64,000 bases of DNA, from assembly GCA_016928195.1 (NCBI GenBank), contig JAFGLF010000076.1, positions 17,191 to 81,190 of the forward strand, in the 5' to 3' direction. Made by a program: the position numbers and the translations under genes. This document shows positions 1 through 64,000 of the stretch, piece by piece (position 1 is the first letter of the stretch; each line of letters begins with the position of its first letter). The stretch is from Elusimicrobiota bacterium (GTDB lineage: Bacteria; Elusimicrobiota; UBA8919). The notes under the pieces are model-generated. The model was not told the origin of the DNA and made no database searches. It worked only from the letters and a program-made list of their open reading frames with translations.

Positions 1-997
1 CGATAACCTTCAATACATCCATAATGTAGTTCGGGTTATATGCTACATCGAACGGTTCACCTTTATAATCCGTCTCTATTTCATCATTGCCTTCTCCGCG
101 GCCCTGTTCCATTGAATAAAGAAGAATTTTACCTTTATTTATTGAATATTTAATCGAAGAGGTTCTGCCGGATGAAATAAGTGAAACCCTGTTTGTTGCT
201 TCTAAAAGATCTTTTGTTTTTACTTTTAAGCTTCCTTTTTTTGTTTTCGGTATTACCTGGTCATAATTCGGGAAATGTCCATCAATAAGTCTCGATTTTA
301 ATACCGTATCCTTAATCTTAAAACCAAGCTGATTGTCAAACATTCCTATTTCCATTTTCTCATCATTTACTTCGGAAAGAATCTTCAATAACTCATCTAT
401 TGCTTTTGCCGGGACTATAAACGTAAACGAAATCTTTTTATCAATAATGCCTTCCCGGGATGTATACGCCAGCCTTTTTCCATCTGTAGCTACCATTATG
501 GCTTTTCCTTTTTCAATTATAAAACAAATACCGTTTAATACATATCTTGTTTCATCTGTTGAAATGGCAATTTTTGTTTTTACTATCATATCTTTAATAA
601 TATCGGGCTCTATCTTAAATGTTTTTCCGCCTTCAAAATCAACTGCACATGGAAAATCATTTTTAGAAATACCTACGATTGAAAATTTTGTTTTTCCTGA
701 TTTTACAATAACTTTATCATTTTCATCTACGGCGATCTCAATTTCCTGATGGTCTACTTTCCTTATAATATCTCCTATAAGTTTACCAGGAAGAGTAATC
801 CCCCCTTCTTTGAGTACCTGTGCCTTTATAACGGTCTTAGCAGCGACCTCAAGATCGGTTGCCGCAAGCGTTAAATAGTTGTCCTTTGCATCAAAAAGTA
901 AATTTGATAGTAACGGAAGTGTGCTCTTCTGAGATATTGCTCCCGAAACAATTCCTGTTCCTTTTATTAGGTCATCTTTCATACAGATGATTTTCAT
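1..997 (-). CDS. dnaN: DNA polymerase III beta subunit (sliding clamp), 3' end beyond window
   Basis: Minus-strand reading from ATG at 997 (after GGAGGAAAGT): MKIICMKDDLIKGTGIVSGAISQKSTLPLLSNLLFDAKDNYLTLAATDLEVAAKT...; downstream of dnaA; absent from ORF track because truncated. Confidence 0.95.
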   Translation of the reverse strand, partial: MKIICMKDDLIKGTGIVSGAISQKSTLPLLSNLLFDAKDNYLTLAATDLEVAAKTVIKAQVLKEGGITLPGKLIGDIIRKVDHQEIEIAVDENDKVIVKSGKTKFSIVGISKNDFPCAVDFEGGKTFKIEPDIIKDMIVKTKIAISTDETRYVLNGICFIIEKGKAIMVATDGKRLAYTSREGIIDKKISFTFIVPAKAIDELLKILSEVNDEKMEIGMFDNQLGFKIKDTVLKSRLIDGHFPNYDQVIPKTKKGSLKVKTKDLLEATNRVSLISSGRTSSIKYSINKGKILLYSMEQGRGEGNDEIETDYKGEPFDVAYNPNYIMDVLKVI

Positions 998-1236
998 ACT
1001 TTCCTCCTATTTTGAATTTCTTATTATTTAAATTTTATAATAAAAATCATAATAAATACTGTTAGTATGTTAGTTATTTTTTATTTTTGTTTTTTATTCT
1101 CTGATATATTTAGATTTTAACAATCTTTTAATGTTAATTATTATGTTGATAACAGCCGGATTTACTAACAATACTCTATTGAAATTAACTTTACTAACTT
1201 TTAGACAACTTTATTGACAACTTATAACCACAGTTA

Positions 1237-2613
1237 CTAAGAAGAATGTTTTTTCTCTGTAGTAGTTTTTATTTCTTGAATTAGTTTTGTTATATCCGAT
1301 GAAAAAACAGGATCCTTAGTTAAAATTTTTTCAATTTTATCATAAGCGTAAAGAACAGTTGTATGGTCTCTGCCGCCGAATGCTTCACCAATCTCGATTG
1401 TTGATAATTCTGTCAATTTTCTCGCCAGATACATTGCTATCTGACGGGGGTGAGCAATACTATCAGTCCTTTTTTTGCTTTTAAGGTCTTTTATATCTAA
1501 ACTATAATGTTTTGCAATGATTTTTTGTATTCTTTCAATTGTTACAGGAACATCTTCGACCGTAGTCTTTATAATATCTTTAAGGATATCCTGAGCCCTG
1601 TTAACGGTTATCTGACTACCGGTGAGAAAGGAATGGGCAACAATTTTTATAAGAGCTCCTTCTAATTCTCTAATATTTGCTTTTATATTAGAAGCAATAT
1701 AAAGAATAACATCTTCTGGAACATAAATTTGTTCATCTACAACTTTACTTTTTAATATAGCAATTCTTGTTTCTAAATCCGGAGGAAGAATATCTGCAAC
1801 AAGACCCCATTCAAATCTGCTTTTAAGCCGGTCTTGGAGTGCGATTATTTCTTTTGGTGCCGAATCGGCCGAAAGAACAATCTGTTTTCCGGCATCATAA
1901 AGCGCGTTAAATGTATGATGAAATACTTCCTGTATTTGTTCGCCTTTCCCGAGGAACTGCACATCATCAATAAGAAGAGCATCTAAAGAGCGGAACTTAT
2001 GATGGAAATGGGGCATAGTACTTCTTGTCAGAGAAGCAATCATTTCATTAGCAAATCTTTCACAGGTTATATATAGAATTTTTGAAAGCGGGTTTTTTTG
2101 TTTCATTCTTTGTCCTATGGCATGAAAAAGATGAGTTTTTCCAAGCCCAACTTTCCCGTATATAAAAAGAGGATTGTAGGCTTTCCCGGGATCATCTGCG
2201 GCTGCCAGTGCCGCTGCCTGTGCGAATTTATTTGAACCGCCTACAATAAACTTTTCAAAAGTATACTTTGGATTAAACTGACTTTCTGTAAAAACCGATT
2301 CTTCCTTTGGGACAGGAATAGGTTCTATTGTCTGCTCAGTTTTTTTAAAGAATTCGTCGAGGTTTTGTATCACGGTGCAATTGAGTGTAATAATTTTTCC
2401 GGTTTGCCTGGAAAGATCCTTCTCGATTTTTTTCTGTAGATTTTCTTTAATCCAATCAGTGAAAAATTTATTTGGCACCTCAACTGTAAAGTTATCTTCA
2501 ACGATTGAAATAGGCTTGACGGGTTTTATCCACAGGTCGAAAGATTTTTCCGGTATTTTTTTCTTAATAATTTCTAAACAATTTTCCCACAATTCTTGAG
2601 GTGTTTTGGGCAT
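1237..2613 (-). CDS. dnaA: Chromosomal replication initiator DnaA
   Basis: NPLFIYGKVGLGKTHLFHAIGQ Walker A, LLIDDVQFL, C-terminal GGRDHTTVLYAYDKI DnaA-box-binding signature. Confidence 0.98.
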   Translation of the reverse strand: MPKTPQELWENCLEIIKKKIPEKSFDLWIKPVKPISIVEDNFTVEVPNKFFTDWIKENLQKKIEKDLSRQTGKIITLNCTVIQNLDEFFKKTEQTIEPIPVPKEESVFTESQFNPKYTFEKFIVGGSNKFAQAAALAAADDPGKAYNPLFIYGKVGLGKTHLFHAIGQRMKQKNPLSKILYITCERFANEMIASLTRSTMPHFHHKFRSLDALLIDDVQFLGKGEQIQEVFHHTFNALYDAGKQIVLSADSAPKEIIALQDRLKSRFEWGLVADILPPDLETRIAILKSKVVDEQIYVPEDVILYIASNIKANIRELEGALIKIVAHSFLTGSQITVNRAQDILKDIIKTTVEDVPVTIERIQKIIAKHYSLDIKDLKSKKRTDSIAHPRQIAMYLARKLTELSTIEIGEAFGGRDHTTVLYAYDKIEKILTKDPVFSSDITKLIQEIKTTTEKKHSS

Positions 2614-2877
2614 AGTCCACTTTCCAAATAGAAGTTGTTAACACAGTTACTAACAATTGTTAATAACTTCCCCCTATTGTTTTTATTTACCTAGTTTTAC
2701 CATATTTTATCAAGTATCTATGGTTTTGTAGCATTGTACAAAAGATATATTTAAAAGTCAAGAGGAATATTATTAATATATAAAATTCTTCAAAGGAGAT
2801 GGGTTTTAAAATTTTTTTACAGTTTTTTTAATATTGATTTATCTAAGGGAAATAACCCATAAAAAAATTTTTGGGAC
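2614..2877. other. Candidate origin (oriC) region upstream of dnaA
   Basis: AT-rich noncoding region with TTGTTAACA/TTGTTAATAAC motifs; perfect TTATCCACA box at 2526-2534 inside the dnaA 5' end and a one-mismatch box (TGTTGATAA) at 1144-1152 in the dnaA-dnaN gap. Confidence 0.35.
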
Positions 2878-2906
2878 TTGACAGATTTCTGTAATTTTTG
2901 TATAAT
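2878..2906 (+). promoter_or_regulatory. Sigma70-type promoter for ndk
   Basis: TTGACA - 17 bp - TATAAT. Confidence 0.75.
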
Positions 2907-2953
2907 AGAACAAATAATATATATTATTTGTTAAAATTAGAACACGGAACATC

Positions 2954-3457
2954 ATGAAACAGCAAGCACTTGTTATTATCAAACCGGATGGATTAAAAAA
3001 GTCTTTGACAGGAAGTATTCTTACTAAACTTTCCGAATCGAAGCTTGAAATAATAGGCGCAAAAGTTGTAAGACCTACCCGAGAACTCACCGAAAAACAT
3101 TATTCTCATATGAAAGACAAACCATTTTTTGAAGACATCGTCAAGTATTTCTGCGGGGACATTCATAGGACAAGAAGAATCCTTTTACTTGTATATCAGG
3201 GTGAAAGTGCTATAGAAAAATTAAGAAGCATTGCAGGTTCAACCAACCCGGAGGAAGCAGAGCCAACAACAATCAGAGGATCATATGGAAGAATTACCAC
3301 GAAAGGCGTATATGAAAATGTACTACACGTATCGGGTAATGACAAAGAAGCTGAGCAGGAGATAAAACTCTGGTTTTTACCGTCTGAAATTGTCTATGAA
3401 ATATACCCCACCAAAGAGGTTGTTAAAGAAAAAGTTGATTTTAAAGAATGGGCGTAA
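2954..3457 (+). CDS. ndk: Nucleoside diphosphate kinase
   Basis: QALVIIKPDGLKKS start, IRGSYGR and NVLHVSGNDKEAEQEI. Confidence 0.9.
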   Translation: MKQQALVIIKPDGLKKSLTGSILTKLSESKLEIIGAKVVRPTRELTEKHYSHMKDKPFFEDIVKYFCGDIHRTRRILLLVYQGESAIEKLRSIAGSTNPEEAEPTTIRGSYGRITTKGVYENVLHVSGNDKEAEQEIKLWFLPSEIVYEIYPTKEVVKEKVDFKEWA

Positions 3458-3513
3458 ATTCCCCATCAGATATTTTTATACCCTAACATTCCACCAGTCA
3501 GTTTTTTAAGAGT

Positions 3514-3660
3514 TTACTTTTTACCTAAAATTCTGAATACTTTTGTTCCGCAAGCAGGACAAACACCCTGGAGCGCCTTTCTCCCGCCCTTCATGTCGAC
3601 TTCCTTTGCATCTTTAATTTCTACCTGCTTTTTACATTTCATACATCTGCCTTCTGCCAT
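3514..3660 (-). CDS. Small zinc-ribbon protein (DUF5679-like)
   Basis: 48-aa MAEGRCMKCKKQVEIKDAKEVDMKGGRKALQGVCPACGTKVFRILGKK with two CxxC pairs; good SD; below ORF-track cutoff. Confidence 0.8.
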   Translation of the reverse strand: MAEGRCMKCKKQVEIKDAKEVDMKGGRKALQGVCPACGTKVFRILGKK

Positions 3661-3701
3661 TTGAATATCCTCCTTTTTAGATTTTCAAAAAAATGTTTAA
3701 A

Positions 3702-4565
3702 CTATTTTTTTGTAAGTTTTGATTTATATCTTAAAATATCAATAATACGGTTCAGATCACCGAGAGATGCACAGGATATTATTAATTTTCCTTTACCTCC
3801 GCGATATTTTATTTCAACTTTTGTTCCCAGAATTTTCTGTAATTCTTCTTCTATGGCAATAACGTCACTGTCTTTCTTGGAAGGACTTATTCTGACTTTT
3901 TGAGATATTTTTTCCGCATCCCGGACAGTTAAATGTTGATTTATAATTTTTTCCAGCAGAAGTTTTTGTTTTAACGGGTCCTCAATGGCTGCTATTGCCC
4001 GTGCATGGCCTTCCCTGATTTTCCCTTCGGATATAGCATCTTGTATATTTTTCGGCATTGTGAGAATCCTTACAATATTCGCGATGGCCGAACGTGATTT
4101 GCCAAGGGTTGCTGCCAAATCTTCCTGACGCAGGCCGAATTCTGTCATTAGTCGTTTATATCCGTTGGCTTCTTCTACAGGATTAAAATCTTTTCGCTGA
4201 AGGTTTTCAATTAATGATAGAATAAAGCTTTCTTTTTCGGAGACGGTTTTTACTATAGCAGGTATCTCGGAAAGGCCGGCAAGTTTAGCTGCCCGCCATC
4301 TCCTTTCGCCGGCTATCAGTTCATAAATTCCATCTTCACGCTTTGTTGATATGATTATCGGCTGGACAAGACCGTGCTCGGTAATTGATGCTGCAAGGTC
4401 CTTAAGCTCTGTTTCGTCGAATTTTGCTCTTGACTGGTATTTGTTGGGTTTAATCTGGTTGATTGGTATCTTTATTGTTCCTTCAACTGATTCTGATGTT
4501 GTAGAAAGCGCATTCCCGATTTCCGGTATCAATGCTTCCAATCCTTTCCCTAATGCCTTTCTCAT
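3702..4565 (-). CDS. parB: Chromosome partitioning protein ParB/Spo0J
   Basis: GERRWRAAKLAGLSEIPAIV and ENLQRKDFNPVEEANGYKRL, HTH and C-terminal dimer domain. Confidence 0.95.
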   Translation of the reverse strand: MRKALGKGLEALIPEIGNALSTTSESVEGTIKIPINQIKPNKYQSRAKFDETELKDLAASITEHGLVQPIIISTKREDGIYELIAGERRWRAAKLAGLSEIPAIVKTVSEKESFILSLIENLQRKDFNPVEEANGYKRLMTEFGLRQEDLAATLGKSRSAIANIVRILTMPKNIQDAISEGKIREGHARAIAAIEDPLKQKLLLEKIINQHLTVRDAEKISQKVRISPSKKDSDVIAIEEELQKILGTKVEIKYRGGKGKLIISCASLGDLNRIIDILRYKSKLTKK

Positions 4566-4603
4566 AAAACTCCTCCCTCCTTATTATTAAAGGGTTAAGT
4601 AAG

Positions 4604-5404
4604 TTAAGAATTATTTTCGGAGTCTTCTTGCTCTATAGGTCCTTTGTCCTTTTCAATAATTTCCTTTGCAAAATTCATATATGCTTCTGCACCTTTTGAA
4701 CGTTTGTCGTAGAGTATTACCGGTTTGCCAAATCCCGGCGCCTCTGCAATTTTAACATTCCTCGGAATAATTGTTTTATAAACCTTATCGGGAAAATACT
4801 TTTTAATCTCGCTTATGACCTGTCCGGAAAGATTAATACGCGCATCATACATAGTCAGCAATACACCGTCGATAATAAGAGAAGGGTTTAAAACCTGTTT
4901 TAGTTTTTTTTGAAGTTCCAAGAGCTGTCCAAGTCCTTCTAAAGCGTAATATTCGCACTGTATAGGTATTATTAATGAGTTGGCTGCAGTTAATGCATTA
5001 ATGGTCAATAATCCTAATGAAGGCGGACAGTCAATTATAATGTATTCGTAAACACGCTGAAATTTTTCCAGCGCATTTTTTAATTTTGTTTCCCGTGATA
5101 AAGTGTTTACAAGTTCTACTTCAGCGCCAACTAAATCCAACCCGGAAGGTACGATTTCACACCATTCAATCTCCGTGGGTAAAATTGCATCTTCGAGCAG
5201 TTTATCTCTCATCAGAACATCATATATACTTGTTTTACTTTCGTTTTTTTTTATTCCTAACCCACTTGTAGAGTTTGCCTGCGGGTCCAGGTCAATAAGA
5301 AGTGTTTCGTGGGAAAGCATAGCAAGTGAGGCAGAAAGGTTTATAGCAGTTGTTGTTTTCCCTACTCCGCCTTTTTGGTTTGCAATAACAATTATTTTAC
5401 TCAT
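4604..5404 (-). CDS. parA: Chromosome partitioning ATPase ParA/Soj
   Basis: MSKIIVIANQKGGVGKTTTAINLSASLA deviant Walker A; start trimmed from ORF-track start 5467. Confidence 0.95.
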   Translation of the reverse strand: MSKIIVIANQKGGVGKTTTAINLSASLAMLSHETLLIDLDPQANSTSGLGIKKNESKTSIYDVLMRDKLLEDAILPTEIEWCEIVPSGLDLVGAEVELVNTLSRETKLKNALEKFQRVYEYIIIDCPPSLGLLTINALTAANSLIIPIQCEYYALEGLGQLLELQKKLKQVLNPSLIIDGVLLTMYDARINLSGQVISEIKKYFPDKVYKTIIPRNVKIAEAPGFGKPVILYDKRSKGAEAYMNFAKEIIEKDKGPIEQEDSENNS

Positions 5405-5448
5405 GGTGCAGGATAAGAGTTCCTTAGATAGAGTTATTTTGTTGATTC

Positions 5449-5476
5449 GCCCAGCCCTTGCATGCAAGGGCTGGGT
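5449..5476. repeat. Palindrome upstream of parA
   Basis: CCCAGCCCTTGCATGCAAGGGCTGGG perfect inverted repeat. Confidence 0.75.
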
Positions 5477-5478
5477 TC

Positions 5479-5506
5479 ATTATATAAAAGGTTAAAAAAA
5501 AGTCAA
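5479..5506 (-). promoter_or_regulatory. Sigma70-type promoter for parAB
   Basis: Reverse strand TTGACT - 16 bp - TATAAT. Confidence 0.65.
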
Positions 5507-5513
5507 GCAAAAA

Positions 5514-5529
5514 CTGTTCACGTAAAACA
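5514..5529 (-). promoter_or_regulatory. Degenerate parS-like site
   Basis: Minus strand TGTTTTACGTGAACAG versus TGTTTCACGTGAAACA; adjacent to the rimO stop codon. Confidence 0.4.
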
Positions 5530-6819
5530 TCAGGACGAAACAAGGTCATAAATTTTTTTGACTGCTAGAATCGGGGTTTTTAAAATTTCTCCCGGGAGGT
5601 GTTTTTTAGAAAAAAGGATTTTTCCGTCGATCTCAGGAGCCTGGAATTCAGTATGCCCGAGTTTTTCAGAATCAGCAAGGATATCAAAAGTTTTTCCCAC
5701 CCGTTTTTCATTTTTCTTTAATGTGATTTTTTGCTGAGTCTTCATTATTTCGGCAAGCCGGGTGTTTTTAGTTTTTTGAGAAACAGAATTATGCATATTA
5801 AAAGCTTTTGTTCCCGTCTGCGGCGAATAAACAAATCCGCCCAGCCAGTCAAATTCCAGCGCTTTTATATCATTTAGCAACTTTTTAAAATTTTTCTCCG
5901 TTTCGTCGGGGAATCCCACCATAATAGTTGTCCGCAGAGTAATACCATGGATTTTTTTTCTTAGTTTTTCAATTGTATCAAAAATAATTTTGGAATAGGG
6001 CCTCCCCATTTTCTTTAATATTATGTCGTCTGTATGCTGTATAGGGATATCAATATATTTACACAGTTTGCTGTTTTCAGCGATTACTGATATTAGTTCG
6101 TCGGTAAAATGAGCCGGGTGGGTATATAAAATTCGTATCCATTTCAATCCTTTAATGCCGGATATATTTTTTAGGAGTAAAGACAGCGCGGGGCTCCCAT
6201 AAATATCAATGCCATATAAAGTTGTGTCCTGAGCCACCAATATAATCTCTTTTCTGCCTGTGTTTACGGCGTTTTGAATATCTTTTATTATATATTCAAT
6301 ATTTCGGCTTCTGAAATGACCCCGTAGTCTTGGTATTAAACAATAATTACATTTATTATTGCATCCATCTGCTATTTTTATGTATGCATAGCTTCTGGGT
6401 GTTGAAAATATCTTTGGTTCGTCGGAAATAATAAATTTTGGCGTGGTTATTTTATTAATGGGTCTTCCGGTAGAATTTAATTTGTCTATTATATTTGGAA
6501 TTATATTGAAATCCGAACTCCCGAGAATAGCGTCAATACCAGGGTATGGTTTTAATAATGTCTTTTTTTCAAGTTGTGGTAAACAACCACAAACAATAAG
6601 TTTTTGCCATGGTTGTTTGCTTTCTGAAATACCACTTATTGCTGTGTATGCCTCTTTTCTTGCCGAATCAATAAAAGCACAGGTATTTATTATTATTACG
6701 TCTGCAAGGTTACTGTTCTGGATAAAAGTATATCCTTTTTTAGCAAGGATTCCGGCTATTGTTTCTGAATCAACAAGATTTTTTGGACAACCAAATGAAA
6801 TTATGTAAATATTGCGCAT
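5530..6819 (-). CDS. rimO: Ribosomal protein S12 methylthiotransferase RimO
   Basis: SFGCPKNLVDSE, radical SAM CNNKCNYCLIP, C-terminal TRAM-like region. Confidence 0.95.
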   Translation of the reverse strand: MRNIYIISFGCPKNLVDSETIAGILAKKGYTFIQNSNLADVIIINTCAFIDSARKEAYTAISGISESKQPWQKLIVCGCLPQLEKKTLLKPYPGIDAILGSSDFNIIPNIIDKLNSTGRPINKITTPKFIISDEPKIFSTPRSYAYIKIADGCNNKCNYCLIPRLRGHFRSRNIEYIIKDIQNAVNTGRKEIILVAQDTTLYGIDIYGSPALSLLLKNISGIKGLKWIRILYTHPAHFTDELISVIAENSKLCKYIDIPIQHTDDIILKKMGRPYSKIIFDTIEKLRKKIHGITLRTTIMVGFPDETEKNFKKLLNDIKALEFDWLGGFVYSPQTGTKAFNMHNSVSQKTKNTRLAEIMKTQQKITLKKNEKRVGKTFDILADSEKLGHTEFQAPEIDGKILFSKKHLPGEILKTPILAVKKIYDLVSS

Positions 6820-6866
6820 ATTTTGTAGTATCAAGAACCCAAACCGATACTTGATTAAAGGATTAA

Positions 6867-6882
6867 TCCGCCAGTTGGCGGA
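6867..6882. repeat. TCCGCC-N-GGCGGA palindrome
   Basis: TCCGCCAGTTGGCGGA. Confidence 0.85.
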
Positions 6883-6944
6883 TAGATTACATATATTAAG
6901 ACATACGTTGTAACTGTGTAATCTTGCGATAAAGTCGCTTATTT

Positions 6945-6960
6945 TGTTTCACGTGAAACA
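6945..6960. promoter_or_regulatory. parS centromere site 1
   Basis: TGTTTCACGTGAAACA, perfect match to the widely conserved bacterial parS consensus. Confidence 0.95.
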
Positions 6961-6961
6961 T

Positions 6962-8641
6962 TTATCTGTTAAACATTAATCTCCTGTTAAATGATGCATT
7001 TGCTTCATTTTGCCACCCTGCTTGTGTAAATACTACTCCGGAATTATGACATGAAGAAACGTAATAATTAATTACCTGTGTCCCATAGTACGTAGGATTT
7101 CCTGGCGGTTTGCGGAAAGGGTATAGGTCATACAAAAAAAGTCTTGTTTTTATCATCTTTGCCCTGTTTAGCATGTTTTTATCCTTTGAGATCCTGCAAA
7201 TTATGCCTATTGGTACAGAATATTCCTCTAATTCAGCATGTACCCCTTCTGCAAAAACAGGATATTTTTCTACAATCTTTAATAAACAATCGGTTGTTGA
7301 TCCGGATTTACCCATTGAGAACAGTTCAGGATATTTATTTTCATATTCTGCTATTCTCCAGGGCAGATACGAATGAAGGACAACTTTTATGTCTTGACGT
7401 TTTTTTTCTACAGTTTGTAGATAATTAATAGTAAAAATAGGGATATCAGCAGTTATTGATAAAAATGAGTTTTTTGGTACGGAACGAGCCAAATTTTTAA
7501 CATAATCATAAGCAAGAAAATCATACCTTTTATTTAATTTTGGTAAATTAATAAACCCAGCATATAAAGATATCCCTAAAAAGAAATATATTAATGGTTT
7601 TATTTTAGTCTTTTTTATTATGGAACCTATAATTAATGTTTCGAAAACCATTGGTAATACACATGCAGGTTCCAGAATTGCCAGGGAAAGCTCAGTATTT
7701 GGTAGCCTGGAGAGAAATATGAAAAAGGGCCCTGAAAATATAAATAGTAATAAAAGTGTTTTACCAAAAATGTCACTAAAGCACAAAATTGTCCCAATTA
7801 ATAGTAATATGAGTCCAGGCCAGCCAAGTTGCTTCTTTTGTAATTCCCAATACATTTTAACAGAGTCTGTTAGTGCGTTTACTGTCCCGGAATGCCGTCG
7901 AGAAAGCTTTATAACACCATAATCCGCCCGTGTAATAACATTGGCAAAATTGCCGAGATTTTTAGGATTACCCCAGTTATTAATAGGTTGTTGGGCTGAT
8001 CTTATAGGCAGGAATAGATAAATAGAGAATCCGAGTATAAAGGCAGAGAGAAGAGAAAGGAGAAAAGAGAGAGAGAATGAAGGCAAAAGACTTTTTCTTT
8101 TGTTCTTCATTATTAGATATAAAATACCCGGTATTAAAAGAACTATGGAATGATGATTACCGAGTGCAAGACCAAGCAGAAAGGCAGAGAGTAGTAAGTA
8201 CCCAGAGTAGGTTCGCCCGTGGCTAAGAATGGGGAGTAGCAAAAGATAAAGTATTAAAACTGCAAAGAGGGCATTTAGCGAATAAATCTCACTTATAATA
8301 CTCTGTTGCCAAAAAGAACTTGAAAAAATCAAGAAAAAAGCAGAAACTAACGCTGGCCATGTAGTGCTAAATACTTTTTTGGCTATATAATAGGTAATTA
8401 CTATGCATAATGAAGAGATAAAAGCGGAAAGAAGATTTAGCCGATAGCCGATATTCCCAAAAGGAAGTAAAAAAGTCCATAATTTTCCCAGTATAACATA
8501 TACAGGGTACCCTGGAGGATGGGCTATTCCCAGAGTATATGCAGAAGTAATTAGATCTCCTGCATCTCTAAAAGCCGGTAATGTGGGATACAGGGTATAG
8601 AGGTAAATAAAAAAACTGATAAAAAATAGAAAAATGGCCAT
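6962..8641 (-). CDS. DUF2723 / GT-C-like multi-TM glycosyltransferase, lacks the TPR tail of its paralogue
   Basis: FRDAGDLITSAYTLGIAHPPGYPVYVILGKLW, multiple TM helices; paralogue at 23429-25306. Confidence 0.85.
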   Translation of the reverse strand: MAIFLFFISFFIYLYTLYPTLPAFRDAGDLITSAYTLGIAHPPGYPVYVILGKLWTFLLPFGNIGYRLNLLSAFISSLCIVITYYIAKKVFSTTWPALVSAFFLIFSSSFWQQSIISEIYSLNALFAVLILYLLLLPILSHGRTYSGYLLLSAFLLGLALGNHHSIVLLIPGILYLIMKNKRKSLLPSFSLSFLLSLLSAFILGFSIYLFLPIRSAQQPINNWGNPKNLGNFANVITRADYGVIKLSRRHSGTVNALTDSVKMYWELQKKQLGWPGLILLLIGTILCFSDIFGKTLLLLFIFSGPFFIFLSRLPNTELSLAILEPACVLPMVFETLIIGSIIKKTKIKPLIYFFLGISLYAGFINLPKLNKRYDFLAYDYVKNLARSVPKNSFLSITADIPIFTINYLQTVEKKRQDIKVVLHSYLPWRIAEYENKYPELFSMGKSGSTTDCLLKIVEKYPVFAEGVHAELEEYSVPIGIICRISKDKNMLNRAKMIKTRLFLYDLYPFRKPPGNPTYYGTQVINYYVSSCHNSGVVFTQAGWQNEANASFNRRLMFNR

Positions 8642-8657
8642 TGTTTCACGTGAAACA
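8642..8657. promoter_or_regulatory. parS centromere site 2
   Basis: TGTTTCACGTGAAACA; contains the TGA stop of the upstream phosphatase gene (encodes ...CFT*). Confidence 0.95.
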
Positions 8658-9128
8658 TTTAAATTTGAGTATTTTTGTTAGGCTTCTTTCTATACAATCT
8701 TTAATTTCTTTAAGTTTTAGCTTATTAGCCGGCGGAGGATGACCTAAAGGGTCTTCAATTTCGATTTCACCATCGTCTGCTAATTCTTTAAGTAGGAATG
8801 TTTTTGATTTTGTTCTCGGGAATAAGGTTGTTATAAAACTTTTGTGTCTTTTTTCCATAACAATTATTAGATCAGATTTGTTTATAATTTGTTCAGTAAT
8901 CTGTGTAGAAATATGGTTTGAGAAGTCAATACCGGCATTCTGCATGACTTCCGCAAGATCCCCGTATATCCTGTATTCAGGATTTGCTGCTGTTCCTGCA
9001 GAGCTAACTGTAATATTGGTTATCCCTTTTTCTTTTAGGAGGTTCTTTAAAATGCCCTCACCCATAACTGACCTGCAGACATTCCCAGTGCATACGAAAG
9101 TAATATGTTTTGGACCAGTAGACCCCAT
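8646..9128 (-). CDS. Low-molecular-weight protein tyrosine phosphatase family
   Basis: FVCTGNVCRSVMGEGIL active-site loop, C-terminal EDPLG motif. Confidence 0.9.
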   Translation of the reverse strand: MGSTGPKHITFVCTGNVCRSVMGEGILKNLLKEKGITNITVSSAGTAANPEYRIYGDLAEVMQNAGIDFSNHISTQITEQIINKSDLIIVMEKRHKSFITTLFPRTKSKTFLLKELADDGEIEIEDPLGHPPPANKLKLKEIKDCIERSLTKILKFKCFT

Positions 9129-9131
9129 AAG

Positions 9132-10067
9132 TTAGTCCTTTAACCATGCTTTTTCAAGGTCATATATTGTTTGGAATTCTGATTGATAGCCCAAAAATAA
9201 TGCAGAGTCGAGATTTTCTGTTTCCCTTAGGGTTGCTAAAAAGTTATAAAAATTCGTTTTTGCTCTTTTTTCCAGCATAAATGTTATTAATGATTCTGCC
9301 TGAGCATACCAAATTTCTACTTTTTTTACAGGTGCAGTGTATAGATTTAACGTCAAGAATTCAGGCATTTCCATTCTTTTTGACTTATCAAATTCATATT
9401 TTTTTATATTGCTGTTTTTATTTTCTTCATACATAGCCAGCCCTTCATTTACCCAAACAGATATTTTTGTAGCTTTTCCTTGCATAAAGTCATTAAATAT
9501 AAGATGAGTTGCTTCATGTGGAAGTATGTAATCAAGATGTGGCCCTTCAAAAGTATACATTTTTCTATCAAAAACAAATCCGCCTGACCATTCCGCTCTT
9601 TTTGTATTTTCTTTGTACATCTGCACATCCTTATATATGTAGATTTCGAACCTTTCAGGAGGATTAAAGTTATAAAGATTGGTATCAGCTATTATTGCAT
9701 TATAGATTTTTTCCATTTTTGGAGCTAATTCCTCCAGTAATTGGTTGTTAAATGAATAAATTGTAAAGTGAACAGAGTATGTTTTGGAAAATCCGTTAGG
9801 GATATTGGGGGTAAATTCTCTTGAGGGAACGGATTCATATGCTTTTGCCCGTTGTAATGAAGCAATCTGACCTTTCAGGGACTCTAATTTTTCGTTATTT
9901 TTTCTGACAATTTTTTCATTTTTTCTGTCAATAAAACTTGAAATAGCCATTAAAAAAAAACATAGATAAATTACCAGAGCTACACCAATTATCATAAGCC
10001 AGTGTATCCGGTTTGTTCCCATCGGCGAGGTTTTCACCCGTCTCCTCCAATACTTCTTTGTTTGCAA
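9132..10067 (-). CDS. Membrane-anchored gluzincin-like metallopeptidase (peptidase MA-like)
   Basis: N-terminal TM; LPHEATHLIFNDFM with downstream WVNEGLAMYEE. Confidence 0.7.
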   Translation of the reverse strand: MQTKKYWRRRVKTSPMGTNRIHWLMIIGVALVIYLCFFLMAISSFIDRKNEKIVRKNNEKLESLKGQIASLQRAKAYESVPSREFTPNIPNGFSKTYSVHFTIYSFNNQLLEELAPKMEKIYNAIIADTNLYNFNPPERFEIYIYKDVQMYKENTKRAEWSGGFVFDRKMYTFEGPHLDYILPHEATHLIFNDFMQGKATKISVWVNEGLAMYEENKNSNIKKYEFDKSKRMEMPEFLTLNLYTAPVKKVEIWYAQAESLITFMLEKRAKTNFYNFLATLRETENLDSALFLGYQSEFQTIYDLEKAWLKD

Positions 10068-10218
10068 TTCCTACACATTATTATATTGTATACAACCCAC
10101 TCGTCTCCTGATAAATTTCAGGAGGGACTGGGTTCATAAGAGGGATTATACAACAAAACTTGATTTTTGACAAGAGTTTTAATATAATAAGAATATTAAA
10201 AAAGTCCTCAAATGATTT

Positions 10219-10306
10219 ACGAACCACACGAATATTACACCCAACGAATTCCACGAATAAAATTCATTCGGGGTATTTGTTATCATTAGTGTTATTCGTT
10301 ACCATT
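10219..10306. repeat. Imperfect dyad intergenic element (ACGAAT type)
   Basis: ACGAACCACACGAATATTACACCCAACGAATTCCACGAAT ... ATTAGTGTTATTCGTTACCATT directly before ATG 10307. Confidence 0.7.
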
Positions 10307-12163
10307 ATGTATAAAAAAACTATAATTTATTTGGTAGTACTTATAATAATACCCATAAGTGTTTATTTCAATTCATCTTTTAATAAATTTGCCTTTGATG
10401 ATATACATATTGTTGAAAAAAACCCGTTGATAAAAAATACCAAAAATATATTTTTACTCTTTAGAAAAGAATATGGAGCGGAAACAGCACATAAAGACAG
10501 CAAACTTTACCGGCCTTTTATTATGGTGACATATCTGGTAACATATACTATTTTTGGCAGTGAGCCGTTATGGCATCATCTGGGCAATGTTTTGCTTCAT
10601 ACGGTTAATGTGCTTATAGTATTTTTTTTATGTAAGCAGATGCTTATTATTTTTTCGAAAAAAGCCGAGGTAGATACTTCTGCATTTCTCTGTGGGTTAT
10701 TTTTTGCAGTTCATCCTGTATTAGTAGAATCGGTTGCCGGTATTGTCGGAAGAGCAGAGTTAATGACAGGATTCTTTTGTTTAGCGGCGTTTCTGCTTTA
10801 TCTCAGAGGCAGGTTTTATTCATCTATGACATTTTTCTTTTGCGGACTTTTATCAAAGGAAACCGCTATTAGTTTATTCCCGCTGATTATTTTATATGAA
10901 TTGTTTTTTAATAAACGATTATCCAGAATAATCCCGGGATATTTTGCAGTAATACTGTTATATATACCTATAAGATTTCTTGCACTTGACGGACTTATCT
11001 CTGGAGAGAAAATATTTTATTTCAAAGAAGGTATTTTAACCAGAATCTTCACAATGGGAAAAGTTATGGTTTATTATATGAAACTTATGTTTATTCCTTA
11101 TCCGCTGAATCCTGATTGGGGAGTAAGCGGGGTAATATTAAAGTCGGACTCGATTATTGATCCATATGTTTTAATAAGCCTTTTAATTATTTTAGGTATA
11201 TTTTTTCTTGCCTGGTTTCTGCTGAAGTCAAATCCGATAGTTACATTCTCGCTGTTATGGTTTTTTGTTTTTCTTCTGCCGGTATCTAATATTATACCTA
11301 TTGGTGATTTAATGGCAGAAAGATTTTTATATTTACCTACTTTCGGATTTTGCCTGTTTGCAGGGGCCATGATTCCAAAATATAAAATACTTAAAAGAGC
11401 GGCCCCTGTTATTTTGCTGCTTTTTGTGTTTATAACAATAAAACAAAATACTATCTGGAAAAACAATACTTCATTATGGAAATATGTTACCGAAAAATTC
11501 CCGAAGAACTGGCGGGCATATTGGGAATTAGGAAAATGTTACAGGGCTGAAGAAAATTATGCTGAGACAACCAGATTATTCGAAAAATCACTCGCCATCA
11601 GGGAAACGGATTTAGTGTTGTTTGATTATGGTAATATACTACGCAGGCAGAATAATACTGTCGAGGCATTAAAGGTTTTCGATAAATATATTGTGATAAA
11701 CAGAAATAATCCGAAAGTATATTTAGAGAGGGCAAAATGCTTTAATGACATAAGGAATTATGAAAAAGCAAAGGATAATTTTGAAACAGCTATGCTGTTG
11801 TCTCCGGAAGACGATAATGTTATTTACGAAACCGGCAGATTTTATTTATTGAGAAGTAATTGGCGCGTAGCAAAAGAGTATTTTGAAAAAGCAATCAGTA
11901 TTAATAAAAATAATGCCGGGGTTTTGGTGGGATTAGGTGTTTATTATTTCAAAATGGGAGAATTTAATAAAGCAAAAGGTTATTTTAGCAATGCACAGAG
12001 AATAGAACCCGATAATATGGAGGCAGCTTATAATTTAGTAGTTGTGAATATGGAACTTGGGGAAAAGGAAGAAGCGAAGCAATTATTTGAAAAGTTTAAG
12101 CAATTATTCCCAAACGATAAAAAAATTAAGCAGATGGAAGATAAGATATATGAAAAAGTTTAA
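10307..12163 (+). CDS. TMTC/DUF1736-like membrane glycosyltransferase with C-terminal TPRs
   Basis: FDDIHIVEKNPLIK, SKLYRPFIMVTYL, HHLGNVLLHTVNVL, AVHPVLVESVAGIVGRAELM, LPVSNIIPIGDLMAERFLYLP; TPR repeats; start trimmed. Confidence 0.85.
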   Translation: MYKKTIIYLVVLIIIPISVYFNSSFNKFAFDDIHIVEKNPLIKNTKNIFLLFRKEYGAETAHKDSKLYRPFIMVTYLVTYTIFGSEPLWHHLGNVLLHTVNVLIVFFLCKQMLIIFSKKAEVDTSAFLCGLFFAVHPVLVESVAGIVGRAELMTGFFCLAAFLLYLRGRFYSSMTFFFCGLLSKETAISLFPLIILYELFFNKRLSRIIPGYFAVILLYIPIRFLALDGLISGEKIFYFKEGILTRIFTMGKVMVYYMKLMFIPYPLNPDWGVSGVILKSDSIIDPYVLISLLIILGIFFLAWFLLKSNPIVTFSLLWFFVFLLPVSNIIPIGDLMAERFLYLPTFGFCLFAGAMIPKYKILKRAAPVILLLFVFITIKQNTIWKNNTSLWKYVTEKFPKNWRAYWELGKCYRAEENYAETTRLFEKSLAIRETDLVLFDYGNILRRQNNTVEALKVFDKYIVINRNNPKVYLERAKCFNDIRNYEKAKDNFETAMLLSPEDDNVIYETGRFYLLRSNWRVAKEYFEKAISINKNNAGVLVGLGVYYFKMGEFNKAKGYFSNAQRIEPDNMEAAYNLVVVNMELGEKEEAKQLFEKFKQLFPNDKKIKQMEDKIYEKV

Positions 12164-13052
12164 GATCGGATTAGCATTAGGCGGGGGCGGTGCCCGCGGA
12201 CTCGCACATATAGGTGTTTTACGGGTTCTTGAAAAAAATGGAATTATTCCTGATATTGTAACAGGCACGTCAATGGGTGCTATTATAGGCGCAATGTATT
12301 GCTACGGACTTTGTGCCGATGAAATAGAAAAAAAACTTAAAGAGTTCATGGATACGGATATTTATAAAGACCTGAAGTTTGAAAGTGTGCCGCAGGATAA
12401 ATCAAAAAATTTTATCAAAAATATTTATAACAAAATAAAACAAAAAATGATTTTTTATCTTTCAAGCGTAAAAATAGCTTTTTTGGAAAAATCAGCGCTT
12501 GATTCAATGATAGCATACTTTTTACCTGACATTGATTTTTGTGATTTAAAGATTCCGTTTGCCTGTGTTGCAGTAGATATTTCACACAATAAAGAAATTG
12601 TGATGAAAGAAGGCCCTATATGGGAAGCAGTCTTATCAAGTATTTCGATCCCCGGAGTTATGCCTCCAGTAAAGGTCAAAGGACATATTTTTGTTGACGG
12701 CGGCGCTGTCCAGATGATTCCCTTGAATGCTGTACGGGATATGGGCTGTGATTTTTCTATAGGGGTTGATGTCAGTGCCGATATCCCGGAAATATCAGAA
12801 AATGATCTAAGAAATGCATTTGATATCACTCATCATACAAGCGATATAGCCCTTTCAGTTTTAAAACAGATTCAAATTAAAGATGCTGATTTTTTACTAT
12901 CACCGCCTGTGGGAGGTATAAAGTGGTTTGAGTTAAAAAGATTTAGTGAGTGTATTATCGCCGGAGAGAAGGAAACAATAGCAAAAATTCCGGAACTTAA
13001 GAATAGAATAAAAAGCAAACGATCCCGGACATTTTTAAAAAGAATATTTTAA
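12150..13052 (+). CDS. Patatin-like phospholipase (RssA/NTE family)
   Basis: LALGGGGARGLAHIGVLRVLE, GTSMGAIIGA (GXSXG), DGGAVQMIP. Confidence 0.93.
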   Translation: MKKFKIGLALGGGGARGLAHIGVLRVLEKNGIIPDIVTGTSMGAIIGAMYCYGLCADEIEKKLKEFMDTDIYKDLKFESVPQDKSKNFIKNIYNKIKQKMIFYLSSVKIAFLEKSALDSMIAYFLPDIDFCDLKIPFACVAVDISHNKEIVMKEGPIWEAVLSSISIPGVMPPVKVKGHIFVDGGAVQMIPLNAVRDMGCDFSIGVDVSADIPEISENDLRNAFDITHHTSDIALSVLKQIQIKDADFLLSPPVGGIKWFELKRFSECIIAGEKETIAKIPELKNRIKSKRSRTFLKRIF

Positions 13053-13089
13053 AAATGAAAGATACTCCTTGTTGTTTTATGGTTTTTTA

Positions 13090-13118
13090 TTGACAAAAGG
13101 GTATAAATAAGGTAAAAT
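13090..13118 (+). promoter_or_regulatory. Sigma70-type promoter for rpmH operon
   Basis: TTGACA - 17 bp - TAAAAT. Confidence 0.7.
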
Positions 13119-13127
13119 TATAGTCTT

Positions 13128-13262
13128 ATGAAACCAACATTTAAGCCAAATGTAAGAAAACGGAAGAAGCACATTGGGTTCAGGGCAAGAATGAAAACTG
13201 CTGCCGGCAGGAAGATATTAAGCCGCCGTAGAAGAAAAGGAAGATACAAACTAACGGTTTGA
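13128..13262 (+). CDS. rpmH: 50S ribosomal protein L34
   Basis: [44 protein letters not shown]; below ORF-track cutoff. Confidence 0.97.
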
Positions 13263-13266
13263 TGAA

Positions 13267-13611
13267 ATGGCTCTTTCAAGAAAGAACCGTTTAACCAGGA
13301 AAGATAATTTTCTCAGAATAAAGAAATACGGGAAAAGAGTTGTTTCTAACGGGCTTATCTGCTATATTTATCCCAATAACAGCAAAGTTTCAAGGTTAGC
13401 CGTAGTGGCATCCTCAAAATCGGGAATTGCCTGTAATCGGAACCGCCTAAAACGGTGTATACGGGAGGAGTTTCGATTGAATATGCAGCATTTTACCCGC
13501 AATGCGGATGTTATTGTTTTTGCACAAAAGGATGCTGTATCTTTGATAAGTCATACTAAAGTTAGAAAATATTTTCTGAATGTACTAAAGGAATCAAAGA
13601 TTTTAAATTAA
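13267..13611 (+). CDS. rnpA: Ribonuclease P protein component
   Basis: Follows rpm[34 protein letters not shown]. Confidence 0.95.
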
Positions 13612-13612
13612 A

Positions 13613-13819
13613 ATGAAACAATTATCGGTCTTCGTTATTAAAATATATCAGATTGTTTTTTATATATTCCCGCGACGCTGCAGATTTTATCCAAGCTGTT
13701 CGCAGTATGCGGTTGAGGCAATAGAAAAGTTTGGTTTTTTGAAGGGATGGCTGCTGGCAATAAAAAGAATTTTTAAGTGCGGCCCATGGCATCCCGGCGG
13801 ATATGACCCGGTAGATTAG
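13613..13819 (+). CDS. yidD: Membrane protein insertion efficiency factor YidD
   Basis: [32 protein letters not shown]. Confidence 0.97.
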
Positions 13820-13849
13820 AGATTACGGATTAAGGGATAGGGATTAAGG

Positions 13850-15406
13850 ATGGAAAAAAGGACTTTGGTAGCAATAATTTTATCATTAGCAATACTTTTT
13901 ATATGGCAGGCAATATTTAGGCCGAAACACACCCAGATATCTTCGACATCTACAGGATCTGGTGAAACAACAAAGATAGTACCATCAGAACCTGGTGCAC
14001 AGCCAGATCATCCGCAGCTTATAGAATCTGTTGCCAAGCAGTCGTTAAGAGTAAAAGGTCCGGCTAAAACGATTCAGATTGAAACTGACAAGATGGTTTA
14101 TGTTTTAAGTGAAGATGAGGCTTCGCTTGTTCACTGCTTTTTAAAAGAAGAGATGTTAAAAGAAAAAACAACTGTTGACCTGGTTTTAAACGGTAAATTG
14201 CTGAATGATAAAAATACCGGACAGTGGACATATGTACCGCAAGAGGCCGCCCTGTATCAGGTCAATTTTATAAGAACCATAGGTAATTTTAATATTGAAA
14301 AGACGTTTAATTTTGATAACAATTCCTACCTGGTCGGTATAAAATATATTGTTACGAATATGACCGGAGTCTCTCAAAGTTTTAATGGTTTGACATTGTC
14401 AATTGGCCCCGGGCTTGGTACTGATATAAAAGGATTAAAGGATAACAAACGGCTTTTGCGTGCGATTTCTTATGTACATAAAAAAGTTGAAAAACTCGAT
14501 TTTGACGATGGAGATAGCTGCACTTTTTCAGATAAGAAGTGGGCTGGCTTGGACAATCGCTATTTTCTTTCAGTTTTTCTTAGAACAAAGGATGGATTTA
14601 ATAAAGTAGAAACCGAAAAAGTTGAGAAATTGCCGGTTCTGGGAATAACTACCGGGAAGATTGATTTTTCGCCGAATGGTAAGAAATTCTTTTCAACGAT
14701 TTCTTATACAGGGCCTAAAGGATACAAACATCTGCAGGGGATAAAAATTGATGATATGAACCTGGAACTTGAGAAAGCAATTGATTTTGGTTTCTTCAGT
14801 GATTTGGGCAAGCTGGCGTTTAAAGTTCTAAACTACCTTTATAAAGTAACAAAGAATTACGGCTGGGCCATTTTTATAATTTCCATTTTTCTTAATATTA
14901 TATTTTTTCCGCTTTCCAAGAAATCATTTCGGTCCGCACAGGCGATGAAATCTGTCCAGACAGATGTAAAGGCCCTTCAGGCAAGATATAAGAATGACCC
15001 AAAAAAAATGAATACTGAAGTATGGGCACTTTATAAAGCAAGAGGTGTTAACCCGTTTAGCGGCTGTCTTCCTATGCTGGTACAGCTGCCGATTTTCTTT
15101 GCACTTTTTACAATGTTAAGAAATGCCTATGAACTTCGCGGGGCACCCTGGATTTTCTGGATAACTGATTTATCGGCAAAAGACCCATATTATATACTAC
15201 CAATTATGATGGGCGCAGGAATGTTTTTACAGCAGAAAATGACAGGGGCGGCATCAGACCCGACACAGAAACAAATGATGATATTTATGCCTGTAATATT
15301 TACAGTATTGTTTTTAGGTTTTCCTTCAGGGCTGGTACTTTACTGGTTAACCAACAGCATTGTAACGATTCTCGAACAGTGGCTGATATTTAAAAAAGCA
15401 AAATAG
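13850..15406 (+). CDS. yidC: Membrane protein insertase YidC
   Basis: MEKRTLVAIILSLAILFIWQ, periplasmic domain, C-terminal 60KD_IMP region NPFSGCLPMLVQLPIFFALF. Confidence 0.97.
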   Translation: MEKRTLVAIILSLAILFIWQAIFRPKHTQISSTSTGSGETTKIVPSEPGAQPDHPQLIESVAKQSLRVKGPAKTIQIETDKMVYVLSEDEASLVHCFLKEEMLKEKTTVDLVLNGKLLNDKNTGQWTYVPQEAALYQVNFIRTIGNFNIEKTFNFDNNSYLVGIKYIVTNMTGVSQSFNGLTLSIGPGLGTDIKGLKDNKRLLRAISYVHKKVEKLDFDDGDSCTFSDKKWAGLDNRYFLSVFLRTKDGFNKVETEKVEKLPVLGITTGKIDFSPNGKKFFSTISYTGPKGYKHLQGIKIDDMNLELEKAIDFGFFSDLGKLAFKVLNYLYKVTKNYGWAIFIISIFLNIIFFPLSKKSFRSAQAMKSVQTDVKALQARYKNDPKKMNTEVWALYKARGVNPFSGCLPMLVQLPIFFALFTMLRNAYELRGAPWIFWITDLSAKDPYYILPIMMGAGMFLQQKMTGAASDPTQKQMMIFMPVIFTVLFLGFPSGLVLYWLTNSIVTILEQWLIFKKAK

Positions 15407-15434
15407 AAACGTTGAAAAAGGCTTCAACAGTTTT

Positions 15435-15521
15435 GATTACACAGATTTTAGAAGACGATTACACAGATAATATTGACAGGATTTAATCTGTGTAATCTGT
15501 AATTAAATCGGTGTAATCAGG
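15435..15521. repeat. Imperfect dyad intergenic element (GATTACACAGAT type)
   Basis: GATTACACAGATT ... GATTACACAGAT ... AATCTGTGTAATC ... ATCGGTGTAATC; perfect 13-bp inverted match. Confidence 0.8.
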
Positions 15522-15553
15522 CATAATAAATATTATGCCGGGGGGAGTTTATT

Positions 15554-16219
15554 ATGAGAAAAGAAGTTGAGATAACAGGCAAGACAGCAAATGCAGCAAT
15601 AGAGAAAGGATTAGAAGAACTAGGACTTGAAAAAAAAGATGTGGAGATTAAAATTCTAGATGAAGGTAAATCAGGACTATTCGGATTGATGGGATCCACC
15701 CCTGCAAGAATAAAAATGTCGGTAAAAGATACTGCTCGTCTTTCCGGGAAAGGCAGAAAATCTTCAAATACTGCTTCCGAATTGCCAAAAAATGCTGCAG
15801 AAATATTATCGGAGATTTTTAAGTTATCCGGTTTTAAAACCAAAGTAGCAGCAGAGGTTACATCAATGGGTTCTGTTTTAAATGTTTCAAGCGATGATAG
15901 TGCAATTCTCATAGGCCGCCAGGGTCAAACAATGAGGGCTCTTGAATACATAATGAGGTTAATTTTAAGTAAACAGGAAGGCAAGGGTGTAAAAGTTGCC
16001 ATCAATGTGAACGGTTATTTAGATAAAAAGAATGAAAAAATTATCCAAAAAGCAAAAGAACTTGAAAAGAAAGTAAAAGAAAAAGGCGGCCCTATAAGTA
16101 TAAAACTCTCTGCAAGTGAACGAAAGATAATACATATGGAACTTCAAAATAGTCCGTATGTGGAAACGGTTTCCGAAGGTGTAGGTGACGATAGGAAACT
16201 TATTGTAAGACCGAAGTAA
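15554..16219 (+). CDS. jag: Jag/KhpB RNA-binding protein (Jag-N, KH, R3H)
   Basis: EITGKTANAAIEKGLEELG, ILIGRQGQTMRALEYI (KH), SASERKIIHMELQ (R3H); after yidC. Confidence 0.92.
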   Translation: MRKEVEITGKTANAAIEKGLEELGLEKKDVEIKILDEGKSGLFGLMGSTPARIKMSVKDTARLSGKGRKSSNTASELPKNAAEILSEIFKLSGFKTKVAAEVTSMGSVLNVSSDDSAILIGRQGQTMRALEYIMRLILSKQEGKGVKVAINVNGYLDKKNEKIIQKAKELEKKVKEKGGPISIKLSASERKIIHMELQNSPYVETVSEGVGDDRKLIVRPK

Positions 16220-16280
16220 GCATATACCTCCCACCTGCTTATATACCAGAGGTGGAAGGGGTGTATATCAGTTTTAATAT

Positions 16281-17678
16281 TTGAAAGCAGGTGTTGGGGT
16301 GAAAATAAATTCTGATGATACGATTGCTGCAATTTCAACTCTCATTGGTGAATCCGGCATAGGGATAGTACGCCTTAGCGGCAAAAATTCAATAAAAATT
16401 GTCTCCAAAATCTTCCGACCAAACTCACAAAAAACCGTAAATACCCTGGCCACACATACCGTCAATCTCGGTAAAATACTGGATAAAAAAAAATTTATAG
16501 ATGAAGTACTTCTTACGGTAATGAAAGCGCCAAAATCATATACGCGCGAAGATGTTGTTGAAATTTCTTGTCACGGCGGGATAGCAGCACTTAAGAAAAC
16601 ACTTGAACTCTGTTTAAAACATGGCGCGCGTATTGCAGAACCCGGTGAATTTACAAAACGGGCATATTTAAATGGTCGTATTGATTTATCACAGGCCGAA
16701 GCAGTATGCGATATAATAAAGGCAAAAACAGATGTAGCATTGTCCTGTGCGGTAAACCAGCTTCATGGTACATTAACCGATATAATTAATGAACAAAAAA
16801 GTAAAATTGTGGACATGCTGGCTACAATAGAGGTATCAATTGATTATTCGGAGGATGAAATCCCCCAAAGAGATGATACTGGGACAGTTAAAAAAATAAA
16901 TGATGCCGAAAAACCGCTGAAAAAGATACTTTCAACTTTCCAGACCGGCAGGATTTTCCAGGAAGGTGTTAGAACTGCTATTATAGGGAAACCCAACGTT
17001 GGGAAATCATCATTGCTAAATGTACTCGCCGGGCAGGAAAAGGCAATAGTTACGGAGGTCCCAGGGACAACCAGAGATATTATAGAAGAGACTATAAATG
17101 TTTTTGGTATTCCGCTTATTTTGACGGATACTGCGGGGATCAGAGGACACAGCCAGAATATTGTGGAAAAAAAGGGAATAGAGAAAACAAAAAAGATATT
17201 GAACAATGCAGATTTGATTTTATTTGTTTTAGATTCATCAAACAAATTTTCACCTGAAGATTTCCACATTGCTGAAATGCTTGTTTCAAAAAAGGTTATT
17301 TTGGTTTTAAACAAATCAGATCTCCCCAGTAAAATTGGAAACATTTTAGAACTTAAACTTGATGCTTCAGTTGTTAAAGTATCTGCTATAAGAAACGAAG
17401 GTATAGAAAAGCTTAAAAGAGTTATTTATAATCTGTTTATAAAAGGGAATATAAACACCAGTGAATTTTTTATAACAAATACTAGACACAAAACATTAAT
17501 AGAAAATGCGATAAATGCACTTGAGAAGGCAAAGAATTCATGTATATCCGGTGCCTCAGAAGAATTTATTGCACTGGATCTGAGGGCCGCACTGAATTGT
17601 TTGGGTGAGATTACTGGGGAAGTACCGACGGAAGAAATACTTAACAGAATTTTCTCCAATTTTTGTGTTGGGAAATAA
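16281..17678 (+). CDS. mnmE: tRNA modification GTPase MnmE
   Basis: DTIAAISTLIGESGIGIVRLSG, IIGKPNVGKSSLLNVLAG, C-terminal CVGK. Confidence 0.97.
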   Translation: MKAGVGVKINSDDTIAAISTLIGESGIGIVRLSGKNSIKIVSKIFRPNSQKTVNTLATHTVNLGKILDKKKFIDEVLLTVMKAPKSYTREDVVEISCHGGIAALKKTLELCLKHGARIAEPGEFTKRAYLNGRIDLSQAEAVCDIIKAKTDVALSCAVNQLHGTLTDIINEQKSKIVDMLATIEVSIDYSEDEIPQRDDTGTVKKINDAEKPLKKILSTFQTGRIFQEGVRTAIIGKPNVGKSSLLNVLAGQEKAIVTEVPGTTRDIIEETINVFGIPLILTDTAGIRGHSQNIVEKKGIEKTKKILNNADLILFVLDSSNKFSPEDFHIAEMLVSKKVILVLNKSDLPSKIGNILELKLDASVVKVSAIRNEGIEKLKRVIYNLFIKGNINTSEFFITNTRHKTLIENAINALEKAKNSCISGASEEFIALDLRAALNCLGEITGEVPTEEILNRIFSNFCVGK

Positions 17679-17729
17679 GAAATATGTTTTACCCCAGACG
17701 GTTATCCGGAAGGAAATGCGGGATGAAAA

Positions 17730-18950
17730 ATGAATAGAAAGATAAAAATAATTTCCTGGTCATTGTATGATTTTGGAAATACAATATTTTCAATGAATAT
17801 TGTATCAATGTATTTTGCTCTATGGATTGTTGTGGATAAAGGGGGTAAGGATATTTTTTATAGTATGGCTCTTTCTATATCAACATTTTTTATAGTACTT
17901 CTTATGCCGATTCTTGGCGTAATTTCAGATGACTATAAAAGAAGAATGCCTTTTTTGATTTTTTTTACAGTTTTATGTGTAATTTTTACCGGATTAATAG
18001 GTATTTTTAATGATATTTTTTTAGGGCTTTTATTTTTCGGAATAGCTAATTTTTTTTACCATACTTCATTGGTTTTTTATGATGCATTAATACCTCAGAT
18101 CGCGGGAAGTCCCGATAAAATAGGCAAAGTGTCAGGATATGGTGTAGCATTCGGTTATCTCGGTGCTATATTGGGGCTTTTAATGGTAAAACCGTTCGTT
18201 GAAGCATATGGCAGGAGCGGAGCATTCATCCCTACGGCAGTTATGTTTTTAATTTTTTCACTCCCGCTGTTTTTTTTAATAAAAGATACTGAAAAACAAA
18301 AGATCTCATTCTCCGGGATTAATGCAAAACTCATCCCTGCAATCAAAAAACTTATACAGCCATTCAAAGAAATAAGAGCCTATGAATCAGTTTTTATGTT
18401 TTTACTTGCAAATTTTCTTTACTGTGATACCATAAATACGATTATTGCATTTATGGCTATATATGCAAGTAAAGTTATAGGATTCAGTAACGTCGGCCTT
18501 ATAAATTTTTTTATTTTATCTACGGTATCGGCAATTATAACTTCATATTTTTGGGGACTGCTTACTGACAAGATAGGTGCAAAAGAATCACTGACATTGG
18601 TTCTTATAACATGGTGTATTGCACTTTTACTTGCGATTTTAAGTTTTAAAGATACAATATTTTGGATAGTTGGCGTTATTTCCGGTGCTGCACTGGCAGG
18701 GGTCTGGGTAACCAGCAGGGTATTGATTGTAAAATTATCACCTCCTGATAAGTTGGGACAGTTTTTGGGGTTTTACGGATTGACTGAGAAAGTTTCAGCA
18801 ATAGTAGGGCCTCTTATATGGGGATTGGCTGTTTTGGTATTTGAACCACTAGGCATAATCAGATACAGGATTGCTGTCGGGATTTTAATGGTTTTTATAT
18901 TAGCAAGTATTTTTATTCTTCAGAAGGTTAATTATGAAAAAGACAGTTAA
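17730..18950 (+). CDS. MFS transporter, UMF1/Atg22-like
   Basis: SLYDFGNTIFSMNIVSMYFALWIV; 12-TM pattern. Confidence 0.85.
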   Translation: MNRKIKIISWSLYDFGNTIFSMNIVSMYFALWIVVDKGGKDIFYSMALSISTFFIVLLMPILGVISDDYKRRMPFLIFFTVLCVIFTGLIGIFNDIFLGLLFFGIANFFYHTSLVFYDALIPQIAGSPDKIGKVSGYGVAFGYLGAILGLLMVKPFVEAYGRSGAFIPTAVMFLIFSLPLFFLIKDTEKQKISFSGINAKLIPAIKKLIQPFKEIRAYESVFMFLLANFLYCDTINTIIAFMAIYASKVIGFSNVGLINFFILSTVSAIITSYFWGLLTDKIGAKESLTLVLITWCIALLLAILSFKDTIFWIVGVISGAALAGVWVTSRVLIVKLSPPDKLGQFLGFYGLTEKVSAIVGPLIWGLAVLVFEPLGIIRYRIAVGILMVFILASIFILQKVNYEKDS

Positions 18951-20163
18951 TGGTTTACTGCTGTTTACTGGTTGTCATATGGTATTTATTACTTATCTTT
19001 TTTGTAATTCGTTCCCGGATGTAAAGGATATTGACAATGAATATGAGATTGATATGTTCATGGATTATTACTTACCTGAATCGAATCAGTTGTATTGGTC
19101 GCATCCGACCGGATTAAGGATTGCCTGCGGCAGTATGGATATTAAACGGTTTTATTTCGATGAGGAGCTGAAAATACGGTTCCCACTCATAGATGAAAAG
19201 TTTTGGGCAAGATTTTACCATAAACGGTTAAAAACAATTGATTATGAGAACAATCTTAATGAAATTGAATTTGAACATTCTCCGGCAAAAAATCTTTTTC
19301 TGTCTCTTTTAGGAACACCGGGATTTGAAAAATATGAGGCTGATCTTGGCTGGGCGGTCCGCTATGCAGAGGATGAAGCAAACGGCATAAAGCTTGTTTA
19401 TATACTTACAGATTTTGATAATAATTATGCTTTTAAAAACAGGTCAACAAATCTCGGTTTCGAAAAGTTTTACCGTAAAATGCCCAGACAATGGAAAATG
19501 GATGTTAGAAAAAACAATGACAGTATAAATAGCCGCATTTATTTTGAATACAACACGATGTCAGTTTTTGACTATACTGATTTGCTGAATTCAAACGAGA
19601 ACTATACTAAGAAAAATGAGGATTATAAATTTGAATCAAATTTTAATTTGAACATATGTCCAGACTGGCTGACGGGTATGGATTTTTATTTAAGAGAGGA
19701 TAGGGAAAGCAAGAAATTTTCTATTTCAAGACAAATGGAAAACTTTTCTTCCGATGAGAGAAAGGTTACAGTCAGGCCGTATGTTGAAAAACAAATTTTA
19801 AAAAACTTGAAAATATTTTCAGGTGTTACATTTATAAGACATGATTATGAGATTACTTATGCATATTTATCCACTGCAAGCTATGATTATGAAAGGAAAA
19901 ATATGGGAGCTTTTTTAATTGGATATTTTGATTTAAAGCCGAATATAGCCTTTGAAACCGGATATCTGCATGATACAGTTAACTGGAGCAAGGATTTGAT
20001 TTGCGGGCATAACAGGGAAAACAGATTAAAGCTCAGCTGTATATATAAATTTAGTAAGAAATCACAGATAAGGATTATTACCGGCTGGGAGCTGGATAGT
20101 GAGGACCTGGGAAAATTTGCTGTCTTTGACGGCGGGCATGTACAGTTTCAGGCATTATTTTAA
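18934..20163 (+). CDS. Hypothetical exported protein, possible outer-membrane beta-barrel
   Basis: Hydrophobic N-terminus, beta-strand-like alternation, C-terminal Phe (VQFQALF). Confidence 0.5.
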   Translation: MKKTVNGLLLFTGCHMVFITYLFCNSFPDVKDIDNEYEIDMFMDYYLPESNQLYWSHPTGLRIACGSMDIKRFYFDEELKIRFPLIDEKFWARFYHKRLKTIDYENNLNEIEFEHSPAKNLFLSLLGTPGFEKYEADLGWAVRYAEDEANGIKLVYILTDFDNNYAFKNRSTNLGFEKFYRKMPRQWKMDVRKNNDSINSRIYFEYNTMSVFDYTDLLNSNENYTKKNEDYKFESNFNLNICPDWLTGMDFYLREDRESKKFSISRQMENFSSDERKVTVRPYVEKQILKNLKIFSGVTFIRHDYEITYAYLSTASYDYERKNMGAFLIGYFDLKPNIAFETGYLHDTVNWSKDLICGHNRENRLKLSCIYKFSKKSQIRIITGWELDSEDLGKFAVFDGGHVQFQALF

Positions 20164-20164
20164 A

Positions 20165-21004
20165 ATGAAAAATTTTACTAAATTTGTTATTTGTTATTTG
20201 TTATTTGTTATTTGTTATGGGTGTTCTCTATACCGTTCTAAACAGAAACTGTGCAAGGTTATTTATTCTGAAAAATTATCCAGACCCATAGAGGCGATTG
20301 CTATTCTTCCTGCTTCAATCGGTTTTAAGACAGGGAATGCTACAGAATTCGTCCCGCTTGTAAAATCTCCATTGGTTATAGAGAATAAATCGGAAATATG
20401 GTCGGGTCAGCGTGAAGAAAAAATGATTGTTGACCGAACCACTGCGGAAGAGATAAGTAAACATACTTCGGAACATTTTTATAATATTATATTGAAAAGA
20501 AAAAAACTTAGACGTGTTGTGCACCCGGCGAGCGTGAGAAATGTAATGCGGGATAAAAAAGTAAGTATAGGAAGGTTTCAACATATAAGTGATTTAAATA
20601 TACAGCCTGTCCTGGAAAAGTTGTTTAAGATTGCCGATAATTTAGAAGTTGATGCTTTGATAATAAGTATTATAAATAAGTGTGAGACCGCCATTGTTTA
20701 TAAAAGAGTCCGTTCTATCGAGGGAGATGATTTCGGCGAGTATCACGGCGACATGGAATATTTTTATAAATTCAAACTTGAAGTCGGAGTTTTCAATGCT
20801 TCAGAAAAAAAAATCTGCTGGATTGGAGAATATGAAAAAATAAAATCAAACAGAACCCCTGAGTTAGAACAGAATGTTCTAGTTGCAGTAGTAACTAATG
20901 GTTTTGAAAAGTTTTTCAAGAAATATTTGACTGAAAAAATTGTAAAAGGCGGAGGGCCTGAATATCAATGTGTATCAAGAATAGTCGATACATTGCCGTT
21001 TTAG
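20165..21004 (+). CDS. Putative lipoprotein
   Basis: MKNFTKFVICYLLFVICYGCSLYRSK signal/lipobox-like N-terminus; start trimmed from 20099. Confidence 0.6.
   Translation: MKNFTKFVICYLLFVICYGCSLYRSKQKLCKVIYSEKLSRPIEAIAILPASIGFKTGNATEFVPLVKSPLVIENKSEIWSGQREEKMIVDRTTAEEISKHTSEHFYNIILKRKKLRRVVHPASVRNVMRDKKVSIGRFQHISDLNIQPVLEKLFKIADNLEVDALIISIINKCETAIVYKRVRSIEGDDFGEYHGDMEYFYKFKLEVGVFNASEKKICWIGEYEKIKSNRTPELEQNVLVAVVTNGFEKFFKKYLTEKIVKGGGPEYQCVSRIVDTLPF
20180..20218. repeat. Heptanucleotide tandem repeat (TTATTTG)n inside signal peptide
   Basis: tttgttatttgttatttgttatttgttatttgttatg. Confidence 0.9.
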
Positions 21005-21657
21005 TTTTTTGTTTCTTATTATCCGTTTTTTCCTATACAGAATCCCTGACAAACAGAATTATTGTTATTGATCCTGGTCATGGAACAAAGAATTCCGGCG
21101 GAAAAATTGTAAATTACGGATGTAAAAGTTCACACGGTACAAAAGAAATGGATGTTGTTGTTGATATTTCGGAATTGTTAGGGACTGAATTTCAAAAAAA
21201 AGGTGCCACTGTTTATTTTACGCGTACAAAGAAAGACTTCTGGCGAATAGCCGAAAGTCAGGAGGATGATAATAAACAGCGTGCCGAGTTTGCAAATGAA
21301 AAGGAAGCGGATGTTTTTTTAAGGGTTCATTGTAACTGGGCACCAAATAAAAAAAAGAGAGGGGCCCTTGTCCTATGGTATAAAAAGGATTCCGAAAAGA
21401 TGGCTGAAACCGTTTATAAAGAAATAAAAAAATCCGGTATCAAAGTAGACGGTATAAGAAAACAGCATCTTGTCGGATTCGAATTCGCCAATGTCCCTGC
21501 AATTCTGGTGGAATACGGATATCTTTCTAACAGCAGGGATGAAAAGCTTTTAAAAGATAAAGAATATATAAAAAAAATATCCAGAGCAATTGTAAAAGGA
21601 TTTGAAAAGCATTTTTTAATAAGAAATAATAAAAGCAATATATCTGAAAAAGAATAA
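20968..21657 (+). CDS. N-acetylmuramoyl-L-alanine amidase (Amidase_3)
   Basis: IIVIDPGHGTKNSGG, ADVFLRVHCNW, VPAILVEYGYLSNSRDE. Confidence 0.9.
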   Translation: MCIKNSRYIAVLVFCFLLSVFSYTESLTNRIIVIDPGHGTKNSGGKIVNYGCKSSHGTKEMDVVVDISELLGTEFQKKGATVYFTRTKKDFWRIAESQEDDNKQRAEFANEKEADVFLRVHCNWAPNKKKRGALVLWYKKDSEKMAETVYKEIKKSGIKVDGIRKQHLVGFEFANVPAILVEYGYLSNSRDEKLLKDKEYIKKISRAIVKGFEKHFLIRNNKSNISEKE

Positions 21658-21658
21658 T

Positions 21659-23416
21659 ATGTTCAACTATCCTCAAAAATTTGATGTTATTGTTGTTGGC
21701 GCAGGGCATGCGGGCTGTGAAGCAGCGCTGGCTTCTGCCCGTATAGGGCTTAAAACGCTTCTTCTTACAATAAACGCCGATACTGCCGCACAGATGTCCT
21801 GCAATACAGCAATCGGGGGCGTTGCAAAAGGTCAAATTGTCCGGGAAATAGATGCTCTAGGAGGCGAGATGGCAAAAAACACCGATGCCACCGGTATCCA
21901 ATTCAGGATTCTTAACCGTTCAAAAGGTCCTGCTGTTCAATCACCACGTGCCCAATGTGACAAAAAACTTTATCAATTTACAATGAAACATACAATAGAA
22001 AATCAGAAAAATCTATACTTTAAGCAGGCAGAAGTGACAGAGATTTTGACTTCCAAAAATAAGGCAATCGGAATAATAGCCAAGCCGTCGATAAAATTTT
22101 TTGGGGATATGGTTATTGTCACAACAGGAACCTTTTTAAAAGGGCTTATACATATCGGAGAAACAACATATAATTCAGGACGTTCCGGTGAGTTTGCTGC
22201 AATGCATCTTTCGGATTCATTAAAAAAACTAGGATTTACGGTAGGAAGACTTAAAACAGGGACTCCTCCGAGAGTCAACGGAAAGACCGTTAATTACTCG
22301 AAGTGTGTAAAACAGCCGGGCGACGACCCGCCGACCCCGTTTTCGCATTTCACAGCCAAAATTTTACAGCCTCAGTTGCCCTGCTGGTTAACGTATACAA
22401 ATAAAAAAACACATAAAATTATTGCTGAAAATTTTCATCGTGCTCCTCTTTTTTCTGGGCAGATTAAAGGTATAGGTACGAGATATTGTCCTTCCATTGA
22501 GGATAAAGTGAAGAAATTTCCCGAAAAAGAAAGACACCAGATTTTTCTTGAACCGGAAGGATATAATACGGAGGAGATTTATTGCAATGGTATTGCCACA
22601 AGCCTGCCGTATGATGTTCAGTTTGAAATGTTGAAAACCATCCCCGGACTTGAAAAGTGTGAGATTATAAGACCCGGATATGCAATTGAATATGATTTCT
22701 GCCAGCCGACACAGCTGAAACCGACTCTTGAGACAAAGATTGTAGAAAATCTTTTTTTTGCAGGACAGATTAACGGCACATCAGGTTATGAAGAAGCTGG
22801 CGGCCAGGGGATTATTGCCGGAATAAATGCTGCTTCAAAAATCAAGGGGAATCCGCCTTTAATCTTACGGCGCGATGAAGCATACATCGGAGTTTTAATT
22901 GATGATCTGGTGACTAAAGGCGTACTTGACCCCTACAGAATGTTTACATCCCGTGCGGAATACAGACTGCTTTTAAGGAGTGATAATGCTGATTTACGTT
23001 TAATGGATTATGGGTATAAATATGGACTTATAAATAAGGATGTGTATGGAAAGTTTAAAAAATACAGAGAATTTGTCTTTAAGAAAAATGTTAAATTTAA
23101 AGAAGATATTTTGCCATGGACAAAAAAAATAGTAAAATATGAAATTGAAATCGGACAGAAATATGCCGGTTATATAAAAAGACAGATTGCAGATGTAGAA
23201 AGATTTAAAAAGATAGAGGATAAGAAAATTCCGGAACATATAAACTACAGTAAAATACCGGGGCTTTTAACGGAAAGCAGGCATAAACTTGAACAAATAA
23301 GACCGGTGTCCGTAGGCCAGGCCGCCAGAATTTCCGGAGTGACACCTGCTGATATAGGAATATTAATGGTTTGGTTTGCAAAGAATTCAAAAAAAAGCGA
23401 AAAATCATTTGTTTAG
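21659..23416 (+). CDS. mnmG: tRNA uridine-5-carboxymethylaminomethyl modification enzyme MnmG (short form)
   Basis: FDVIVVGAGHAGCEAALASARIG, GGVAKGQIVREIDALGGEM, GQINGTSGYEEAGGQG. Confidence 0.97.
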   Translation: MFNYPQKFDVIVVGAGHAGCEAALASARIGLKTLLLTINADTAAQMSCNTAIGGVAKGQIVREIDALGGEMAKNTDATGIQFRILNRSKGPAVQSPRAQCDKKLYQFTMKHTIENQKNLYFKQAEVTEILTSKNKAIGIIAKPSIKFFGDMVIVTTGTFLKGLIHIGETTYNSGRSGEFAAMHLSDSLKKLGFTVGRLKTGTPPRVNGKTVNYSKCVKQPGDDPPTPFSHFTAKILQPQLPCWLTYTNKKTHKIIAENFHRAPLFSGQIKGIGTRYCPSIEDKVKKFPEKERHQIFLEPEGYNTEEIYCNGIATSLPYDVQFEMLKTIPGLEKCEIIRPGYAIEYDFCQPTQLKPTLETKIVENLFFAGQINGTSGYEEAGGQGIIAGINAASKIKGNPPLILRRDEAYIGVLIDDLVTKGVLDPYRMFTSRAEYRLLLRSDNADLRLMDYGYKYGLINKDVYGKFKKYREFVFKKNVKFKEDILPWTKKIVKYEIEIGQKYAGYIKRQIADVERFKKIEDKKIPEHINYSKIPGLLTESRHKLEQIRPVSVGQAARISGVTPADIGILMVWFAKNSKKSEKSFV

Positions 23417-23428
23417 TAAGGATTTAAT

Positions 23429-25306
23429 ATGTTTTTCTTGATTTTCGGATGTACATTTATTTTTTATATTTTCTCCATGTACCCGACAATTTCTCCTTAT
23501 CGTGACAGCGGGGATATGATAGTTTCGGCATTTACTCTCGGGATTGCCCATCCGCCCGGATATCCGCTTTACGTATTATTAGGTAAGATTTTTATCGTTT
23601 TATTCCCACTTGGTAATATTGCATATCGTATAAATTTGATGTCTGCCTTTTTCGGAGCGTTAGCCTGCGGGATATTATATCTGCTGATTAAAAGATTATG
23701 TATAGAAAGTATAAGCATGGCAGACAAGCCCCGCTATTTATCTATAGCTCCCGCCGTAGCAGTAGTATTATTTGCATTTACATCAGCAATGCATTCTCTC
23801 AGTATTGTTTCTGAAATGTATTCAATAAATATATTTTTCGCTGTTTTAGTAATGTATATCTTATTTTTTCCCAGATACTTTTCGCCAGCCGGCAGATTAC
23901 TTGCTGTATTTATTTTGGGGCTGGGAATGGGCAATCACCAGACACTTATACTTTTAATTCCCGGAATAATATATTTAATAATAAGAAATAAGAATAATAA
24001 CCTTTTGAATTTATCTGGCATACGTTATCTGTCATACATCATCTGTATTTTTATGTTGGGGTTATTCGTTTATCTTTTTCTTCCGGTTCGTTCTGCCCGG
24101 AATCCTGTCGCGGATTGGGGTTCTCCCGCTAAATCATTCAGGAATTTTGCAAGAGTTTTTACTCGCGCGGATTATGGTGCCGTACGTCTACATCCTGAGA
24201 AAAGCCCATCACATCAGAACATCGCAGTGGCAGCCAGACATTTTGTTGATTTTTTAAAAATTTCGGTTGAAGGAAACAGGTTTTTGGTAATTCTCATAAT
24301 TTGTTTTCTCTTGTTCGGGATGCAGTTTTCATTTAAAAAGAGTTTTTTCTGGCCGTTATTTTTGTTCTGGTTTTTTTCAGGTCCGTTCTTTTTCATAATT
24401 TCAAACCTTCCTTTGGAAGATAAGACATCGCTACCCATACTGGAACCATATCTTATAATGCCATTGGCAGTTTTTTCAATATGGATTGGACTCGGGATTC
24501 TTTATATACATTGTAAATTGATTAAATTTGTCAATAATGAAATTGTTTTAATTTTAGCTGCAGGAATAGTAATATTAGGGATTTTTAGAGCACCCGAACT
24601 TAATAAACGATACGAATTTATTGCCTATGACTATTCAAAAGACCTTCTTAAAACATTGCCTTATAACTCTGTATTGTTCAATCCGGATGATACAACAACC
24701 TTTACATTAAAATATCAGCAGGAATGTTTAGGAAAAAGAAAGGATATTAAACTCGCAGTTTTTTATAAGACATTATGGGGATATCAGCAAATCAAAGAGA
24801 GATATCCGGAAATTTTGCCGAATTATGAAATAAAAGGAGGAATAGAATTGGAGAAAACCCTTTTATCATATAACTTTAACCGGATCCCGTTTTATACGGA
24901 TAATATAGTCAAAATACCGAAGCAGTATAAGATTTTTCCAAAGGGATTACTTTACGGTAATTCCGGTATTTTTGAGCAGATGTTTGATTTTTATATAAAA
25001 ATGCGTACTTCAGGGAAAGAAAGATTTTTTACACATCAGATAATAAACTATTATTCTGCAGGTTATAATAATTCAGGGCTTGCATTTAATGAGAAAAAGT
25101 TGTACAATAAAAGTATACGGCTCTTTGAAAAAGCAATTGCTATTGATCCGTCATTGTCACAGGCATATAATAATTTAGGTGTCGTGTACTGGGAAAAGGG
25201 CGATTATAAAAAGGCAGCCGATTATTTCAGGGAAGCGCTTAAGTATGTGCCGTCGGATACGGGTGTTAAAGGAAATTTACAAATGGCAGAGGAAAAAATA
25301 AAATGA
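23429..25306 (+). CDS. DUF2723 / GT-C-like multi-TM glycosyltransferase with C-terminal TPR
   Basis: YRDSGDMIVSAFTLGIAHPPGYPLYVLLGKIF; TPR AYNNLGVVYWEKGDYKKAADYFREAL. Confidence 0.87.
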   Translation: MFFLIFGCTFIFYIFSMYPTISPYRDSGDMIVSAFTLGIAHPPGYPLYVLLGKIFIVLFPLGNIAYRINLMSAFFGALACGILYLLIKRLCIESISMADKPRYLSIAPAVAVVLFAFTSAMHSLSIVSEMYSINIFFAVLVMYILFFPRYFSPAGRLLAVFILGLGMGNHQTLILLIPGIIYLIIRNKNNNLLNLSGIRYLSYIICIFMLGLFVYLFLPVRSARNPVADWGSPAKSFRNFARVFTRADYGAVRLHPEKSPSHQNIAVAARHFVDFLKISVEGNRFLVILIICFLLFGMQFSFKKSFFWPLFLFWFFSGPFFFIISNLPLEDKTSLPILEPYLIMPLAVFSIWIGLGILYIHCKLIKFVNNEIVLILAAGIVILGIFRAPELNKRYEFIAYDYSKDLLKTLPYNSVLFNPDDTTTFTLKYQQECLGKRKDIKLAVFYKTLWGYQQIKERYPEILPNYEIKGGIELEKTLLSYNFNRIPFYTDNIVKIPKQYKIFPKGLLYGNSGIFEQMFDFYIKMRTSGKERFFTHQIINYYSAGYNNSGLAFNEKKLYNKSIRLFEKAIAIDPSLSQAYNNLGVVYWEKGDYKKAADYFREALKYVPSDTGVKGNLQMAEEKIK

Positions 25307-26364
25307 CACCCGAAATACTGGATATCTTTTCAAAGGGTTTAAAGCTATTAAATTTAGAGCTTAATCCGCAGCAGATTAAACAGTTTTCGCTTTATTTTGA
25401 TGAATTAGAAAACTGGAATTCGAGATTTAACCTTATAAGCCGGAATGCGGATGATAAGATAATAATAAATCATTTTTTGGATTCTCTGAGTATCATTCCG
25501 GCGTTTTCGGATACTGTTGAAAAAGATATAGCTGTTTTGGATGTCGGAAGCGGGGCAGGATTTCCGGGGATTCCTTTAAAAATCGCAAAACCGGAAATAG
25601 TATTAACGCTGTTAGACTCCTCAAGAAAGAAAACAGAGTTTTTGAGGCATCTCTGCAAAAAAATCGGCATAACGGCGGATGTTATATGCGATAGAGCAGA
25701 AAATGCAGCCAAAATTTCTGCATATGCAGAAAAATATGATATTGTCGTCGCAAGAGCTGTAGCTAAAATGGCGACAACAAAAGAATTGTGTTTTCCGTTT
25801 TTAAATAAAAACGGTGCTTTAGTTTTACAGTTAGGCAGGGGAGTAAATATTAATATGGAGAACGGAGAAGTTATGTTAGAATTCAATCCTCCTTCTGAAA
25901 TTTTGCCGGGGAAATCAGTCCTGAAGGTTAAGAGAAAACCGGCAGGATTTACTTTAATTGAACTTATGATAGTAGTTGCTATTATAGGAATTCTTGCTGC
26001 TATTGCGATCCCGAAATTTGCTGATGTATTAAGAAGAACTAAACAGGGGAGAACAAAAGGCGAATTAGGTACTTTAAGGAGTGCACTTACTTTATATTAT
26101 GGAGGCATGGAAGGTGTTATGTACCCCCAAGATGCGGCTGCAATTGAGAATAGCGAGGGGCCAGTACAGACAAAATATCTGGATAGACTAAGCGAGGTTC
26201 AACTTGGTCCCAGTCTTCATAAGGACTCAGGTGAGATTACTGATTTTAATGTAGATGACCCTTTAACGGATTCTGGCAGTTGGGGATATATTTCGGCAAG
26301 GGGCAGCATTTTTGTTGATTGTACCCATTTTGATACTAAAGGCGAATATATAAGCAGTTGGTAA
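25303..26364 (+). CDS. rsmG: RsmG (16S rRNA m7G527 methyltransferase) fused in frame to a type IV prepilin-like domain
   Basis: Residues 1-~212: NRFNLISR-like region, LDVGSGAGFPGIPLKI, VVARAVAKM; residues 215 onward: G|FTLIELMIVVAIIGILAAIAIPKF ... GSWGYISARGSIFVDC; no stop codon between. Confidence 0.93.
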   Translation: MTPEILDIFSKGLKLLNLELNPQQIKQFSLYFDELENWNSRFNLISRNADDKIIINHFLDSLSIIPAFSDTVEKDIAVLDVGSGAGFPGIPLKIAKPEIVLTLLDSSRKKTEFLRHLCKKIGITADVICDRAENAAKISAYAEKYDIVVARAVAKMATTKELCFPFLNKNGALVLQLGRGVNINMENGEVMLEFNPPSEILPGKSVLKVKRKPAGFTLIELMIVVAIIGILAAIAIPKFADVLRRTKQGRTKGELGTLRSALTLYYGGMEGVMYPQDAAAIENSEGPVQTKYLDRLSEVQLGPSLHKDSGEITDFNVDDPLTDSGSWGYISARGSIFVDCTHFDTKGEYISSW

Positions 26365-26439
26365 TCGGATTATATTGAAGTACCTAAGGGACGTATAAAT
26401 TTGTTGTTTTTCTGAATTCCAAGTTTCGGGGTCGGGATT

Positions 26440-26811
26440 ATGGCAGATGAATCGTCCTTTTTTAATATGGCAGAATCGATAAATTCTGACAAAAGAAAAT
26501 ATCCAAGGGTTATTTATACTGCAGGCGTAGACATTACTTCTGCCAAAAATTGCGGAATTTCATATAAAGGACTTATAAAAAATATAAGTTTGGGCGGTAT
26601 TTTTGTTGAGACTGAAAATCAGTTAGTAATTGGGGATGGCCTTACTTTTACATTTTTACTTTCCGGTAAAAATAGAGTAAAGGCATCAGGAAAAATTGTT
26701 TGGGAATATAAAAATGAAAACTCGAATTATTACGGAGTACAGTTTACATCTATTGGGTTTTTAAGCAGGTTTAGGTTAAAGCGATTTATAAACAGGAAAC
26801 TTAAAATATAA
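26440..26811 (+). CDS. PilZ domain protein (putative c-di-GMP receptor)
   Basis: RKYPR (RxxxR) and NISLGG ([D/N]xSxxG) motifs. Confidence 0.85.
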   Translation: MADESSFFNMAESINSDKRKYPRVIYTAGVDITSAKNCGISYKGLIKNISLGGIFVETENQLVIGDGLTFTFLLSGKNRVKASGKIVWEYKNENSNYYGVQFTSIGFLSRFRLKRFINRKLKI

Positions 26812-26908
26812 AAAATTATAACTTGCTTTTACCATACAAAATTCGTATAATAAATTCCATTCCTTTTCAAAATCTGCATTTAAATCTAAATTCCGAATAA
26901 TACCTGTT

Positions 26909-27901
26909 GTGAGAATGAAAAATATAAAAATACTTGTTACTGGCGGCACCGGTTTTCTGGGAAGCCATTTGGTTGAAGAGCTGGTTAAAAGAAATTTTTT
27001 TGTAAGGTGTCTTATAAGAAACCCGAAAAAATTGAAATGGCTTGAAAATTTTCCGGTTGAGGTTGTTCGGGGCGACTGTAATGACAAAAAATCTTTGGAT
27101 CCGGCGGTTTCGGGTGTTGATTATGTGATTCATGCTGCCGGACTTGTAAGAGCTATTGAACATAAAAAGCTTTATTTGACAAATGTTAAAGGCACAAAAA
27201 ATCTTATAGAAAGTGTTGCAAATATAAACCCTGGCATAAAAAGGTTTGTTTATATTTCTTCACAGGCTGCTGCCGGGCCGGCAGTGAATGGCGGGAAAAA
27301 AGCAGAGAATGACATACCTAATCCGGTTTCTCATTATGGATTATCGAAACTGCTGGGAGAGGCAGAAGTTTTTAAGTTTCAGAATAAACTGCCCGTAACG
27401 GTCTTGAGACCTCCTTCCATTTACGGACCCAGGGATAAAGATATTTTTGTATTTTTTAAATATACAAAGAAGTCATTTTTTCCGATTGCAAATACGGAAA
27501 AACATTTTAATATAAGTTTTGTATCAGATGTTGTAAACGGGATAATTGCAGCAATGGAGTCTGATAAAACAAAAGGTCAGAAATATAATATTGGAGATGA
27601 TACCGTTTTTTCGTGGAATTCTCTTGCAGAAACATTGATAAAAGTAGTTAATTCAAGAGCAAAAACAATACGAATGCCGGAAACAGTTTTTTATTTATCA
27701 GCCTTTTTTTCTGAAATTTTTGCTAGATTAAAAAAAGATCCGGCCCTTTTTTCTTTTGATAAACTTAATGAAATTAAACAAAAAGACTGGCTTTTTTCAG
27801 CTAAAAAAGCAAAAGATGATTTCAGATACGAGCCGAAAATCCCGCTGGAAAAAGGGATAAAAATCACATATGATTGGTATTTGGATAAGGGTTGGTTATA
27901 A
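26909..27901 (+). CDS. NAD-dependent epimerase/dehydratase (extended SDR)
   Basis: ILVTGGTGFLGSHLVEELVKR, YGLSKLLGE, LRPPSIYGP. Confidence 0.92.
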   Translation: MRMKNIKILVTGGTGFLGSHLVEELVKRNFFVRCLIRNPKKLKWLENFPVEVVRGDCNDKKSLDPAVSGVDYVIHAAGLVRAIEHKKLYLTNVKGTKNLIESVANINPGIKRFVYISSQAAAGPAVNGGKKAENDIPNPVSHYGLSKLLGEAEVFKFQNKLPVTVLRPPSIYGPRDKDIFVFFKYTKKSFFPIANTEKHFNISFVSDVVNGIIAAMESDKTKGQKYNIGDDTVFSWNSLAETLIKVVNSRAKTIRMPETVFYLSAFFSEIFARLKKDPALFSFDKLNEIKQKDWLFSAKKAKDDFRYEPKIPLEKGIKITYDWYLDKGWL

Positions 27902-27956
27902 AAAGAAGGTAGTAAATTAAGATAAACTAAAATAAATATGCTATAAGGAGGACAAA

Positions 27957-28271
27957 ATGCTGCTTACAAATATTGAAACGGTCCCTGGTAAAACCATTGT
28001 TGAGCATTTTGGTGTTGTATCAGGAAGTACCGTCCGTGCTAAACACATCGGCAGGGATATTATGGCCGGGCTAAAAAACATTGTTGGTGGTGAATTAAAG
28101 GGATATACAGAGCTTTTACAGGAATCCCGTAACCAGGCAATAAATCGTATGATAGAGCAGGCAAAACAGCTGGGAGCCAATGCTATCGTCAATGTTCGTT
28201 TTGCCACATCATCTGTGGCTCAGGGTGCAGCTGAACTTTATGTTTATGGGACTGCTGTGCGTATAGAGTAA
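27957..28271 (+). CDS. UPF0145/YbjQ family protein
   Basis: GVVSGSTVRAKHIGRDIMAGLKNIVGGELKGYTELLQESRNQAI. Confidence 0.93.
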   Translation: MLLTNIETVPGKTIVEHFGVVSGSTVRAKHIGRDIMAGLKNIVGGELKGYTELLQESRNQAINRMIEQAKQLGANAIVNVRFATSSVAQGAAELYVYGTAVRIE

Positions 28272-28295
28272 CGGGTTAAAACAAAAGAGGAACTT

Positions 28296-28757
28296 ATGGA
28301 ACAATTAATTCAATTAATTATACCTGTTGTCCTCATTGCTTTAGGTTATTTTGCCGGGACTATAGCTGAGTCTAGGCATTATACATCCATAAAAGAACGT
28401 GAGAATAAATTTTTAAATCTTCCTGCCGTAACAATTAAAAATGTTTTAAGTAAAAACGCAGGAATTGAAAAAGCCGAGTTGGTTTATGGAAGCGTTGTTG
28501 TTTCATTAGATTATTTTAAACGATTTCTGGCTGCTTTAAGAAATATTGTCGGGGGGGAGGTATCATCCTACGAAACCTTAATAGATAGGGCACGCCGCGA
28601 GGCCATTCTGCGGATGAAGGAAATGGCTGTTGGTGCGGATATTATTCTTAACTTACGTATCGAAACCTCTTCAATAAGTCAAAGTGCAAATAAGCGTAAT
28701 GCTGTAGGAAGTATTGAAGTAATATCTTACGGGACAGCGGTTACCTTAAAAAAATAA
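28296..28757 (+). CDS. UPF0145/YbjQ-like protein with N-terminal TM
   Basis: YGSVVVSLDYFKRFLAALRNIVGGEVSSYETLIDRARREAILRM. Confidence 0.88.
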   Translation: MEQLIQLIIPVVLIALGYFAGTIAESRHYTSIKERENKFLNLPAVTIKNVLSKNAGIEKAELVYGSVVVSLDYFKRFLAALRNIVGGEVSSYETLIDRARREAILRMKEMAVGADIILNLRIETSSISQSANKRNAVGSIEVISYGTAVTLKK

Positions 28758-28758
28758 A

Positions 28759-29580
28759 TTGAAATACACGGCAAAAGAATTAAAAAAAAATGTCAATATT
28801 TCCAAGATTTCACCTATAAAGGAGTTTTTTTTTCTTTTAGGCGGTATTCTTGGAATAATTCTTGTTATATATGTTGTACTTGGTTTTGCAGTAGGTGTTG
28901 TTGTATCTAAGATAGATTTTGATACTGAAAAACGGTTAGAAAGGATTTTTTCAAAAACATATAAAATCAATAAGAGAACGGATAAGGAAATACGGCTTCA
29001 AAAGTTTCTGGATGGGCTTTTGAAAGAATTTCCCAAAGGAAAGAATCATTATAATGTTCGCATAGTTAACAATTCCAAAGTGAATGCCCTGGCTTTACCT
29101 GGCGGGAACATTGTAGTATTTTCCAGCCTCATAAATGATGCCGAATCGGAAAACGAACTGGTTTTCGTGTTGGCTCATGAGTTAGGACATTTTGTTCATA
29201 AAGACCATTTACGTATTTTAGGCAGAGGGCTGGTTTTATTGACAATTTCGACGGCCTTGTTCGGTTCAGAAAGTTTTATTACGAAATTTATGGTAAATTT
29301 CTTGTCAAATGTAGAAATGAAATTTTCTCAACATCAGGAGCTTCTCGCTGATCAGTGGGCGTTGGATTTATTAAATAAACGGTACGGCCATGTTGCAGGA
29401 GCAACCGATTTTTTCAAAAAGATGGCAAAAAAAGAAACAAAAAGTCACTTCTTGTATTTCTTAGCAACGCATCCTCATCCACAGGAGCGTGTAAAGGCTA
29501 TACAAGAACGAATTCAAAAAAAGAATTATTTAATAAAGGAAAAAATACCTTTAAATAGGGGTTATAAATCCATTAATTAG
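28759..29580 (+). CDS. M48-family zinc metallopeptidase
   Basis: LAHELGHFVHKDH (HExxH), N-terminal TM; TTG start. Confidence 0.9.
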   Translation: MKYTAKELKKNVNISKISPIKEFFFLLGGILGIILVIYVVLGFAVGVVVSKIDFDTEKRLERIFSKTYKINKRTDKEIRLQKFLDGLLKEFPKGKNHYNVRIVNNSKVNALALPGGNIVVFSSLINDAESENELVFVLAHELGHFVHKDHLRILGRGLVLLTISTALFGSESFITKFMVNFLSNVEMKFSQHQELLADQWALDLLNKRYGHVAGATDFFKKMAKKETKSHFLYFLATHPHPQERVKAIQERIQKKNYLIKEKIPLNRGYKSIN

Positions 29581-29598
29581 GTAAAGAAGAGGGTGATT

Positions 29599-30636
29599 AT
29601 GAAAAACTACAACGTAGCTGTGGTTGGTGCCACTGGTGCCGTAGGATTGGAAATGGTAAATATGCTTGAAAAAAGGGATTTCCCGGTAGGAAATTTATAT
29701 CTTTTTGCATCTTCAAGGACAGCGGGACGGAAGTTGAAATTCAGGGACAGAGAAATTATTGTAGAAGATATTAACAAAATATCAGATTATTCGGTACTTA
29801 AGACTAAATACGCGCTGGAGGTAGCTCTTTTTTCCGCCGGAGGATCTGTATCAAAAGCACTGGCTCCGAAATTTGCCGAGCAGGGTATTTTTGTTATAGA
29901 TAATTCTTCTGCGTTCAGAATGGAAAAAGAAGTTCCGCTGGTTGTTCCGGAGGTAAATTCCGGAGCACTTTCAAAGAATAAGAAGATTATAGCTAATCCG
30001 AACTGTTCAACCATACAAATGGTTGTTGTGTTAAAACCGCTTCATGATGCTGTAAAGGTAAAAAAAATCATTGTATCGACCTATCAGGCTGTTTCGGGTG
30101 CAGGCGGGCGGGCAGTGGAGGAATTTCAAAGTCAGACATCAGCGTGGTCAAAAGGTGAAAAGATTCCGCCTGCGGTAAAACTGCCTCATCAGATTGTTTT
30201 CAATATTATACCGCATATTGATGTTTTCGTTGAGAACGCATATACAAAAGAAGAAATGAAAATGGTCAATGAAACCAAAAAGATACTCGGAGATGATTCA
30301 ATAAGGGTTTCCGCAACCTGTGCAAGAGTACCTGTTTTCAGGGGACACTCGGAGGCTGTATGGATTGAGACAGAAGAAAAACTTACAGCACAGGAAGCAA
30401 GAAATATATTGAAACATGCTGAAGGAATAGTGGTTGTAGACGAACCGGCACAAAATAGGTATCCTATGCCCATTAATGCAGCCGGGGAACAGGTAACGTA
30501 TGTAGGTAGAATTCGTGAGGATATTTCAACTGAAAACGGCATAGTTATGTGGATTGTATCTGACAATTTACTCAAAGGTGCGGCATTAAATGCTGTTCAG
30601 ATTGCCGAAGGGCTTATAGCAAAGGGGATTTTGTAA
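29599..30636 (+). CDS. asd: Aspartate-semialdehyde dehydrogenase
   Basis: NVAVVGATGAVGLEMVNMLEKR, ANPNCSTIQMVVVLKPLHD. Confidence 0.96.
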   Translation: MKNYNVAVVGATGAVGLEMVNMLEKRDFPVGNLYLFASSRTAGRKLKFRDREIIVEDINKISDYSVLKTKYALEVALFSAGGSVSKALAPKFAEQGIFVIDNSSAFRMEKEVPLVVPEVNSGALSKNKKIIANPNCSTIQMVVVLKPLHDAVKVKKIIVSTYQAVSGAGGRAVEEFQSQTSAWSKGEKIPPAVKLPHQIVFNIIPHIDVFVENAYTKEEMKMVNETKKILGDDSIRVSATCARVPVFRGHSEAVWIETEEKLTAQEARNILKHAEGIVVVDEPAQNRYPMPINAAGEQVTYVGRIREDISTENGIVMWIVSDNLLKGAALNAVQIAEGLIAKGIL

Positions 30637-30650
30637 GATAAGGGGCTTAT

Positions 30651-30674
30651 CCCGCCCCGATATATCGGGGCGGG
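30651..30674. repeat. GC-rich palindrome downstream of asd
   Basis: CCCGCCCCGATATATCGGGGCGGG, perfect 24-bp palindrome; adjacent ACCCCG...CGGGGT hairpin ends at the rplM -35. Confidence 0.85.
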
Positions 30675-30711
30675 GGTGACCCCGTATATATCCCGTAGGG
30701 ATTCTTCGGGG

Positions 30712-30739
30712 TTGACAAAAGGGTATTTTTTAATATAAT
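30712..30739 (+). promoter_or_regulatory. Sigma70-type promoter for rplM-rpsI
   Basis: TTGACA - 16 bp - TATAAT. Confidence 0.8.
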
Positions 30740-30759
30740 AGAAAAGAGGTGGTAAAATT

Positions 30760-31161
30760 ATGGTTATAAGAAATTGGTTTTTGATTGATGCAGGGGACAC
30801 TGTACTTGGCCGGTTATCAACGGCTGCAGTTAGAGTTTTACAGGGTAAGGGGAAAATAGAATATTCCCATAACAAGGATGTCGGTGATTTTTTGGTTATT
30901 ACTAATGCGGCAAAAGTAAAGCTAACCGGGAATAAACTTGAACAGAAGTTTGAATATAGGCATTCAGGGTATCCTGGAGGAGATAAGTACAAACCTTATA
31001 AGGATTTGATGGAAAGTAATCCTGAAAGAATTGTAAGACTTTCCATAGGAGGGATGCTTCCTAAGAACAGACTAAGAGCAAAAATGCTTAAAAGGCTGAA
31101 AATTTTTAGAAATGAAGCAAAACAACTGGAGGGTAAATGTCAAAAGATAAAAGTAAAATAA
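30760..31161 (+). CDS. rplM: 50S ribosomal protein L13
   Basis: WFLIDAGDTVLGRLST, MLPKNRLRAKMLKRLKIF. Confidence 0.96.
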   Translation: MVIRNWFLIDAGDTVLGRLSTAAVRVLQGKGKIEYSHNKDVGDFLVITNAAKVKLTGNKLEQKFEYRHSGYPGGDKYKPYKDLMESNPERIVRLSIGGMLPKNRLRAKMLKRLKIFRNEAKQLEGKCQKIKVK

Positions 31162-31541
31162 TTATCGCAAAAGGAAGACGAAAAACAGCAGTTGCAAACA
31201 TAAAACTTTCTGCTGGTTCCGGTAAGGTTACTGTCAACGGCAAGTCCTTGGACAGATATTTTGCAGGGCTGCAGAGGTTCCAGATGACCGCAATTGCCCC
31301 GCTTGCTTCGGTAAATTGTTCATCACAATATGATGTAGGTGTAAATGTATCCGGCGGCGGAGTAATGGCTCAGTCAGAGGCAATTCGTCACGGTCTTGCC
31401 CGTGCGCTTGCAAGCGTAGATTCGGGTTTTAAAAATACTATGAAGAAAGAAGGCTTTTTAACTCGTGATGACAGGATGGTTGAAAGGAAAAAACCTGGTC
31501 GCGCTAAAGCAAGAAAGAGTTTTCAGTGGACAAAACGTTAA
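31137..31541 (+). CDS. rpsI: 30S ribosomal protein S9
   Basis: AKGRRKTAVANIKL, C-terminal KKPGRAKARKSFQWTKR. Confidence 0.97.
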   Translation: MSKDKSKIIIAKGRRKTAVANIKLSAGSGKVTVNGKSLDRYFAGLQRFQMTAIAPLASVNCSSQYDVGVNVSGGGVMAQSEAIRHGLARALASVDSGFKNTMKKEGFLTRDDRMVERKKPGRAKARKSFQWTKR

Positions 31542-31569
31542 AACGCAAATGTGGTGAGCGAAGCAAACT
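31539..31569. repeat. Partial dyad element, right-tail type
   Basis: TAAAACGCAAATGTGGTGAGCGAAGCAAACT-ATG. Confidence 0.65.
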
Positions 31570-33318
31570 ATGAGACGAAAGACAATAGCATATCTTTTAG
31601 GTGCAGTAGCGGTTTTTATAATCCTCATTCTTAATTTTCTCGGAACACTTGATTTGCTGGAATGGAAGTCATATGATTTCCGCCTGCAGCTTCGCGGGCA
31701 GAAAGAACCAACCGGAGAAATAGTAATTGCCGCAATTGATGAACCCAGTTTGGCGCGGTACGGCAGATGGCCTTGGGATAGAAGTATACACGCAAGAATG
31801 GTTGATAGACTTACCGATTTTGATGTAAAGACGATTGGTTTCGATGTCTTTTTCTCTGAAAAAAGTAATCCACGGAGCGATAGGTTATTGGAAGAAGCGA
31901 TAGCAAGATCCCGCCGTTCGGTTAGCGAAGTTTATTTTGAAGTAGAAAATATGGTTGCCACAAAAGCCCACCCTCCTTCGGATGCGATTATAAAGGGGTC
32001 AGCTGGTCTTGGTTATCCGTATGTTGCTCCGGAAATGGACGGTATTATAAGAAAAATAATGCCGGTAATGAGGTACAAGGATGAATTATACCCGCACATT
32101 TCTATTGCCGTTGCGGCGGCGTATTTAGGAAAACCATGGAAAGAAGTAGTAAAAGAAATTCCGCTGGATAACTACGGCGAAATGCTTGTTAATCATTGCG
32201 GTGGATTTGAAACATACAAATACATTTCGTATTGTGATATACTTGACGCGAAAATTGACAAAGAGGAACTAAAAAATAAAATAGTACTTTTGGGTTTTGC
32301 AGCTTCTGGGCTTTATGATAGGCATGCTACTCCTTTTTCTCCGACACTCCCAGGAATCGAAACAGTTGCAAACAACATTAATGCCTGTCTAAATGCTGAT
32401 TATATTTCATATCCAAGCGCCTGGACAGGATTTCTGTCAATAGTTATTATCGGCTGTATTCTTACAGTTCTTTTGCCGAAACTTTCACCTTGGAAGTCAA
32501 CAGCTTTGACATTAGTTGTTTTTGCTTTGTGGTCAGGTATTTGTGTGTATTATTTTATAGGAAAGCAAATATGGATTCAGTATATACCATCCACTTTTTT
32601 AATTTTTCTCTCTTATATTTCAATTACTTCCTGGAGATTTATAACGGAAGAAAAAGAAAAAAGATGGCTGAAAAAAGCATTTGGACAGTATCTTTCACCT
32701 GTGGTAATCACCGAGATTATGAAAAACCCGGATTCTCTTGCGCTTGGAGGTAAAAGACAGGAGTTGTCGGTTCTTTTTTCCGATATTCGCGGTTTTACGA
32801 CAATTTCAGAAGCATCCACACCGGAAGAAATTGTTGCTCTTTTAAACGAATATCTTACAAAGATGACGGAAATAGTTTTTAAGTATGAAGGAACGCTTGA
32901 TAAATTTATTGGAGATGCCGTAATGGCTTTCTGGAATGCGCCTATTGCCCAGGAAGACCATGCCCAACGGGCGGTTTTTTGTGCTATCGAAATGATAGAG
33001 GAATTGGCAATACTTCAGGATAAATGGCGTGCTGAAAACAAACCCATTATTGATATAGGAATAGGTGTGAATACCGGTGAGATGGTCGTAGGAAATATGG
33101 GATCAGTTGATAAAATGGATTATACTGTTATAGGGGATAATGTAAACCTCGGAGCGCGGCTCGAGAGTTTAAATAAGGAGTATAAAACACACATAATTAT
33201 ATCGGAGTCAACATATAAGCTTGTCAAGGATAAAGTAAAGGTTAAAGATTTAGGGACGACAAAGGTTAAAGGGAAGGCAAAGCCAGTTGAAATTTACGAA
33301 GTAAAAGGAAGGAAGTAG
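31570..33318 (+). CDS. CHASE2-domain adenylate/guanylate cyclase
   Basis: N-terminal CHASE2 (IVIAAIDEPSLARYGRWPWDRS), 3 TMs, cyclase domain LSVLFSDIRGFTTISE ... YTVIGDNVNLGARLESLNK. Confidence 0.93.
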   Translation: MRRKTIAYLLGAVAVFIILILNFLGTLDLLEWKSYDFRLQLRGQKEPTGEIVIAAIDEPSLARYGRWPWDRSIHARMVDRLTDFDVKTIGFDVFFSEKSNPRSDRLLEEAIARSRRSVSEVYFEVENMVATKAHPPSDAIIKGSAGLGYPYVAPEMDGIIRKIMPVMRYKDELYPHISIAVAAAYLGKPWKEVVKEIPLDNYGEMLVNHCGGFETYKYISYCDILDAKIDKEELKNKIVLLGFAASGLYDRHATPFSPTLPGIETVANNINACLNADYISYPSAWTGFLSIVIIGCILTVLLPKLSPWKSTALTLVVFALWSGICVYYFIGKQIWIQYIPSTFLIFLSYISITSWRFITEEKEKRWLKKAFGQYLSPVVITEIMKNPDSLALGGKRQELSVLFSDIRGFTTISEASTPEEIVALLNEYLTKMTEIVFKYEGTLDKFIGDAVMAFWNAPIAQEDHAQRAVFCAIEMIEELAILQDKWRAENKPIIDIGIGVNTGEMVVGNMGSVDKMDYTVIGDNVNLGARLESLNKEYKTHIIISESTYKLVKDKVKVKDLGTTKVKGKAKPVEIYEVKGRK

Positions 33319-34001
33319 TGTATTTTTTCTGGCGGTTATTATTAGCGCATATTTTGGCTGATTTTACATTTCAGACGAATAGAATTGCCAAGTGGAAAAG
33401 AGAAGATGTCTCCGGAGTGTTTTTTCATGTTTTAATTTTTCTTTTTTTTGCGGTTGCAATAAATTATCAATATTTACCTCGAAGAGATTTTGCATTAGCT
33501 TTACTTATTCTTGCGGCATCACATGTTATTGAGGACCAGTGGCGGGTTTATAGTATTACAAAATATAAATCTCCTGATAATTTAATATTTTTCCTCTGGG
33601 ATCAATTTGTTCATATACTTTTAATATTTGTTCTGGCTCCAAAAGATCCTATTGAAGCAAGCCCGGAAAAGTGGGTTTATATTGTTATTATATTTGTTCT
33701 GGCATCCCATTTTTCAACGGTTTTTATTTATTTTCTTAAAAAGGCGTTTTATTCCGACGCAACCATTGTTACAGAAGAAAAATATCATGGAATCGTTGAA
33801 CGTCTGCTTATAGTCGGATGTTTTATAATTCCCGGGAAATTGTATTGGATTATAATGCCGGTTGCTGCTATTCTTATTATTGGCCAGAGACTGTCAATTA
33901 AGAATATGCAGCCGAATTTAGACTTTTCAACGTTTAATATAGCAACATCAAGCATTATAGGTATAGTGCTGAGTATATTAGCAAGGGTAGTTTGGTATTG
34001 A
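33318..34001 (+). CDS. DUF3307-like membrane protein
   Basis: FWRLLLAHILADFTFQTNRIAKWK; GTG start. Confidence 0.75.
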   Translation: MYFFWRLLLAHILADFTFQTNRIAKWKREDVSGVFFHVLIFLFFAVAINYQYLPRRDFALALLILAASHVIEDQWRVYSITKYKSPDNLIFFLWDQFVHILLIFVLAPKDPIEASPEKWVYIVIIFVLASHFSTVFIYFLKKAFYSDATIVTEEKYHGIVERLLIVGCFIIPGKLYWIIMPVAAILIIGQRLSIKNMQPNLDFSTFNIATSSIIGIVLSILARVVWY

Positions 34002-34169
34002 TGTTGTGTCTGGAGGAGTTTACCTCCACACCAATAGACCTCTTCAGTAATCTGGTTGGTGTGTAGGTAGATTGACTATTGATGTGGGGGTTTATCCGGC
34101 AAAACAGGTTCCGCGAATAGCGGAGGTTACCCCGAATAATTTTTTTTACGGGGATTATCCCGTTATTAT

Positions 34170-34243
34170 GCGCCGTTAGCTCAATCGGATAGAGCGTTCG
34201 GCTACGAACCGGAAGGCTGCAGGTTCAACTCCTGCACGGCGCG
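34170..34243 (+). tRNA. tRNA-Arg (anticodon ACG)
   Basis: GCGCCGT...ACGGCGC acceptor; anticodon loop CTACGAA; GGTTCAACTCC T-arm; CCA not encoded. Confidence 0.95.
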
Positions 34244-34281
34244 TTCCTTAGAAAGGAACGGGAATATACGGCGCGTTTAAA

Positions 34282-34731
34282 ATGGATTTAGATATTTTTT
34301 TTATGAGGGAGGCAATAAGAGAAGCAAAAAAAGCGGAAAAAGAAGATGAAGTCCCTATCGGATGTGTAATAATAAAAGACAATAAAATTCTTGCCCGCGC
34401 CCACAATCAAACACTTAAGAGAAATGATCCAACCGCTCATGCAGAAATTTTAGCGATTAGAAAAGTTGGAAATAAGTTAAGGAACTATCGGTTGGCAAGC
34501 TGTAGTATGTATGTTACAATCGAGCCTTGTCCAATGTGTGCCGGCGCGCTTATCTGGGCACGCATTAAAAAGGTTATTTATGGAGCATCGGATAAAAAAG
34601 CAGGTTCATGCGGAAGCGTTATAAACATTGTACATAATAGAAAGTTTAACCATATTGTTGAAGTAAAAAACGGTATACTTGGGGCTGAGTGTGCAGGACT
34701 GTTGCAGAGATTTTTTAGAAAGAAAAGATAA
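34282..34731 (+). CDS. tadA: tRNA-specific adenosine deaminase TadA
   Basis: FMREAIREAKKAEKEDEVPIGCVI, HAEILAI, EPCPMCAGALIWARI. Confidence 0.95.
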   Translation: MDLDIFFMREAIREAKKAEKEDEVPIGCVIIKDNKILARAHNQTLKRNDPTAHAEILAIRKVGNKLRNYRLASCSMYVTIEPCPMCAGALIWARIKKVIYGASDKKAGSCGSVINIVHNRKFNHIVEVKNGILGAECAGLLQRFFRKKR

Positions 34732-34738
34732 AGTAAAG

Positions 34739-35314
34739 ATGCCAGAAACAAAAAAACAAGGTAACAAGGTAATAAAGGAACAGGCAGGTTTTTGTTTTCT
34801 TATTTTTTTGTTTTCTTGTTTTCTTGTTCCCTGCCTCTATTGCGCTGATTTGGGTATAGATGTTGGAAATGAATCAATTAATTTTTCGCTGAGACAGGTT
34901 TCATCGACCGAAACTTTTAAGCTTTCAGATTATAAAACTAAAAATCCGGTTCTCTTAAGCTTTTTTGCGACATGGTGCCCTTCCTGTGTACGGGAAATAC
35001 CAGAATTGAGCAAGATTTACAAAGAATATAATAAAAAAGGGCTTGAGATTGTTTCTGTAAATGTCCAGGAAAATGAGGAAAAAGTTACAACCTTTATGAG
35101 AAGGAAGAATATTAGCCATAAAGTTTTGCTTGATATAAATGCCGGGGTAACAAAAGAGTTTAAGGTTTACGGAATCCCAACAAACATTTTAATTAACACA
35201 GAGGGTATTATAGTTTTTCGTGGTTATGATTTACCGGCAGAAAAAGAAATAGAAAAGGTTTTAATAAAACCAAAAAAGAAGTCTAAAAAAAGAAGAAAGT
35301 GGGAAGAAAATTGA
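34739..35314 (+). CDS. Exported TlpA/ResA-like thioredoxin
   Basis: FFATWCPSCVREIPEL; hydrophobic N-terminus encoded by a repeat. Confidence 0.9.
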   Translation: MPETKKQGNKVIKEQAGFCFLIFLFSCFLVPCLYCADLGIDVGNESINFSLRQVSSTETFKLSDYKTKNPVLLSFFATWCPSCVREIPELSKIYKEYNKKGLEIVSVNVQENEEKVTTFMRRKNISHKVLLDINAGVTKEFKVYGIPTNILINTEGIIVFRGYDLPAEKEIEKVLIKPKKKSKKRRKWEEN

Positions 35315-35862
35315 AAATTTTTGGAATTTCTGCAGGTCCTAGTCCAGCCAGCCGCAGTGAATTATTGTTAAAAGCGGCGTTGGATGAGTTTTCAAAAGCA
35401 GGCTGTGAAATAGAGAAAGTAGCCGTACGAGATATAAATATTTCTTTTTGTGATGGATTGAGAGGTTGTGAAAAGAGCGGAATATGTAAATGGAAAGACG
35501 ATATGCAGATTCTTGAAGGCAATATTTTGTCGTCTGATATTATAGTAATTTCATCTCCAATTTATTTCACATCGCTCCCGGCAAAACTAAAAGCAGTAGT
35601 TGACAGATGTCAGGTTTATTGGGTTCAGAAAAACCTGTTAAAAAAGTCCGGGCCGGAACCTAAAAGGGGAATTTTTATTTCTGTAGCAGGCCGCGAACCG
35701 GATTTTAAACATGCGGAAATAATAATAAAAGCATTTTTCAACGTTTTTAATATAAATTTTTCGGATAAATTTTATCTCTCCAATACCGATTATATAAGTA
35801 ATAAGCAATTTGAAGAAGCGGTAGGGAGTGTTAAAAAATTAATCAAGGAGGTTGTAAAATGA
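35299..35862 (+). CDS. NADPH-dependent FMN reductase / flavodoxin-fold protein
   Basis: ISAGPSPASRSELLLKAAL, SSPIYFTSLPAKLKAVVDR. Confidence 0.88.
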   Translation: MGRKLKIFGISAGPSPASRSELLLKAALDEFSKAGCEIEKVAVRDINISFCDGLRGCEKSGICKWKDDMQILEGNILSSDIIVISSPIYFTSLPAKLKAVVDRCQVYWVQKNLLKKSGPEPKRGIFISVAGREPDFKHAEIIIKAFFNVFNINFSDKFYLSNTDYISNKQFEEAVGSVKKLIKEVVK

Positions 35863-36044
35863 AAGCGGTTATTGACAAAGATTTGTGTACTGGTTGCGGA
35901 TTATGTTGTGATACTTGTCCTGATGTTTTTGAAATGCAGGATACGGTAGCGGTTGTAAAGGGTTCGGAGATTCCGGCGGCCTCGGAAGAAACTGCCAAAC
36001 AAGCGGCAGCCGATTGTCCAGTTGAAGCTATAAAGATTGAATAA
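35859..36044 (+). CDS. 4Fe-4S ferredoxin
   Basis: DLCTGCGLCCDTCPDVFEM ... DCPVEAIKIE. Confidence 0.92.
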   Translation: MKAVIDKDLCTGCGLCCDTCPDVFEMQDTVAVVKGSEIPAASEETAKQAAADCPVEAIKIE

Positions 36045-36155
36045 ACACAAACAAAACGCAAATTGTCGCAAATAAATCCGCCAGCTGGCGGACCGGATCT
36101 CCGTCCCGCTATAGCGGGATTGATTTGTGGTAATTCGCGTATTCGCGGAGCGAAC
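36045..36155. repeat. Imperfect dyad element with two nested palindromes
   Basis: AACGCAAATTGTCGCAAAT ... TCCGCCAGCTGGCGGA (36077-36092) ... TCCCGCTATAGCGGGA (36104-36119) ... AATTCGCGTATTCGCGGAGCGAAC-ATG. Confidence 0.85.
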
Positions 36156-36734
36156 ATGAAAGATATAATTGAAATCAGGTGGCATGGTAGAGGTGGTCAG
36201 GGAGCAAAAACTGCTGCGCTTCTTTTTGCTGAAGCTGCACTCGCTACAGGTAAATATGTTCAGGGATTTCCGGAATACGGTCCAGAAAGAATGGGCGCTC
36301 CGGTTCAGTCTTTTAATCGGTTATCCGATAAGCCGATTACACTGCATTGTGGAATTACAAATCCGGATTATGTGGTTATACTGGATCCGACACTTATTAA
36401 AACGGTAAACGTTATTGCGGGTCTTTCTGAAACCGGTGCGATAATAGTAAATACAGAGAAATCTGCAGAAGAAATGAAAAAAGAATTAAATTGTAAAGCA
36501 AAAGTCTTTGTTATCAATGCGTCAAAGATTGCAAAAGAATCATTTGGGAAAGCCATACCAAATACCCCTATGATGGGCGCGCTGGTCAAGGTTACGGATT
36601 TTCTCGGTATTGAAGGGGTTTTGGAGGATACAAGGAAAAAACTTCAAAAGAAATTTTCGCATAAACCGGAAATAATTGAAGGTAATATTAAATCTATAAA
36701 ACGTGCATTCGAAGAAGTAAAAGGGGAACAATAA
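36156..36734 (+). CDS. porG: 2-oxoacid:ferredoxin oxidoreductase gamma subunit
   Basis: IRWHGRGGQGAKTAALLFAEAAL, FPEYGPERMGAPVQSF. Confidence 0.92.
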   Translation: MKDIIEIRWHGRGGQGAKTAALLFAEAALATGKYVQGFPEYGPERMGAPVQSFNRLSDKPITLHCGITNPDYVVILDPTLIKTVNVIAGLSETGAIIVNTEKSAEEMKKELNCKAKVFVINASKIAKESFGKAIPNTPMMGALVKVTDFLGIEGVLEDTRKKLQKKFSHKPEIIEGNIKSIKRAFEEVKGEQ

Positions 36735-37051
36735 TGTCGAGTAAAGAAAAGTCTATTTCTGTCGGAGATAAAAAACTTGGATGGAAAGAATTGCCGGAAG
36801 GCGATATTTTGGAAGCAGGAACAGCGGAAAAATTTAAGACTGGCGATTGGAGAAATCTTCGCCCAGTATATCATCCCGAGAAATGTATACATTGTTTTAT
36901 ATGCTGGATTAATTGTCCGGATTCATCAATTATTACTAAGGATGGTAAGGTTGTAGGCATAGATTATGAGCACTGCAAGGGTTGTGGTATTTGTGCAAAA
37001 GAATGCCCGCCGAAAGCAAGTGCTATAACAATGGAAGAAGAAAAGAAGTGA
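36734..37051 (+). CDS. porD: 2-oxoacid:ferredoxin oxidoreductase delta subunit (2x4Fe-4S)
   Basis: CIHCFICWINCPDSSI, CKGCGICAKECPPKAS. Confidence 0.92.
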   Translation: MSSKEKSISVGDKKLGWKELPEGDILEAGTAEKFKTGDWRNLRPVYHPEKCIHCFICWINCPDSSIITKDGKVVGIDYEHCKGCGICAKECPPKASAITMEEEKK

Positions 37052-37168
37052 GCGCAAATGAACGCAAATAGAAAGACAACGCGAATACACGCGAATTAGA
37101 AAAAGGTATTTGCGACAATTTGCGTTAGATTAGCGATAATTCGCGTTAGTGAACGGAGTGAACAACAT
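37052..37168. repeat. Imperfect dyad intergenic element
   Basis: GCGCAAATGAACGCAAATAGAAAGACAACGCGAATACACGCGAATT ... TTTGCGACAATTTGCGTTAGATTAGCGATAATTCGCGTTAGTGAACGGAGTGAACAACAT-ATG. Confidence 0.9.
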
Positions 37169-38368
37169 ATGTCGAATGAAACAAGATCCGCCTCCGGCGG
37201 AAGAGTAGCAAGGACCGGTAATGAAGCAATGGCAGAAGCAATGAGGCAGATAAACCCTGACGTGGTTGCTGCATATCCTATAACACCGGCAACAGAAGTT
37301 GTTATGATTTTTTCACAATTTGTTGCAGACGGTCTTGTAAATACGGAGTATGTAGCAGTCGAATCGGAACATTCTGCAATGTCTGCTTGTATCGGAGCAG
37401 CAGCTGCAGGGGCCCGGGTTATGACATCCACATCATCACAGGGACTCGCCCTTATGTATGAAATGCTTTATATTGCGGCTGGGTTACGGTTGCCAATAGT
37501 TGTTGCAGAGGTGAATCGCGCACTTTCATCACCTATAAATATTCATGGAGACCATTCTGATACTATGGGTGCAAGGGATTCTGGCTGGATACAGATTTTT
37601 TCTGAGAACTCTCAGGAAGCATATGATAATATGATCCAGGCAGTTAAGATTTCTGAACTTACCAAACTTCCTGCTATGGTTACAACTGACGGGTTTATAA
37701 TAAGTCACTGTATGGAAGTTATTGATATGATATCCGATGCAGATGTTAGGAAGTTTATAGGAGAATATAACCCGGAAAGATTTTTGCTGGATGTTAAAAG
37801 GCCGTATACACTTGGCGCTATTGATCTTCAAGACTATTATTTTGAACATAAAATGCAAGAAGCAGAAGCTATGAAAAATTCGGGTGAAATTATATTAAAG
37901 GTTGCAGAAGAATTTAATAAAAAATTCGGACGTGAATACGGATTTTTCGAAAAATATAAACTTTCCGATGCTGAAGTAGCAATAGTTTGTCTCGGTTCTG
38001 CTGCAGGAACATCAAAAGTTGTAGTTGACGAATTGAGAGCAAAAGGAATAAAAGCAGGTCTTTTGAAACCCCGAATTTTCAGACCATTTCCCTATAGGGA
38101 AATAGCATCGGAACTGTCAAAGCTTAAAGCAATTGCTGTTCTTGACCGTTCCGACACATTTTCTTCATATGCCGGACCTGTTTATACAGAAATTACTTCC
38201 GCCCTTTATTCCTTTAATTATCAGATTCCGACAATTAATTACATTTATGGGCTGGGAGGAAGAGATATAGATAATCAGGATTTAAAAGATGTTTTTGATA
38301 AATTGATGAATATTTCCAAGACAAGAAAAGTCGAAAAATTGATAAATTATATAGGAGTACGGGAATAA
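37169..38368 (+). CDS. porA: Pyruvate/2-oxoacid:ferredoxin oxidoreductase alpha subunit
   Basis: GNEAMAEAMRQINPDVVAAYPITPATEV, VESEHSAMSACIGAAAAGARV. Confidence 0.93.
   Translation: MSNETRSASGGRVARTGNEAMAEAMRQINPDVVAAYPITPATEVVMIFSQFVADGLVNTEYVAVESEHSAMSACIGAAAAGARVMTSTSSQGLALMYEMLYIAAGLRLPIVVAEVNRALSSPINIHGDHSDTMGARDSGWIQIFSENSQEAYDNMIQAVKISELTKLPAMVTTDGFIISHCMEVIDMISDADVRKFIGEYNPERFLLDVKRPYTLGAIDLQDYYFEHKMQEAEAMKNSGEIILKVAEEFNKKFGREYGFFEKYKLSDAEVAIVCLGSAAGTSKVVVDELRAKGIKAGLLKPRIFRPFPYREIASELSKLKAIAVLDRSDTFSSYAGPVYTEITSALYSFNYQIPTINYIYGLGGRDIDNQDLKDVFDKLMNISKTRKVEKLINYIGVRE
37187..37201. repeat. TCCGCC-N-GGCGGA palindrome inside porA 5' end
   Basis: TCCGCCTCCGGCGGA, encodes ...SASGGR. Confidence 0.85.
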
Positions 38369-38373
38369 AAAAC

Positions 38374-39312
38374 ATGGCTAATTTAAAACAGCTTTCAAAG
38401 AAAGAAGAGTTATTTACCGGAGGACACAGGCTGTGTTCCGGTTGTGGGGCGGGAATTATCGCAAGACAGGTTCTGCTTGCCTGCGATAAACCTGTAGTTA
38501 TTTCAAATGCTACCGGTTGTCTGGAAGTTGCAACAACAATTTTTCCATATACAGCATGGAAGGTACCATGGTTTCATTCGGCATTTGAAAATTCGGCGGC
38601 AACAATTGCCGGGATAGAGACTGCATATAATGCACTTAAAAAGAAAGGGAAGATCAAAGAAGATATAAATTTCATTGCTTTTGGCGGTGACGGCGGAACT
38701 TATGACATCGGGTTACAGGCATTATCAGGTGCTATGGAAAGAGGACACAGGATTCTTTATATTTGCTATAATAATGAAGCATATATGAATACTGGGATTC
38801 AGCGATCATCTGCAACCCCGAAGGGGGCACATACCACAACCGCTCCATCCGGTAAAAAATCGGCAGGGAAAGTTCAGTTAAGGAAAGACTTAACATCAAT
38901 AATGGTTGCACATAATATTCCGTATGCAGCACAGACCGCAGTTGGTTTCCATAATGATTTGATTTCAAAAGTACAAAAAGCACTATCAACAAATGGCCCG
39001 ACATTCATGAACATTATGCAGCCATGCCGCCTAGGGTGGGCATATCCTCCGGAAGATACAATTAGGCTCGGCAGGCTTGCTGCCGATACTTGTATCTGGC
39101 CTATCTATGAAGTTAACGACGGTAAATATAAACTTAATTATAAACCAAAAGAAAAAAAGCCCGTTGAGGAATGGTTAAAATCTCAAGGCAGGTTTAAACA
39201 TCTTTTATTGCCGGCAAATGAGAGTATTTTAAAACAGATTCAGGAAGATGTTGATAAAGGATGGGAAAAACTTCTTGGACTTTGCGAAATGGACGCAAAT
39301 GAACGCAAATAA
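38374..39312 (+). CDS. porB: Pyruvate/2-oxoacid:ferredoxin oxidoreductase beta subunit
   Basis: GHRLCSGCGAGIIARQV, FGGDGGTYDIGLQALSGAMERGHRILYICYNNEAYMNTG. Confidence 0.94.
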   Translation: MANLKQLSKKEELFTGGHRLCSGCGAGIIARQVLLACDKPVVISNATGCLEVATTIFPYTAWKVPWFHSAFENSAATIAGIETAYNALKKKGKIKEDINFIAFGGDGGTYDIGLQALSGAMERGHRILYICYNNEAYMNTGIQRSSATPKGAHTTTAPSGKKSAGKVQLRKDLTSIMVAHNIPYAAQTAVGFHNDLISKVQKALSTNGPTFMNIMQPCRLGWAYPPEDTIRLGRLAADTCIWPIYEVNDGKYKLNYKPKEKKPVEEWLKSQGRFKHLLLPANESILKQIQEDVDKGWEKLLGLCEMDANERK

Positions 39313-39403
39313 TAAGGCAACGCGAATACACGCGAATAATTCGCGATAATTTGCATTAGATTAGCGACCATTAGCGTTAGTGAACGAAGTGAACGGAGGA
39401 AGA
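39289..39403. repeat. Imperfect dyad element overlapping the porB 3' end
   Basis: ATGGACGCAAATGAACGCAAATAATAAGGCAACGCGAATACACGCGAATAATTCGCGATAATTTGCATTAGATTAGCGACCATTAGCGTTAGTGAACGAAGTGAACGGAGGAAGA-ATG. Confidence 0.9.
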
Positions 39404-39598
39404 ATGATAACAAAAGTGATCGGATTGATAGGTGCGCTGGCCATCGGGATTATTGTTCCGCTAGTTTCGTTGCTTAAGGCATTTGAAAGTATTGAAAATA
39501 TGACACCATGGGGCTGGGTTACTATAACAATCGTAAGTGTAGCTGCAATAAGCTGTACTGTTATAATAATTATTATTACTAAATTCTTCAAAGAATAG
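39404..39598 (+). CDS. Small two-TM membrane protein, unknown
   Basis: MITKVIGLIGALAIGIIVPLVSLLKAFESIENMTPWGWVTITIVSVAAISCTVIIIIITKFFKE; GGAGG SD. Confidence 0.65.
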   Translation: MITKVIGLIGALAIGIIVPLVSLLKAFESIENMTPWGWVTITIVSVAAISCTVIIIIITKFFKE

Positions 39599-39642
39599 AT
39601 ATATAAATTGAGCTATTAGGTAAAAGGGGAGGATAATAATAT

Positions 39643-40077
39643 ATGGAATTGGAACTTGATATATCCGATATAAAATGGGCGAAAGAATTTTTTAAGCATA
39701 TTGACTTTTTGTCTCAGTTGCCCGAAAAGGATATAACCGCACTTATTTATAAAACCAGAAAGATACCGGCTAAAAACGGAAAAAGAATTTTGTTTCAAGG
39801 AGAATTTTCTAACAGACTTTTTATTATAAAAACAGGTAAGGTCGGTATATTTGTTTCAAAGGAAGGTCAGAAGAACAAGGTTGCTGAACTTAACGAAAAT
39901 CATTATTTTGGAGAAATCTCATTGGTTCATCCTGTCCCTGCCTCTGCAACTGTCGTGGCAGAAACAGATTCGGAGATTCTTGTTATAGAGAAGGAAAGTC
40001 TTGACGAAGTATTTCGGAACAACACTGCTGCGATAGGTATAATTCATAAGAAAATAGAAGAGAGAAGAAAGCAATAA
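39643..40077 (+). CDS. Stand-alone cyclic nucleotide-binding domain protein
   Basis: ILFQGEFSNRLFIIKTGKVGIFV, NHYFGEISLVHPVPASATVVAETDSEILVIEKESL; no HTH. Confidence 0.87.
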   Translation: MELELDISDIKWAKEFFKHIDFLSQLPEKDITALIYKTRKIPAKNGKRILFQGEFSNRLFIIKTGKVGIFVSKEGQKNKVAELNENHYFGEISLVHPVPASATVVAETDSEILVIEKESLDEVFRNNTAAIGIIHKKIEERRKQ

Positions 40078-40088
40078 AGAAAGTAGGC

Positions 40089-40817
40089 TTATTTTTTCAC
40101 CTTTTCAAAAAAGACCATTTTAGTCTTACCAAATTCCAGCATATCACCATCCTTCAATTTTGTTTCACCTTTAAGACTTTTATCGTTTACTTTGGGATAG
40201 CCTTCTTTAATAGCCTTTAGTACATAGCCGTCTGGTTTGCGTGCTATAGCAGCCGCAGCGCTTGGTGCAAACATTCCTTTGATTTTTACAAGTGAAGTTT
40301 CGCTTGTTCCTATATAGGTTAGAATTCCCGAAAGCTCTATTTCCGTTTTATCAACCACACCATCAACAATTCTTAATGCCCCGGTTTTTTCAATTGCCGC
40401 CGTTTGATCCGTAGTTCCGGTTGTTTTTGGTTTTGCCCCGCTGAGCAATTCACGCTGTTGCTTTGCGTCAATTACGATTGTTTCTCCTCCGCCTTTGGGT
40501 GGGGCTGCTTCTGGTGAGTCAGAAGCCTTATCGTCACTAACAAATGTCAAGGTATGTTTTGCAAGACCGATTTGATCTGAATTTTTCAAGGCTGCTTTAA
40601 GAACTTTTTTTTCGTTTATAAATGTTCCGTTTGTACTGCCAAGATCCTCTACAACATAAGAATTTCCCTGTTGGTAAATTTTTGCATGATGCCCCGATAC
40701 AGCCGGATTGTCAATTACTATATCGTTATCCTCCTTTCTGCCCACAGTTAAAATGTTTTTTGTTATAGGGATATCTTTGATAACTGCAGGGCCAAACTTC
40801 AAAATAAGTTTCGGCAT
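40089..40817 (-). CDS. FHA domain protein (two FHA-like regions)
   Basis: LTVGRKEDNDIVIDNPAVSGHHAKI, VEDLGSTNGTFIN. Confidence 0.92.
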   Translation of the reverse strand: MPKLILKFGPAVIKDIPITKNILTVGRKEDNDIVIDNPAVSGHHAKIYQQGNSYVVEDLGSTNGTFINEKKVLKAALKNSDQIGLAKHTLTFVSDDKASDSPEAAPPKGGGETIVIDAKQQRELLSGAKPKTTGTTDQTAAIEKTGALRIVDGVVDKTEIELSGILTYIGTSETSLVKIKGMFAPSAAAAIARKPDGYVLKAIKEGYPKVNDKSLKGETKLKDGDMLEFGKTKMVFFEKVKK

Positions 40818-40841
40818 TTTAGCCTCCGATTTTTTTATTTT

Positions 40842-41591
40842 TCAATTATTAAACCACGAAAATATTCCTTTTTGTATATAAGCAACAATTACTGTTATAT
40901 TATCCTTGCCTCCGGCATCATTTGCTATAGTAATTAGTTTTTCACATATTAATTCCGGTTCTTTAAGAGCTTTAATAACTTCAAGAAACTGATTATCCTC
41001 TACCATTCTTGTTAAACCATCAGAACACAGTAAAAGATAATCTTTATTGGATAACGGTACTTCCGATACATCCACTTCAACAGATTCAGAGGTCCCCAGA
41101 GCTCTTGTTAAAATATTCTGAATTTCGGATTTATTTGCTTCTTCGAGCGTAATCATTCCTTTTCGGACCTGCTCCATAACTATTGAATGATCTTCAGTTA
41201 ACAGATCAATATTATTATTGCGTATAAGATAGAGCCTACTGTCCCCTACATGCGCAATTGTCAATTTATTACCTGTTATGAGACCAGCAACTACAGTCGT
41301 TCCCATACCGCTGTTTTGTGGATATTTCTGGCTTGCTTCGAAAATAACCTGATTTGCCATTTTTATACAGCTTACCAGTGATGAAGAATCTATCTTTTTA
41401 TTTTTTGATGTATAGAGCATCTGTTCTTTAATAACATCAACTGCTATTTTACTTGCAACCTGTCCTGATGCTGCTCCGCCCATACCGTCTGCTACCACAA
41501 AAAGGTTGAGGTCGTCAACTATACAGAAATTGTCTTCATTATTTTGCCGTTTCCGGCCCAAATCACTTTTTCCATATACCGTTGTTTTCAT
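40842..41591 (-). CDS. PP2C-family Ser/Thr phosphatase
   Basis: VADGMGGAASGQVAS, LTIAHVGDSRLYLIR, LLCSDGLTRMV, GGKDNITVIV. Confidence 0.95.
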   Translation of the reverse strand: MKTTVYGKSDLGRKRQNNEDNFCIVDDLNLFVVADGMGGAASGQVASKIAVDVIKEQMLYTSKNKKIDSSSLVSCIKMANQVIFEASQKYPQNSGMGTTVVAGLITGNKLTIAHVGDSRLYLIRNNNIDLLTEDHSIVMEQVRKGMITLEEANKSEIQNILTRALGTSESVEVDVSEVPLSNKDYLLLCSDGLTRMVEDNQFLEVIKALKEPELICEKLITIANDAGGKDNITVIVAYIQKGIFSWFNN

Positions 41592-41606
41592 ATCTTAATC
41601 CCGTCT

Positions 41607-44147
41607 TTATAATGTTGCAATGGCGTCTCTAATATCCTTTGCCATTTCATTTCCCCTTTGATATCTTTTTTCCGGATCCTTTGCCAGGGCTTTATCAATT
41701 ATTTTTATGCAAACATCCGGAATTTTATCATTTATTGTTTTTGGTGACGGATGCTGATCATTCGTTATCTGGAAAATCAGTGTTGCGATACTGTCCCCTT
41801 TAAACGGTTTATCTCCGGCCAGCAGTTCATATAGGACAACCCCCAATGAAAACAGATCTGATCTGCCGTCAACCTTTTTTCCGGCTACCTGTTCAGGTGA
41901 CATATAACTGGGAGTACCAAGTACTGTACCGGTCTGAGTTTTTGAGGAAGCCATTATTCTTGCTATACCGAAATCCGTTACACGTAAGGTTCCATCTTTA
42001 AGCAGCATAATATTTGCCGGTTTTATATCCCTATGAACAACACCCTGCTGCTGTGCATAGTCAAGAGCATCCGCAATCTTTGCAACATACTCCATAGCAT
42101 CTTTTATCGGTAAAAGTTTATCTTTTTCACAATAACTCTTTAAATCATTGCCATCGAGAAGTTCCATGGCAATGTATGATACGTCGTAATCTTCTCCTGC
42201 ATCAAATATCTTTATTATATTAGGGTGTGAAAGATTCCCCGCAGACTCTGCCTCACGGAAGAATCTTTCTTTTATCGCTTTCATCTGGGCATCATCCACA
42301 TCATCCTCAAAGCGCACTGTTTTTATGGCAACCTTTCGGTTTATTTTAGGATCTCTGCCTAAATATACGGTACCCATGGCACCTCTACCAAGTTCCTTTT
42401 CTACTTCATACCTTCCAAGAGTGGGTTTCTGTTTTGCGCCTTCTATAATAACGGTTGTATCCTTGGCTTTTCCTCCGATTGAAATAGCCGTATCCGCAGA
42501 TTTAAGAGTCTCAGTCCTTTCACCGATATCTTTGTATTTCGGATCAACCTTTTTTATATGTTCATAAACAGCTGCCGCTTTGTTGAACTGCCGTTTCCTT
42601 TCAAAATCAAGTCCAAGGTTGTAAAGAAGTTCTTTCATAGAATCGTCCAGCGGACATTTTCTGAATTTTTCAAATGCAATGTCAAGCATTCCCTGCCCCT
42701 GGAATGACAGTCCGAGCATCTTGTTTGTTTCTATGCTTTCAGCTTCCACAAGTTCTTTTCTTTTTTCCGTAAATAGGAAGTGTTTGGTTGTTATCAGTAT
42801 ATAGCCCAGAACAAGAAGGATTATCAAATAGAAAATTTTAACCCAATATCCCTGAATGAATATATATGTTCCGGAACCCACAATAATGAGCAATAAAACC
42901 GTTGTTAAGATAGCACCCCATTTTGCTTTCAGACGAGGGAGTCCCAGCATTACAAATAGACCGCATAAAATGAGTCCGTAGAATTCAAAATCAGCCGCCC
43001 ATGAAGGTCTTACTATAAAATTATTATGGATTATGTTTTGAATCGCATTTGCGGTAATTTCAACACCCGGGAAGCTGTGCCCCAAAGGAATAACATTTAA
43101 ATCCGCGATACCTGTTGCCGTTATTCCAATCAGAACAATTTTATTTCTAAATGCTTCCGGAGGAATTTTATTTGTAAGTACATCGAATGCATTGCAATAT
43201 TTAAATGTTCCAAAAGGACCGTTATAGTTAATTAATGTGAACATTGAAGAATCCGTAGGAATAACCGTTTTCCCGACAACTACTTTGTCGTCATTTCGTA
43301 TTTTTATATCACTAAGTTCAAAATTAAGGAATATTCTGGCAAGCTGTAATGCAAACGAAGGGTAGTATTTATCCTGATATCTGATTAATGCTAGTTCTTT
43401 TCTTTTTGCTCCGTCGGCATCGGATATTATGTTTACATGTCCGATACCCTTGGTGCTTTCAGCAAAGATATCTAGGGGGAGAAGCGGTGAATATCCCTGT
43501 GTAGCCATGGAGTTTATCCTTCCGGAAACGGAATTAGCCGCTAAAATTGGCGGTATCTCTGCAGCTTTCTCGCCAAGAGGTTCATTTAACTGAAAAAACA
43601 TTGGAAGTACAACTTTCTCGGCATCAAAAATGGCGTCTGAAAGGGCAGTATCATTATCTATATTGGCTTCAGCATTTGCTATTTCTCCCAGAAAAGTATT
43701 TAAAAAATTTATATCTTTAGTTTTTATTTTATATCTTTTCTGAATTTTCTTTACTTTAAGAAGCATATCCACATACTGCGTTTTTAATGATCTTATTTCC
43801 TCCAAACCCAGAGCGCTGTCAGGTTCGCTGAAAAGAATGTTTAGGCCTATAACTTTTGGTTCTGCCTTTGCAACTTCCATTAGAAGCATTGCCATTATGG
43901 ATCTAGGCCAGGGCCACCTGCCGATATTAGCTATGCTGTTGTCGTCTATTGCGACAATCATAATTTCTTTTCCGGGGTTTGAATTCTGTCTGAATTTACA
44001 TCTTAAATCATAGAATTTATATTCAAAAGCTTCAAAAAATCCTACCCTGAAAAAGTATAGAATGATTATTATTAGTGTAAATACGAAGCCTATAAGGAAA
44101 TCAGCTAACCAGCCTTGTTTTTTCATTTTTTTCCCCCAATTTCTCAA
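41607..44147 (-). CDS. CHASE2-sensor Ser/Thr protein kinase (Hanks type)
   Basis: N-terminal CHASE2 (IMIVAIDDNSIANIGRWPWPRS), TMs, C-terminal kinase LGRGAMGTVYLG, VHRDIKPANIML, DFGIARI, GTPSYMSPEQ. Confidence 0.95.
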   Translation of the reverse strand: MRNWGKKMKKQGWLADFLIGFVFTLIIIILYFFRVGFFEAFEYKFYDLRCKFRQNSNPGKEIMIVAIDDNSIANIGRWPWPRSIMAMLLMEVAKAEPKVIGLNILFSEPDSALGLEEIRSLKTQYVDMLLKVKKIQKRYKIKTKDINFLNTFLGEIANAEANIDNDTALSDAIFDAEKVVLPMFFQLNEPLGEKAAEIPPILAANSVSGRINSMATQGYSPLLPLDIFAESTKGIGHVNIISDADGAKRKELALIRYQDKYYPSFALQLARIFLNFELSDIKIRNDDKVVVGKTVIPTDSSMFTLINYNGPFGTFKYCNAFDVLTNKIPPEAFRNKIVLIGITATGIADLNVIPLGHSFPGVEITANAIQNIIHNNFIVRPSWAADFEFYGLILCGLFVMLGLPRLKAKWGAILTTVLLLIIVGSGTYIFIQGYWVKIFYLIILLVLGYILITTKHFLFTEKRKELVEAESIETNKMLGLSFQGQGMLDIAFEKFRKCPLDDSMKELLYNLGLDFERKRQFNKAAAVYEHIKKVDPKYKDIGERTETLKSADTAISIGGKAKDTTVIIEGAKQKPTLGRYEVEKELGRGAMGTVYLGRDPKINRKVAIKTVRFEDDVDDAQMKAIKERFFREAESAGNLSHPNIIKIFDAGEDYDVSYIAMELLDGNDLKSYCEKDKLLPIKDAMEYVAKIADALDYAQQQGVVHRDIKPANIMLLKDGTLRVTDFGIARIMASSKTQTGTVLGTPSYMSPEQVAGKKVDGRSDLFSLGVVLYELLAGDKPFKGDSIATLIFQITNDQHPSPKTINDKIPDVCIKIIDKALAKDPEKRYQRGNEMAKDIRDAIATL

Positions 44148-44177
44148 ATTTAGCTAATAACAATTATAATCTTTTAT

Positions 44178-44206
44178 AGTATATAAAATATTGCGAAAAA
44201 TGTCAA
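44178..44206 (-). promoter_or_regulatory. Sigma70-type promoter for kinase-PP2C-FHA operon
   Basis: Reverse strand TTGACA - 17 bp - TATACT. Confidence 0.65.
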
Positions 44207-44208
44207 TA

Positions 44209-45219
44209 TTAACAAATTCTTGATAATTGTTCGCCTTCAAGCATTTGAATAACTCTTTTCCCGCCTATTTTCGTCTTTAAAAATACACCTTTAGGTTTTT
44301 TAGTTATATATCCTATAATTTCAGAATTTTTTCCCAAAGGATGTTTTTTCATGGCTAACAATATTTTTTTAGCATCTTTTGGTGCGGCAGTTATAACCAG
44401 TTTACCCTCGTTTGCAACGTATAGCGGGTCTAATCCTAATATATCACAGGCGGTTTTCACTGCTTTTTGTATGGGTATTTTTGCCTCTACCAGTTCTATG
44501 CCTACATTTGATTGTTCGGCAATTTCATTCAAAGTTGTTGCTAATCCTCCGCGGGTTGGGTCACGCATGACATGTATGTCGTTCTTGTATAGTATTTTTT
44601 CGACAAGATTGTTCAATGGAGCAGTATCACTTATAAGGTTTCCCTTTAATCCCAGTTTTTGCCTTGCATTCAATACTGCGATTCCGTGGTCAGCAATCGT
44701 TCCGGAAACTATAACAACATCCCCGGGTTTTGCATTATTTCCTGAAATATTTAATTTTTTATCAACAATGCCAATACCCGAAGTTGTTATAAAGATTTTA
44801 TCAACAGCATTTTTTTCAGCGACTTTTGTATCGCCACAGACGATTTTAACCTTTGCTTTTTTCGAAATTTCGGCAATTGAAGTAACGATTTTTTTGAGTT
44901 CTTCAATCTCAAAACCTTCCTCTATTATTACTGACAGAGAGATATATAGCGGTTTTGCACCCATTACAGACAGATCGTTTATTGTTCCGCATATGGAAAG
45001 TTTTCCGATATCGCCACCGGGAAAAAAAATCGGTTTTACAATATAAGAGTCGGTAGTAAATGCAAGACAGCAATTGGAAGGCAAGGAATGAATAATGGCG
45101 GAATCGTCAAGTTTATTCAGTAGGGGATTTGATAGAGTGCTTAAAAAAACTTTCTTTATCAAATTATGGCTTAATTTGCCGCCTGCACCATCAGACAGAG
45201 TTATTTTATTGTTTTTCAT
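44209..45219 (-). CDS. hypE: Hydrogenase expression/formation protein HypE
   Basis: SDGAGGKLSHNLIKKVF, MRDPTRGGLATTLNEIAEQS, C-terminal ...LSRIC. Confidence 0.95.
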   Translation of the reverse strand: MKNNKITLSDGAGGKLSHNLIKKVFLSTLSNPLLNKLDDSAIIHSLPSNCCLAFTTDSYIVKPIFFPGGDIGKLSICGTINDLSVMGAKPLYISLSVIIEEGFEIEELKKIVTSIAEISKKAKVKIVCGDTKVAEKNAVDKIFITTSGIGIVDKKLNISGNNAKPGDVVIVSGTIADHGIAVLNARQKLGLKGNLISDTAPLNNLVEKILYKNDIHVMRDPTRGGLATTLNEIAEQSNVGIELVEAKIPIQKAVKTACDILGLDPLYVANEGKLVITAAPKDAKKILLAMKKHPLGKNSEIIGYITKKPKGVFLKTKIGGKRVIQMLEGEQLSRIC

Positions 45220-46259
45220 TTTATGTATTTATAATGAGCTGCACATGTGCCTTCCGATGATACCATACATGGCCCGATCGGACTTGCCGGTGTACACTTT
45301 TTCCCGAAATAACGGCATTGTTTTGGTTTCGCGATTCCCGTGAGTATTTTACCGCACAGACATCCTGCCGGTTCTTTTGTTGTTTTAACTTTTAGTCTGA
45401 ATTTTTTTAGAGAATCAAATTTCATATATTTCTTTCGGAATTTTAACCCGGAATTTTTTATTGTTCCGATTCCGCGCCACTGTGTGTCTGCTTTTTCGAA
45501 TATTGAATATAAAAGCTTTAAAGCAAACGGATTGCCTTGTTCCTTAACAATTCCTTTATATTGAATTTCAATTTTAGCTTTACCTGATTTCGACTGATTT
45601 AATATTAAAAATATTCCTTCCAGAATATCTGCTGATTCAAAACCGGTGATTACACCAGGTCTTTTGAAATTTTCGGCTATAAACCTGTATGGCCGGGAAC
45701 CGATAATTGTTGAAACGTGTCCGGGAAGCATAAACCCATCGATTTTTATCTGTTTCTGTTCAAGGATTGTCTGAATTGCCGGGGGGATTAATTTAAAGGC
45801 CGGTAATACAGAAAAGTTTTTCAAGTTTTGCATGTCTGCAATATTTATTGTTGCCGCTATAGTTGGAGATGTAGTTTCAAAACCAACACCTATAAATATC
45901 ACTTCCTTTTTGGGATTTTTTTGAGCAATTTCTATTACATCAAGACACGAGTAAACAATTCTTATATCACATTTATTTGATCTTTCTTTTTCAAGTGACG
46001 AACTACTGCCCGGGACCCGAACCATATCACCAAAAGTAGTAATAATACATCCGTTTTTTGCGAGTTCAACTGCGGAATCAATAATACCGGCAGGAGTTAC
46101 ACATACAGGGCATCCTGGGCCGGAGATCATGTTTATGTTTTTAGGAAGCAGGGATTTTATTCCGCTTGAGGCGATTGCCATTGTATGAGTACCACAAACT
46201 TCCATGATATTAATCTGTTTATTTGATAGGGGCTTAATTTTTTCAATAATAGTATTCAT
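45216..46259 (-). CDS. hypD: Hydrogenase maturation protein HypD
   Basis: IMEVCGTHTMAIASSGI, GPGCPVCVTP, CLCGKILTGIAKPKQC. Confidence 0.96.
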   Translation of the reverse strand: MNTIIEKIKPLSNKQINIMEVCGTHTMAIASSGIKSLLPKNINMISGPGCPVCVTPAGIIDSAVELAKNGCIITTFGDMVRVPGSSSSLEKERSNKCDIRIVYSCLDVIEIAQKNPKKEVIFIGVGFETTSPTIAATINIADMQNLKNFSVLPAFKLIPPAIQTILEQKQIKIDGFMLPGHVSTIIGSRPYRFIAENFKRPGVITGFESADILEGIFLILNQSKSGKAKIEIQYKGIVKEQGNPFALKLLYSIFEKADTQWRGIGTIKNSGLKFRKKYMKFDSLKKFRLKVKTTKEPAGCLCGKILTGIAKPKQCRYFGKKCTPASPIGPCMVSSEGTCAAHYKYIK

Positions 46260-46276
46260 ACCGAATGGTAAGGTGG

Positions 46277-46486
46277 TTAAGAGATTTTTTCGAACAGCTT
46301 GATTCGTTCCTGTGCATCTTTTTCATCAAGAATCTGAATTGCAAAACCGGCATGTACAATGATATAATCGTTGATCTTCGCATTTGGTAAAAGATCAAGC
46401 CCAACCAATTTTTTCACTCCGCCAAAATCTACTTCTGCGATTTTAGCTTTTATAGAAATAATTCTTCCAGGGATTGCCAGGCACAT
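46277..46486 (-). CDS. hypC: Hydrogenase maturation chaperone HypC
   Basis: MCLAIPGRIISI. Confidence 0.96.
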   Translation of the reverse strand: MCLAIPGRIISIKAKIAEVDFGGVKKLVGLDLLPNAKINDYIIVHAGFAIQILDEKDAQERIKLFEKIS

Positions 46487-46494
46487 ATTTTTAA

Positions 46495-46541
46495 TACGAA
46501 TGACACTAATGGTAATGAATCACACGAATAGATATTCGTGA
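46495..46541. repeat. Dyad element (CACGAAT type)
   Basis: ACGAATGACACTAATGGTAATGAATCACACGAATAGATATTCGTGAAA; CACGAAT-AGAT-ATTCGTG hairpin. Confidence 0.65.
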
Positions 46542-46590
46542 AATTTGGCTGTTTATTTGTTTGATTTGATATGTTCATTATACAAAAATC

Positions 46591-46619
46591 TTGACAAAAA
46601 GTCAAAAAAATGGTTTAAT
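46591..46619 (+). promoter_or_regulatory. Sigma70-type promoter for surE
   Basis: TTGACA - 17 bp - TTTAAT; 10 bp from the ATG, possible near-leaderless transcript. Confidence 0.55.
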
Positions 46620-46628
46620 TTTACCCCT

Positions 46629-47366
46629 ATGAGAATTTTGATTACAAATGATGATGGATTATATGGTGCCGGGCTTGACCCCATAATAAACGCGATGAAA
46701 AAGCTGGGCGAGGTTTTTGTTGTTGTGCCAAATTCGCAGATGAGCGCATCCAGTCATTCAATAACTCTTCATAGACCTATACGGCTTATTCGTCAGAAAA
46801 AAAATGTTTATACAGTAACCGGAACACCTGCTGATTGTGTAAGATTTGGTGTTATGGAGATATTTAAAGGGCGGACAGATTTTATAGTTTCAGGAATAAA
46901 CGACGGAGCTAACCTTGGAGAAGACTGTATTTATTCCGGAACGGTGGCCGGAGCCAGGGAAGGTGCCATGCACGGGATTCCTTCTTTTGCAGTTTCACTT
47001 GTATCAGGTAAAAAAAGAAATTTTGGGTTTGCAGCCGATTATACTGCAAAAATAGTTAAAAAAGCATTGAAATTTGATATACCAAAATACTCTTTTTTGA
47101 ATATAAATATTCCGGATACTGACAATATAAAAGGCATGAAGGTAACCAAAATGGGGAAAAGAATTTATAATGATTATATTGAAGAAAAGACGGATCCGAG
47201 AGGATTCAAATATTATTGGTTTGCAGGAAAAGATCCCAGCGGATATACTATTAAAGATACTGATATTTTAACCTTAAATAAGAAATACATATCGATTACT
47301 CCTCTTAAGATTGACCAGACAGATTTAGCTTATTTTAGAAAGCTAAAAAGTCTACCAGTTGGTTAA
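46629..47366 (+). CDS. surE: 5'/3'-nucleotidase SurE
   Basis: MRILITNDDGLYGAGLDPI, TGTPADCVRFG, GINDGANLGEDCIYSGTVAGAREG. Confidence 0.96.
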   Translation: MRILITNDDGLYGAGLDPIINAMKKLGEVFVVVPNSQMSASSHSITLHRPIRLIRQKKNVYTVTGTPADCVRFGVMEIFKGRTDFIVSGINDGANLGEDCIYSGTVAGAREGAMHGIPSFAVSLVSGKKRNFGFAADYTAKIVKKALKFDIPKYSFLNINIPDTDNIKGMKVTKMGKRIYNDYIEEKTDPRGFKYYWFAGKDPSGYTIKDTDILTLNKKYISITPLKIDQTDLAYFRKLKSLPVG

Positions 47367-47455
47367 TTTTTGGCCTGCCCCGGTATAGTTGGGCAGGGTC
47401 CATCCCGATTCCATCCTAAATATAACTTGATACAGGCTGGTATCCCGCTTGAATA

Positions 47456-47484
47456 TTGACTTTTAACAGGAATTTTGTTAAAAT
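47456..47484 (+). promoter_or_regulatory. Sigma70-type promoter for tmk operon
   Basis: TTGACT - 17 bp - TAAAAT. Confidence 0.55.
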
Positions 47485-47594
47485 TACAAGATAGCAGTAT
47501 TGTGTCAAAATAAAGAAAAAGCGGTATAAATTCCGACGATGGAGTGGTATTTGTCATTTATCTTGAAACAGCGTATTATGTTACACGGATAGTT

Positions 47595-48227
47595 ATGAAA
47601 AAAGGTGTTTTTATAACATTAGAAGGTTCGGATGGAAGCGGTAAGTCTGTACAGGCAGGTTTGCTTATAAAGAACCTTAAGAAACTCGGATTTAATGTAG
47701 TACATACAAGGGAACCAGGCGGAACAGCCGTAGCAGAGGTGTTGAGAAAGATTTTGCTCGCTCCGAAAAACAAGATTTTCCCTCTTACCGAACTGCTGCT
47801 TTATGAAGCCAGCCGTGCCCAGCATACAGAAGAAATAATTCGACCGGCTCTTAATTCCGGCAAGATTATAATTTGCGAGAGATATTCCGACGCAAGTGTA
47901 GCATATCAGGGGTTTGGAAGAAATATGGATAAGAACATAATTTTTAGACTCAATGAAATCGCGACCTCCGGACTAAATCCGGATTTAACCATTTTTTTTG
48001 ACATGGATATAAAAAAAGGACTTGGCCGTGCAAGACGCCGTGGCAAAGACAGGCTTGAAAATGAAGATTTTGAGTTTCATAAGCGGGTTCGCAAGGGTTA
48101 TTTATGGCTTAATAAGAAATTTTCAAAGAGAATAAAAGTAATAAAAGCTAATGATACTATTGAAAATATAGCAAAAAAAATTTTTGATATCGTCTTGATT
48201 AAAATAACGCGAATACGCGCAAATTGA
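47595..48227 (+). CDS. tmk: Thymidylate kinase
   Basis: GVFITLEGSDGSGKSVQ, HTREPGGTAVAEVLR, ERYSDASVAYQG; C-terminus ITRIRAN encoded by the dyad repeat. Confidence 0.95.
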   Translation: MKKGVFITLEGSDGSGKSVQAGLLIKNLKKLGFNVVHTREPGGTAVAEVLRKILLAPKNKIFPLTELLLYEASRAQHTEEIIRPALNSGKIIICERYSDASVAYQGFGRNMDKNIIFRLNEIATSGLNPDLTIFFDMDIKKGLGRARRRGKDRLENEDFEFHKRVRKGYLWLNKKFSKRIKVIKANDTIENIAKKIFDIVLIKITRIRAN

Positions 48228-48292
48228 AAACAATTATTTGCGACCATTTGCATTAGATTAGCGACAATTCGCGTTTATGAGTGAAGCGAATT
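48204..48292. repeat. Imperfect dyad element overlapping the tmk 3' end
   Basis: AACGCGAATACGCGCAAATTGAAAACAATTATTTGCGACCATTTGCATTAGATTAGCGACAATTCGCGTTTATGAGTGAAGCGAATT-ATG. Confidence 0.9.
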
Positions 48293-49138
48293 ATGAGAAT
48301 TATCGGACATATAAAACAAATAGATATGTTTCGCGCAGCAACTGAAAGCGGAAAAATTCATTCTGCATATATTTTTGTAGGGCAATCAGGCATAGGCAAA
48401 AAACTGTTTACCTTAAAGGTTGCGCAGATGTTGAATTGTCAGGAAACAAATATAAAAAGAAGGCCTTGCGGATTATGTTCACAGTGTAAAAAAATCGAAA
48501 CCGGAACCCATCCCGACTTTATAACCATATCTGTCCTGGAGGATAAATCCTGGATTTCAATTGAACAGATAAGGGAGATGATTAAAGGTCTGCAATATGG
48601 GTCAGTAATGGGAGGATATAATATACGGGTAATTGACGAGGCACATTTAATAAAACCGGAGGCAGCAAATGCCCTTTTGAAAATACTTGAGGAACCTCCT
48701 AAAAATACAGTAGTAATTCTTATAACACCTATGCCCAAATCACTCCCGCAGACGATATTGTCAAGGAGTGCGATTGTATACTTTAATATATTCAGCGATG
48801 CTGAAATCAGGGATGAACTAAAAGATTTTAATCTTGATGAAGATGAGTTAAATTTTGTTTCTTCGTTGGCAATGGGTTCTCTGGGGAAAGCAATTGAGTT
48901 GGCTAAAGACAGAAAGTTTATTGACGAGTATAAGAATATTTTAGCTGACTTTAAGGAAGGTAAATTTGTAAACAAAAGATATGAGAGGAATGAAGCTGTT
49001 GAATTCCTTAATATGCTTGCAAGTCAGGTAAGGTTTCGGCAGCCCGAAAAGCTTGGTGTTGTATTAAAAATGAGAGATTTTATCAGAAGAAATACCAATA
49101 TAGGGTTAACGCTGGAAGTGCTGCGACTTAGCTTGTAG
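48293..49138 (+). CDS. holB: DNA polymerase III delta' subunit
   Basis: SAYIFVGQSGIGKKLFTLKVAQML, zinc-binding CGLCSQC, IDEAHLIKPEAANALLKILEEPP. Confidence 0.92.
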   Translation: MRIIGHIKQIDMFRAATESGKIHSAYIFVGQSGIGKKLFTLKVAQMLNCQETNIKRRPCGLCSQCKKIETGTHPDFITISVLEDKSWISIEQIREMIKGLQYGSVMGGYNIRVIDEAHLIKPEAANALLKILEEPPKNTVVILITPMPKSLPQTILSRSAIVYFNIFSDAEIRDELKDFNLDEDELNFVSSLAMGSLGKAIELAKDRKFIDEYKNILADFKEGKFVNKRYERNEAVEFLNMLASQVRFRQPEKLGVVLKMRDFIRRNTNIGLTLEVLRLSL

Positions 49139-49268
49139 ATACGCGAATGGACGCGAATGGAAAGAAAACGCGAATACACGCGGATGAATCTACCGGTTGG
49201 TGGACAGTTATTCGCGACTATCAGCGTTGGATTCGCGAAGATTTGCGTTTCTGAGTAAAACGAGGAGA
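49139..49268. repeat. Imperfect dyad intergenic element
   Basis: ATACGCGAATGGACGCGAATGGAAAGAAAACGCGAATACACGCGGAT ... TTATTCGCGACTATCAGCGTTGGATTCGCGAAGATTTGCGTTTCTGAGTAAAACGAGGAG. Confidence 0.9.
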
Positions 49269-49273
49269 GGAAT

Positions 49274-50059
49274 ATGCCGCTTGCTGTTGGTGTACAGGTA
49301 AGAAGAACAAAAGATATAATTTATTGTGATGCCGGATCCATTGATGTATCGATGAATTCACAGCTTTTAATTGAAACAGAAAATGGTCTGGAAACCGGTG
49401 TTGTGGTTATTCCGGAACAGATGATAGAAACGAAAAGTCCGTTGAGAAAGGTTGTCCGATTTTTCACGGAAGAAGATGCCAGGCAAATTAAAGAAAATAA
49501 AGCACATGCAAAAAAAGACCTCCCCCTGATACTTGATAAAATAGAGAAGCTGGGATTAAAAATGAATCTTTCAATGATTGAATATACATTTGAAAGAATA
49601 AAGCTGTTTATTTATTATACGGCTGAAGAGAGGGTAGATTTTAGAGAATTATTGAAAGAACTGGGGGCTGTCCTTAAAACGAGGATACAGATGGTACAGA
49701 TTGGTGTCCGGGATGAGGTTAAAATTTTGGGCTCTCTGGGCCACTGCGGACAGATATGCTGTTGTCAGCGGTTTTTGAAGGATTTTACATCCGTAACAAC
49801 GGATATGGCAAAGGATCAGAATTTGACTATTAATCCTGCAAAGATTTCCGGTGTTTGTGGGCGGTTAATGTGCTGTATAGATTATGAACATAGTTTTTAT
49901 ACCTCGGAAGGCAAAAATTATCCTGTTGCCGGTGATGAAATTAGCACTGCTAACGGTAAGGGTAAAGTCACCGGTGTAAATATTTTTAAATCGGAAGTCA
50001 CTGTTCAATTTGAAGATGGCAGGGTCAAAAAAATTAGTCCAAAAGAAGTAAAAAAATAA
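49274..50059 (+). CDS. ricT: PSP1-domain protein RicT/YaaT
   Basis: LGHCGQICCCQRFLKDF, KISGVCGRLMCCIDYE cysteine motifs. Confidence 0.92.
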   Translation: MPLAVGVQVRRTKDIIYCDAGSIDVSMNSQLLIETENGLETGVVVIPEQMIETKSPLRKVVRFFTEEDARQIKENKAHAKKDLPLILDKIEKLGLKMNLSMIEYTFERIKLFIYYTAEERVDFRELLKELGAVLKTRIQMVQIGVRDEVKILGSLGHCGQICCCQRFLKDFTSVTTDMAKDQNLTINPAKISGVCGRLMCCIDYEHSFYTSEGKNYPVAGDEISTANGKGKVTGVNIFKSEVTVQFEDGRVKKISPKEVKK

Positions 50060-50061
50060 AA

Positions 50062-51501
50062 ATGTTGAACAAATTCTATATTACCACAGCCATAGATTAT
50101 GTAAATGCCGCACCTCATATCGGGCATGCATACGAAAAGATATGTGCCGATGTAATTGCCAGATGGCATAGAATGAAAAAAGAAGATGTTTATTTTTTGA
50201 CAGGCACAGATGAGAATGCTCAGAAAAATGTTCAGGCGGCCAGGGAAGCAGGAGTTGATACTAAAATTTTTGTGGATAATAATTCTAAAAAATTCGTTGA
50301 ATTATGCAGAAAACTTAATATTTCCAATGACGATTTCATAAAGACTACTGAAGAGAGACATATCAGAGTAGCACAGTTAATTTTTAAAAGGATGTATGAT
50401 AAGGGAGATATATACAAAGGTTTTTATGAGGGATGTTATTGTGACGGCTGTGAGGGTTTTATAACCGAAAAAGAATTGAAAGATGGTAAATGTCCCGAAC
50501 ATTTGACAACTCCGAAAAATATAAAAGAGGAAAGTTATTTTTTCAGATTAAGTAAATATCAGAAGGATATCTTAAAGTTATTAGAGAAAGGTTTTGTTGA
50601 ACCCGAATCCAGAAAAAAAGAAGTTTTTAACAGGGTAAAGGAAGGTTTAAACGATTTAAGTGTAAGCAGGAAAAATGTGGAATGGGGTACGGATGTTCCG
50701 ATAGATAAAACCCATAAGATTTATGTCTGGATAGATGCTCTGGTGAATTATATTTCTGCTTTGGATTATCCTGATGGTGAATTGTTCAGGAAATACTGGC
50801 CGGCAGATATACATTTAATAGGCAAAGGAATAAACTGGTTTCATTCGGTAATATGGCCGGCAATATTAATTTCTGCAGAAATAGAACTGCCGAAGAAAAT
50901 ATTTGTTCATGGATATATCAATGTCAGCGGTCAGAAAGTCAGTAAATCTTTGGGAAATATTATTGACCCTATTGGATTGGCTGACAAATACGGAGCAGAT
51001 GCATTAAGATATTTTATGTTCCGGTATGTACCGTTTGGTCAGGACGGTGATTTTTCGGAAAAAAATTTTGCCGAGAGGTATAACAGTAATCTGGCAAACA
51101 ATCTCGGCAATCTTATATCCCGCACTTTTTCAATGGTAGAAAAATACTCACTTCAGGATATTAAAGCAGGAATAAACGAAAAAATGTCTTTAGGGAAAAT
51201 TCAGATAGGACTTGAAAAAAAATTTTCCGAAGCAATGGACAGGAATGAATTTACAGAAGCTTTGAATTTAATATGGAATGTTATCGATGAAGCAAATAAA
51301 ACAATCGATGATGAGAAGCCCTGGAAACTATATAAAACGGATAAAGAAAGATTAAAGACAGTTTTTGAAAGTCTTTTGTCTGCAATTGAAATTATTCCAA
51401 AAATGATTTTGCCGTTTATGCCTGAAACGGCGGAAAAATTGAAAAAAATGATCAAAGAAAGAAAGGTTAACGAGCCACTTTTCCCGAGAAAAGATATATA
51501 G
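50062..51501 (+). CDS. metG: Methionyl-tRNA synthetase
   Basis: YITTAIDYVNAAPHIGHAYEKICADVIAR, KVSKSLGNIIDP (KMSKS variant). Confidence 0.96.
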   Translation: MLNKFYITTAIDYVNAAPHIGHAYEKICADVIARWHRMKKEDVYFLTGTDENAQKNVQAAREAGVDTKIFVDNNSKKFVELCRKLNISNDDFIKTTEERHIRVAQLIFKRMYDKGDIYKGFYEGCYCDGCEGFITEKELKDGKCPEHLTTPKNIKEESYFFRLSKYQKDILKLLEKGFVEPESRKKEVFNRVKEGLNDLSVSRKNVEWGTDVPIDKTHKIYVWIDALVNYISALDYPDGELFRKYWPADIHLIGKGINWFHSVIWPAILISAEIELPKKIFVHGYINVSGQKVSKSLGNIIDPIGLADKYGADALRYFMFRYVPFGQDGDFSEKNFAERYNSNLANNLGNLISRTFSMVEKYSLQDIKAGINEKMSLGKIQIGLEKKFSEAMDRNEFTEALNLIWNVIDEANKTIDDEKPWKLYKTDKERLKTVFESLLSAIEIIPKMILPFMPETAEKLKKMIKERKVNEPLFPRKDI

Positions 51502-51522
51502 GCATCCCAAAGCCCTGTTATT

Positions 51523-52275
51523 ATGATTGATACGCATTGCCATCTTTTGGATAGTTCTTTTGATAAAGATAGGCAAGAAGTTATTGAACGGGCTTTTGAT
51601 AAAGGTATATCCTGCATAATTGAGATTAGCGAGGAACCGTCTTTATGGCAAAATTCGCTGAAATTATGCAGAGACTATCAAACATATAAGATTTTTTGTG
51701 CAATCGGGGTTCATCCCAACCATGCGGATAAGTATGTTGATCCATCGAGTCTAGTAGAAGATAAACTGGTTGTCGGCATTGGTGAATGCGGGTTGGATTA
51801 TTATAGAAAGTATGTTGATAGTAAAACCCAGATGGACGTGTTTGAAAGACAGCTTGAAATTGCAGAAAAGTATAAAAAACCGGTAGTGGTTCATTGTAGG
51901 AAGGCAGAAAAAGATGTTTATGAGATTTTATGCCGTCAACAAAATGTTAAAGGAGTTATTCATTGTTTTTCATCAACGCTTGAATTTGCAGAAAAATTTT
52001 TACAGATTGGTTTTTATATTGGTATAGATGCTCCCGTAACATATCCTAATGCAGGAGAGTTAAGGGAAGTTGTCAGGAAGATACCTTTGGAAAGGATATT
52101 GATAGAAACAGATTCGCCGTATCTGCCGCCGCAGCAGTATAGAGGCAAAAGAAACGAGCCTTCGTATGCAGAATTTGTTGCAGAAGAAATTGCAAGACTA
52201 AAAAAAATATCGGTTGAAACTGTTATAGAAGTCACGGATATAAATGCCGAAAAATTGTTTAAAGTAGGGGAATAA
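51523..52275 (+). CDS. tatD: TatD family DNase
   Basis: MIDTHCHLLDSSF, IGECGLDYYR, VIHCFSS, IETDSPYLPPQ. Confidence 0.95.
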   Translation: MIDTHCHLLDSSFDKDRQEVIERAFDKGISCIIEISEEPSLWQNSLKLCRDYQTYKIFCAIGVHPNHADKYVDPSSLVEDKLVVGIGECGLDYYRKYVDSKTQMDVFERQLEIAEKYKKPVVVHCRKAEKDVYEILCRQQNVKGVIHCFSSTLEFAEKFLQIGFYIGIDAPVTYPNAGELREVVRKIPLERILIETDSPYLPPQQYRGKRNEPSYAEFVAEEIARLKKISVETVIEVTDINAEKLFKVGE

Positions 52276-52278
52276 AAT

Positions 52279-52911
52279 ATGTTTAATGACATAATTAAGT
52301 TCGGCAGGGAATTACTTATTCAGGGAATCAATAATTCTCATAGCGGAAATGTCTCTGCCAGGCGTAACAACACAATATACATTACACGTCATGGCGCTCG
52401 TCTGGGAGATTTATCCTATCAGGATTTTGTTCCTGTAAATCTAAAGGACGATAAAAAAGATAAAGATGCTTCTGTTGAAATAAAAGTGCATCGTGCTATA
52501 TACCTTGCCAATCCTGAAGCCAGTGCAATAATTCATTGCCATCCGCCACATGCAATAGCACTTTCTTTGACATGTGATAGGATTATTCCGATCGATATGG
52601 AAGGCAAGTACTATCTGCCGGAGATTCCGGTCATAGATGAATGTGTCGCCGAAACCCTTCCGCAGATTCTTTCTAAACACAAGATTGCCATTGTAAAAGG
52701 ACATGGGAGTTTTGCTATTGGAAAAAATTTTGAAGAAGTATATTTAAACACTTCGGTTTGTGAAAGCATATCAAAAATAATAGTTATAAATAAAATAGTG
52801 CAGATGACTACCCGCCTGAATGATCCGCCAGCTGGCGGGGTCGGGCAGACAAATAATTCTGCCGCAGCGGATAAGTTTGTACAGACCGGACCAGAGGAAA
52901 TCAGTGGATAG
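52279..52911 (+). CDS. Class II aldolase/adducin family protein
   Basis: SGNVSARRNNTIYITRHGA, AIIHCHPPHAIALS, VKGHGSFAIG. Confidence 0.92.
   Translation: MFNDIIKFGRELLIQGINNSHSGNVSARRNNTIYITRHGARLGDLSYQDFVPVNLKDDKKDKDASVEIKVHRAIYLANPEASAIIHCHPPHAIALSLTCDRIIPIDMEGKYYLPEIPVIDECVAETLPQILSKHKIAIVKGHGSFAIGKNFEEVYLNTSVCESISKIIVINKIVQMTTRLNDPPAGGVGQTNNSAAADKFVQTGPEEISG
52824..52839. repeat. TCCGCC-N-GGCGG palindrome inside aldolase 3' end
   Basis: TCCGCCAGCTGGCGGG; encodes PPAGG. Confidence 0.8.
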
Positions 52912-53386
52912 GGAGAAGAAAGTGTTAAGAAAAGTATTCTTATGGGGCGGATTTGTTTTAGGAATTATAATTGTTTCTTTTCCATCTTTTATACTTATAG
53001 AACGTATTCGCGGGTTTAATGAGATCAAGCTAAAAAAGACAGAGAAAAAAAGGCCGCTCTCAGAAGCCGAAGCTGTTAAGAAAGAGAAATCGAAAGTTGA
53101 AAAAAAGATATCTTATCCGATAAAAACAGATAAAGGAGTTAAATTTCAGTATAAATCAAGTACTGCAAAGAAAGTTTCCGTAGCAGGTACATTTAACAAT
53201 TGGGATGGGAAAAAAGGAAAGATGTCTAAAAATGCACAGGGTATATGGGAAGCAGTTATACCTATAAAACCCGGAAAATATACATATAAGTTAAAAGCTG
53301 ACGGTGTTTGGTTCCTTGACCCTATAAATCCTGCCTCTGCCAATGACGGTAAGGGGGGACGGGTTTCTGTTTTGATTGTGGAGTAG
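52904..53386 (+). CDS. Membrane-anchored CBM48/AMPK-beta-type glycogen-binding domain protein
   Basis: VSVAGTFNNWDGKKGKMSKNAQGIWEAVIPIKPGKYTYKLKADGVWFLDP; GTG start assumed, overlapping the aldolase stop. Confidence 0.85.
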   Translation: MDREKKVLRKVFLWGGFVLGIIIVSFPSFILIERIRGFNEIKLKKTEKKRPLSEAEAVKKEKSKVEKKISYPIKTDKGVKFQYKSSTAKKVSVAGTFNNWDGKKGKMSKNAQGIWEAVIPIKPGKYTYKLKADGVWFLDPINPASANDGKGGRVSVLIVE

Positions 53387-53395
53387 AGAGATAAA

Positions 53396-54724
53396 ATGAG
53401 GAAAATAATTTTAGCTTTACTGTTTTTAATAATAAATCCGGTTTATAGTATGCAGATTTATATAAATAATGAAGAAGAAATAAAAAATATTAATGTAATT
53501 GAAACATCTACAGATTCAAAAAATATTTTTGTTATTCCATCGGATTTATTAAAAAATCTTTCTGACGAAAACAAAGAATTAATTAAAAAAATACAAAATA
53601 CCGGTCAAGCTGATTTTGTCGGGACGACATATACAGAGGTTATACTGCCGGTACTTTTTAAGGCAGAGCTTATAGAGGATGCAAAAGAACAGATAGAAAA
53701 AGGCAGATTTGTTTATTATGAAGTTTTTGGGAATGAGCCGTTGGTTTTTTATCCCTATATGGGAATTGTTTCTCAGCAAGTTTTGGAGATTCTGAGAGAA
53801 TCCGGCTATGATACTTTTATAAGTTCATCCGGTAAACAGGTTGATTTATATGATGAATTTCTGCTTCCGGAGCCTGATTTATCTCCCTGGATAGGTGTTT
53901 CAGTCCAGAAATTGGCATGGGAGTGTCTGAAACTTGCCAGGACGAGATTAGATGATTATGCGGGTTCAAAGATGTATAAGGTAGAGAAATTTAAAGCTGC
54001 TATGGGGGAACTTCGTCTTTTACAGAAACCTATATGGTTCGAAAATTATATTTCACCTGACGATAATAAAAAAAGAGAAAATGATTTATGGTTTCGTGCC
54101 GGTCTTTCAAATATTTATCGTGTTATTGGTTTTGAACCTCCTGAAGAGATTTCAGTACCGCTTTTTGTCCATCGGGAGGAATTATTTAAATCACATTTAA
54201 TTAATCTGACTACAAGCGAGTATGTTGTTTGTTTTAATGATGAAGAAGAAGATATTGTTATAAGTTCCTGTAATATTATTGCATTCGGCGTGAATAAGTC
54301 ATCAACTAATATAAGTTTTGATATAGTAATATCTTCTCAGGAATACAAAATTGTTGATATATATATTGATATGAATGGTAAGAGAAATGCAGGGAGCACA
54401 TCATTTCTTCCGGGACATAATGGTTTTACGGATTCTTTGTCTGCTTGGGAATATGCAATTTCGGTTTCCAGCACAGATGCCCAGGTATTTAGATACAATA
54501 GAAACGGTTTGCCTGTAAAAATAGGTAGTTTTTTTACGGAACAAACTCTTAAACAAGATATGATTAGGATAAGAGTTCCGGTAGATTATATAAGAGGTAA
54601 TCCGGTAAACTGGGGTTATGTAATTGCCGGTATTTTACCGTCAGGCAATATTTTTGATATTATTGGCAGTAGTGTGCCTTCCGAAGATAAGATTATTCAA
54701 ATACCGGCACTGAGGATGAAATAG
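53396..54724 (+). CDS. Secreted protein with possible GH57-like N-terminal part and C-terminal glucodextranase/DOMON-like domain
   Basis: Signal peptide; C-terminal VDIYIDMNGKRNAGSTSFLPGHNGF...SAWEYAISVS. Confidence 0.55.
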   Translation: MRKIILALLFLIINPVYSMQIYINNEEEIKNINVIETSTDSKNIFVIPSDLLKNLSDENKELIKKIQNTGQADFVGTTYTEVILPVLFKAELIEDAKEQIEKGRFVYYEVFGNEPLVFYPYMGIVSQQVLEILRESGYDTFISSSGKQVDLYDEFLLPEPDLSPWIGVSVQKLAWECLKLARTRLDDYAGSKMYKVEKFKAAMGELRLLQKPIWFENYISPDDNKKRENDLWFRAGLSNIYRVIGFEPPEEISVPLFVHREELFKSHLINLTTSEYVVCFNDEEEDIVISSCNIIAFGVNKSSTNISFDIVISSQEYKIVDIYIDMNGKRNAGSTSFLPGHNGFTDSLSAWEYAISVSSTDAQVFRYNRNGLPVKIGSFFTEQTLKQDMIRIRVPVDYIRGNPVNWGYVIAGILPSGNIFDIIGSSVPSEDKIIQIPALRMK

Positions 54725-54732
54725 GAGGATTT

Positions 54733-56229
54733 ATGGAGAACTTAAGAAAAAATTTATTTTGGACTGTTATGGTTTTGGGAATAGTTATTCTGGCATTTAT
54801 TGTTGGCAGATCACAAAGAAATCCGAATATGTCTTTAGGAATTCACACATCTGCTTCGCAGGAAGTTTTAAATTTACAGGAAGCATTTGTAAATGTTGTT
54901 GATGAACTGAAACCCGCGGTAGTTTCAATTTATACTAAACAAGTAGTAAAAGAAGTTGTTCCTTTTAATTTTTTCTTTTCAGATCCGTTTGAAAACTTCT
55001 TTGATGAATTTTTCGGACAACCTGCGCCCCAAAGAAAAAGTCCCCAGCAGAGACAGTATAGGCAAAGGGAAGTACCTGGTGCTGGCAGCGGTGTAATTAT
55101 AGATAAAGACGGGTATATACTTACAAATTATCATGTTGTGAAAAATGCAAATAAAATTACGGTTAAACTTTCCAATGATAAAGAATATTCGGGAAAGGTT
55201 ATAGGCAAGGATGCAAGGACCGATTTAGCAGTTGTTAAAATAAAACCCCGCGGCAAACTTACGGTTGCCGAACTCGGGGATTCCGATAAGATTCGTGTCG
55301 GGGACTGGGCAATTGCAATAGGCTCTCCTTTCGGGCTTGAACAAACGGTTACTGTTGGTGTCGTTTCAGCAAAAAGGCAGAATTTTGAGGTTGAAGGAAT
55401 CCGCTACAAAGATTTTATCCAAACAGATGCATCCATTAACAGAGGTAATTCCGGTGGCCCTCTGGTTAATATCCATGGTCAGGTTATCGGAATTAATACT
55501 GCGATTATCGGACCTATGGGAGGTTCAGTCGGAGTAGGGTTTGCAATACCTATAAATAATGCAAAGAAAATACTTGATCCTCTTATTACAAAAGGTAAAG
55601 TTGAAAGAGGTTTTTTGGGTGTTAAAATCGATAAGATAGACGATGTTTTTGCAAAACAATCCGGATTGAAAAGTAAAACAGGTGTTGTTGTCGTTGAGGT
55701 TATACCCGGTCTCGCAGCGGACAAAGCGGGCATAAAGAGAGGAGATATTATTCTTGAATTTGACGGAAAGAAAATTGATTCCGTAGAAAAACTTCAGGAT
55801 GTAGTTTCCGAAACAGCGCCTTCAAAAAAAGTAAAAACCGTTATCTGGCGGGATAATTCCAAAAAAACATTTTCCGTTATATTAACTGAATGGTCGGAGG
55901 ATATTGTAACTGGTAAGCCAGAATCTAAGAAAGATGAAAATACCGCAAAATGGCTGGGTCTGGAAGTAAAACAGTTTACAGACGATATGGCAGGAGAATT
56001 AGGTGTTTCGGCTAGCGAAAAAGGGGTTGTGATTGTTGAAATAGAAAGTGGTTCAAAAGCAGAAGATATGGGGCTTTATGTCGGTGATATTGTAAGAGCT
56101 ATTAATAGAAAGAAAACAACGACCATTGAAGAATTTAAATCGGCAATAGAAAAAGTATCACTTAAAGAGGGAATTCTATTTGATATAAACAGAAACGGAA
56201 GTTTAATTTACAAAACTTATATAGAGTAA
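54733..56229 (+). CDS. HtrA/DegP-family serine protease with two PDZ domains
   Basis: GAGSGVIIDKDGYILTNYHVV, TDLAVVKI, RGNSGGPLVNIHGQVIG. Confidence 0.95.
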   Translation: MENLRKNLFWTVMVLGIVILAFIVGRSQRNPNMSLGIHTSASQEVLNLQEAFVNVVDELKPAVVSIYTKQVVKEVVPFNFFFSDPFENFFDEFFGQPAPQRKSPQQRQYRQREVPGAGSGVIIDKDGYILTNYHVVKNANKITVKLSNDKEYSGKVIGKDARTDLAVVKIKPRGKLTVAELGDSDKIRVGDWAIAIGSPFGLEQTVTVGVVSAKRQNFEVEGIRYKDFIQTDASINRGNSGGPLVNIHGQVIGINTAIIGPMGGSVGVGFAIPINNAKKILDPLITKGKVERGFLGVKIDKIDDVFAKQSGLKSKTGVVVVEVIPGLAADKAGIKRGDIILEFDGKKIDSVEKLQDVVSETAPSKKVKTVIWRDNSKKTFSVILTEWSEDIVTGKPESKKDENTAKWLGLEVKQFTDDMAGELGVSASEKGVVIVEIESGSKAEDMGLYVGDIVRAINRKKTTTIEEFKSAIEKVSLKEGILFDINRNGSLIYKTYIE

Positions 56230-56235
56230 TAGAAT

Positions 56236-56298
56236 ATGAAAACGCGAATTAAAAGTAGTTATTTGTCCGCCGCGGCGGATTAATGAGTGAAACGAATA
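56236..56298. repeat. Degenerate dyad element with TCCGCCGCGGCGGA core
   Basis: ATGAAAACGCGAATTAAAAGTAGTTATTTGTCCGCCGCGGCGGATTAATGAGTGAAACGAATA-ATG; palindrome 56266-56279. Confidence 0.8.
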
Positions 56299-58395
56299 AT
56301 GAAGATAAAACTTTTTCCAAAATTCCTGATTTTTATTTCATTAATTTCAATCATACCGCTCATTGTTATAGGGTTTTTAACTATTAATATAAATAAAGAA
56401 ATGCTGCAGACAGTAATGCTTGAACATCATATAAAAATTACAACTGCTCTTTCTGAAAAAATCGATGCTAAAATAGGCAATATTGAACGGCGGATAAATT
56501 TTATTATTGCTACACAACAGCAGGAAAATCTATCAACTTTTGAACAGATAGGTATCGTTAGAAATATTTTGATAGCGTCGGATGATTTTGTAAGAGTTTC
56601 TGTAATTGACAAAGTAGGTGATGAGGTCGTTGCAGCAAATCCGAAGTTTGAAAGGACCCCTCCGCCTCCGAAAAAATATTTAAGGAACGGATATTATTTA
56701 AAAGTAAAAGAAACTAAAAAATACCAGATAACACCGCTTTATTATGACCAGGAAAGACCGACAATTGACTTTTATTTTCCCCTTAAAAACATGTATGTAT
56801 TGAAAATATGCGTTTCACTTGAGGATATTTTTAATATTGTGAGTGAGACAAGTGTTGGTTCCACCGGATATATTTTTATAGTTGATAAAGACGGCAAAAT
56901 CATATTTCATAGAAGGAAAGAACTGGCTGTTAATTCTGAAGATGTTTCTGCAGAACCGATTGTGAAAGCGGCAATAATAAGTACAAATATTGGAAGTCAG
57001 GAATTTGTTTCTAAAGACGGGGTAGAGGTGATAGGTGCATTTGCACCGGTAAAAAGACTGGGATGGAGGGTAATATTTCAGCAAATGAAAAGTGAGGCCT
57101 ATTCATCAATGATAAAAATGAGAAGAAATGCTGTGGTGACAATATTAATAGTATTACTGCTTGCAATTTCTGTTTCCTATATTCTGGCGGGATCGCTTTC
57201 AAAGCCAATTCTTAAAGTAATTGATGTTTCAAAAAATGTTGCGAAGAGGGATTTTACAAAAAAAATTGATATTAAAACAAGAGATGAAATGAGCGATTTG
57301 GCTAACAATTTTAATAATATGATTAGCGAACTTTCCCATTATACAAAAATGCAGGCGGATGAATTATCAACAATTGTATACTCCATTAATGACGGGCTGA
57401 TACTTACAAGAGAAAATAGTAATATTGTTCTTATGAATAGTATGGCAGCAAAAATACTTGATATCCCCAAAGATTCAACAGGGGTACTTTCCGAAGTTGT
57501 TAAAAATAATGAATTACGTATAGCACTTAAACAGGTATCGGAAAACCCTGAAGTTGTAAAAGAAGTTGATTTGTCATCCGATAAACCATTTATTATAAAT
57601 GTTTCCAGTCAGGTTATAGTAGACCCGGATGAGAAAACGGTTGGCAGTATAGTTTTTGTTTTGCGTGACATAACAGGCGCAAAAGAGATTGAAAAAATGA
57701 AAGACGACTTTTTTCACGGTATTACACACGATTTAAGGAATCCGCTTACATCAATGCTAGGATTCCTTAAGTTCTTGATAGAAGGCACTGTGGGGCCTAT
57801 TAATGATAAACAGAAACATTTTTTGGAAATTATTAGAAAATCATCCAATAGACTTCTTGGAATGATAAATGATATACTTGATGTAGCAAAATTGGAAGCA
57901 GGGAAAATGGAGCTGAACTTAAAACAGTTTAATATTAAGGATACTGTAAAAAGAGCCTGCGATGCTATGGCTTCCAAGGCAATGGAGGATAATATTGGAT
58001 TGATTAATGAAACTCCGGAAGTAATTATTACTGCTGATGAAGAGGCAATAGAAAGAGTTTTGATAAATCTTATTGGAAATGCATTGAAATATACATCATC
58101 TGGAGGAAAAGTTAGGGTCTTAACCCAGGATTCTAACGAAAAAATTGAAGTTTCAGTCATTGATACTGGTGAAGGTATCCCTTCGGAATATCTGGATAAA
58201 ATTTTTGATAAATTCCAGCAAGCAGGTGGTCACAGCAAAGGAGGCGCAGGTATAGGACTTACAATTACAAAGTATATAGTGGAATCACATTTGGGTAAAA
58301 TATGGGTTGAATCAAAAATAAACGAAGGGTCGAAATTTATTTTTACTATCCCAAAAAATTTGAAAAGAAATAAAAAGAATGAAATATATATATAG
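56299..58395 (+). CDS. Sensor histidine kinase (periplasmic sensor, HAMP, PAS-like, HisKA, HATPase)
   Basis: HAMP VAKRDFTKKIDIKTRDEMSDLANNFNNM; FFHGITHDLRNPLTSMLGFL; NLIGNALKYTSSGG. Confidence 0.94.
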   Translation: MKIKLFPKFLIFISLISIIPLIVIGFLTININKEMLQTVMLEHHIKITTALSEKIDAKIGNIERRINFIIATQQQENLSTFEQIGIVRNILIASDDFVRVSVIDKVGDEVVAANPKFERTPPPPKKYLRNGYYLKVKETKKYQITPLYYDQERPTIDFYFPLKNMYVLKICVSLEDIFNIVSETSVGSTGYIFIVDKDGKIIFHRRKELAVNSEDVSAEPIVKAAIISTNIGSQEFVSKDGVEVIGAFAPVKRLGWRVIFQQMKSEAYSSMIKMRRNAVVTILIVLLLAISVSYILAGSLSKPILKVIDVSKNVAKRDFTKKIDIKTRDEMSDLANNFNNMISELSHYTKMQADELSTIVYSINDGLILTRENSNIVLMNSMAAKILDIPKDSTGVLSEVVKNNELRIALKQVSENPEVVKEVDLSSDKPFIINVSSQVIVDPDEKTVGSIVFVLRDITGAKEIEKMKDDFFHGITHDLRNPLTSMLGFLKFLIEGTVGPINDKQKHFLEIIRKSSNRLLGMINDILDVAKLEAGKMELNLKQFNIKDTVKRACDAMASKAMEDNIGLINETPEVIITADEEAIERVLINLIGNALKYTSSGGKVRVLTQDSNEKIEVSVIDTGEGIPSEYLDKIFDKFQQAGGHSKGGAGIGLTITKYIVESHLGKIWVESKINEGSKFIFTIPKNLKRNKKNEIYI

Positions 58396-58400
58396 AATAT

Positions 58401-59945
58401 ATGAAAATTAAAAGATTACAGAGATTAAAACATTATAAGAATTTAAAGATTTCAATTTTTCTAATCTTTCTAATTTTTCAATCTTTTAGTTATCTTTATT
58501 CAGAACGCCTGCAAGAGATAGAAGTAAAGGCCGGTGATACTCTTTGGGGAGTTGCAAATTATTATTTGAAAGAGCCGTCAAAATGGCCCGAGATTTTAAA
58601 GTTTAATAATATTTCCGCAGATCCTCATAATGTTCTTCCTGGGACAAAGCTTAAAATTCCTGTTATGCTTATAAAAGAAAAACTGCGGTCTTCAACAATG
58701 GTATCGATTATTAGAAAAGTGAAAGTGAGACGCCAAAAAGAAATGGACTGGAATGATGCAAAAAATAATATGAAACTTTATAATGAAGATGGTGTAAGAA
58801 CCCTTGAAAATTCCTATGCTGGGGTTAAAACACCATCCGGGAATCTAATGACCATAGGACCATTATCACTTGTTATAATTCAGCCGGAAAAAAAATCGGA
58901 TGAGACACGCCTTTTATCTGGTGAAATTCGTGCATCAAATATACCTATAAGAACGCCGTCGGCATTTATTATGCCAAGGATTACTCCTAAAACACCCAGT
59001 GCTGATTATAAAGCAAAAGTGAAAGAAGACTTGTCTACTGTTGTTGCAGTATACAAAGGATTAGTGGATGTTACAGCAAAGAATAAGACGGTTTCGGTTG
59101 CTGAAGGCTTTTCTACAGAGGTAAAACTAAATCAGCCGCCGATGCTGCCCAAGGAACTTCCGCCAACTATAAAGTCTTCCGACGATCCAGAAATTATGAT
59201 AAAGGATGTTGCTTCTAAAGATACAGAAAAAAAAGTTCCTGAAATAAAGGAGGTCAATGTTAAAAACACCGGGAAACCCACCAGTATAAAGAATACAGGA
59301 GATATGAATGTGAATGAAATTAATGTGGGAGGGGAACTTTCCAGGTCAGGCAGTTCTTCGGGGTGGATTGATATAACACATTATCGTATACAGATTGCAA
59401 GGGATAAGGAATTTAATGATACGGTTTTCAATTCTGTTCGACCTATATATGAAAAGTTTGATATTAAAAAAACTAAGGTTCCTGACGGTAAGTATTTTTG
59501 GAGGGTGGCTTATCTTGATTCGTCAGGTGCCGAAGGCATACTCTCTTCTGCGAAAATAATGCTTGTTGATAAGACACCGCCGCCGTTGACTATTGAAGAG
59601 CCTCCGGATAACTCAAAATTCAGTGATAAGAGCATAAGTGTAAAAGGCATTACTGAACCAGCTTCCGCAGTTGATATTAATGGTCATTATGAAAATGTTT
59701 ATGAGGACGGAAGTTTTTCAGCAAAGGTTTCTATTAAAAAAGGCGAAAATATTATCAAAATTAATTCTAAGGATGAATTCGGGAATCTTTCCACTGTTTC
59801 ACTGAAAATTTATCGTACGGAAGAAGCTGCGAAACAGCAAATATCAAAGAAAAAAGGTTTTTTCTCTACGCCGATGGGTATTGCGGTGTCAGTTTTGACT
59901 ATTTCTGTTTTATTGGTGATTTCCGTTGTAACAGTAGCAGGATAA
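58401..59945 (+). CDS. LysM + FecR-like exported protein
   Basis: LQEIEVKAGDTLWGVANYYLKEPSKWPEILKFNN (LysM); FecR-like region; C-terminal TM. Confidence 0.83.
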   Translation: MKIKRLQRLKHYKNLKISIFLIFLIFQSFSYLYSERLQEIEVKAGDTLWGVANYYLKEPSKWPEILKFNNISADPHNVLPGTKLKIPVMLIKEKLRSSTMVSIIRKVKVRRQKEMDWNDAKNNMKLYNEDGVRTLENSYAGVKTPSGNLMTIGPLSLVIIQPEKKSDETRLLSGEIRASNIPIRTPSAFIMPRITPKTPSADYKAKVKEDLSTVVAVYKGLVDVTAKNKTVSVAEGFSTEVKLNQPPMLPKELPPTIKSSDDPEIMIKDVASKDTEKKVPEIKEVNVKNTGKPTSIKNTGDMNVNEINVGGELSRSGSSSGWIDITHYRIQIARDKEFNDTVFNSVRPIYEKFDIKKTKVPDGKYFWRVAYLDSSGAEGILSSAKIMLVDKTPPPLTIEEPPDNSKFSDKSISVKGITEPASAVDINGHYENVYEDGSFSAKVSIKKGENIIKINSKDEFGNLSTVSLKIYRTEEAAKQQISKKKGFFSTPMGIAVSVLTISVLLVISVVTVAG

Positions 59946-59949
59946 AGGA

Positions 59950-60037
59950 CGGGCAGTAGGCAGTAGGCAATAGGGTATAGAAAAGCATTTGATTTTTACT
60001 ACTCCCTATCTCCTACACCCTATTCCCTGAAGTTAAT
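59950..60037. repeat. Imperfect dyad element (GGCAGTAGGCAGTAGGCAATAGGG type)
   Basis: GGGCAGTAGGCAGTAGGCAATAGGGTATAG ... ACTACTCCCTATCTCCTACACCCTATTCCCTGA just before ATG 60038. Confidence 0.8.
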
Positions 60038-60964
60038 ATGGCTAAAATTATAGTTGCAGATGATGATTCTGGTATAGCAGAGCTTATAAAGTTTACCTTT
60101 GAAAATGAAGGGCATAATGTTAAGGTATTCCGAAACGGCCTTGATGCATATGAAGCCGTGTTAAAGGAAATGCCGGATCTTGTTATACTTGATGTTATGA
60201 TGCCTAAAATGAACGGATATGAAGTCTGTGAGAAATTGAAAGGAGTATCTTCTACACGACTTATACCTGTCATAATTTTAACTTCTCAGTCACAGACTAA
60301 GGATAAACTTACAGGATTAAAATTAGGAGCGGATGATTATATTACCAAACCGTTTGATTCTTTGGAACTTCTTGCCCGTGCAGAAGGAATTATCAACAGG
60401 TATAGCGAAACAAGAGCGGTTAATCCTTTGACCGGTCTCCCGGGGAATGTTTCAATAGAAAAGGAAGTTAGTGCTAGAATCGGAGCCGGTAAGAAGTTTG
60501 CGGTGTTGTGGATTGATTTGGATAATTTTAAGTCATATAACGATAATTACGGTTTTGAAAAAGGAGATGTTATAATAAAACAAACAGCAAAATTTATTAT
60601 TGATGCGGTTCACCAGTTGGGAACCTCTGAAGATATGATAGGTCATGTAGGCGGCGATGATTTTATTGTTGTAACTGAAATATCTTCTGCAGAAAATATT
60701 TGCAAAGAAATAATAAAACATTTTGATGAGAATATTGCTTCAAATTACTCTGAAGAAGACCGTACACGAGGTTATATTGTTTCAAAGGACCGTCTCGGAA
60801 AGGTTCAGGCCTTTCCGATTATGTCAATTTCTATTGGAATTGTATCGAACGAAATAAGAAATTTTATTCATTATGCTCAGCTTGCAGAAACTGCTGCCGA
60901 AGTTAAAGCCGTCGCAAAGGGAATCCCAAAATCATCCTATTTCAAGGACAGAAGAAAGGATTAA
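60038..60964 (+). CDS. Response regulator with GGDEF-like (GGDDF) output domain
   Basis: KIIVADDDSGIAELIKFTFE, LVILDVMMPKMNGYEVC, VGGDDFIVV. Confidence 0.93.
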   Translation: MAKIIVADDDSGIAELIKFTFENEGHNVKVFRNGLDAYEAVLKEMPDLVILDVMMPKMNGYEVCEKLKGVSSTRLIPVIILTSQSQTKDKLTGLKLGADDYITKPFDSLELLARAEGIINRYSETRAVNPLTGLPGNVSIEKEVSARIGAGKKFAVLWIDLDNFKSYNDNYGFEKGDVIIKQTAKFIIDAVHQLGTSEDMIGHVGGDDFIVVTEISSAENICKEIIKHFDENIASNYSEEDRTRGYIVSKDRLGKVQAFPIMSISIGIVSNEIRNFIHYAQLAETAAEVKAVAKGIPKSSYFKDRRKD

Positions 60965-60975
60965 AATTCATTAAG

Positions 60976-62808
60976 ATGGCTAAAACGGATAATTTGAATA
61001 ATTTTTCTCATGACGACCATTTCAAGCAGCATATCTCCGACAGGATTAATATTTTTTTGGCGGGATTACTGCTTTTTTTTATTCCGCTTATCCCAGATGA
61101 AAAAATTACCAGATGGAAACTATGGGTTTTAGAATCAGGTCTGTTTGTTATTTTTATAATATGGCTTTTTGGCAGGATCAAGTTGAGTACAATTTATATC
61201 AGAAATTCTATTTTAAATAAACCAATATTTATTTGGACAATATTTATATTTTTTATGTATGCTATTTCTAAAAGTTCGCATATCGCAGAGCTAGAGATGT
61301 TTAGAATAATTGTATGTTTTGTAAGTTTTTTTACTTTTTCAAATATAGCACTGAAACAAGAGCAAAGGGAAGTTTTAATCAATTTTTGGATTATGGGAGG
61401 CTGCCTGGCCGCACTTTATGGAATTTTAACACATTTCGGTGGTTTCTGGATTATAAAAACCCCTCAGGTAGACAGAGTTTTTTCTACATTCGGTAATCCT
61501 ATATTTTTTGCCGCATTTTTAATTGTAACAATCCCTTTTTTAATTTATAAAATAATCTTAAGCAGGGGATTTTTGATTAAGTTTTTATGGTTATTTTTTA
61601 TGGTTCCATTTTTAATAGCCCTTTATTTTACAAAATGCCGTGCAGCTTGGATAGGGTTCGGTATTTCATGCATAATTTTAATATTAAATGTTTTAAAATC
61701 AAGAATTCATAAAATTATTTTCATATTAATTTTTATAATTGTTTCAGTAAGTTTTGTTTATAAGACAAAAGATACGTGGTTAAGGCATCAAGGTCATCTA
61801 TTAATATGGCGGGATTCTATGAGGATGGTACTGGCTAAACCCGTTTTGGGTGTAGGTATAGGTGCTTTTATAATAAACTTCCCTAATTACGCTTCGGATG
61901 AGCTAAAAAAGATCTGGCCGTTAAATCAGAATATTGTCAATGATGCTCATTCGGAATTTGTTCAGCTTTTAACCGAGACAGGACTTGTAGGATTTGGACT
62001 TTTTCTATGGATTATTATTGTTTTTTTTATGCAGTCCAGAAAGTTTCATAACAGTATAAGCAGTAAAAGCGGCTTTTTATTACAAACTGCAGGTACTGCC
62101 TCTGTATGCGCAATTTTAATACAAAATATGTTTTCCGTTGACATGCGGTTTACAATATCTTCATTTTATTTATTTATGATTTTTGGGATAGCATCATCTT
62201 ATTCGAATAATTACGGAATTAAAATTCGAAAAGATTATAAAATAATTTTACTGCTGGTTTTAGTGGCAAGTATATCGTTTCTGGAATATAGGATGGTTAT
62301 AAAACAATATAAAAGCTGGAAAGTTGTTTTTGAAAGCGAAGATTTTATGGATAAAAAAATAATAGATTCTAACCAGCAGAAAGAAATAATCGAAAAGATG
62401 ATTGCGGCTACCCCGTCCGATGCACGGCTTTATTTTAAACTTGGTTATATATGGGCCAATGAAATTAAACCCAATAAAGGCTCTTCCCAGATAAACCGTG
62501 TTGCTGTCCAGAAAGCAGTAGAAAATTTTTCAAGAGCGGTTCAAATTAATCCAGCAGTTGAAAACGGCGGGGCATATAATAATCTGGGCAACATTTATTT
62601 TACAATCAATAACAGGGCAAAAGCCAAGGAAAATTATATTAAAGCTATAGAAATAAATCCGGAATTAATTGATGCCCATTTAAATCTTGGGCTTGCATAC
62701 TATTATGAAGGTAAACTGCAAAAAAGTGCCGTTGAGTTTGAAAGTGTACTGAAACTGGATCCAAAAAACTCATCAGCTATATATATGCTTAAAAAAATGA
62801 GAGAGTAG
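60976..62808 (+). CDS. O-antigen ligase/polymerase-like membrane protein with TPRs
   Basis: Multi-TM, FTKCRAAWIGFGIS, DAHSEFVQLLTETGLVGFGLFLWII; TPR AYNNLGNIYFTINNRAKAKENYIKAIEINPEL. Confidence 0.88.
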   Translation: MAKTDNLNNFSHDDHFKQHISDRINIFLAGLLLFFIPLIPDEKITRWKLWVLESGLFVIFIIWLFGRIKLSTIYIRNSILNKPIFIWTIFIFFMYAISKSSHIAELEMFRIIVCFVSFFTFSNIALKQEQREVLINFWIMGGCLAALYGILTHFGGFWIIKTPQVDRVFSTFGNPIFFAAFLIVTIPFLIYKIILSRGFLIKFLWLFFMVPFLIALYFTKCRAAWIGFGISCIILILNVLKSRIHKIIFILIFIIVSVSFVYKTKDTWLRHQGHLLIWRDSMRMVLAKPVLGVGIGAFIINFPNYASDELKKIWPLNQNIVNDAHSEFVQLLTETGLVGFGLFLWIIIVFFMQSRKFHNSISSKSGFLLQTAGTASVCAILIQNMFSVDMRFTISSFYLFMIFGIASSYSNNYGIKIRKDYKIILLLVLVASISFLEYRMVIKQYKSWKVVFESEDFMDKKIIDSNQQKEIIEKMIAATPSDARLYFKLGYIWANEIKPNKGSSQINRVAVQKAVENFSRAVQINPAVENGGAYNNLGNIYFTINNRAKAKENYIKAIEINPELIDAHLNLGLAYYYEGKLQKSAVEFESVLKLDPKNSSAIYMLKKMRE

Positions 62809-62809
62809 T

Positions 62810-63715
62810 ATGAAAAAAATGAGACATATTATAGAATTTGTTCTTTTAATGTTATTTAACTGTTTTGTGCTGGTTTTACCATTTAGGACCGCTTTATGGT
62901 TTGGGAGGCAGCTTGGAGATATTGCATTTTACATATTAAGAATAAGAAGAAATATTGTAATGAGAAACCTGACTCTGGCATTCCCGGATAAGAGTTTTAA
63001 TGAACTTCTTAGAATTGCACGGAAAACCTATAGAAATCTTGCAATGTCTATGATCGAGGTGCTGTCATTTCCGAAGTTAAACGATAAAAGTTTTGAGGAA
63101 AATTTTGATTTTGAAGGTTCGGAATATCTTGATGATTTCTTAAAACGTAAAAAGGGGGCGGTATTGGTAAGTGGGCATTTTGGTTCATGGGAACTTTTAG
63201 GTGCCGCAGTATGTAAAAAGGGATATCCTATGGATGTTCTTGTTCTTAATCAGCATAATAGATTTGTTGATACCGTTTTAAATTCATATAGAAAAAGTAA
63301 GGGAGTCGGTATAATTCAGCTCAAATTCGCATTGAAATGGGGGTTGAAGTCAATAAAGAGAGGAAGATTTTTAGCGGCATTAGTAGATCAGGATGCCGGC
63401 CGGCGTGACGGTATTTTTGTCGATTTTTTCGGTCGCCCTGCTTCAACTTCTCAGGGACCTGCTGTTTTTGCGCTTCGAACCGACGTCCCCATAGCAATGG
63501 CTTTTTGTATAAGACAGCCGTCATATGTAAAACACAAGGCAAAATTTATTCCTGTTGATTTTAAAAAAACGGGTAATTATGGAAAGGATGTAGAACTGTT
63601 AACTTTAAGATACACACAAATTCTGGAAGATTTCATTAGAAAATATCCGGATCAGTGGTTTTGGTTTCATAAGAGATGGAAAACCGTTGTTGACAATATG
63701 GAAAAGATGTATTAG
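62810..63715 (+). CDS. Lysophospholipid/lipid A acyltransferase (HtrB/LpxL family)
   Basis: SGHFGSWELLGAAVCKKGYPMDVLV, LVDQDAGRRDGIFVDFFGRPAST. Confidence 0.9.
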   Translation: MKKMRHIIEFVLLMLFNCFVLVLPFRTALWFGRQLGDIAFYILRIRRNIVMRNLTLAFPDKSFNELLRIARKTYRNLAMSMIEVLSFPKLNDKSFEENFDFEGSEYLDDFLKRKKGAVLVSGHFGSWELLGAAVCKKGYPMDVLVLNQHNRFVDTVLNSYRKSKGVGIIQLKFALKWGLKSIKRGRFLAALVDQDAGRRDGIFVDFFGRPASTSQGPAVFALRTDVPIAMAFCIRQPSYVKHKAKFIPVDFKKTGNYGKDVELLTLRYTQILEDFIRKYPDQWFWFHKRWKTVVDNMEKMY

Positions 63716-63759
63716 AATAGATTTAAGGTTGTCATCTTAGTTCTTAATTCTGATTTGAT

Positions 63760-63853
63760 GGAGGTGTGGCCGAGTGGATTGCTGTGCGACGAACAAGGAG
63801 CACGGGATTAGCGATGGGTGCGAGACAGTGAGCACCCCGGCATCCACATCCTG
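63760..63853 (+). pseudogene. tRNA-Ser-like 5' sequence A, not a canonical fold
   Basis: GGAGGTGTGGCCGAGTGGATT... loses D-stem and anticodon arm; CACATCC could pair with GGAGGTG with one mismatch. Confidence 0.4.
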
Positions 63854-63871
63854 GACAAACTGGAACGGAGT

Positions 63872-63952
63872 GGAGGTGTGGCCGAGTGGATGAAGGCGCC
63901 GGTCTCGCCCACCTCGGCGGGTCCGCCTGTGGCGGAAAAACTGTATTAAATT
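63872..63952 (+). pseudogene. tRNA-Ser-like sequence B, interrupted after the anticodon loop by a palindrome
   Basis: GGAGGTGTGGCCGAGTGGATGAAGGCGCCGGTCTCGCCC then ACCTCGGCGGGTCCGCCTGTGGCGGA; no variable or T-arm found. Confidence 0.5.
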
Positions 63953-64000
63953 GGTGGGATGCCCGAGTGGATGAAGGGGTTGGTCTCGAAAACCAATGTA
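63953..64000 (+). tRNA. tRNA-Ser (anticodon CGA), truncated by window end
   Basis: GGTGGGATGCCCGAGTGGATGAAGGGGTTGGTCTCGAAAACCAATGTA; D-stem CCC/GGG, anticodon stem TTGGT/ACCAA. Confidence 0.85.

Follow-up and report, generated by a model that had tools for sequence, protein, structure and literature searches.

How does a protein come to carry a signal peptide encoded by DNA that is nearly its own reverse complement? This question is raised by the gene for an exported LysM protein in a 64,000-nucleotide stretch of DNA (hereafter the window) from an Elusimicrobia MAG whose named relatives are UBA9627 and RIFOXYD2_FULL_34_15. A first-pass annotation of the window had proposed that a dyad was recruited as the signal peptide of this protein, with the purine-rich arm supplying the Lys/Arg n-region and the pyrimidine-rich arm the Phe/Leu/Ile h-region. 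Both the dyad strings and the 34-residue peptide that they encode are present as described (Table 1). The assignment of the arms to the two regions holds, and the dyad moreover belongs to a genomic repeat family.

Table 1. Features of the LysM locus (positions are those of the window)
Feature	Position	Strand	Details
Sensor histidine kinase gene, upstream of the LysM gene	56287..58395	+	
Exported LysM protein gene	58401..59945	+	514 aa; LysM 41-87, Glucodextran_B 394-471 (Pfam)
Signal peptide MKIKRLQRLKHYKNLKISIFLIFLIFQSFSYLYS of the LysM protein, repeat-encoded	58401..58502	+	start ATG 58401; cleavage after LYS inferred
Left arm, purine-rich, Lys/Arg n-region	58403..58447	+	best ungapped dyad
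Right arm, pyrimidine-rich, Phe/Ile/Leu h-region	58450..58494	+	best ungapped dyad
Dispersed repeat copy	58414..58492	+	covariance model R1, 52.5 bits, E 1.4e-6
Same repeat copy, reverse match	58413..58492	-	covariance model R1, 46.8 bits

The histidine kinase gene stops 5 nt ahead of ATG 58401, and this codon is the only in-frame ATG, GTG or TTG between the upstream stop and TTG 58566, which already lies inside the LysM domain. Because no other start precedes that domain, the dyad repeat must be coding if the LysM protein is made, and a mis-annotated start of the gene is ruled out. The encoded peptide meets the pattern of a Sec signal peptide, with a positive n-region (MKIKRLQRLKHYKNLK) followed by the hydrophobic h-region ISIFLIFLIF, and SYLYS before ER is a plausible site for cleavage by signal peptidase I. 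Both this site and the working of the peptide in Sec export are inferred without SignalP or proteomics, and export data are likewise lacking. The product had been labelled a LysM/FecR protein. Pfam supports the first half of this label, LysM and Glucodextran_B both passing the cut-off, but not the second, as FecR (PF04773) was not reported at E ≤ 0.001.

The best ungapped dyad has arms of 45 nt that are 71% complementary, and its score is reached in 1.3% of synonymous recodings. The fold of the 102-nt segment (-16.5 kcal/mol) is equalled in stability by 0.25% of codon-order shuffles within the two halves (z -3.1) and by 7% of synonymous recodings (z -1.5); when flanks are included, the fold gives z -1.5 against dinucleotide shuffles. 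Judged by base pairing, the dyad is no more than moderately unusual for its peptide, and folding by itself is a weak argument; part of the dyad follows from the skewed composition of the peptide in a genome that is AT-rich. A search of Rfam gave no match, so no known structured RNA was recognised and that identity for the dyad was rejected. The recurrence of the ~80 bp dyad across its own genome constitutes stronger evidence than its folding.

When compared with its own genome (G000), the window dyad DNA matched ~40 other places, the best with 85% identity over 78 nt (E 1e-18). Covariance model R1, built from 19 copies of the family, recovered 32 distinct places at E < 0.002, a number that rises to 36 when E ≤ 1 is allowed. 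The repeat is an imperfect palindrome of ~63-95 bp, CAATTAAAAGATTGAAAG...CTTTCAATCTTTTAATTG, whose aligned copies are built from left-arm units AAAGATTr and right-arm units yAATCTTT, each 8-9 nt long, and usually end in CAATT and AATTG. Nearly all copies in the genome are intergenic and occupy narrow gaps, typically 4-30 nt from the neighbouring genes. None of them was seen to interrupt the interior of a gene, and the few that overlap ORF ends do so solely via doubtful upstream start codons. Being shorter than 200 bp, imperfectly palindromic and present in many, mainly intergenic copies, the repeat fits the broad kind of MITE-like or REP-like non-autonomous elements in size, structure and distribution. 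Two of the ~32-36 copies are translated as N-termini, namely those of the window LysM protein and of a 297-aa exported TPR protein (MTKPTKKLEKLQRLKSLSIFIIFSILPIFQFSNCLYSQD). In both proteins the copy directly follows the start codon and accounts for almost all of the signal peptide. Genes for Y1_Tnp (PF01797; the IS200/REP-associated type) number one in this genome (G000:C78:27917-28234), 5-7 in each of the sister genomes G001-G005, and none in G008-G010.

The coding properties of the intergenic copies indicate what makes such DNA suitable for this use. A stop-free frame reading positive and then hydrophobic occurs in 11% of their frames, on either strand. The corresponding values are 10% after a shuffle that preserves the arms, 2.7% after a shuffle of the whole element and 1.2% after the arms are swapped. 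Since the property is kept by the arm-preserving shuffle and largely lost on swapping, its source is the purine-rich-then-pyrimidine-rich order. Base pairing as its cause is unsupported (10% versus 11%), and what palindromy brings is independence from orientation. The proposal that a dyad was recruited as a signal peptide is supported, all the more so as the dyad belongs to a repeat family, with the correction that the order of composition matters and base pairing does not.

Orthologues of the LysM protein were taken from whole genomes, as a protein scan of genome contigs gave only two relatives. Across six genomes of the family, the mature protein is conserved (DNA identity 0.73-0.79, with one pair at 0.92), whereas identity in the signal-peptide segment is mostly 0.25-0.57 (0.76 for the G004/G005 pair). 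The signal peptide differs in the six family orthologues, and in at least four of them (G003, G004, G005 and G007) this segment is one copy of a dispersed repeat that is specific to the respective genome and unlike that of the window. The G001 segment carries a GTCCGAG/TTGGACA heptamer array, as judged by eye. The G002 segment contains an ATTTCAA heptamer run but has no other copy in the G002 genome, which counts against a repeat origin in that case. G003 and G007 belong to one genus and have mature DNA that is 92% identical, a signal-peptide segment that is 34% identical, a common start (ATGCGTATAA) and a common downstream junction; as read from these sequences, the difference is a clean exchange of the segment. 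Signal peptides of the orthologues end in CLYS or CLYA. According to the first-pass annotation, orthologues with homologous signal peptides but no DNA dyad would refute its proposal; none were found, and most of the signal peptides are built from other repeats. In other families of the phylum, most orthologues have signal peptides that are shorter and of an ordinary kind.

Two further palindromes were encountered at these loci. In the G007 orthologue (L005, G007:C160, ~1386-1550), the signal-peptide DNA contains a repeat in whose centre a different, REP/RPE-like palindrome (GTCATGCTGAACTTGTTTCAGCATC...CCCCGAAACAAGTTCGGGGTGACA) is nested. At L008 (G034), which belongs to another family, a CCCCCTTTTTCAAAGGGGGATTT-type palindrome lies directly upstream of the likely start codon of the LysM orthologue, and thus the LysM gene junction attracts repeats there too.

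Other exported proteins also carry repeat-encoded signal peptides. About 14 such genes were counted by hand in G004 (open frames >200 aa), with OmpH-like and HEAT-repeat proteins among their products. Four of the G004 genes on one contig have repeat DNA that is ~95-97% identical, with no detectable similarity among their mature parts. The elements shared between G004 genes at this identity are whole units of ~97 nt with non-repetitive centres. Other proteins keep their mature parts and differ in their repeats. For example, two adjacent lipoproteins (one with TPRs) have mature parts that are 77-86% identical between G005 and G001/G004, and their signal peptides carry different repeats. The 297-aa TPR protein is 61% identical to its G003 orthologue, and again the repeats differ.

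At L071-L078, the G004 element ends on the right in AATTGCCTCTAT, which is translated as N/H-C-L-Y in the frame of the signal peptide. The repeat therefore also provides the c-region before the cleavage site; a similar right end was noted in several intergenic G004 copies. Pyrimidine-rich heptamer arrays yield hydrophobic 7-residue periods such as FVICYLL and FTFYLLP. Elsewhere in the window, positions 20165-20230 encode a lipoprotein-like N-terminus (MKNFTKFVICYLLFVICYGCS) in about five tandem TTTGTTA-type heptamers, a sequence present at 3 places among the DNA examined of this genome. At 34739-34850, the signal peptide of a Redoxin/AhpC-TSA-family protein is an 8-nt TTTTCTTG-type array ending in PCLYC.

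We then considered unbiased samples of 464 kb from the source genome (the window plus 400 kb of G000) and 400 kb from G004; G003 figures were excluded because its loci had been chosen partly for their repeats. A tandem repeat was scored when a 28-nt stretch was at least 82% identical to itself at a 7- or 8-nt shift, and signal peptides were assigned by an ad hoc charge/hydropathy rule that makes visible errors in both directions. The thresholds and the 7/8-nt shift were picked after heptamers had been seen, and therefore the p-values are descriptive and other shifts serve as an internal control; at shifts of 4, 5, 10, 11 and 13, self-identity was almost never found. In the source genome, 14 of 94 signal-peptide N-termini contain 7-8-nt repeats, compared with 0 of 149 cytosolic N-termini (p 9e-7) and 0 of 134 internal transmembrane segments (p 2e-6). 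The window copy is not among the 14, as its 8-9 nt units are too uneven for the shift test. In G004, repeats occur in 10 of 52 signal peptides versus 5 of 124 cytosolic N-termini (p 0.002), but the difference from transmembrane segments (7 of 50) is not significant (p 0.6). Because these segments are equally rich in repeats, the target in G004 is wider than signal peptides. Large G004 membrane proteins at L181 (7537-11887) and L166 (6335-8539) have 7-nt repeats in internal transmembrane regions, and some of these regions are paralogues of each other. No repeats satisfied the criterion in G036 or G013, from two other families of the phylum.

Recurrence measured by BLAST was found for 15 of 94 signal-peptide versus 8 of 149 cytosolic N-termini in the source genome, and for 16 of 52 versus 6 of 124 in G004, with the caveat that some of this is ordinary paralogy and that some signal-peptide genes were misfiled as cytosolic. 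The expectation that exported N-termini would be enriched for dyads finds only weak support (2/94 versus 0/283), too little to make dyads a general property of these N-termini; the general feature is 7-8-nt tandem repeats (14/94 versus 0/283).

Of the alternative explanations, local slippage survives best. By this account, 7-8-nt units expand in place without any incoming copy, and sites resemble each other because they have converged on simple pyrimidine-rich units. Simple arrays do make up several signal peptides, such as the five TTTGTTA-type units at window position 20165, and slippage remains possible for simple heptamer arrays of this sort. We nevertheless regard it as improbable overall, given that the non-repetitive centres of the ~97-nt G004 elements are ~95-97% identical across unrelated mature parts, that palindromic arms and element ends recur among intergenic copies, and that a REP-like palindrome is nested in G007. 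Another possibility is that the dyad functions as a regulatory hairpin in RNA or as an intergenic element, its translation being incidental or an annotation error. Most copies do sit in narrow intergenic gaps, and the mRNA is capable of a long hairpin fold. However, the absence of an Rfam match and of any other start ahead of the LysM domain, together with the fact that orthologues swap the hairpin for heptamer arrays or REP-like palindromes and keep the n/h/c pattern, makes this very unlikely, although an additional regulatory role of the hairpin is not excluded. Least credible is a chance dyad, whereby a Lys/Arg- then Phe/Leu/Ile-rich peptide in an AT-rich genome entails A-rich then T-rich DNA that is trivially self-complementary: the 7% of synonymous recodings that fold equally well favour it, but it is refuted by the repeat family, with ~32-36 copies in the genome and an intergenic match to the window dyad at 85% over 78 nt. 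Dyads of this kind are moreover rare or absent at the N-termini of other exported proteins and in internal transmembrane segments.

We consider it quite probable that the LysM signal peptide originated from a repeat copy that settled where the histidine-kinase and LysM genes meet, and that this process recurs across the family. The repeat family, the obligatory translation of the repeat, the enrichment and the orthologue differences are the observations from which this proposal starts; export and mobility are inferred. A dispersed, non-autonomous palindromic copy would have landed at the junction and, once settled, turned into the signal peptide. On either strand, a purine-rich left arm is followed by a pyrimidine-rich right arm, so a stop-free frame would give Lys/Arg followed by Phe/Ile/Leu. 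Signal peptides are selected for composition and not for sequence, which would make them the N-termini able to accept such DNA. Across the family, each genome's own repeats would replace or invade the signal-peptide segment, while the start codon before it and the mature protein after it are kept. That copies arrive through transposition or through recombination involving other copies is inferred, no transposase having been linked to the element ends, and so is the view that they are kept because they are tolerated and a functional signal is selected for. In this group, export signals appear to be drawn repeatedly from repetitive DNA. With more reserve, we lean towards a broader view, in which the family's dispersed palindromic and heptameric repeats are mobile signal peptides. 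On this view they would pass from one exported protein to another, unrelated one and, via transposition or recombination between copies, repeatedly displace the signals of conserved proteins, lipoproteins among them; the turnover of signal peptides would then be uncoupled from that of the exported proteins.

The origin of new signal peptides is hard to study because these sequences are short and evolve rapidly. Here, donor sequences can be identified, as genome-specific repeats persist intergenically beside orthologues that use another repeat for the same job, and how export signals arise de novo and are replaced thereby becomes directly testable. A coding use is also indicated for DNA usually regarded as selfish or regulatory, and the positive-then-hydrophobic peptide obtained from both orientations suggests that purine/pyrimidine palindromes are suited to it.

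Several known systems share parts of this picture. GTAG- and CGTC-tagged REPs are dispersed, mostly intergenic palindromes that sometimes occur at ORF N-termini; the paper describing them considers the N-terminal cases mostly to be probable annotation errors and says nothing of signal peptides (PMC3733652). Such REPs are 20-40 bp long and tagged, whereas the element of the source genome is 63-95 bp long with CAATT/AATTG ends and does not meet the REP criterion; the palindrome nested within the signal peptide of G007 does, by eye, resemble this kind. Dispersed heptamer arrays are known in bacterial genomes as the STRR repeats of cyanobacteria. The TAACTGA repeats of Beggiatoaceae are also dispersed heptamer arrays, described as intergenic (PMC4679880). 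The open-access literature searched, which leaves most subscription literature out of scope, contained no report of a signal-peptide role for heptanucleotide dispersed repeats, nor any of repeats being recruited or exchanged as signal peptides recurrently and across a family. Rickettsia palindromic elements (RPE) are in-frame palindromic repeats within genes for many kinds of protein, and the accessible part of the review does not describe a signal-peptide role for them (PMC2229807); they also differ from the Elusimicrobia repeat in sequence and organism. A single-case precedent is the Yersinia RU-2/YPAL element that serves as a signal peptide in YPO1552, whose homologues in other genera have unrelated signal peptides (Delihas 2007, PMC2759123; PMC2229807). 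That case concerns one locus and a 168-bp element of different sequence, without the recurrent use, the exchange between orthologues and the sharing of one element by unrelated proteins that are seen in the Elusimicrobia.
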